34,128 nt of DNA from an uncultured Clostridia bacterium (GTDB lineage Bacteria > Bacillota > Clostridia > Oscillospirales > Acutalibacteraceae). A program made the position numbers and the translations under genes. Position 1 is the stretch's first letter. Each line of letters begins with the position of its first letter. The DNA is taken from positions 1 to 34,128 of the forward strand of contig CAMVBR010000005.1 in assembly GCA_947165755.1 (NCBI GenBank). The letters run 5' to 3'. The notes under the pieces are model-generated. The model had not been told where the DNA came from. It did no database searches and saw only the letters and a list, made by a program, of their open reading frames with translations. Positions 1-34,128 of the stretch are shown in pieces.

Positions 1-758
1 TATCCCGTTTTTTTCAAGCGTTTTGACCACGCCCGGCGTTACGCCGGTATAATAACAGATCTCCTTCACAGACCCCGTCTCGATATCGCACAGCAACGAA
101 TACACCGATCTTTGCTTCGGCGTCATTTTCACTTCATTGACGCCTGCGCGAGCGGACTCTGTCAACCGGACCATTCTTACGGTGATCTCGTTAACAAGCC
201 GGAAAGCGAGGGTTTCTTTTGTAATGTAACCTGTTTTTTCAAGCTTTGTAAGCGCAGCCGCAGATGCGAGACCGCATTGCTTCAGAAGCAGGCTCTCGCG
301 CAAGGGCTTCCCTGCCGCCCCGATCAATGTCATCAACCGCTGCGCGTCCGGGTCCTGAATTTCAGGCAGCTGATCCGTATGCTCCGCAACACGATAAACG
401 TTCTCCGTTTTCATACACATTCCGCCCGGCAGCAACGCTTTGGCTGCCGTAAAATAGGTACAAAAGGTCCGCTCCCTGATGTGTTCCGCCAGCAGAACCA
501 TTTCGCGGTCAAGCAACGGCTGCGGATCGAGAACAGATAAAATGCTTTTAAAGGAACCTGCCGCGTCCTCATCCACAGACGCAACGGAAAACACGAATCC
601 CTGGCGGATCGTGTTGCCTTTTCCAAACGGCACCAAAACGCGAACCCCTTCGCATACGTCGCCGGATAGCTCGGAGGGGATCAGATAACTGAAAAGAGAA
701 TCAAAGCTGTAAGCGCAGTTTTCAACTCCGATATTTGCAATCTGAACTGAGGGCAAGG
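1..758 (-). CDS. priA: Primosomal protein N' (replication restart helicase PriA), N-terminal part; gene runs off the left edge
   Basis: Own translation of the minus strand from a TTG start at 758 (preceded by GAGGTG): MPSVQIANIGVENCAYSFDSLFSYLIPSELSGDVCEGVRVLVPFGKGNTIRQGFVFSV..., matching the PriA 3'-end-binding domain. Frame is open to position 1. Missing from the ORF track because no stop lies inside the window. Confidence 0.85.
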
Positions 759-767
759 CTTTTCACC

Positions 768-989
768 TCAATAGTTCTTGATTTCTTCGCTCTCCTGAAT
801 AATATATCTGCCTGAGAGGATATCCTCCACAGCCATACTTACAGGCTTTCCTTCGGTGATCACTTTTTCGCGTTCTCTTTTTTCAACGATCTCATCGTTG
901 ATCTCTCTGGAACGTTTCGCAACGGCAACACAAAGAGAATATCTGCTGATGCCGCCCTTCAGCATGGGTTTCAAATCGATGTTAATCAT
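768..989 (-). CDS. rpoZ: DNA-directed RNA polymerase subunit omega
   Basis: 73 aa, MINIDLKPMLKGGISRYSLCVAVAKRSREI...; omega-type sequence directly downstream of gmk, the usual order. Confidence 0.85.
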   Translation of the reverse strand: MINIDLKPMLKGGISRYSLCVAVAKRSREINDEIVEKREREKVITEGKPVSMAVEDILSGRYIIQESEEIKNY

Positions 990-1569
990 TCTGGTATGCT
1001 CCTTCTTTTATGATAGAATATACTTCTTTTATACATTGCTCCAAATCGTCGTTTACGACGCAATGATCATATTTTTCGCGCATTTCAACTTCAGCCTGCG
1101 CAATAGCCATTCTTGTGCGGAGTTCTTCCTCCGTATTGAGTCCTCTTTTTCTGATTCGACGTTCCAGCTCTTTCGCGGAGGGCGGAACAATAAAGATCGT
1201 GGTAGCGTCAGGGTAGATCCGCTTGATACGCAGCGCCCCGTTCACCTCAATAATGAGCACAGGTATTCTGTTTTCCGAAGATAGTCTTGTGATCTCACTT
1301 TTCAGAGTTCCGTAATAATTGCCGCCATACTGAACGTACTCAAGGAACTCGCCGCGTTCGATTCCTCTCTGAAAATCCGCAACGCTCATATAGTAATAGT
1401 CGACCCCGTCCGTTTCCCCGGGGCGCATCGCCCGCGTTGTTGCGGATACGGTATGCGTGACCGACGGCAGCAATGCTTTTACGCCGTCGTATACGGTGTT
1501 TTTCCCTGATCCGGAAGGACCTGAAATCACAAACAAACAGTTTTTTTTCGGCACCAACGCCTGCTGCAT
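982..1569 (-). CDS. gmk: Guanylate kinase
   Basis: 195 aa with P-loop GPSGSGKNTV and TRAMRPGETDGVDYYYMS, typical of Gmk. Overlaps rpoZ by 8 bp. Confidence 0.95.
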   Translation of the reverse strand: MQQALVPKKNCLFVISGPSGSGKNTVYDGVKALLPSVTHTVSATTRAMRPGETDGVDYYYMSVADFQRGIERGEFLEYVQYGGNYYGTLKSEITRLSSENRIPVLIIEVNGALRIKRIYPDATTIFIVPPSAKELERRIRKRGLNTEEELRTRMAIAQAEVEMREKYDHCVVNDDLEQCIKEVYSIIKEGAYQND

Positions 1570-1571
1570 TA

Positions 1572-1817
1572 TTATTCCTCCTGATTCTCCTCAAAACGCA
1601 GGGAAATCTTATCAGCCTTCAGGTAAGAAAGCAAAATATGCTCGCTGTCGGTCAAAATAACAGACGCGGTTTTACGGCCTTGCGTTACGTCGATCAATCT
1701 TCCCTGATCCTTTGCCTGTTGTATGATGCGTTTGATCGGCGCCGATTCCGGGCTCACGACACAAACGATACGCTCCGCGTTTACCATATTGCCGAATCCG
1801 ATATTAATCAACTTCAT
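1572..1817 (-). CDS. remA: RemA/DUF370 family extracellular matrix regulatory protein
   Basis: [58 protein letters not shown] is typical of RemA/YlzA. Start set at 1817 (RBS AGGGGAAAG); ORF track begins at 1844. Confidence 0.92.
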
Positions 1818-1850
1818 ATCTTTCCCCTGTGTTCTAAAACGCAATAGCGT

Positions 1851-2729
1851 TTATTCAATATTCTGGATCTGCTCGCGTATTTTTTCAACTTCGGCCTTGA
1901 TCTCGATCACCTTCCGGGCAATCGGGATATCCGAGGCCTTGGAACCGATGGTATTCGCTTCGCGGTTGATCTCCTGTACCAAAAAATCAAGTTTTCTGCC
2001 GATTGGTTCTTCGGATTGAAAAAACGTGCGAAGCTGATCGATATGGCTTCTGAGCCGTACCGTTTCTTCTGCAACGGCGATTTTATCCGCATATACGGCG
2101 GCCTCGGTAAGCAAACGCTGTTCATCCACTGCCGCGTCGCCGATCAGCTCCTTTATGCGGGCTTTCAGCTTTTCATTATACTCCGCAACCGTCTGCGGCG
2201 AACGCTCTTCAATAAAATCCACGCACGAGAGAATCGCGTCTCCTCTGGAAAGCACGTCCGTTTTCAGCTTTTCGCCTTCCGTTTCGCGCATTTCAATGAA
2301 AGAGGCCAACGCCTGCGTCGCAACGCCTTTTACAAAGCTCCATATCTTCTCTTCATCTACGGGTGGCTTTTTTACGTTAAAAATATCCGCGTGAGAAGCC
2401 AGAATATCTACGTTGTCGCTCATGTGCAGATGATATGTTTCACAGAGCGTGCGAAGCGCTTCATAATAACCGGAAGCCAACGACGCGTTGATGCTCACAA
2501 CGCCATCCTGCGTTTCCTCGTTTTCGATCTGAACGAAGCAATCCACCTTGCCTCTGAAAACGTATTGCTGCACAAGCCCCTTCAGTTTTTCTTCCAGATA
2601 AGAATAGCCTCTGCTCACCTTTGCGTTAAACTCAAAAAAGCGGTGATTCACGCTTTTAAGCTCTATGGTCACGCTCATGCCGCCGTCCACGCCGACAGCT
2701 CTGCCGTAACCGGTCATACTTCTGATCAT
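1851..2729 (-). CDS. yicC: YicC/YloC family endoribonuclease
   Basis: MIRSMTGYGRAV... at the N-terminus and ...REANTIGSKASDIPIARKVIEIKAEVEKIREQIQNIE at the C-terminus. Start at 2729 preferred for RBS spacing; ORF track begins at 2738. Confidence 0.93.
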   Translation of the reverse strand: MIRSMTGYGRAVGVDGGMSVTIELKSVNHRFFEFNAKVSRGYSYLEEKLKGLVQQYVFRGKVDCFVQIENEETQDGVVSINASLASGYYEALRTLCETYHLHMSDNVDILASHADIFNVKKPPVDEEKIWSFVKGVATQALASFIEMRETEGEKLKTDVLSRGDAILSCVDFIEERSPQTVAEYNEKLKARIKELIGDAAVDEQRLLTEAAVYADKIAVAEETVRLRSHIDQLRTFFQSEEPIGRKLDFLVQEINREANTIGSKASDIPIARKVIEIKAEVEKIREQIQNIE

Positions 2730-2743
2730 AGTATACATCCTTT

Positions 2744-3472
2744 TCAGTAACTTCCGGATTCCCTTTTCAGCGCGGCAACCTCACCCGGGTTGAGTTCACG
2801 ATACTCCCCGGGTTTCAGTTTGCCGAGCGAAAGCTGACCGATCGATACGCGTTTCAGCCGCAGCGTTTCAAGGCCGGCTTCTTCGCACAACCGTCGGATC
2901 TGACGGTTCCTGCCTTCATACAAAACGATCTCCAGGGTGCTTTTATCGGCCTCGCGTGAAACAACTCTGACCTCCGCGGGCATGGTTTTTCTTCCGTCGA
3001 TCATCAGAGAGGAGGTGAGCACCGTGATCTGGGCCTCTGTGATCGCCGGGCGCACACTGACGCGATACACCTTTTGAATATGCCTTGACGGGTGCATCAG
3101 GGCGTTTGCAAAATCGCCGTCGTTTGTAAACAGGAGCAAGCCTTCGGAATCCCGGTCCAGGCGGCCGATGGGATAAACGCGCATTGTTACATTCCGTATC
3201 AGTTCCGCCACGCATTTGCGGTCTTTTTCATCACGCATAGTGGTAACGTAACCGCGCGGCTTATAAAGCATATAGTAAACGTTCTGCGTTTCCCGTTTGA
3301 TTCTTTTCCCGCTCAGAGTTACGGAATCCTTTTTCGGATCCACTTTATCTCCGAGCTGCGCGGCACGCCCGTTAACGTACACTTTGCCGTCCGCGATCAG
3401 CTCCTCCGCCTTTCTGCGCGAAGCGACGCCTGCCTCAGCAAGAAATTTCTGAAGTCTGATTTTATCTTCCAT
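2744..3472 (-). CDS. Pseudouridine synthase, RsuA/RluB family
   Basis: N-terminal S4 domain (RLQKFLAEAGVASRRKAEELI) and PIGRLDRDSEGLLLFTNDG catalytic motif. Confidence 0.93.
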   Translation of the reverse strand: MEDKIRLQKFLAEAGVASRRKAEELIADGKVYVNGRAAQLGDKVDPKKDSVTLSGKRIKRETQNVYYMLYKPRGYVTTMRDEKDRKCVAELIRNVTMRVYPIGRLDRDSEGLLLFTNDGDFANALMHPSRHIQKVYRVSVRPAITEAQITVLTSSLMIDGRKTMPAEVRVVSREADKSTLEIVLYEGRNRQIRRLCEEAGLETLRLKRVSIGQLSLGKLKPGEYRELNPGEVAALKRESGSY

Positions 3473-3496
3473 GTTGGTTAATTACCGAGCCCCGTT

Positions 3497-3517
3497 CCTC
3501 GCGCAAAAGAAGCGAGG
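3497..3517 (-). other. Short hairpin in the ytfJ-rluB gap
   Basis: CCTCGC / GCGAGG 6-bp perfect stem with 9-nt loop, no following T-tract. Confidence 0.4.
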
Positions 3518-3529
3518 ATCAGTGGGATC

Positions 3530-3916
3530 TTACTCTGCTTTTTTACCGGATTTGGCTTTATCGGCAATGCCGGAAACCTTATCGATCACATCCGGGATCA
3601 TATTCACGATGCGTTCTGCCGCATTATCGTTCGCCGTGATATGCTTCAAGGTAACCTCTCCGTCTTTCAGTACAAGAAAGGCCACGGGGTTGATCGTAAC
3701 GCCGGCGCCGCCGCCGCCGCCAAAAAGCTCGGCATTGGATTTAGACGGAAAATCGGCACCGCCGCTGGCAAAACCGTAGGTGACCTTAGATACGGGAATG
3801 ACCGTGATTTCTTCGGAAAGATGAATGGGCTCACCGATGATGGTGCTTACGTCCACAAGCTGACGCACTTTTTCGATCGTGGTAGCGAGGATTCCTGCTG
3901 CTGATTGTTCTTTCAT
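3530..3916 (-). CDS. ytfJ: Sporulation protein YtfJ/GerW family
   Basis: FASGGADFPSKSNAELFGGGGGAGVTINPVAFLVLKDGEVTLKHI is the characteristic glycine-rich YtfJ motif. Confidence 0.9.
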   Translation of the reverse strand: MKEQSAAGILATTIEKVRQLVDVSTIIGEPIHLSEEITVIPVSKVTYGFASGGADFPSKSNAELFGGGGGAGVTINPVAFLVLKDGEVTLKHITANDNAAERIVNMIPDVIDKVSGIADKAKSGKKAE

Positions 3917-4656
3917 TTTGCTTCACTCTTTTCTTCAGATTTTATATTTTTATTCCGGTTGCCTTCCGTTTTTTTCGCACCGGAAATTTTAACAACAAGC
4001 TTGATAAGAACACCGAATAAAAGTTTGAATACATAACCGAGCGTTATCCCCATCAAATATATCGGCGTAAAATGGAATGCAGTTACAAAAGAGGCTTCAC
4101 TGAAACGGGCGATATAATCAGGATAAATATTAAAATCATATTTTTTCATCCTGCATTTTGCGGCAAGCGCGCCAAGCAAAGGAAACAAAACAGCGCAAAC
4201 CTCACCGTAGTAAATTGCCGTTTCTGCCGCGTCGGAGCGCGTGCATCGCACATCCAGATACAATTCATCGATCACAAAGCCGCGGATCATATTACCGAAA
4301 AACGTTTTTGTATACCCGAGCACGCTCTGCAAAATGGAAATCAATCCGTCGATACCTTCGGCGTTATACAGCGTTTGCAGCAGATCATTCTTTTCTTTCG
4401 GCTTCTGCGTTTCTGCTTCTTCTGTATTCTCCGGTTTTGTATTATCTTCTTTCTGCGGCTCCGGTGTTTTCTCTTTCTTTTTCTTCCCTTTACCGTTCGT
4501 CGGATACAGTCTGATTTTAAGAAAGAGCCACTTCAACAGAACAGAGGTGTTCTCGGAGGAGTATTCTATACGGAATCTTACCTTTACGCAAAGGGCAAGT
4601 ACGATCAGCGCAAGGATACCAAGCAGGACCCAACCGATAATTTTCAGTACGATCAT
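3913..4656 (-). CDS. DUF2953 domain-containing membrane protein
   Basis: N-terminal TM segment, VRFRIEYSSENTSVLLKWLFLKIRLYP, K/E-rich linker; position between scpB and ytfJ is typical for DUF2953. Confidence 0.75.
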   Translation of the reverse strand: MIVLKIIGWVLLGILALIVLALCVKVRFRIEYSSENTSVLLKWLFLKIRLYPTNGKGKKKKEKTPEPQKEDNTKPENTEEAETQKPKEKNDLLQTLYNAEGIDGLISILQSVLGYTKTFFGNMIRGFVIDELYLDVRCTRSDAAETAIYYGEVCAVLFPLLGALAAKCRMKKYDFNIYPDYIARFSEASFVTAFHFTPIYLMGITLGYVFKLLFGVLIKLVVKISGAKKTEGNRNKNIKSEEKSEAK

Positions 4657-4672
4657 TTATGTTCCTCCAACT

Positions 4673-5269
4673 TCAGAGAATCGACATCTGTCCGCTGATT
4701 TCACCGTTCACGGGCTGAATAGACTGCAGTACTTCGGCAGCCGTTTGCTGATCCTGTACTTCCGGAAGCTCCGCTAAGGTAGACATGCAAAAGCAGCGAA
4801 GGAATTCTGCCGTAGTACAATAGATCAGCGGTCGCCCAGGAAGATCCAATCTGCCGCATTCCTCGATCAGATTTCTCTGACACAGCGTATTTATAACGCC
4901 TCCGCAATCAACGCCTCGGATCTGCTCAACAAAAGCCTTTGTAACGGGTTGATTATATGCGATGATCGCAAGTACTTCAAACGCAGCGGTCGATAAGGGC
5001 TGATTCCTTTTCAAATCAAGAACGTTGCGAATCGCCGCCGCATACTGCGGTCTGGTAGCGAATTGCACTTTCGATCCAAGCAGCAGCAGCTGCACGGCGC
5101 TCTCCCGGTCGTCATACTCATTTTTGATCTCATTCAGAACGCCGTCCAATTTCTCAGGCGTACAATCCAACGCTTCAATCAGCCTGAGCCTGTCGATCGG
5201 TTCGCCGGACGCAAATATGATGGCCTCAACAGTCCCCTTGAAATTCATTGATTCGTCAGTCAAAGTCAA
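4673..5269 (-). CDS. scpB: Segregation and condensation protein B
   Basis: MNFKGTVEAIIFASGEPI..., STAAFEVLAIIAYNQPVTKAFVEQIRGVDC; overlaps scpA by 14 bp. Confidence 0.95.
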   Translation of the reverse strand: MTLTDESMNFKGTVEAIIFASGEPIDRLRLIEALDCTPEKLDGVLNEIKNEYDDRESAVQLLLLGSKVQFATRPQYAAAIRNVLDLKRNQPLSTAAFEVLAIIAYNQPVTKAFVEQIRGVDCGGVINTLCQRNLIEECGRLDLPGRPLIYCTTAEFLRCFCMSTLAELPEVQDQQTAAEVLQSIQPVNGEISGQMSIL

Positions 5270-5984
5270 GATCCCCCTCCGGCACAGATACCAATTCCAT
5301 AGAAAAATCAGATTTTTCGCCGTCTACATTTATATTTCCCGTTTTTGCCAATTCCAACACCGCAAGGAATACTGCAACCAATTCGGAACGGCTGGTTGCG
5401 GAATGCAGCAGATCTGTAAAGCGCATTCGTTTTTTATGCGCAAGCAAAGACACGACCGATTTGATTTTTTCAGAGACCGATACGATTTTTTTCTGCACCA
5501 GAGGACGAAAAACATCAAATTTCGGGGGGAGCATACGCAGTTTTTTCCCCATAACACGCATATAGGCGTTCAGCAATTCAATGGGATCGTGAATCCTGGT
5601 GTAGGTCATATCGCTCTCGATCGGTTCCGGCGTTCTCGTTTGTACGTTAAAGCCCGCGGTTTGCAAAGATAGAGCTTCGGCAGCCTTCTTACAAGCGGCG
5701 TATTCGATCAGCTCGCCGGAAAGCTCTCGGCGCAGCTGCTCCCCTTCCTCGTGAACGGGAAGCAAAGACAGGGATTTTATGTGAATCAACCGGGCTGCCA
5801 TTTCAAGGAACTCACTGGCAACGTCAAGATCCTGCGCCTGCATGGCCCTGATATAGGCCGTGTATTGCTCAACAAGCTCAAAAATGGGAATGTCGTAAAT
5901 ATTCAGTTTGTGTTTTGTGATCAGATGCAGCAGCAGGTCCATAGGACCTTCAAACACATCCAGTTTATAATTGATCTCAGTCAA
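5256..5984 (-). CDS. scpA: Segregation and condensation protein A
   Basis: YKLDVFEGPMDLLLHLITKHKLNIYDIPIFELVEQY is the ScpA N-terminal signature. Confidence 0.96.
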   Translation of the reverse strand: MTEINYKLDVFEGPMDLLLHLITKHKLNIYDIPIFELVEQYTAYIRAMQAQDLDVASEFLEMAARLIHIKSLSLLPVHEEGEQLRRELSGELIEYAACKKAAEALSLQTAGFNVQTRTPEPIESDMTYTRIHDPIELLNAYMRVMGKKLRMLPPKFDVFRPLVQKKIVSVSEKIKSVVSLLAHKKRMRFTDLLHSATSRSELVAVFLAVLELAKTGNINVDGEKSDFSMELVSVPEGDLDFD

Positions 5985-6008
5985 GTAAATTCTTTCCTTT
6001 TCGGGTAT

Positions 6009-6719
6009 TTATCCGATCCAATGAGAGAAAGGCAGATACGTGATCCAATTGATACCTGCGGATACAACGGAAGAAAGCCAGCCGATCGGAGATATGCCGA
6101 TCCGATTAAAAATAAAGATCAAGGCAAACAAAGCATACATGGAATACCGTTCGTATTGCAAAAATTTAATATAAATACGATCCGGCAAAACAACCATAAG
6201 GATTCTGGAGCCGTCAAGCGGCGGGATCGGGATCAGGTTGAATATTGCAAGCGAAACGTTAACGCTCGCAGCGGCGCCGAAGAAATACATGGCAACGCTG
6301 AGCACCGTGGTTGTTCCGCGGGATGCGATCAGTGCCATAAAGAGGTTGCTCAACAGTGAAAACACGATCGCGAGCAGCAGGTTGGAAACAGGTCCGGCAA
6401 GCGCCGTCAATGCAAAATACAGCTTCCTTTTTTTCGGAGGGAAATTATTGATATTCACCGGAACGGGTTTCGCGTAACCGAACCCAAACAACAGGATCAT
6501 AAGAGAACCGATAATATCCAGATGCGCCAAAGGATTCAGCGTGATCCTACCGCTGAGACGTCCGGTGGGATCGCCAAGTCGATCCGCCATCCACGCATGC
6601 GCGCTTTCATGGATCGGGAAGCAGCACAGCGCGATGAAAATGATCGCAAAAAACTGAACGATGATCCCCATACCGGGGGCTTCTCCGGAAAGAAGCGTAC
6701 GAATCAAAGATGAGAGCAT
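6009..6719 (-). CDS. Site-2 protease family (M50) membrane metalloprotease
   Basis: HExxH motif (PIHESAHAW), second motif NLIPIPPLDGSRIL, multiple TM segments. Confidence 0.9.
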   Translation of the reverse strand: MLSSLIRTLLSGEAPGMGIIVQFFAIIFIALCCFPIHESAHAWMADRLGDPTGRLSGRITLNPLAHLDIIGSLMILLFGFGYAKPVPVNINNFPPKKRKLYFALTALAGPVSNLLLAIVFSLLSNLFMALIASRGTTTVLSVAMYFFGAAASVNVSLAIFNLIPIPPLDGSRILMVVLPDRIYIKFLQYERYSMYALFALIFIFNRIGISPIGWLSSVVSAGINWITYLPFSHWIG

Positions 6720-6734
6720 AAAATCCTCCGAATT

Positions 6735-7571
6735 CTAAAAGTAAGCAATAACAAATCGCCGCAAACCAAAGATATCGGAAACGATCTCTTTCCGTACGGC
6801 CGATGGCAGCATTTGCGCGATCGTTTCCGTTTGTGTTTCACCGCACTCCAAAGCCAAACATCCGCCGGCACAGAGCCTTGCGGCCCAACGCGACGCTATA
6901 TTCCTGTAAAATATCAAGCCGTCCGCTCCGCCGTCAAGGGCTGTTATGGGTTCCGCCTGAACTTCCTTCTGTAAAGAAGCGATCTCACCGGAAGCAATAT
7001 ACGGCGGATTCGATACGATCAGATCCGGGAGAGGAAAATCCGCGGGATCGCACGTAAGGATATCGGCTTGCGCAGTATGTACTCTTGAAGCGATACTATT
7101 TGGTATGTTCTTTTTCAAATACGCGATTGCGTCGGCATATTTTTCCAGCAGCCAAACCTCTGTCTGCGGACAATGCATCGCAATACTGATCCCGATACAT
7201 CCGCTGCCGGAACAAAGATCGATCACGTTACGGTAGCCATTGCTTCGGATCATGTCGATACATATCTGTGTCAGCTGCTCCGTTTCGGGCCTCGGGATCA
7301 AAACGCCGCTTCCGACTTCGAAATCCGTCCCGAGAAAAGGCGCGCTGCTTATAATATATTGCAGCGGCACGCGATCCACACGCTTTCCGATCAGAAGCAG
7401 ATAGTTCGCTTCCGTTTTTTCATCCGCCTCAGCGCCGCGATGCAAAAGGAAATCGGTTTTGCTGTATTTCAGCAAAAAGCACAGAAGGCTCTCAGCCTCA
7501 TTCAAGGCGTTGTCGATCCCGGCAGAAACAAGAATGCCGGCGCCCTTCTTTGCAAGCTCACGATAGGTCAT
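6735..7571 (-). CDS. prmC: Peptide chain release factor N5-glutamine methyltransferase
   Basis: VLIPRPETEQL, IDLCSGSGCIGISIA and VSNPPYI motifs. Confidence 0.95.
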   Translation of the reverse strand: MTYRELAKKGAGILVSAGIDNALNEAESLLCFLLKYSKTDFLLHRGAEADEKTEANYLLLIGKRVDRVPLQYIISSAPFLGTDFEVGSGVLIPRPETEQLTQICIDMIRSNGYRNVIDLCSGSGCIGISIAMHCPQTEVWLLEKYADAIAYLKKNIPNSIASRVHTAQADILTCDPADFPLPDLIVSNPPYIASGEIASLQKEVQAEPITALDGGADGLIFYRNIASRWAARLCAGGCLALECGETQTETIAQMLPSAVRKEIVSDIFGLRRFVIAYF

Positions 7572-8590
7572 TTGATCGTGTCGTCCTCGGGGTTGTCGGT
7601 GATAACCGCTTTCAGAGAAGCAATTCCCACCTCGATCATTTCATCCGTAGGTTCAGCGGTCGTGATGCGCTGCATCCAAAGGCCGGGGGCGGAAAAAATC
7701 TTCGTAACGACGTTATCGTGACGGCCCGCATATTTGATCATTTCATAGCTGATCCCCGTAACGATCGGAATGATAACGACGACCTTGACCAGCACCCATA
7801 GAATACGGATCACGGTATTCGTTCCATTCAACACGGGGAACAGAAGCAAAACAACAGAAGAAATGATGATGCTTACGATGATAATAATAAAAATGAAGCT
7901 CGTTCCGCATCTCGGATGAAAACGTTTGCAGCCGCGCACGTTCTCAACGGTGAGTTCTTTTCCGCTTTCATAGCAGGTGATCGTTTTATGCTCGGCACCG
8001 TGATACATAAAAACCCGATGGATATCTTTCAGGCGAGATACAATAAACATATAAAGAACGATAACAGCGGCGCGGATAATGCCTTCAAATATCGCGTGGA
8101 AGCTCGAAAGCTTTGAAGCAAACAAATGCGCATCCGCAAGGTCTACCAGCAATGTGGGCAAATAAGCAAACAATACGATACCGACCGCAACTGCGATCAC
8201 CATGGCAGCGCCGCTGATCACGCCCATCATTTTCGGCCCCATGTGATCGTTGAGCCAACGATCGAGCTTCGACATATTTTCGGGGTCTTCTTCAGCTTCC
8301 AGCTGCCCGGAAAGATCGGCGGCTCTCATAAGGCACTTATAGCCAAACAGCATGGTTTCCACATAGTTCACGATCCCGCGGATAAAAGGCACGCCGAGTA
8401 TTTTGTACTTATCTTTTATATGCTTGAAATTCTGTTCCTCAACAAAAATACTGCCGTCCGTTTTTCTCACAGCGATCGCGCTGCCCTTCGGACCGTTCAT
8501 CATGATCCCTTCGATCAGTGCCTGACCGCCGACAGAACTTTTTCTTGCGCATGAAGTGTTTTTGCTCATCCTGTTAATCCTTCCGTTCAT
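7568..8590 (-). CDS. DUF1385 (YqhQ-like) membrane protein
   Basis: SSVGGQALIEGIMMNGP... and YHGAEHKTITCYESG...RFHPRCGTSFIFI; next to prmC (4-bp overlap) as commonly seen. Confidence 0.92.
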   Translation of the reverse strand: MNGRINRMSKNTSCARKSSVGGQALIEGIMMNGPKGSAIAVRKTDGSIFVEEQNFKHIKDKYKILGVPFIRGIVNYVETMLFGYKCLMRAADLSGQLEAEEDPENMSKLDRWLNDHMGPKMMGVISGAAMVIAVAVGIVLFAYLPTLLVDLADAHLFASKLSSFHAIFEGIIRAAVIVLYMFIVSRLKDIHRVFMYHGAEHKTITCYESGKELTVENVRGCKRFHPRCGTSFIFIIIIVSIIISSVVLLLFPVLNGTNTVIRILWVLVKVVVIIPIVTGISYEMIKYAGRHDNVVTKIFSAPGLWMQRITTAEPTDEMIEVGIASLKAVITDNPEDDTIK

Positions 8591-10004
8591 TTGAAGGCGT
8601 TAGGGGTAAAAGAACCTCTACCGTTGTGCCTTCGTTCAATTTGCTGTAAATATTCAGCTTGCCATTGTGAAGTGAAACAAGCTCATCACATACGGCAAGT
8701 CCGATGCCGGAGCCTTTGACCGAGCCGTTCGGTTTATAGAATTTCTCTTTGATATGCGGAAGATCTTTTTCGGATATGCCGCATCCGGTATCTGAAAACT
8801 CTATTCGCAGCTCGCAGCCTGAAATGGACGCGATAATTGAAATCTTGCCGCCTTCGGGCGTATATTTGATCGCATTATCGAGGATATTCACAAATACCTG
8901 TTTGATTCTGTCAGGATCCGCATTTGCAGGCGCAGGAAGATCCGGGGTGCTGTAAAACAGGTCGATCCCTTCTCGAATAGCCCTGTCCCGCAATACGAAT
9001 ACGGCTTCATCCAATTCTGCGAGAATATCGATCTTTTGAATGCGCAGCTGCAGGCTGCCGTTTTCAAGACGGGAGAAATCAAGCAGGTCTTCCACAAGGG
9101 AATACAGACGTTCCGATTCAAACATGATCACCTTCAACCCCTGCTTCAGGGTTTCATCGCCGGTCTCGTTCAGGGTAAGAAGCGTTTCCGTCCACCCCTT
9201 GATCGCAGTCAGTGGTGTGCGCAGCTCATGTGAAACGGTGGAAATAAAATCATTTTTCAGCGTTTCCGTTCTTGAAATCTGATCCGTCATATAGTTGATG
9301 GATTCCGTCAGCTCCGTGATCTCGTCATACCGGTTCGCCGCTTCGATTCTTCCGGAGTAGTCGCCGGCGGCGATTCGTCTTGTTGCGTCGTTGATCTTTT
9401 TTACCGGAACCAGAATGGACCGGATAAAGAACAAACCCGATATAATAACCAAACCGAGCGCGAACAGAACCGCGCTGAACACAGCCACGGCAACGGAGCG
9501 AAGCCTGTGATTGATATCCTGCATGGAGATCAGATACCGAATTGCGCCGTTGCTGTTGTCCCCTGTTTTCGGCAGCAGCACTGTGAGCGCCATAAACTTC
9601 TCTCCGGAGGCAAGATATCCCTCACTCAACCCGCGCCCCGATGGGGAAGACATGGCCGTTTGATAATCGTTGTCGTCGGCGGCTTCGGCCGGAAAACCGG
9701 TGGACGTAATAATGATTTCCCCGTTTTTATTATAGATCCATACCCACGCGGTATTGATCTCCGAGAAATTCTGCGCATAATCGCTTGCCCTTGCGGCAAA
9801 GGTATCGTTCGGCACGTTGATGTAACCGTTGAAATATTCCGCAATGGCGCTGCTCTGCCCCATAGCCTGCAGCTTTTGCTCTACGGTGGAATAATAGTAT
9901 TTACGAACCGATAACGTTATGGCGATTGCGATCGCAAGCAAAATAACCGAAATAACAAGCAAAGTTGTAAGGATCCATCGCTTTGTGATACCGCTTTTCA
10001 GCAT
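8574..10004 (-). CDS. Sensor histidine kinase (TM-extracellular-TM-HAMP-HisKA-HATPase)
   Basis: Two TM segments, HAMP-like region, H-box FISTVSHELRTPLTAIKGWTE, N-box NILDNAIKYTPEGG, G-boxes DTGCGIS and GSGIGLAV. Confidence 0.95.
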   Translation of the reverse strand: MLKSGITKRWILTTLLVISVILLAIAIAITLSVRKYYYSTVEQKLQAMGQSSAIAEYFNGYINVPNDTFAARASDYAQNFSEINTAWVWIYNKNGEIIITSTGFPAEAADDNDYQTAMSSPSGRGLSEGYLASGEKFMALTVLLPKTGDNSNGAIRYLISMQDINHRLRSVAVAVFSAVLFALGLVIISGLFFIRSILVPVKKINDATRRIAAGDYSGRIEAANRYDEITELTESINYMTDQISRTETLKNDFISTVSHELRTPLTAIKGWTETLLTLNETGDETLKQGLKVIMFESERLYSLVEDLLDFSRLENGSLQLRIQKIDILAELDEAVFVLRDRAIREGIDLFYSTPDLPAPANADPDRIKQVFVNILDNAIKYTPEGGKISIIASISGCELRIEFSDTGCGISEKDLPHIKEKFYKPNGSVKGSGIGLAVCDELVSLHNGKLNIYSKLNEGTTVEVLLPLTPSNERKD

Positions 10005-10020
10005 ACGCGCACTCCAGTTT

Positions 10021-10749
10021 TCAAATCAGCCACTTATATCCCACGCCCCATATCGTTGTAAGATGCTTCGGGGAAGAGGGATCGTCCTCCAGCTTCATGC
10101 GAAGACGCCGTATGTTTACGTCAACCACTTTTTCATCGCCGTAATACATACTGCCCCATACGTGGTTCAGCAGTTCCGTTCGCTCCAGCGGCACGCCGGG
10201 GTGATTAAAGAAATACTCGATCAATTGAAATTCCACCTGTGTCAGTTCGATCGGAACGCCGCGTTTCGTCAGCGTCCGGCTTCTCAGGTTCAGCGTAAAA
10301 TCGCCAAGCTCAATAATATTGCTTTTTTCCCGGTTTTTTTCGGCAAATTCTTTGTTGACGGTTACTCTGCGGTAAATCGCGTCCACACGGGCCATAAGCT
10401 CCGACGGAGAAAACGGTTTGGTTACGTAATCGTCCGCTCCGACCAAAAGCCCGGTTACCTTATCCATCTCCTGCGTTTTAGCGGTAAGAATGATGATGCC
10501 GATCGTACTGTTTTTTTTGCGAAGCTGTTTGCATACCTCAAGCCCATCCATGATAGGCATCATGATATCCAATAGCGCGACATCGATATTTCCCCCGTAT
10601 TCATCATACAGCTTCAGCGCTTCTTCACCGTTTTCCGCTTCAAGCACGTCAAAACCGTTTCTTTTCAAATTGATCACTATAAATTCCCGGATCGAAGATT
10701 CATCTTCCGCAACAAGTATCCTTTTCAACGAAACATCCCCCTTATTCAA
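10021..10749 (-). CDS. Response regulator, OmpR/PhoB family
   Basis: Receiver domain (ILVAEDESSIREFI, DVALLDIMMPIMDGLEV, ILTAK) and winged helix (NHPGVPLERTELLNHVWG...VDVNIRRLRMKLEDDP). Confidence 0.96.
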   Translation of the reverse strand: MNKGDVSLKRILVAEDESSIREFIVINLKRNGFDVLEAENGEEALKLYDEYGGNIDVALLDIMMPIMDGLEVCKQLRKKNSTIGIIILTAKTQEMDKVTGLLVGADDYVTKPFSPSELMARVDAIYRRVTVNKEFAEKNREKSNIIELGDFTLNLRSRTLTKRGVPIELTQVEFQLIEYFFNHPGVPLERTELLNHVWGSMYYGDEKVVDVNIRRLRMKLEDDPSSPKHLTTIWGVGYKWLI

Positions 10750-12056
10750 TTAATGAGTTCAAGTAAGCTCTTGATATGTTTTTCCGTAAACAACGATACT
10801 TCAGGTTCTGTAATTATGATATTGAAAGCGGCTTCATGCGCGGCGAGAGGTACGAATTGCACGGAAAACAACGGAGAGGCATTCTCATCACGCGTAAACA
10901 TCTGCAGCATCATCTCCGTTGCGTCATAAGAAGCCACGTATTCATCGAGGAACTCATCGGTCCGGAATCGAAATTGCGCGTCCGGCGCATAGAAATACGA
11001 TACGTTCAAAGGCAAAAGCTCGTTGTCTTGTCTTTTGGTGAATTCGATCACGCTCATCGGCAAAGAGTTTTCAGCCTCCGGATACTGTACGGTCGCACCG
11101 TCCCATTCACGCTGCACAGGCACCTCAACGATTCGGTCGTTATCGATATCGGCACAGTACACCTGCGTATTGCGAACGGTTAGCTCTGAAAGCTCAGCCC
11201 CGCCGGCATTTACCATTCTTGAGAACAGCGCCTTTTCCGTGTCGTAATAAAAGATCTCCGTCATGTAGGTTCCATCCGCATTGACACAGTCAACATACAA
11301 AGTACATCTGAGCACTCTGATATCGTAGCTGATCTTCAACGGAAGATTGACCGACTGATGCAGTGACAGCTCGCAAACGAAATGAAACGCATCGTCGGAC
11401 GGATCCATTTTTATGAGGTTGACCTTAAACGGCTGTTCCGCATCGGAGCTGTTATCCATAAGATACATCAATTCCAACAGACCGTCATCGTCGAAATCAA
11501 GGATCAGATAGTCAACCAGAGGAATTACAGACAGCTGTTTTAACTGCTGAACGTCATCGAGCAAAGACGTCTTATAAAGAGAGAGCGTCTTACTCCGTCT
11601 TGAATCGGAAACCGTCCAGCAAACCGCCACTTCATAAGAGGCGTCCTGATCGAACTGATAAAATGCGACCGAATACACCTCGCTGCCGTTCCCCGTGATA
11701 TCACCGGCGGAATACCAGTTCTCACCGTCAAATTTCAACAGATGCATATGCGCTTCATTCGGTGATTCTTTCTTCGCGTAAAACACAAGCGTATCATCGG
11801 TTCCATCCGCATCGACGTCATATTGCACAAACGCGGTACGATAATCACCGGCGATCGGGCTGATGAACATAACGTCTTTATTTACCGCGGCTTCAAAGGC
11901 CTTTTCGATCAAAGCGTTTTCTCCGGTCAGCTTCGGCGGACGGATCAGGGACTCAACAGTGAACGCCTGAAAGAAAGAGCACGACGTCAGCAGCAAAGCC
12001 GCGCACAAAAGGATTGTAAGCGTTGTAATACGCGCGCCGTGTCGGATCGCTTTCAT
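10746..12056 (-). CDS. Putative lipoprotein with FG-GAP/VCBS-like DxDxDG repeats, function unknown
   Basis: Signal peptide with lipobox LLTSC (Cys26). Acidic loops DVDADGTDD, QFDQDASYE, DFDDDGLLE and DIDNDRIVE. Overlaps the response regulator by 4 bp. Confidence 0.75.
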   Translation of the reverse strand: MKAIRHGARITTLTILLCAALLLTSCSFFQAFTVESLIRPPKLTGENALIEKAFEAAVNKDVMFISPIAGDYRTAFVQYDVDADGTDDTLVFYAKKESPNEAHMHLLKFDGENWYSAGDITGNGSEVYSVAFYQFDQDASYEVAVCWTVSDSRRSKTLSLYKTSLLDDVQQLKQLSVIPLVDYLILDFDDDGLLELMYLMDNSSDAEQPFKVNLIKMDPSDDAFHFVCELSLHQSVNLPLKISYDIRVLRCTLYVDCVNADGTYMTEIFYYDTEKALFSRMVNAGGAELSELTVRNTQVYCADIDNDRIVEVPVQREWDGATVQYPEAENSLPMSVIEFTKRQDNELLPLNVSYFYAPDAQFRFRTDEFLDEYVASYDATEMMLQMFTRDENASPLFSVQFVPLAAHEAAFNIIITEPEVSLFTEKHIKSLLELIN

Positions 12057-12072
12057 AAAGACTCCTTCAATA

Positions 12073-13362
12073 TCAATCGTCCACCTGAATTTCTACGGTA
12101 TAATCTCCCCTGACCCAGCTGTCGGTCAACGTTCTCAATATTACCTTTACGGGAACGATATTTACACCTTTTTCCAATTCGATCCCATCCAGCACGGGAA
12201 CCGCATAGGCTTCGGAATTGGCGATCGTATCCACCGAATCCGCAGGGCCGATCACCTGCACCGAAGAGATCGTGCTTGTAAGAAGCTTTGCGCCCTCGGG
12301 CAATTTAAGATCATCTGTGGAAACCGCGATCTCAAGCCAGCGTTTGTGAAGATCTGAAAAGTCTACGCTGACGGTAAAATCCTTCACACCGTTATTGAAA
12401 GTATACGGCGTATCTTCCGCCGCAAACACAAAGGTATTCACCGTATTGTTGATTTCGGAGAAATCGATCGTACCAACCACAAGCGCTTCCCCGTCGGGCA
12501 TCTGGCTCTCCCCCGTGATCATCGTCATGGAAACGTTTTCGGGCGATATCTTATATTCAATGCCGTCGGCACGGTAATCCTTCGGAATGTTCGTAAAGTT
12601 AACGGAAGTCTTATAGTCCGCCGTATAAGTAATGGGTACGGTCACGTAAACCGGCGCGTCGTCCTTCGGGAATACATTCGTCAAAACCGCATTGTCGTTG
12701 GCGCCGGAGATCACAACGTTGGCGGTAAACGTTTCGGTAGACGTCATCTCTTTATCAAGCTCCACAACGGCTTTGACGGAAGTCACACGGCTGATCTCCA
12801 GCGCAGGCCCCTGCAGCACAACATTGTCGCTGCTGATTCTGGGATTTTCGCGGGAATAGCCCTCCGGAAGCTTGTACCCGGCAAGCTCGATGATCTCATC
12901 CGTAAGCGCAAACTCTTTTTCCACAAGCTCATCCACATAAACCGAAACGGTGGATTTTGAATAATTCACGACCTCGGCAACGCCGTCCTCAACCGTCACG
13001 GTTATCGGCAGCGCATAAGTGCCTGCGGACGCAACAGAAGCAAAAGAAACCGTAGCGCTGATCTTATTCACAAAATCAGAGTCATTCACGAGATAACTCT
13101 TTCCTTTTACGGTAACGTCAATATAATACTCATCGTCGCCGAATATCTTCAGGTTGTTGTTTGAAGGAAGCGATCCCTCATAATTCAGCTGCACTTTGAT
13201 ATTTGCGAATGATTTTTCCACTTCCGTCGTCTGGAACATGGAAACGCCGCACCAAAGGATCACCGCGATAACCAAAGAAAAACCAAGCACAAACCAATTA
13301 TTGTCAAAAAGTCTGGAAATAATGCTGCGCTTTCCCGCAGATCTATCATTCGTTTTCGCCAT
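12073..13362 (-). CDS. cdaR: YbbR-domain protein, CdaA regulator (CdaR)
   Basis: N-terminal TM (NNWFVLGFSLVIAVILWCGVSMF) then repeated YbbR-like domains, directly after cdaA. Start set at ATG 13362 (RBS GGAGGAG); ORF track begins upstream at 13593. Confidence 0.88.
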   Translation of the reverse strand: MAKTNDRSAGKRSIISRLFDNNWFVLGFSLVIAVILWCGVSMFQTTEVEKSFANIKVQLNYEGSLPSNNNLKIFGDDEYYIDVTVKGKSYLVNDSDFVNKISATVSFASVASAGTYALPITVTVEDGVAEVVNYSKSTVSVYVDELVEKEFALTDEIIELAGYKLPEGYSRENPRISSDNVVLQGPALEISRVTSVKAVVELDKEMTSTETFTANVVISGANDNAVLTNVFPKDDAPVYVTVPITYTADYKTSVNFTNIPKDYRADGIEYKISPENVSMTMITGESQMPDGEALVVGTIDFSEINNTVNTFVFAAEDTPYTFNNGVKDFTVSVDFSDLHKRWLEIAVSTDDLKLPEGAKLLTSTISSVQVIGPADSVDTIANSEAYAVPVLDGIELEKGVNIVPVKVILRTLTDSWVRGDYTVEIQVDD

Positions 13363-14281
13363 TATCAGTCTCCTCCTTCGCAGTATTTTCTGCAGAAGTT
13401 GTTTCAATTGAGGCAGGTTCCGCAGACCTTTTTTCTTTCTTTTTCTTTTTGTCTTTTTGTTTTTCATCAACGGCAGGAAGCAGATAAGAACCGAGCAGCT
13501 CACGCAATTCACTGTCGGTGACGCCGCGGCGAAGGGTTCCTTCCACGGCAATAGAGATAATGCCGGTTTCTTCGCTGGTAACAACGGCAACACAGTCTGA
13601 ATTCAGGCTGGCCTCGAGCGCCGCTCTGTGCCTCGTACCCACGTTTTCATTGATCACGCGATCATTCTTCATGGGAACAACACATCTTGCGGCAACGATT
13701 CTGCCGTTGCGTATGATCACGGCGCCGTCGTGCAGCGGCGCTTTGGGATAAAAGATGCTGCAGATCATTTCATAACTGGTTTCGCTGTCGATCATCACCG
13801 CCTGCTTCATAAGATCGCCGAGCAGGGTTTCTCTTTGGAACAGAATGAGCGAGCCTACCTTGTTCCTGCTCATTGCGCCGCAGGCGCGGCATACACAGTT
13901 GATGGCGTCCAGCTCCGCCTCTTCCGTTTTTCTGCTTAAAAACGGAAGCCGCCGACCGAAGCTTCGGGTGCCCATATGTTCCAGAGCCTGACGGATCTCG
14001 CCGGAAAACAAGATCACCACAATGATAATGATATCGTTCAGTAATCTGTTAAAAATATATGAGCTCGCCGACATATTCAGGATCGAAACGAGTCCATACA
14101 CAATGGCAACCAGAATGATGCCTTTCACCACCTGGATCGACTGTGTTTTTCTGAGCTGCACGATCACGGCATACACCAGCAGCGCGACCAGCAGAATATC
14201 CAATATATCCGGTATAAAATGAAAATTCAAAAAAACGTCCTTCAGTCGAAGAAAGAAAGTCTGTATTGTCTCAGCAAACAT
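13346..14281 (-). CDS. cdaA: Diadenylate cyclase CdaA (DAC domain)
   Basis: N-terminal TMs, IRQALEHMG, DAC catalytic motifs APLHDGAVII and GTRHRAALE. Confidence 0.96.
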   Translation of the reverse strand: MFAETIQTFFLRLKDVFLNFHFIPDILDILLVALLVYAVIVQLRKTQSIQVVKGIILVAIVYGLVSILNMSASSYIFNRLLNDIIIIVVILFSGEIRQALEHMGTRSFGRRLPFLSRKTEEAELDAINCVCRACGAMSRNKVGSLILFQRETLLGDLMKQAVMIDSETSYEMICSIFYPKAPLHDGAVIIRNGRIVAARCVVPMKNDRVINENVGTRHRAALEASLNSDCVAVVTSEETGIISIAVEGTLRRGVTDSELRELLGSYLLPAVDEKQKDKKKKKEKRSAEPASIETTSAENTAKEETDNGENE

Positions 14282-14296
14282 ACATTACACCACCGA

Positions 14297-14791
14297 TTAT
14301 ATTTTTTTCTTTAATAAAACCACCGCATGCGCGCATATCCCTTCAAGCGCACCGGTAAATCCAAGGCCTTCCTCCGTTGTTGCCTTCACGCTTACGTTAT
14401 CCGCGGAGGTTCGGCAGGCCTGCGCAATGTTATTGCGCATCTGTTCCGTATACGGCGATAATTTCGGTTTCTGCGCGATCACGGTCGCATCGATATTTGC
14501 GATCATATACCCTTTTGCTTCAACCATGCTGAAACACGCATGAAGAAGCCTCAGGCTATCCGCATTTTCATAGGCGGGATCCGTGTCGGGAAAATGTTTT
14601 CCGATATCTCCCAGCGCCATCGCCCCAAGAAGCGCGTCGGAAATCGCGTGCAGGAGAACGTCTGCGTCAGAGTGTCCGAGAAGACCGAGCGCGTAATCGA
14701 TTTTTACGCCGCCGAGCACCAGCGCTCTGTTTTCGGCAAATCTGTGTACGTCATACCCGTGACCGATACGATACATTCCCGCATCCATCAT
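14297..14791 (-). CDS. ispF: 2-C-methyl-D-erythritol 2,4-cyclodiphosphate synthase
   Basis: [44 protein letters not shown]. Confidence 0.97.
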
Positions 14792-16077
14792 GACTTTATA
14801 CCGAGCAGCGCTTCACAAGCGGCGATTTTAACGGCCGCGCATAAAATGTGCGCTGCGGTTTTCAGCTCTTCCACACTCGGGCAGGAAGGAGCGATCCGGA
14901 TATTCGCGTCATTGGGATCAACGCCGTAAGGATATGTAGCCCCCACACCCGTAAGGGTAAGCCCGCATTCGAGGCAAAGCTTGCCGACGTATTTCGCGGA
15001 GCCGGTGTTTACGTTGAGGCTGATAAAATAGCCGCCGCGCGGAGAATTGAAGGATGCGATCTCAAGCCCGTCGAGCTCGGCATGCAGAATATCCAGCACC
15101 GCGTCAAACTTCGGCCGCAGGATGGCGGCGTGTTTTTCCATTTGCGCCTGAATATCGGCAACGGAATGATAAAGCCTGCAATGCCGGAGCTGATTGATTT
15201 TATCGTAGCTGATGATCTGCAGAGACAAACGCTCTTTGATCTCCTTTAACGTGTCTCCGAAAGCGGCGATCGCCGAGACCCCCGCGCCGGCAAAGGTAAT
15301 TTTGGAAGTGGAGGATACGGCGAAGAATCTGTTTTGCGTGCCGTATTTTTCCGCCAGGGTGAATACGTTTGCAAGCTCGTCCTTTTCCTCGTAAAGATCG
15401 TGAACGATATACGCCTCGTCCCAAATCACTCTGAAATCCGGCGCCGCGGTATGCATGGCGGCAATTCGTTCAACGGTTTCGGGAGAATAGGTGATTCCAT
15501 CCGGGTTGGAATATTTCGGAACGCAGAACATCCCCTTCACCGACGGGTCTTTCACGATCTCCTCGATCCTATCCATATCCGGCCCCGTCGGCGTCATGGG
15601 AACGCTGATCATCTTAAGCCCGAAATGCTCGGCGATCGCAAAGTGCCTGTCGTAACCGGGAACGATCGCAATAAACTTTCGATTTTCATCAAAGATCCAG
15701 GGATCGCACCCGCCCGTGCCGTGGGTACAGCACTGCGAAATAAAATCATACATAAGATTCAGGCTGGAAGCACCCGCTGCGATCACGTTATCCGCAGGAA
15801 CCCCCATCATTTCGCCAAAGAGAGCACGGCATTCGGGGATCCCGCATAAACCGCCGTAATTTCTCACGTCGCTTCCGTCGGCGGCAAAATATCCCATTTG
15901 AGCGCCGGTAAGATTTAACAGATCATCGGAAAGATCGAGCTGCTGCGCAGAGGGTTTTCCCCGGGCCATATTGATCGAAACGCCCTTCTCCCGATAGGCG
16001 GAATACTGCTGCTTTGCTTCGTTATAAAAAGCCTGCAATTCATCGATTGACAGGCCGGAAATACGTTTCATTGTCAT
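14788..16077 (-). CDS. PLP-dependent aminotransferase, probable aspartate aminotransferase subgroup Ic (MocR-type aminotransferase fold)
   Basis: [56 protein letters not shown] (PLP Lys region). Confidence 0.88.
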
Positions 16078-16107
16078 CGCTCCAAAGATAGTTATGCATT
16101 TTGATAT

Positions 16108-16136
16108 ATAATAACATAGAAGTACTGTAATTACAA
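16108..16136 (-). promoter_or_regulatory. Candidate sigma-A promoter for the aspC-like to priA gene string
   Basis: Minus strand: -35 TTGTAA (16131-16136), 17-bp spacer, -10 TATTAT (16108-16113); AT-rich UP-like region upstream. Confidence 0.5.
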
Positions 16137-16174
16137 TATTTTTTTTATAATTATTAATAATTTATTAATAATTA

Positions 16175-16203
16175 AGCCGTCCCGCCAAAACTGCGAAACG
16201 GCT
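16175..16203 (-). terminator. Rho-independent terminator downstream of der
   Basis: Minus strand AGCCGTTTCGC-AGTTTTG-GCGGGACGGCT, 11-bp stem with G-U pairs, followed by TAATTATTAATAAATT. Confidence 0.7.
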
Positions 16204-16207
16204 GTGT

Positions 16208-17524
16208 TCAAGATCTTTCTCTGATGATATATCTCGTTGGCGTTCCTTCAAGACCAAACACCTCACGAATGCGGTTGTCGATATATCTTTGATAGCTGTA
16301 ATGGAATAAATCCTTTTTGTTGACGAAAACAACGAACGTGGGCGGGCGCGTGGAGGTCTGCGTCATATAATAGATCTTCAAACGCTTTCCCTTATCCGTG
16401 GGCGGCTGCACCCTTGCCTCGGCCTCCGCAAGAACGGAATTCAATCGGCCGGTAGGAATACGCGTGGCGTTGGAATCATCAACGAACTTGATCAGTTCAT
16501 ACAGACGGTCCAACCGCTGACCGGTTTTTGCGGAGATGAAAATGATGGGCGCGTAAGACATGAATGAAAAATCATCCATCAGCTTTTTGCGGTAACCGTC
16601 CATGGTTTTTCCGTCTTTTTCATAAGCATCCCATTTATTGACGGCGATGATACAGGCCTTGCCGGCCTCATGCGCGATACCCGCAACTTTAGAATCCTGC
16701 TCCGTAAACCCTTCCAGCGCGTCGATCATGATCACGCATACGCTTGCACGCTCCACAGCCATAACCGCCCGCGCCACGCTGAAATGCTCGATCCGGTCGT
16801 CAACCTTCGATTTCCTGCGAAGTCCCGCGGTATCGATAAAAACGAATCTGCCGTGTTTATTCTCAACGATCGTATCAGAAGCATCCCGCGTGGTGCCGGC
16901 AATGTTTGATACGAGCATGCGCTCCTGGCCGCAAAGCGCGTTCACCAGTGAGGATTTTCCTACGTTCGGCTTGCCGATAATGGCAACCTTGATGCGGTCG
17001 TCCGCCTCCTCATCCTCCTGCGCCTCCGGAATATGCTTCAGCACTTCGTCAAGCAGATCACCGGTACCGTGCCCATGCACCGCAGAAACGGCGATCGGGT
17101 CGCCCAACCCCAGATTATAAAACTCATAAAATTCAACCGGCACGTCGCCTACGCCGTCGCATTTATTGACGCAAAGAATAATGGGTTTCCCGCTTTTCAG
17201 CAGCATATTCGCCACTTCACTGTCGTTTGCGGTAACGCCGCTTCGAAGGTCCGTTACAAGAATAATACAGTCCGCGCTCGAAATGGCAAGCTCCGCCTGA
17301 CGGCGCATCTGCGACAAAATAACGTCGTCGGAATACGGCTCGATACCGCCGGTATCCACAAGCAGAAAGCTGCGTCCGAGCCATTCGCAGTCCGCATATA
17401 AGCGGTCCCGCGTAACACCGGGACGGTCGTCCACAATGGCAAGACGCTGTCCGCACAGTTTATTGAACAAGGTGGACTTCCCCACGTTGGGGCGCCCCAC
17501 AATCGCAACGATCGGTTTTGACAT
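16208..17524 (-). CDS. der: Ribosome biogenesis GTPase Der (EngA)
   Basis: Two GTPase domains: VGRPNVGKSTLFNKLCG and IGKPNVGKSSLVNALCG; KH-like C-terminus. Start MSKPIVAIVG at 17524; ORF track begins at 17557. Confidence 0.97.
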   Translation of the reverse strand: MSKPIVAIVGRPNVGKSTLFNKLCGQRLAIVDDRPGVTRDRLYADCEWLGRSFLLVDTGGIEPYSDDVILSQMRRQAELAISSADCIILVTDLRSGVTANDSEVANMLLKSGKPIILCVNKCDGVGDVPVEFYEFYNLGLGDPIAVSAVHGHGTGDLLDEVLKHIPEAQEDEEADDRIKVAIIGKPNVGKSSLVNALCGQERMLVSNIAGTTRDASDTIVENKHGRFVFIDTAGLRRKSKVDDRIEHFSVARAVMAVERASVCVIMIDALEGFTEQDSKVAGIAHEAGKACIIAVNKWDAYEKDGKTMDGYRKKLMDDFSFMSYAPIIFISAKTGQRLDRLYELIKFVDDSNATRIPTGRLNSVLAEAEARVQPPTDKGKRLKIYYMTQTSTRPPTFVVFVNKKDLFHYSYQRYIDNRIREVFGLEGTPTRYIIRERS

Positions 17525-17565
17525 AGAAATCATTCTCAGCAAAGCTGAGCCTTTCAACCTATTTT

Positions 17566-18888
17566 TTAATCATGCAGGGAATAAAACAGATCCAGAAGAG
17601 CATCAGCGCTGCAATCCGCAACGATCGCCCGAACGCCAAGCTTTGCTTCCAGCTGCTCCAATGTAACGTCATCAAGAAATATGAGCTCTTCCCTGCTCTT
17701 AAACATCGCGGACGGAAAGAGCAATGTACGGAACCTACAGGGATGGGATAAGAAATAGTCGATGATATCTCCGCCGGTAAGAAGCCCCGCCACCGTAACG
17801 TCGGGGCCGAAGAACACGTTATCGATCCCAAACACTTCAATATCCGAATTCGGGAACTTGCGGCAAAACGCGCCCGCAAGCTCCGTTTGCAGCGAATACG
17901 CCGCTTTTCCCGTCACAAGCCCGAAACTCCGGTGCAGATCATCCGCAGAAAGCTGTTCCAGGCCGCCGTAAAATTCATGCTCCATATTCGCAAGCATCCC
18001 CACGCCGTTTTCCAACTGCGGAAAATCACCGTAATACGAGTAAGGCGGCAGCGGACGACAGGCAAGCTGATAGAATTCATCCGACGGATACGCGAGCTTA
18101 TCGCGGCCTAAAGCCGATAAAGCCGTATTAAACGCATCGATCGTATCGATAACGGCGCCTGCTTCCGCGGGAGAAAACTTACGGAGCGGACAAAGATTTT
18201 CCCGGTATTTCGTAAGGCCGACAGGAACCGCGGCAATGCTTTCCAGGCTTTTCAGTTCCTTCAGCTTTTGCAGAGAATAATCCAAGGCGGCGCCGTCGTT
18301 GATCCCGGGGCAAAGAACAAGCTGTACGTTGATTCGTATTCCCGCATCGGAAAATCGGTAAAGATACTTCAAAGACTCTCCCGCATTGGGGTTCTTCATC
18401 ATCCGAACACGAAGCTCGGGATCCATCGTGTGCACGGAGGCGTTGATCGGGCTTATATGCATTGAAATAATGCGATCCACATCATGCTCCGAAAGATTTG
18501 TCAGGGTGATATAATTCCCAAACAAAAAGGACAACCGCGCATCATCGTCCTTAAAATAGAGAGACGGGCGCAGCCCCTTCGGCAGCTGGTCTATAAAACA
18601 AAACACACATTTGTTTTTACAGCTGCGCTGTTTATCCATCAAGTACGTTTCAAAAGAGAGACCAAGCTCATCTGCGGTCTCCCGGATATGCGCTTTAATC
18701 CTCTTTTCTTTTCCGTCAGCCTTCCGGAATACCAAAACGAGCTTTTCGTCATCAGAATAAAAGCTGTAATCCAGAACATCGGAGATCTCATGCCCGTTGA
18801 TACTGAGAAGACTGTCGCCGGACCGTATCCCCTTACGGTAACACAGGGAGTGCTTTCGGACGTCAAAAATTGTTACAGCCAAGGTCAT
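17566..18888 (-). CDS. DUF512 family protein (PDZ-like plus radical SAM-like)
   Basis: PDZ-like start (RKGIRSGDSLLSINGHEI), CxxxCxxC (CKNKCVFCFIDQLPKGLR), C-terminal DUF512; paired with der. Exact start uncertain (18888 or the TTG a few codons later). Confidence 0.88.
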   Translation of the reverse strand: MTLAVTIFDVRKHSLCYRKGIRSGDSLLSINGHEISDVLDYSFYSDDEKLVLVFRKADGKEKRIKAHIRETADELGLSFETYLMDKQRSCKNKCVFCFIDQLPKGLRPSLYFKDDDARLSFLFGNYITLTNLSEHDVDRIISMHISPINASVHTMDPELRVRMMKNPNAGESLKYLYRFSDAGIRINVQLVLCPGINDGAALDYSLQKLKELKSLESIAAVPVGLTKYRENLCPLRKFSPAEAGAVIDTIDAFNTALSALGRDKLAYPSDEFYQLACRPLPPYSYYGDFPQLENGVGMLANMEHEFYGGLEQLSADDLHRSFGLVTGKAAYSLQTELAGAFCRKFPNSDIEVFGIDNVFFGPDVTVAGLLTGGDIIDYFLSHPCRFRTLLFPSAMFKSREELIFLDDVTLEQLEAKLGVRAIVADCSADALLDLFYSLHD

Positions 18889-18910
18889 ACTCCCTTCATA
18901 AACAGCAAAA

Positions 18911-18935
18911 AGGCGGGGAAGAAACTTTCCCACCT
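18911..18935 (-). terminator. Probable rho-independent terminator after rpmF
   Basis: Minus strand AGGTGGGAAAGTTTCTTCCCCGCC, imperfect stem, followed by TTTTTG. Confidence 0.55.
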
Positions 18936-18980
18936 ATGCTTTGCTTAACAAAAGCAGCTTAAATTTCGAAGGTTAAAAAA

Positions 18981-19163
18981 TCAGTCCTCAACCTCGATCA
19001 CCTTACGGCCATTGTAATAGCCACAGGCACGGCAAAGTCTGTGAGATTCCTTCAATTCTCCGCAGTTGGGGCACTTTTCGATGGAAGGCGCAGTAATCTT
19101 CCAAACGTTATTGCGTCTTTTATCTCTTCTTGCCTTTGAAACACGTCTTGCAGGTACAGCCAT
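18981..19163 (-). CDS. rpmF: 50S ribosomal protein L32
   Basis: 60 aa, MAVPARRVSKARRDKRRNNVWK...CPNCGELKESHRLCRACGYYNGRKVIE. Confidence 0.97.
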   Translation of the reverse strand: MAVPARRVSKARRDKRRNNVWKITAPSIEKCPNCGELKESHRLCRACGYYNGRKVIEVED

Positions 19164-19186
19164 TTCTGTTTCCTCCTAAATTACAA

Positions 19187-19657
19187 TCAAAGTAAATTTT
19201 TCAGGGCGTCCCATCTGGGGTCGGTCGGTTTTCTGCAGCCGCACTCGGTCTTATTGAGATCCGCGCCGCAAATACTGCATAGCCCTTTGCATGACTCCTT
19301 GCATAAAAACCTGAACGGCATAGCGAGAAAAATATCTTCGCTTACAAGGGCGTCAAGATCCAACCGCATATTTTCCACAACAATGTAAAAATCGTTATCT
19401 TCGTTTTCGGCGTGCGCGATCAGCTCGTGATCGATCTCCACATGAACGTCACGATGAATCGGCGCAGTGCATCTGGCGCAAACGGTGCTGAGTGTATACA
19501 CCGCATCCGCCGTCAAACGTACAATTCCGGTTTTGTTGAAGACCTTGCCCGTTACGTGCACGGGCGACGAGATCAATTCGTCTTCCAGCGTAAAATCGTA
19601 AGCGAACGACCTGCCGGCGCCTTCATTTCCGAAAATAGAGTCAAGTTCGATATACAC
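19187..19657 (-). CDS. DUF177 (YceD) family protein
   Basis: CARCTAPIHRDVHVEIDHEL and CKESCKGLCSICGADLNKTECGC; upstream of rpmF. GTG start at 19657 preferred (RBS GGAGG, 7 nt spacing); ORF track begins at 19690. Confidence 0.9.
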   Translation of the reverse strand: MYIELDSIFGNEGAGRSFAYDFTLEDELISSPVHVTGKVFNKTGIVRLTADAVYTLSTVCARCTAPIHRDVHVEIDHELIAHAENEDNDFYIVVENMRLDLDALVSEDIFLAMPFRFLCKESCKGLCSICGADLNKTECGCRKPTDPRWDALKNLL

Positions 19658-19709
19658 CGCTTTTCCTCCGAAAACGATTACGACTCCCATTGGGATAAAT
19701 GCAGATAAT

Positions 19710-19738
19710 ATTATATAGATTCAACACGTATTTGTCAA
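19710..19738 (-). promoter_or_regulatory. Consensus sigma-A promoter for yceD-rpmF
   Basis: Minus strand TTGACA (19733-19738), 17-bp spacer, TATAAT (19710-19715); both hexamers exact. Confidence 0.85.
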
Positions 19739-19777
19739 TAATAATTTTACTGACGATCAAGTTTTTTTATAAAACGG

Positions 19778-20194
19778 TCAAATAATTTCGCAGAGCTTGA
19801 AAATGCTTTCCGGCAGGTTCTCCTTCGCCGTGGACACGGTAAAGGTAAACACGGTACCGGTAAGATCGGAAAGCCGAGAGATCTTCTCGATAAAAGCGGC
19901 AAGCTCGTTATAATCACGGCCGCCGATTTTCAGCGTAGCGTCCACAAGGATATCCGTAATATCATGATCCCCCGCGCAAAGGCCGCTCAGAAAACCGTAA
20001 AACGCGTCGTAGCCACTGATGCCGTAATTCGCGGCGGCCAGCAGACGCACACGGTAGCTCACCTGATATCTGAGCAGATCGTCTTTTTCGACGCAAACCA
20101 CGTGGCCCTTGGATTCCGCCAGGGCAACGTTCACCGCGTCAAGAAGTTTTTTTGTTTTTCCGGAGCCCTTGTCTCCGATCAGAAGCTTTACCAT
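19778..20194 (-). CDS. Small P-loop ATP-binding protein of unknown function
   Basis: 138 aa with N-terminal Walker A LLIGDKGSGKTKKLL and Walker B-like ITDILVDAT; good coding context 22 bp after pgi. Confidence 0.75.
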   Translation of the reverse strand: MVKLLIGDKGSGKTKKLLDAVNVALAESKGHVVCVEKDDLLRYQVSYRVRLLAAANYGISGYDAFYGFLSGLCAGDHDITDILVDATLKIGGRDYNELAAFIEKISRLSDLTGTVFTFTVSTAKENLPESIFKLCEII

Positions 20195-20216
20195 ACTATA
20201 TCTTCCTTTCTTTTAC

Positions 20217-21563
20217 TTATTCTGAGATCCTGCGTTCCAGCTCTGCCCTCATATCTTCATATCCGGGCTTCCCAAGCAACGCAAACATATTCTTTTTATA
20301 GCTTTCCACACCGGGCTGATTAAACGGGTTTACGCCCAGAACATAACCGGAAACAGCGCAAGCCTTTTCAAGGAAATAAAAGAGTTCCCCCAGGTTAAAC
20401 GCGTCCGCCCGATCGATTTCAATAATAATATTCGGCACGCCGCCGTCCATGTGCGCAAGCAGAGTTCCCTGATACGCTTTGGAATTAATATACGAAAGCG
20501 TTCTGCCCGCAAGAAAATTCAGTCCGTCCGCATTTTCGGCGTCCGCCTCGATGGTGATATCGCATTTCGGCGTACGGAAGGTAACCACGGTCTCAAACAG
20601 GTGACGCTCCCCTTCCTGCACGTACTGCCCCATGGAATGAAGATCGGTTGAATAGATCGCGGAAGCGGGATAAATCCCCTTGCCGTCCTTGCCTTCGCTT
20701 TCTCCGAAGAGCTGCTTGAACCATTCGTTCATCATCGTATAATCAGGCTCATAAGAAACCATCATTTCGATCTTCTTGCCCCGGCGGTAGAAAATATTGC
20801 GAAGCGCTGCATATTTGTAGCAGTCGTTTGAAAAAACGTCTCCGTCCGCAAACTGTTTCATTGCGCTCGCCGCGCCTGCCATCAAAGCGTCGATATCAAT
20901 GCCTGCCGCCGCGATCGGCAGCAAACCGACGGCTGTAAGCACGGAATACCGGCCGCCGACGTTATCCGGCACAACGAACTCTTCGTACCCCTCCCGATCG
21001 GCAAGCGCCTTCAGCGTTCCCTTGACCTTATCGGTAGTAACGTAGATCCTTTTTGCCGCTTCCGTCTTACCGTATTTTTCCTCAAGAAGCTTTTTGAATA
21101 AACGAAATGCGATCGCGGGTTCCGTCGTCGTTCCGGATTTTGAGATCACGTTGACCGAAAAATCACATTCTCTGCAGATCGCAAGGATCTCGCTGATCTC
21201 TGTTGGGGAAATGCTGTTCCCGGTGAAGAGGATCTTCGGTCCGTCCTCTGTGATCAGATTATAGTTTTTGGATTTTACGAATTCGATCGCCGCGCGCGCA
21301 CCGAGGTAAGACCCCCCGATACCGATCACAACAAGCGCCTTGGAATCCGAACGGATCTTTGCGGCAGCCTTTTTGATACGCGCAAATTCATCTTTATCGT
21401 AATCAACGGGAAGCGTGAGCCATCCGTGATACTTATTTCCCGCAGCCTGTTCCCTGTTCTCCCCCAGAAGGCGCTGCGCCTGATCCACTTCCCCTGCGAT
21501 ATCGATCAGGTCCTGTTCACTCACAAATTTCTCAAGAAATCTGCAATTGAGTTTAATAGACAT
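20217..21563 (-). CDS. pgi: Glucose-6-phosphate isomerase
   Basis: [72 protein letters not shown]. Confidence 0.97.
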
Positions 21564-21588
21564 GCCTGGATCTCTCCTCCGAATAATG

Positions 21589-21627
21589 ATTATATGGTAT
21601 TTTACAATAGATTTGAAATTATTGCAA
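21589..21627 (-). promoter_or_regulatory. Candidate promoter(s) for pgi
   Basis: Two overlapping minus-strand options: TTGCAA-17-TAAAAT (21599-21627) and TTCAAA-17-TATAAT (21589-21617). Confidence 0.4.
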
Positions 21628-21645
21628 GAGAAACATTTGATTTTT

Positions 21646-22848
21646 TTATATATTTTCTGTTCTCACGGAACGCAATATTCTTAAAAGCGCCGAAAAGAAG
21701 GTGATCGCAGGCACGTCGCAGGCAGCCCGCAGCGCATATTGCGCAATTTTATCATCCCCCGCATAAAAAACAACATGCCCCAAGGGCTGCCCCTTATTCA
21801 CAGGCGCATCGATCTGTTCGGCAAGTTCAACTTTCTGCGCAACATCTTTTACTGCGCCTTTGCTCAAAAGAACGTCCTGCGATTTCTCCGTATAGAGGGC
21901 AACTTCGCTTTGCTCCCCGTGGCATACGCGCACCGTACCGTATGATCCCGCGTCGAGCTCCGGGCGGAAGATCTCATAATTCGCAAAACCGTAATCGAGC
22001 AACGCCCGCGCGCCGTTAAACCGATCGTTGCTGCCGGCCGCGCCCATAACCACGGCGATCAGCCCAAGCCCATCGCGTTCAGCGGTTGCGGATACACAGC
22101 AGCCCGCCTTACTCGTCGTCCCGGTTTTCAGCCCGGTCGCTCCGGGGTAAAACCGGATCAGCCGGTTGGTGTTCACCAGCTGCGTATCCCCTCCGCGCAG
22201 CTCATCCATCCAAATGGTTGTAAAGTCGGTAATATAATCGATCTGAAGCAAAGCGCGCGACATCAGCGCCACGTCATACGCCGAGGTAAGGTGCGTCGTC
22301 GTGTCGTCGTCAAGCCCGGTGCAATTATCGAAATGCGTATCGGCCATACCGAGCTTTTCAGCCCTGTCGTTCATCAGCTCGGCAAAAGCGGCTTCGCTTC
22401 CCGCCACCGCCTCTCCAAGCAGCGTGCAGGCGTCGTTTGCGCTGTATACGGCCGCTGCCTTCAGCAGCTCCCGAACAGTCATCTCCTCCCCCGGCTTCAA
22501 CCAGATCTGAGAACCGCCCTTTTCGGCGGCAGTCTCGGAACAGGTCAGGATTTCATCAAATGAAAGCTTTCCGGCGTTGATCGCTTCGCAAACCAAAAGC
22601 AGCGTCATGATTTTCGTAACGGACGCCGGATACAGCCGCTGGTGTTCGTTTGACGCCGCCAAAAGGGTTCCGGTATTAACGTCCATCAAAACATAACTCT
22701 TTGCATGGACGTCTACTTCAGCGGACGTATTCACCGCAAGCAGAGCTTCGCTTGTTTCCGCCGGCATATCCTCCGGGATGGCCCCCGCGAACATCGACGG
22801 CGTCAGCATTAAAACAATACACAAAATAACAGAAATCATTTTTTTCAT
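21646..22848 (-). CDS. D-alanyl-D-alanine carboxypeptidase (DacF-like, S11 family)
   Basis: Signal peptide, [14 protein letters not shown] (SxxK), [12 protein letters not shown] (SxN), [13 protein letters not shown] (KTG). Confidence 0.93.
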
Positions 22849-22881
22849 ACCGCATTCCTCCGTTATTTATATATGATTATC

Positions 22882-22925
22882 CAATCGGATTCATGCGGCG
22901 AAACAATCGGATTCCTGCGGCAAAA
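22882..22925. repeat. 22-bp direct tandem repeat, two copies
   Basis: CAATCGGATTCATGCGGCGAAA / CAATCGGATTCCTGCGGCAAAA, 20/22 identical, in the dacF-mtaB divergent intergenic region. Confidence 0.9.
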
Positions 22926-22934
22926 AAGTTTTTG

Positions 22935-22963
22935 TTGCAATTCGTCTTTCTGTAAATTATAAT
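22935..22963 (+). promoter_or_regulatory. Candidate sigma-A promoter for mtaB
   Basis: TTGCAA (22935-22940), 17-bp spacer, TATAAT (22958-22963). Confidence 0.65.
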
Positions 22964-22999
22964 TGAACCGTTATAACAAAAAAAGAAAGAAACGGTTAC

Positions 23000-24286
23000 A
23001 TGAGAGCTGCATTTGTCACACTTGGCTGCAAAGTGAATCAATATGAATCCAATGCCCTTGCGCAGCTTCTGCGGGAAAACGGTTTTACGGTGACCGCCGC
23101 AGAGGAAGAGGCGGATGTTTACGTCATCAATTCCTGCACGGTCACAGCGGAAAGCAGTCGAAAGTCCAGGCAGGCGCTTCGGCGGATCAGGCAAAAGCAT
23201 CCGGATGCGATTATTGTATTCACAGGCTGCTACGCACAGGCTTACAGCAGCGAACTCGATTCTCTTCCCGAAGCGGATCTTATCGTCGGCACAAAACAGA
23301 ATCAAACGCTTCCGCAGGCGATCATCGACTTTGCGCAGGATCGGCAAAGAAAAACGCTTGTATGTGCACATAACAAATCAGACGCTTATTCCGGCGTGGG
23401 CGCTGCCGCCTTTGAAGGACACACCCGGGCGTTTATAAAAATTCAGGACGGCTGCAATCGTTATTGTACCTACTGCATCATTCCGAGATCCCGCGGCTTT
23501 TCGCGTTCCCGTCCCCTGAGCGAGATCCGGGACGAGCTTGCGGCGATCGCAAACAACGGATATAAAGAAGTGGTATTCGTGGGCATCAACCTTTCCGCCT
23601 ACGGTTTGGATACCGGAAACAGTCTTTGCGATGCGCTTATGCTGGCTGAAAACACCCCGGGGATAAAAAGGATCCGTCTCGGTTCTTTGGAACCCGACCA
23701 CATTACCGATACCGTGATTCGCTCCCTGAGAACCATAACAAAGTTCTGTCCGCAGTTTCACCTCTCCCTGCAAAGCGGCTGCGATCGCACGTTAAAACGG
23801 ATGAACCGACATTACACTGCGGGAGAGTATGAAACGCTCTGCACCGATCTGAAGAACGCTTTTCCGGGCATTTCCCTCACAACGGATATCATCTGCGGCT
23901 TTCCCGGAGAAACAGAGCAGGATTTCATGGAGACCGTTTCCTTTGCCGAAAAAATCGGCTTTATGAAAGTACACGTATTCCCTTATTCAAGGCGGGCCTC
24001 CACGCCCGCGGCAGATTATCCCGACCAGATAGAAAAACAAACGAAGCTGCGCCGCTGTGCCGATTTACAACAGGTATGCGACAGCATCCGGCTTCGTTTT
24101 TTGCAATCCATGATCGGAACCGAGCAGAACGTCCTTTTTGAAACGCCGAAAGCCGGTTTTCAAAAGGGGTATACCGAAAACTATACCCCTGTTTGCGTAA
24201 AAAGCGATACGCTTCTTACCGGGCAAATTCTGAAGGTTCGCATTACCGGCGTTTCAAACGGGATCTGCTCCGCGATCCTTGTATAA
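23000..24286 (+). CDS. mtaB: tRNA (N6-L-threonylcarbamoyladenosine-37-C2)-methylthiotransferase MtaB
   Basis: TLGCKVNQYES N-terminus, INSCTVTAES, radical SAM CxxxCxxC (CNRYCTYCIIPRSRG), TDIICGFPGETEQDF, TRAM-like end. Confidence 0.93.
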   Translation: MRAAFVTLGCKVNQYESNALAQLLRENGFTVTAAEEEADVYVINSCTVTAESSRKSRQALRRIRQKHPDAIIVFTGCYAQAYSSELDSLPEADLIVGTKQNQTLPQAIIDFAQDRQRKTLVCAHNKSDAYSGVGAAAFEGHTRAFIKIQDGCNRYCTYCIIPRSRGFSRSRPLSEIRDELAAIANNGYKEVVFVGINLSAYGLDTGNSLCDALMLAENTPGIKRIRLGSLEPDHITDTVIRSLRTITKFCPQFHLSLQSGCDRTLKRMNRHYTAGEYETLCTDLKNAFPGISLTTDIICGFPGETEQDFMETVSFAEKIGFMKVHVFPYSRRASTPAADYPDQIEKQTKLRRCADLQQVCDSIRLRFLQSMIGTEQNVLFETPKAGFQKGYTENYTPVCVKSDTLLTGQILKVRITGVSNGICSAILV

Positions 24287-24298
24287 CCCGGTTCCTAC

Positions 24299-24323
24299 AA
24301 AAAAAGGCCGCCCAAGGGCGGCG
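24299..24323 (-). terminator. Rho-independent terminator at the left end of the palindromic element (minus direction, downstream of upp)
   Basis: Minus strand GCCGCCC-TT-GGGCGGC followed by CTTTTTTTG. Confidence 0.65.
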
Positions 24324-24604
24324 CAAATTAGGGATAATATAGCCGCAGCGGCGCGCTTATTTGTGAAATACTGCGTTGCAGGGGACGGATATCCGCCAGG
24401 ATTATCCGTCCCCTGCGCCTTGTCTTTCGCAAAAATCGCATCCGCTGTGGTGCGAAGCAGTTTTTTGCCTGCTATTTTTTGTCCGAACAATCTGAACGGC
24501 ACAGGGTAATCCTGACGGATACCCTGCGCCGGACAGGCAGTTCGGGCGGAAAAGAGCGGCAAAGAACCTATATTATCCCTTATTTGCACCGCCCAATGGC
24601 GGCC
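24306..24604. repeat. ~300-bp imperfect palindromic element with 37-bp terminal inverted repeats (MITE-like or large bidirectional terminator/structured RNA)
   Basis: 24306-24342 versus reverse complement of 24568-24604: 32/37 identical. Internal hairpins at 24378-24416 (13-bp perfect stem) and 24502-24526 (10-bp stem, one bulge). Confidence 0.85.
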
Positions 24605-24613
24605 GTTGTTATT

Positions 24614-25243
24614 TTATTTCGTGCCGAATATTCTGTCGCCGGCGTCGCCGAGGCCCGGAACGATATACCCGTGTTCATTCAGGCAATCATCCTGCGCTGC
24701 GCAGTAAATATCCACGTCCGGATGCGCCTCCTGAAGCGCTTTCAGCCCCTCCGGCGCGGCGATGGTGCATACGAATTTAATATTTTTGGGGCCTCTCTTT
24801 TTGATCATCATGATCGCATCGATCGCGGACCCGCCCGTGGCGCACATGGGATCGACAACGATAACGTCGCGCTCCTCTATGTCGTGCGGGAGCTTGCAGT
24901 AATACTCCACAGGCTGCAGCGTATCGGGGTCTCTGTAAAGACCGATATGCCCGACTCTCGCAGAGGGGATCAGCGCTGTCATACCGTCTACCATGCCGAG
25001 CCCCGCTCTGAGGATCGGAATGATCGCAAGCTTTTTGCCCGACAGCTTCTTTACGTGCGCGGTGGCGATCGGCGTCTCCACGTCTACCTCCTTCAGCTCC
25101 AGATCTCTTGTTGCCTCATAGCACATGAGCATTGCGATCTCGCTGATCAACGCGCGGAATTCTTTGGAGGCGGTATTTTTATCTCTCAAAATGGAAAGCT
25201 TATGCTGAATCAAAGGATGATTGGTAATTGTGATATTCGACAT
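24614..25243 (-). CDS. upp: Uracil phosphoribosyltransferase
   Basis: [36 protein letters not shown]...; PRPP-binding region [15 protein letters not shown]. Start at 25243 for RBS spacing; ORF track begins at 25345. Confidence 0.96.
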
Positions 25244-25274
25244 GGAATTCATTCCTTTCCTTTTTGTTGGTTTC

Positions 25275-25303
25275 ATTATATAACACACATACAAAAAAAT
25301 CAA
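25275..25303 (-). promoter_or_regulatory. Candidate sigma-A promoter for upp
   Basis: Minus strand TTGATT (25298-25303), 17-bp spacer, TATAAT (25275-25280). Confidence 0.65.
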
Positions 25304-25313
25304 TAATATATGC

Positions 25314-25343
25314 GGAAAATCAGCGAAAAATCGCTGATTTTCC
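25314..25343 (-). terminator. Hairpin/terminator downstream of rpiB
   Basis: GGAAAATCAGCGA-AAAA-TCGCTGATTTTCC, 13-bp perfect inverted repeat with 4-nt loop; T-run ~12 nt downstream on the minus strand. Confidence 0.65.
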
Positions 25344-25345
25344 AA

Positions 25346-25786
25346 TCACTGCATATTCTCGATCTCTGTGATCTGATCAACGCGCCGCTGGTGACGTCCG
25401 CCCTCGAAAGCCGTATTCAGAAATACGTTTACAAGCTCAATGGCAGCCCCCGGGCCGATCACTCTTGCGCCGAGGCAAAGCGCGTTTGCATCGTTATGCA
25501 TACGCGTATATTTAGCGCTGAAATAGTCCGTGCAGCAAGCGGCGCGAATGCCCTTCACCTTATTGGCGGCGATCGAAATGCCGATCCCGGTCCCGCAGCA
25601 GAGAATTGCTTTTTCACATTGCCCGGAAACCACCAGATCACAGGCTTTTTTTGCCTGATACGGATAATCAACGGAATCGGTATTGTATGCCCCGCAATCG
25701 ATATATTCGACCCCCTGAGAATCAAGATAAGCTTTGATCTCTTCTTTCAGCGGATATCCTGCGTGGTCGGAACTTAATGCGATCAT
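25346..25786 (-). CDS. rpiB: Ribose-5-phosphate isomerase B
   Basis: MIALSSDHAGYPLKEEIKAYL, ILCCGTGIGISIAANKVKGIRAA. Confidence 0.96.
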   Translation of the reverse strand: MIALSSDHAGYPLKEEIKAYLDSQGVEYIDCGAYNTDSVDYPYQAKKACDLVVSGQCEKAILCCGTGIGISIAANKVKGIRAACCTDYFSAKYTRMHNDANALCLGARVIGPGAAIELVNVFLNTAFEGGRHQRRVDQITEIENMQ

Positions 25787-26493
25787 TGTTTTTTCTCTCC
25801 TTTGATTCTTTCTCTTTCCGCCTGCGGAAGCCGCAGGTAACTTGGCAGAAGAGCATCGCCGTCGATCCCCTCTTCGCCATTATTATACCGCAGCCAGGCG
25901 GCAAATGCAACACCTGAACCGTGCTGACGGCAAAATATTTCGGGATACATACTGTAACGCACGTCGTTTTTTTCTTCAAGAAAAGACGCTGTCAGCGCTG
26001 CGCCGTCGCCAAGAAGCAACACGCGGCTTTCCTGTTTACGCAAGTATTCATAAAAAGCATCCAAACGAATCGCGCAATCCGCCATGCGGCGAATAAGTTT
26101 TCCATCCGCATATTGAAAAGCCGCCGTATACACCTGATTGCATCTTGCGTCCATCACGGGGCAAATCAAAAAATCTTCCAGCATCGCACCGGCGGCAAGC
26201 CCTTCCAGGGTAGAGACGCCGTACACCTTTTTATCCGTACCGAAAACAAGTCCCTTTACCGCGGAAATACCGATCCGTACACCCGTGAAGGATCCGGGCC
26301 CCTGCGCCACGGCAAAAGCATCTATATCGCTTACGCAAACGCCGGCATTTCGCAAACAGGTATCGATCAGCGTCATCAGCGTTTCCGAATGCGTCAGCCC
26401 AAGATTCAGATACGTTTCCGCGATCAGCTTCCCGTCCTTTACGATTGCAGCGCCTGCGGATACCGCAGAACTGTCAATACCGAGAATCATCAT
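25783..26493 (-). CDS. tsaB: tRNA threonylcarbamoyladenosine biosynthesis protein TsaB
   Basis: MMILGIDSSAVSAGAAIV..., AVAQGPGSFTGVRIGISAVKGL. Start at 26493 overlaps the tsaE stop (TGATG); ORF track begins at 26502. Confidence 0.93.
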   Translation of the reverse strand: MMILGIDSSAVSAGAAIVKDGKLIAETYLNLGLTHSETLMTLIDTCLRNAGVCVSDIDAFAVAQGPGSFTGVRIGISAVKGLVFGTDKKVYGVSTLEGLAAGAMLEDFLICPVMDARCNQVYTAAFQYADGKLIRRMADCAIRLDAFYEYLRKQESRVLLLGDGAALTASFLEEKNDVRYSMYPEIFCRQHGSGVAFAAWLRYNNGEEGIDGDALLPSYLRLPQAERERIKGEKKQ

Positions 26494-26930
26494 CAGAAGC
26501 ACCCTCCCTTCACGGTGATCACCCGTTCGTTTTCATTTTGCGTTTTATCGATGGAAACGTCTATGATTCTGGAACTGTAATCGTTTTCAATGAAATCGCG
26601 TATATTCTCACTCCACTCAATAAACAGAACGCTTTCATCGGAGATGTAATCAAAAAAACCGGTAGAATACAGGTCTTCCTCCGTCGCCACGCGATACATG
26701 TCGAAATGATAGATATGGGGCTCTCCGCCATAATCGTTCACAAGCGCGAAGGTGGGGCTGGAAACGAAGGCCGTATTCCCGTATGCCTTCAGCGCGCCGC
26801 GTACGAAAGCCGTTTTTCCGGCGCCCATTTCTCCGCTGAACAAAACAATGCTCCCGCCGGCAATGTTTCTGCCGAGCGTTTCTGCAAGGCGCATGGTTTC
26901 CGATTCACTTTGTGTAGTATATCTCTGCAA
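26493..26930 (-). CDS. tsaE: tRNA threonylcarbamoyladenosine biosynthesis ATPase TsaE
   Basis: LFSGEMGAGKTAFVRGAL, VSSPTFALVNDY, IYHFDMYR. TTG start at 26930 preferred from the RBS GGGAG; ORF track begins at a TTG at 26939. Confidence 0.93.
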   Translation of the reverse strand: MQRYTTQSESETMRLAETLGRNIAGGSIVLFSGEMGAGKTAFVRGALKAYGNTAFVSSPTFALVNDYGGEPHIYHFDMYRVATEEDLYSTGFFDYISDESVLFIEWSENIRDFIENDYSSRIIDVSIDKTQNENERVITVKGGCF

Positions 26931-26955
26931 TATAGTCAACTCCCAAAAGAAGGTA

Positions 26956-26984
26956 TTGAAATCATTCGTTGAAAAATATATAAT
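26956..26984 (+). promoter_or_regulatory. Candidate sigma-A promoter for rodA/ftsW-type gene
   Basis: TTGAAA (26956-26961), 17-bp spacer, TATAAT (26979-26984). Confidence 0.6.
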
Positions 26985-27023
26985 ACAATTATAATTAGCA
27001 AGAAAGGCAAATGCTTCAAATAA

Positions 27024-28208
27024 ATGGAACGTATACTGCTGAAACTGAAAACTCTGATCAAAGAAACAGACCTGCTTCTGCTTTTTCTTTGTGCAGCCGC
27101 GTCTTTTTACGGGATCGTCATGGTATACAGCGCAACCCGCGCCGGTATTCCCGAGGGCGGGTTTATTTCCCGTGACGCCCGCACCATGCTGCTGGCGGTA
27201 GCGATCGGCGCCGTATTCGCAGTAACCGTTTCATTTATCGATTATAATTTTATCACAAAAATGTTCCCACTGATCGGGGCTGTTTGCCTCGCGCTGATGC
27301 TTGCGCTCTTTATTTGGGGCAAAGGCCCTGTGGAACGCCCCGACGCGAAGACGTGGCTCTCCTTGGGTTCCAGCGGTCTGTATTTCCAACCGTCGGAATT
27401 GCTGAAGATCGGTTTTATCATTACGTTCGGCATGCATCTGGAACTCATCAGCGACAAGATCACTCAGTTGCCGCATGTTTTATTGCTTTGCGCGCACGCG
27501 GCGATCCCGATCGGTCTTGTTGCGATCACCGGCGATATGGGCAGCGCGCTGATCTTCATCGTCATTTTTCTTGTTATGATGTTCTGCGCGGGCGTGCGGC
27601 TGCGCTATTTCGCCATCGGTGCGGCGCTTGTTGCAGCGGCGGCGCCCGCGATCTGGTATTTCATCTTCGACGCGACCCAAAAGAACCGCATTCTCGGGCT
27701 GATCTACCCGGAACGTTATGCGGATATCATGTATCAGCAAAATCAGGGAATGCGGGCGATCACCTCCGGAGGCTTCACCGGGCAGGGCTTATTCAACGGC
27801 GCCCTCACGCAAATCGACAACGCGATCCCGGAGGCCGAAAACGATATGATATTCACCTGTATCGGCGAAGAACTGGGGCTTGTAGGCTGCGCCGCGGCCT
27901 TGCTGCTTATTCTGGCAATCATTGCCCGTATTATGTTTGTCGGCCACAAGTCCAGATACGGCGCAACGAAACTGATGTGCTACGGCTTCGCGGGCATGCT
28001 TGCCGCGCAGACGATCGTAAACATAGGTATGTGCCTGTCGCTGCTCCCGGTCATCGGCATCACGCTCCCGTTCTTCAGCGCGGGCGGCTCCTCGAATCTC
28101 TGCGTTTATATCGGCATTGGCCTGATCCTCAGCATTTATCGTTTCGATAAAGAAAAGGATGCGGTCCGGTTCCGCTTTTCCAATCTTACGCCATTTACAG
28201 GTGCTTAA
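27024..28208 (+). CDS. SEDS family peptidoglycan polymerase (RodA/FtsW)
   Basis: ~10 TM segments, WLSLGSSGLYFQPSELLKIG, ENDMIFTCIGEELGLVG, LPFFSAGGSSNL. Confidence 0.94.
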   Translation: MERILLKLKTLIKETDLLLLFLCAAASFYGIVMVYSATRAGIPEGGFISRDARTMLLAVAIGAVFAVTVSFIDYNFITKMFPLIGAVCLALMLALFIWGKGPVERPDAKTWLSLGSSGLYFQPSELLKIGFIITFGMHLELISDKITQLPHVLLLCAHAAIPIGLVAITGDMGSALIFIVIFLVMMFCAGVRLRYFAIGAALVAAAAPAIWYFIFDATQKNRILGLIYPERYADIMYQQNQGMRAITSGGFTGQGLFNGALTQIDNAIPEAENDMIFTCIGEELGLVGCAAALLLILAIIARIMFVGHKSRYGATKLMCYGFAGMLAAQTIVNIGMCLSLLPVIGITLPFFSAGGSSNLCVYIGIGLILSIYRFDKEKDAVRFRFSNLTPFTGA

Positions 28209-30673
28209 AGCTTTTCAAGCTTTGCCATCCCCTGCATCAGTTTTTTGGTTCCGCAGGAATCAAAAGCAACTTCAAGAAGCACGTCGTTCCCTAAAGGCGC
28301 TGCGGAAAGAACAAGCCCTGCGCCGAACTTTTTATGACGTACGGTATCGCCTGCTTTCAATGCAACGATCGCGGGTGATTCTTTTTTTTGCGGCGGTTTA
28401 TAGAAAGCGTCCTGCACTGCCGTTTTTTTCGGGGCAAACGAATCGGCAGAGAAACCTCCGGACGATTTGAAGCGTTCTGCGCCATAGTCATAGGAACGGC
28501 TGCCGCCGGCAGCGGAATATACCGCGCCGTATGCCCCCCCGGCGCGGTTGTTCCGATAACCGAAAGCGGCAGAAACACGCGGCGAGGTATCGTCGATCAA
28601 AGCCGCCGGAACTTCGTCGAGAAAAAGCGAAGGCGGATTTGCCGTTGTTTTTCCGTATTGCATACGCGCAGAGGCCTTCGTCAGGCACAACAGTTCTTTT
28701 GCTCTGGTAATGCCCACATAAGCAAGACGACGCTCCTCCTCCAGCGCGCGGGGATCGTCAAAAGACTTGGAGGAAGGAAAAAGACCGTCTTCCATTCCAA
28801 CGAGATAAACGACCGGAAACTCAAGACCTTTTGCGGAATGCAGGGTCATGAGCGTAACGGTATCCAACTGATCGTCGTAATTATCTATATCCGATAACAA
28901 CGCGATCTCTTCCAAAAATCCCTCCAGCGACGCTTCTTCTCCGTTTTCCTGCTCGTAACGCGCCAGCGTCGAATATAATTCGTCCAGATTTTCAAGCCGT
29001 TCTTCTTTCGTTTCTTCATCCTGTGAAAGCGATGCTGCATACCCGCTTTCGTTCATGATCATCCGGAACCCTTCGGCAAGCGTTCCGTTGGCCAATCTTG
29101 CGGAAAAACTGTCGATCATCTCGGTAAACAGCTTCAGCTTCGCCGCGCTTCTTGAAAGAGCGGAATACTCGTCGGCGCGCGCCATCACGCTGTACATGCT
29201 CTCGCCGAGGTACGCTGCAATCGAAGAAACGTTATTCATCGTGGTTTCGCCGATCCCGCGCTTCGGCTCATTGATGATGCGGCGCAGCCGCACGTTATCG
29301 TTATGGTTCACCGTAACCGCCAGATACGCGACCGCGTCACGGATCTCCTTGCGTTCATAAAACCGGCGTCCGCCGATCACACGGTACGGGATCGCGCTTC
29401 GCACAAGAGCGCGTTCAATATTGTTTGACTGCGCGTTTGTTCTGTATAAAACCGCGAAATCGGAAAACGGACGCCCGGCGGCGCTCTTTTCCATAATACT
29501 GTCGGCAACGAATCTGCCTTCCTCGGCTTCATCGGCACAGGTATGCAGTTCGATTTTTTCGCCTCTTTCGTTTGACGTCCAAAGATTTTTGCCCTTGCGC
29601 TCACTGTTATTCGCGATCACTGCGTTTGCGGCGTCCAGGATGGTTCCGGTGGAGCGGTAATTCTCCTCCAGACGGATCACGACGGCATGATCAAACTGTT
29701 CTTCAAAACTGAGTATATTTTCAATATTTGCCCCGCGGAAGCTGTAAATACTCTGGTCATCGTCACCAACCACGCAAATATTCTTATGGCCCCCGGCGAG
29801 CAAGGAAACCAGCACGTACTGCGCGTGGTTCGTATCCTGATATTCATCCACCATAATATAGCGGAACCGCTGCCGGTAATAATCCAGCGCCTGCGGATTA
29901 TCCTGCAAAAGCTTAACGGTATTTACAATAATATCATCAAAATCCATTGCGTCGGCGTTCTTCAGCATCTGCTGATACAACGTATAGATTCTTTTGATAT
30001 AATCTTTTTTCTGATCGAACCCTCTCGGTCCGTCCGTGCTGTACTCCTCAGGGCCGATCAAAGAATCCTTTGCCCTGCTGATTTCGGTCAGAACCGTTTT
30101 CTGGGACAGTATTTTTTCGTCAATGTTCAGTTGGCGCTGACAGTCTCTGATCAGACGCTTGGAATCGTCCGTATCATAAATCGTAAAATGCGAAGAAAAT
30201 CCGATCGAATCGCTCTCACGGCGCAAAATACGCACACATGCGGAATGGAAGGTGCTTGCCCATATTTCGTTGCCTTCCTCACCGAGCATGTTCACCAAAC
30301 GTTCCTTCAGTTCATTCGCCGCTTTATTTGTGAACGTGATCGCAAGGATCTGCCATGGCTTTGGCGGATCCACACACAGAAGCCCTTTCACTTCCCCGTA
30401 GACCGACGCGTCCCCCTGCAAATATCGCAGCATCAGCGCTTCCGCATCTTCAGTAAAATCAGCGTAAATCTTATTGCTGCAATAAGCATTTCCGTATTTC
30501 ATAAGGCAAGCGATACGGTTAACGATCACAGTCGTTTTTCCGCTTCCGGCGCCCGCAAGAATAAGCAGTGGCCCACATACTGTGGTCACTGCCTGAAACT
30601 GCATTGCGTTGAGCCTTGCGAAATCTTTTTCTATAATTTGTTTTCTAAAGCCGATCAGCCTTTCTTTATCCAT
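28205..30673 (-). CDS. pcrA: ATP-dependent DNA helicase, UvrD/PcrA family
   Basis: LNAMQFQAVTT, LAGAGSGKTTVIVNRIA, AITFTNKAANELKERL, VDEYQDTN, GDDDQSIYSFRGA, LEENYRS, TLHSAKGLEFPVVYLVGMEDGLFP. Confidence 0.97.
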   Translation of the reverse strand: MDKERLIGFRKQIIEKDFARLNAMQFQAVTTVCGPLLILAGAGSGKTTVIVNRIACLMKYGNAYCSNKIYADFTEDAEALMLRYLQGDASVYGEVKGLLCVDPPKPWQILAITFTNKAANELKERLVNMLGEEGNEIWASTFHSACVRILRRESDSIGFSSHFTIYDTDDSKRLIRDCQRQLNIDEKILSQKTVLTEISRAKDSLIGPEEYSTDGPRGFDQKKDYIKRIYTLYQQMLKNADAMDFDDIIVNTVKLLQDNPQALDYYRQRFRYIMVDEYQDTNHAQYVLVSLLAGGHKNICVVGDDDQSIYSFRGANIENILSFEEQFDHAVVIRLEENYRSTGTILDAANAVIANNSERKGKNLWTSNERGEKIELHTCADEAEEGRFVADSIMEKSAAGRPFSDFAVLYRTNAQSNNIERALVRSAIPYRVIGGRRFYERKEIRDAVAYLAVTVNHNDNVRLRRIINEPKRGIGETTMNNVSSIAAYLGESMYSVMARADEYSALSRSAAKLKLFTEMIDSFSARLANGTLAEGFRMIMNESGYAASLSQDEETKEERLENLDELYSTLARYEQENGEEASLEGFLEEIALLSDIDNYDDQLDTVTLMTLHSAKGLEFPVVYLVGMEDGLFPSSKSFDDPRALEEERRLAYVGITRAKELLCLTKASARMQYGKTTANPPSLFLDEVPAALIDDTSPRVSAAFGYRNNRAGGAYGAVYSAAGGSRSYDYGAERFKSSGGFSADSFAPKKTAVQDAFYKPPQKKESPAIVALKAGDTVRHKKFGAGLVLSAAPLGNDVLLEVAFDSCGTKKLMQGMAKLEKL

Positions 30674-30682
30674 ACGTTCCTC

Positions 30683-31219
30683 TTAATCTCTTTGAAAAAT
30701 ATTGTTTCCGTCCGCGTCGACCGCAACGATCAGCGGAAAATCCTTCACTTCAAGCCTTTTCACACTTTCACAGCCGAGGTCAAAAAAGGCGATCTCTTCC
30801 ATTTTTACAATACTGCGGCTGATCAGTGCGCCAAAACCGCCGCCCGCGCAAAAATAAACGGCGCGGTTGCGTTTTATGGCAGCGATCACCTCGTCGTTTC
30901 TGTTTCCCTTGCCGATCATGCCGACCAAACCGAGATCGAGCAGTCTCGGCGTAAAAACGTCCATTCTTGCCGAAGTGGTTGGTCCGAATGAGCCGATTTG
31001 CCCGTCCGGTTTCTGAGGCGTGGGACCGGCATAGTAAATCACGGCGCCGTTCAGGTCAAACGGCAGCGGCTGATTCTGATCCAACAATGAAAAAATCCTT
31101 CCGTGCGCAGCATCTCTCGCCGTGTATACCGTTCCGCACAGAAGCACCGATTCTCCTGCCCGCAGCGTTTCGGCTTCACAGCGAAGCATATCGGTGTAAA
31201 TACGCTTATTTTTTTCCAT
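30683..31219 (-). CDS. Fe-S hydro-lyase beta subunit (class I fumarase C-terminal / tartrate dehydratase beta type)
   Basis: AARDAAHGRIF-like TARDAAHGRI, GAVIYYAGPTPQKPDGQIGSFGPTTSARMD, GKGNRNDEV; 178 aa. Confidence 0.9.
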   Translation of the reverse strand: MEKNKRIYTDMLRCEAETLRAGESVLLCGTVYTARDAAHGRIFSLLDQNQPLPFDLNGAVIYYAGPTPQKPDGQIGSFGPTTSARMDVFTPRLLDLGLVGMIGKGNRNDEVIAAIKRNRAVYFCAGGGFGALISRSIVKMEEIAFFDLGCESVKRLEVKDFPLIVAVDADGNNIFQRD

Positions 31220-31829
31220 CGGGGCGTTTTACCTTTCTCAGCGTCACACGCGTGGGAGCGGTTTCGTTATTTTTCTCGGCGCTCTCCGCACCCTCTCGTT
31301 CAGACGGCTCCCCCACATTCTCGTCCGACGCAGGAACGTCCTCCGAAACCGATACGTCAAATTCCCTGCTCTTGTTCGCCGCTTCTTCTTCAAATGCAGC
31401 CAACTGCCCGCGCAGATCGCTCAGCTTTGCTTCGATTGCCGCCATCGACGCCGCAATAAAATCTTTTGTTTCAGCAGCTTGCCCGGAAATATCGTCAAGA
31501 TTCTCCGCAACCTCCTGAGAAGCTTCTACCGCCTGGTTCAGGATATCGTTTGCCGAATCGTTCGCTTCCTGTACGATCGTATCGGAAAAACGACGTGCGT
31601 CGTACATAGCCCTGCCGAGAAGCTGCTCATTCTGCCGTTCCGACTGAATTTCGGCGAGCTGTTTTTTGCAATTTTCAACTTCTGCTTTCAAAGAGGCGTT
31701 TTCATCATTCAAAGCGGCAAGCGCATTCTCAAGATCCGCTTTTTCATCCATCAATTTTTTGATAAACTGAATGACGTCGCCGCGATGAAACCCGGACAAA
31801 GATGAACGGAAGGACGGGAGCTCAGACAT
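31206..31829 (-). CDS. DivIVA-like coiled-coil protein
   Basis: N-terminal FRSSLSGFHRGDVIQFIKKLMDEKADLE resembles the DivIVA N-domain; long coiled coil; acidic then basic tail. Start at 31829 from RBS AAGGAGA. Confidence 0.7.
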   Translation of the reverse strand: MSELPSFRSSLSGFHRGDVIQFIKKLMDEKADLENALAALNDENASLKAEVENCKKQLAEIQSERQNEQLLGRAMYDARRFSDTIVQEANDSANDILNQAVEASQEVAENLDDISGQAAETKDFIAASMAAIEAKLSDLRGQLAAFEEEAANKSREFDVSVSEDVPASDENVGEPSEREGAESAEKNNETAPTRVTLRKVKRPDGKK

Positions 31830-31859
31830 AAAACTATCTCCTTTTCTCATATTTCTTAA

Positions 31860-31888
31860 ATTTTAACATAATAATAGTATAAAAACAA
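31860..31888 (-). promoter_or_regulatory. Candidate sigma-A promoter for the DivIVA-like gene
   Basis: Minus strand TTGTTT (31883-31888), 17-bp spacer, TAAAAT (31860-31865). Confidence 0.5.
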
Positions 31889-31918
31889 GATTATTTTCCG
31901 TATTATTTGTTTTTTTGT

Positions 31919-31947
31919 TTGACACTGCTTTTTGTTCGCGTTATAAT
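31919..31947 (+). promoter_or_regulatory. Consensus sigma-A promoter for nagB
   Basis: TTGACA (31919-31924), 17-bp spacer, TATAAT (31942-31947); RBS GAGGAGG at 31961-31967. Confidence 0.9.
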
Positions 31948-31976
31948 TTTTTTATAAAACGAGGAGGATCCCATTT

Positions 31977-32699
31977 ATGCAAATCAAGATTTTTCCGAAT
32001 GAAACCGAGTTAGCCCTTACGGCTGCCGATATTTTTGAAGAAACGATCACAAAAAAACCAAACGCCGTACTCGGTCTTGCAACAGGCGCTTCCCCTGTTC
32101 TTACGTATAAAGAATTGATCCGCCGCTGCAAAGCGGGCGTCATTTCTTTTGCGGACGTGATCACGTTCAATCTGGATGAATACTGCGACCTGCCCCGCGC
32201 TGATAAAAACAGTTACTATACGTTCATGCAGGAAAACTTGTTCGGGCACATCGATATCAAGCCCGAAAACGTGCATATCGAAGACGGAAACGCAGCAGAT
32301 TTTGAAGCGGAATGCAAAGCATACGACGCACAGATCGCAGCCGCAGGGTATATCGATCTTCAACTGCTCGGCATCGGTACAAACGGACATATCGGTTTCA
32401 ATGAACCTGGGGATGCGTTTACCGACGGCACGTTCCGTATTCGTCTCTCCGAAAGCACGATCAAAGCGAACAGCCGCTATTTTACCGATTCCAAGATGCC
32501 GGAATACGCGCTGACTATGGGCGTAGGTTCCATCATGAAGGCAAAAAAGATTCTTCTGATCGCCACAGGCAGCGCAAAGGCGGATGCCATTTACAACACG
32601 GTCAACGGCCCCGTATCTCCACATTGCCCTGCGTCTGTATTGCAGACCCACCCCGATGCAATTCTGCTTCTGGACGAAGCTGCGGCCGCGCGTTTATAA
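31977..32699 (+). CDS. nagB: Glucosamine-6-phosphate deaminase
   Basis: MQIKIFPNETELALTAADIFEE, VLGLATGASPVLTYKELI, FNLDEYCDL, LGIGTNGHIGFNEPG. Confidence 0.96.
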   Translation: MQIKIFPNETELALTAADIFEETITKKPNAVLGLATGASPVLTYKELIRRCKAGVISFADVITFNLDEYCDLPRADKNSYYTFMQENLFGHIDIKPENVHIEDGNAADFEAECKAYDAQIAAAGYIDLQLLGIGTNGHIGFNEPGDAFTDGTFRIRLSESTIKANSRYFTDSKMPEYALTMGVGSIMKAKKILLIATGSAKADAIYNTVNGPVSPHCPASVLQTHPDAILLLDEAAAARL

Positions 32700-32715
32700 T
32701 TCAACAAAATGAAAT

Positions 32716-32744
32716 AAGGCTGAGAGAGGTCATCTCCCAGCCTT
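32716..32744. terminator. Bidirectional rho-independent terminator between nagB and tsf
   Basis: AAGGCTG...CAGCCTT stem with inner pairing GAG/CTC; T-rich TATTATTTT on plus, TATTTCATTTT on minus. Confidence 0.75.
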
Positions 32745-32765
32745 TATTATTTTGAAAAGCTGCAA

Positions 32766-33857
32766 TTACTGAACCATGCTGGCGATCTCAGCCGCAAAGT
32801 TGTCTTCCTTCTTTTCGATGCCTTCGCCCTTTTCAAAACGCACGAAGCCGGAAGCATTGATCTTGGCGCCGAGCTTCTTTGCCACGTTTGCGATATAATC
32901 GCCTACGCTGCCCTCAAACACGTCGCCGCGGACGAACACCTGATCAAGCAGGCAAACTTCTTTGATCTGCTTGGAAAGACGGCCTTCGATCGCTTTGCCG
33001 AAGATCGGGTCGGCGGCAAATTCCGCCTTCCCCGCAACAGCAACCTGGGCAAACGCGGCAACAGCCTCGGGAGAAAGGAAGTTGAACAGGAACTTATTGT
33101 TCTTCTCCGCCTCATAAGCAGCAAGATCGGCGTCGCTGAGCAGCCCCTGCTCGATCGCTCTGTTGATCACTTTCACAAGAATGGGCTTGGGAAGCGTATC
33201 CGGCTTATTAAGAGCGCTTTCAACGGTGATATTTCTCATTTTCTCAAGCTCTTCCGCAGAAATATCGGCATGGCTGAGATATTCGGGATTCATAGCGGCA
33301 ACCTGCATGGCAACGTTTTTGCCCATTGCCACAAATTCGTCGTTATCGGCAGCGTCCGTATCAAACGATACGAGCACGCCCACGGAACCGCCGGCATGGA
33401 TATAGGAAACGGCAGTACCTTCCACAAGAGCGAAACGGCGAAGCTTCATATTTTCACGGATCTTCAGGAAGAGCTCCTGGATCGCCTCGTCAACGGTAAC
33501 GGAACCGTCGGCGATCGTGGCGGCCTTCAGCGCGTCAAGATCAGCGGGGCGGGCAAGAACGGCAGTTTTTGCGATACGGGTGGCAAGCTCTTTGAACTCG
33601 GGGTTTTTGCCCACGAAGTCGGTTTCGCAGTTCACTTCCACGAGCGCAGAAGCGGTACCGTCGGAATAAACGCCGATGGTGCCTTCCGCGGCAACGCGGG
33701 AAGCCTTCTTTGCCTGAGAGGCAAGGCCTTTTTCACGAAGGATCTCAACAGCCTTTTCCACATTGCCGTCGGCTTCCACAAGAGCTTTCTTGCAGTCCAT
33801 CATGCCAACGCCGGTCTTCTCTCTGAGGGCCTGTACGTCTTTTGCCGTAAAATTCAT
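32766..33857 (-). CDS. tsf: Translation elongation factor Ts
   Basis: VQALREKTGVGMMDCKKALVEADGNVEKAVEILREKG, VEVNCETDFV, EVCLLDQVFV, GFVRFEKGEGIEKKEDNFAAEIA. Confidence 0.96.
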   Translation of the reverse strand: MNFTAKDVQALREKTGVGMMDCKKALVEADGNVEKAVEILREKGLASQAKKASRVAAEGTIGVYSDGTASALVEVNCETDFVGKNPEFKELATRIAKTAVLARPADLDALKAATIADGSVTVDEAIQELFLKIRENMKLRRFALVEGTAVSYIHAGGSVGVLVSFDTDAADNDEFVAMGKNVAMQVAAMNPEYLSHADISAEELEKMRNITVESALNKPDTLPKPILVKVINRAIEQGLLSDADLAAYEAEKNNKFLFNFLSPEAVAAFAQVAVAGKAEFAADPIFGKAIEGRLSKQIKEVCLLDQVFVRGDVFEGSVGDYIANVAKKLGAKINASGFVRFEKGEGIEKKEDNFAAEIASMVQ

Positions 33858-33900
33858 AATATTTTATCCTCCTATTAACAATAATAACCGATTATCAAAT

Positions 33901-33927
33901 GAAAGCCCGCACGCGGTACGGGCATTT
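33901..33927 (-). other. Hairpin in the rpsB-tsf intergenic region
   Basis: GAAATGCCCG...CGGGCTTTC stem (9 bp with one bulged T) on the minus strand. Confidence 0.5.
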
Positions 33928-33937
33928 CATATACTTA

Positions 33938-34128
33938 TTATTCAGCGGCTTCTTCGGCTGCCTCTGCGGGAACGGCAGCGCTCTGCTCACCCTGGCGGCC
34001 TTCGATCACGGCGTCGGCCATAGCGCCGGCAATGAGCTTCACGGCTCTGATGGCGTCGTCGTTGCCGGGGATCACGTAGTCGATCTCATCGGGATCGCAG
34101 TTGGTGTCCACGATGGCCACGATGGGGA
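33938..34128 (-). CDS. rpsB: 30S ribosomal protein S2, C-terminal part; gene runs off the right edge
   Basis: Minus-strand translation [48 protein letters not shown]... is the conserved S2 C-terminus; upstream of tsf as usual. Confidence 0.95.

What the first reader, a model, noticed from the sequence alone, without database searches (positions are those of the whole stretch)
24306..24604. ~300-bp imperfect palindromic element with 37-bp terminal inverted repeats between convergent mtaB and upp
Seen in sequence: the left arm GGCCGCCCAAGGGCGGCGCAAATTAGGGATAATATAG (24306-24342) matches the reverse complement of the right arm (24568-24604) at 32/37 positions. The arms enclose two hairpins that resemble each other in inverted orientation: GCAGGGGACGGAT..ATCCGTCCCCTGC at 24378-24416, and CAGGGTA(A)TCC..GGATACCCTG at 24502-24526. 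Each arm also contains a small GC hairpin. The left one is followed by a T-run on the minus strand and the right one is followed by T-rich sequence on the plus strand, so the element could terminate both genes. It fills nearly the whole gap and carries no convincing gene. Inference: a mobile non-autonomous MITE-like repeat inserted between convergent genes, or a large structured RNA/bidirectional terminator shared by the two 3' UTRs.
Basis: partly seen in the sequence, partly recalled or inferred. Interest (0 to 1): 0.6.

Follow-up and report, generated by a model that had tools for sequence, protein, structure and literature searches.

The report
Mobile DNA hairpin nested in terminators
A 279-base protein-free mobile element with a strongly conserved folded shape has inserted into the loop of the terminator hairpin between two convergent genes, and relatives with the same shape and the same habit occur in at least nine families of this bacterial order, with no enzyme yet found that moves them.

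Summary
The palindromic element is real, but its true limits are 24316-24594 (279 bp). A second copy (275/279 identical) sits elsewhere in the genome, also in a terminator loop. Several same-genus species have only a bare terminator between mtaB and upp. A covariance model found relatives in 64 of 394 genomes of the order. I read members from about 20 genomes: length 275-281 bp in 52 of 56, 20-27-bp terminal inverted repeats, two large hairpins. Compensatory changes occur in 61 of 65 pairs. At 50 insertion sites the two flanks pair far better than swapped flanks (-16.8 vs -9.7 kcal/mol, p=7e-15). G-T and A-C mismatches are equal on the pairs shared by both strands, so the fold looks selected as DNA rather than as a one-strand RNA. 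No copy carries a transposase; IS30, IS110 and REP-associated transposases do not account for it. Best reading: a MITE-like element made of two folded transposon ends, moved in trans by an unidentified enzyme, nesting harmlessly in terminator loops. It matches no Rfam 15 family.

The parts
24316..24594 (.). mobile element, 279 bp, no gene inside
   Evidence: ends fixed by alignment of 22 copies; second genomic copy 275/279 identical
24316..24342 (+). left terminal inverted repeat (GGGCGGCGCAAATTAGGGATAATATAG)
   Evidence: 18/20 outer bases match the right end; TIR helix 92% paired over 33 divergent members
24568..24594 (-). right terminal inverted repeat
24314..24315 (.). left copy of the 2-bp direct repeat AA (target duplication or recombination core)
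   Evidence: AA..AA or TT..TT at most sites; 36 of 56 against 31% in mismatched flanks (binomial p=3e-7)
24595..24596 (.). right copy of the 2-bp direct repeat AA
24299..24313 (+). 5' half of the split bidirectional terminator: A-tract plus GGCCGCC stem arm
   Evidence: sequence; joined flanks fold as GGCCGCC-CAAT-GGCGGCC; terminator-like hits on both strands
24597..24622 (+). 3' half of the split bidirectional terminator: GGCGGCC stem arm plus T-rich tail
24342..24464 (+). left hairpin domain P2 (apical stem 24378-24416) with conserved ATACTGCGTTG / CGCCTTGTC / CAAAAAT and the junction GTGCGAAGCAGTTTT (24450-24464)
   Evidence: covariance model R1 hit, 142 bits (this sequence was among those the model was built from); motifs conserved across the order
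24460..24567 (-). right hairpin domain P3 (apical stem 24497-24531), a diverged inverted copy of P2
   Evidence: self-complementary region; P2 model matches P3 on the opposite strand in this and other members
23000..24286 (+). mtaB-like tRNA methylthiotransferase gene, left convergent neighbour (name from the finding)
   Evidence: 428-aa ORF; homologue next to upp in several same-genus genomes
24614..25243 (-). upp (uracil phosphoribosyltransferase), right convergent neighbour (name from the finding)
   Evidence: ORF; DNA matches in same-genus genomes

Best explanation
This is a non-autonomous mobile element of the MITE kind. Shown: it is two back-to-back ends, each a terminal inverted repeat of about 25 bp plus a large conserved hairpin; it exists in dispersed copies; it has a 2-bp AA/TT direct repeat at its borders; and it sits at the symmetry axis (loop) of intrinsic terminators, mostly between gene ends. 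Inferred: an enzyme encoded elsewhere recognises the folded or palindromic ends and inserts the element into hairpin or palindromic target DNA. Inferred: the paired TIRs stack on the split terminator stem and leave the T-tract in place, so termination survives and the insertion costs the host little, which would explain the site preference and the accumulation of copies.
For: A second copy in the same genome is 275/279 identical, in a different terminator with different flanks. There are many copies in G012, copies in other same-genus genomes and in a genus of another family. Orthologous mtaB-upp gaps in G009, G002, G012, G011, G023, G013 and G005 hold only a short terminator hairpin. At 50 sites, matched flanks pair at -16.8 against -9.7 kcal/mol for swapped flanks (p=7e-15); A4 is in the left flank at 36/50 and T4 in the right at 41/50, against 8 and 5 for T4 left and A4 right. 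Junction in an apical loop: 86% against 58% for swapped flanks. Long ORFs end close to both borders at many sites. Length 275-281 bp in 52 of 56. The structure is 89.5% paired, against 41-48% when slid; 61/65 pairs show double changes. Pairs predicted on both strands show GT 61 and AC 69 on the + strand, i.e. no strand bias. Deletion scars remain in terminator loops: own genome C6 and G272 C2:944603.
Against: No mobilising enzyme was found: no TIR pair around a transposase, and no multicopy transposase in 1.6 Mb of G272. MITEs usually lose interior sequence quickly, whereas here the interior and the length are conserved across families, which suggests a further function. In G272 the core is TT in a fixed orientation in nearly all copies, which an ordinary DDE transposase with symmetric TIRs would not be expected to produce. 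About a third of sites lack a perfect 2-bp repeat, and a minority have no convincing terminator. Preserved termination is not measured.
Confidence: 0.8

Rival explanations
1. It is a functional structured RNA of the 3' UTR (regulator, stabiliser or bidirectional terminator) kept by the host, and its mobility is incidental.
For: Compensatory changes in nearly all helices and conserved internal-loop motifs; constant length; location at transcript ends; in the window genus the + strand folds better and G-U exceeds A-C.
Against: Copies are dispersed, and orthologous sites are empty. Strand preference reverses in genus g14, and across the order G-T equals A-C on the pairs predicted for both strands. 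No Rfam 15 family matches.
Confidence: 0.12
2. The element moves by conservative site-specific recombination (serine-recombinase-like, with a 2-bp core): a circular form with the core between its inverted ends recombines with an AA/TT core at the centre of a palindromic terminator. This is a rival on the mechanism, compatible with the element being mobile.
For: The joined ends would form a palindrome around a 2-bp core. The core is TT in a fixed orientation in G272 and in most g14 copies, and AA in G081 and G124 copies.
Against: Both AA and TT occur with the same TIR type in G012. No recombinase was linked to carriers. Target stems share no sequence.
Confidence: 0.2
3. It is a REP/BIME-like repeat moved by a REP-associated tyrosine (Y1) transposase.
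For: Hairpin units in an inverted pair; REP-associated-type Y1 genes exist in G005, G012, G024 and G272.
Against: No NF047646 match at E<=0.001 in the carriers G038, G060, G061, G244, G428, G081, G391, G100, G155, G124, G186, G095, G053, G037, but matches in genomes without a detected element: G004, G006, G009, G014, G017, G021. No element next to the Y1 loci examined. TIRs and a 2-bp repeat are not REP features.
Confidence: 0.03
4. It is a bridge-RNA-carrying non-autonomous IS110/IS1111 derivative (two internal-loop hairpins, dinucleotide core).
For: Two hairpins with conserved internal loops and a dinucleotide core, as in IS110-family guide RNAs (recalled; seekRNA paper PMC11187229 listed).
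Against: 0 of 22 genomes have the IS110 Transposase_20 domain, while control genomes ring. Targets share structure rather than sequence. The loop motifs do not change with the TIR type.
Confidence: 0.02

Closest known systems
Bacterial MITEs (Correia elements, RUP, ERIC; review PMC10969869)
   Same: Short, gene-free, TIRs, highly base-paired, short target duplication, dispersed intergenic copies.
   Different: Known ones are often linked to an IS with the same TIRs and vary in length. This family keeps 275-281 bp and a two-hairpin fold across at least nine families of an order, sits in terminator loops, and no parent IS was found.
SPRITE of Streptococcus pneumoniae (PMC3049150)
   Same: A repeat related to rho-independent terminators and enriched at gene 3' ends.
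   Different: SPRITE itself is the terminator-like hairpin, with AAAA/TTTT ends and no known target repeat. Here the terminator is the pre-existing target and the element is a 279-bp insert in its loop.
Insertion sequences targeting REP palindromes (ISPsy8, ISRm22, IS1397, IS621; PMC1525189)
   Same: Insertion in an extragenic palindrome, for ISPsy8 and ISRm22 at its symmetry axis, with a short direct repeat.
   Different: Those are autonomous IS with sequence-conserved REP targets. Here the targets are terminators of unrelated sequence and the element has no transposase.
Group IIC introns (PMC4424553)
   Same: Mobile structured elements directed to intrinsic terminators.
   Different: They insert after the terminator motif and are ribozymes/retroelements. 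Here insertion is mostly in the loop, with TIRs and a 2-bp repeat; no ribozyme family matched in Rfam.
BIME/REP with RAYT
   Same: Inverted pairs of hairpins, intergenic, non-autonomous.
   Different: No association with RAYT genes; 279-bp unit with TIRs and a target repeat.

Membership tests
MITE | short, no coding capacity | tested here: met
   279 bp, no convincing gene
MITE | terminal inverted repeats | tested here: met
   at least 16 of 20 terminal bases complementary in 56 members
MITE | target site duplication | tested here: met
   2-bp AA/TT direct repeat in 36 of 56 against 31% in mismatched flanks
MITE | several dispersed copies and empty sites | tested here: met
MITE | TIRs shared with an autonomous IS that supplies transposase | tested here: inconclusive
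   no transposase-bearing TIR pair seen in pattern searches or in 1.6 Mb of G272; genomes incomplete and TIRs diverge
IS30-derived element | IS30 transposase in the host | tested here: not met
   0 of 9 carriers match NF033563 while control genomes ring
IS110/IS1111 (bridge RNA) | IS110 recombinase in the host | tested here: not met
   0 of 22 match PF02371 while control genomes ring
REP/BIME with RAYT | REP-associated tyrosine transposase in carrier genomes | tested here: not met
   absent from most high-copy carriers and present in genomes without a detected element
Known structured RNA (Rfam 15) | match to a covariance model | tested here: not met
   no credible hit over the window element or the elements of 20 divergent loci
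Group IIC intron | group II ribozyme core | tested here: not met
   no Rfam group II hit; insertion in the loop with TIRs

The most novel reading that the evidence does not exclude
The element represents an undescribed transposition or recombination system in which the folded DNA hairpins of the element's ends and of the target are the recognition signals, and the enzyme is encoded by a gene not bracketed by these ends. The element thus spreads as a structure that reads terminators as landing sites across an entire bacterial order.
Probability: 0.35. Interest if true: 0.88.

Novelty: new variant of a known kind. Interest (0 to 1): 0.72.

Why it matters
It gives a sequence-defined example of a mobile element that appears to avoid harming its host by nesting inside transcription terminators while keeping the terminator stem closable. 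It also raises a concrete question: which enzyme inserts DNA at the centre of hairpins of unrelated sequence? The near-constant length and the strand-symmetric covariation point to selection on folded DNA over long evolutionary times, which is unusual for a MITE. The family is common (64 of 394 genomes sampled in the order) and absent from Rfam 15; I found no description of it in the papers I could search.

Tried and rejected
Known RNA family: rejected. IS30: 0/9. IS110 bridge RNA: 0/22. RAYT: not associated. Spread on viral contigs, phages or plasmids: no hits for three TIR types in viral contigs or for the element in phages and plasmids. Autonomous parent with the same TIRs: none in pattern searches, and the one isolated TIR in G272 proved to be a 36-bp deletion scar in a terminator. 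Multicopy transposase in 1.6 Mb of G272: none. Orientation tied to transcription: sites include gene ends on either or both sides, no clear rule. RNA on one strand: the window genus favours +, g14 favours -, and the order-wide shared pairs are symmetric. Literature searches for terminator-loop insertion by a bacterial MITE found nothing close (open-access library only).

Full report
OBSERVATION. The biology becomes clear only from other copies. The host genome holds a second copy, 275/279 identical, on contig C3. Aligning 22 copies from the genus fixes the element at 24316-24594.

TARGET. In most copies the two flanks, put back together, form a terminator hairpin with an A-tract before and a T-rich tract after it. 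This was tested on 50 sites from about nine families. Matched flanks pair at a mean of -16.8 kcal/mol; left flanks combined with right flanks of other copies reach -9.7 (p = 7e-15). Runs of four A lie in the left flank at 36/50 sites and runs of four T in the right at 41/50, while T runs on the left and A runs on the right occur at 8 and 5. In the joined sites the junction lies in an apical loop in 86%, against 58% in swapped joins. Swapped joins are a harsh control because the A- and T-tracts themselves pair. A few copies sit in the T-tract just after the stem instead (G012 C52; G272 C2:1220405). Long ORFs end close to both borders at many sites. A 2-nt direct repeat (AA or TT as a rule) borders 36 of 56 copies, against 31% for mismatched flanks (binomial p = 3e-7).

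EMPTY SITES. The mtaB-upp gap was followed in related species. G009, G002, G012, G011, G023, G013 and G005 keep both genes and have only a short terminator hairpin between them. The species are diverged, so the terminators differ in sequence; this shows absence of the element at the syntenic site, not an exact pre-insertion allele.

THE FAMILY. A BLAST search found copies in genus members. The BLAST match in G038, from another family, is only a TIR, but reading it out showed that the whole architecture is homologous, and all four genomes of that genus carry it. A covariance model of the left hairpin then hit 64 of 394 genomes of the order, in 39 genera. Members from about 20 genomes were read base by base. 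They share: TIRs of 20-27 bp, mostly GGGCG...TAGGGAT; a left hairpin with ATACTGCGTT / CCTTGTC / CAAAAAT; a central GTGC..AAGCAGTTTTG; a right hairpin that is a diverged inverted copy of the left one; and a total length of 275-281 bp in 52 of 56. A minor lineage (L213, L215, L216, L218 and perhaps L214) has other TIRs, an apparent TA repeat and no terminator at its borders.

STRUCTURE. On 33 divergent members (alignment A3) the consensus structure has 65 pairs, 61 with changes on both sides. 89.5% of cells form standard pairs, against 41-48% when partners are slid by 1-3 columns, and the covariation score is 0.63 against 0.11-0.18. An RNA selected on one strand should tolerate G-U and not A-C. 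On the 61 pairs predicted on both strands the counts are 61 G-T and 69 A-C, so selection appears to act on folded DNA or equally on both strands. In the window's genus alone the + strand is favoured, but in g14 the - strand is. Correction of quasi-palindromes during replication could also produce such symmetric covariation and was not excluded.

MOBILITY AND ENZYME. Dispersed near-identical copies in unrelated terminators, a short direct repeat and empty sites make mobility the best reading. Single deletion scars left inside terminator loops (own genome C6; G272 C2:944603) look like decay after insertion. No copy examined carries a gene. In G272, a 3-contig genome of which 1.6 Mb was taken, there are 12 full copies, no TIR pair around an ORF and no multicopy transposase. 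IS30, IS110 and RAYT are not the answer. In G272 the core is TT in one orientation in nearly all copies, and in G081 and G124 it is AA, which hints at recombination with an inherited 2-bp core; G012 has both. The enzyme therefore remains unknown.

HOW IT MOST LIKELY WORKS. Each half of the element is a transposon end: TIR plus hairpin. An enzyme provided in trans joins the two ends to the centre of a palindromic terminator (inferred). In the transcript or in folded DNA the TIRs pair with each other and stack on the split terminator stem (shown as a prediction), so the stem still closes next to the U-tract and termination is probably kept (inferred, not measured). This neutral landing place would explain the accumulation of copies at gene ends.

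COMPARISON. By its features it passes as a MITE, except that no autonomous partner is known. REP-targeting IS (PMC1525189) and group IIC introns (PMC4424553) are precedents for targeting palindromes and terminators; SPRITE (PMC3049150) is a terminator-like repeat, not an insert in one. The combination found here was not met in the literature that could be searched.

Noticed in passing
L156 (G012:C65:14582-15048): A 467-bp member of the family carries another small palindromic insert of about 190 bp between its two hairpins.
   Followed up: no
L061 / G012:C65:26865-27120: A composite copy with TIR type 1 at one end and TIR type 2 at the other, probably a recombinant between two copies; its outer flanks do not form a terminator.
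   Followed up: partly
L212 (G295:C47:4573-4732): A different short repeat of about 160 bp with TIR GGAAGCTCTGATTAAAT holds a single P2-like hairpin; about twenty matches to that TIR in G295.
   Followed up: partly
L213, L215, L216, L218 (G333, G351, G130, G428): A lineage with the same interior but other TIRs, apparently a TA direct repeat, and no terminator at the borders.
   Followed up: partly
G000:C6, about 8868-8934 (L029 about 3868-3934): Own genome: a short internal-deletion derivative of the element still inside a terminator loop (AAAAAGCACC..GGTGCTTTTT).
   Followed up: yes
L369, L370, L373, L374 (G005, G012, G024, G272): Diverged REP-associated-type Y1 transposase genes (NF047646 matches below the curated cut-off) in several genomes; their own substrates are unknown.
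   Followed up: partly
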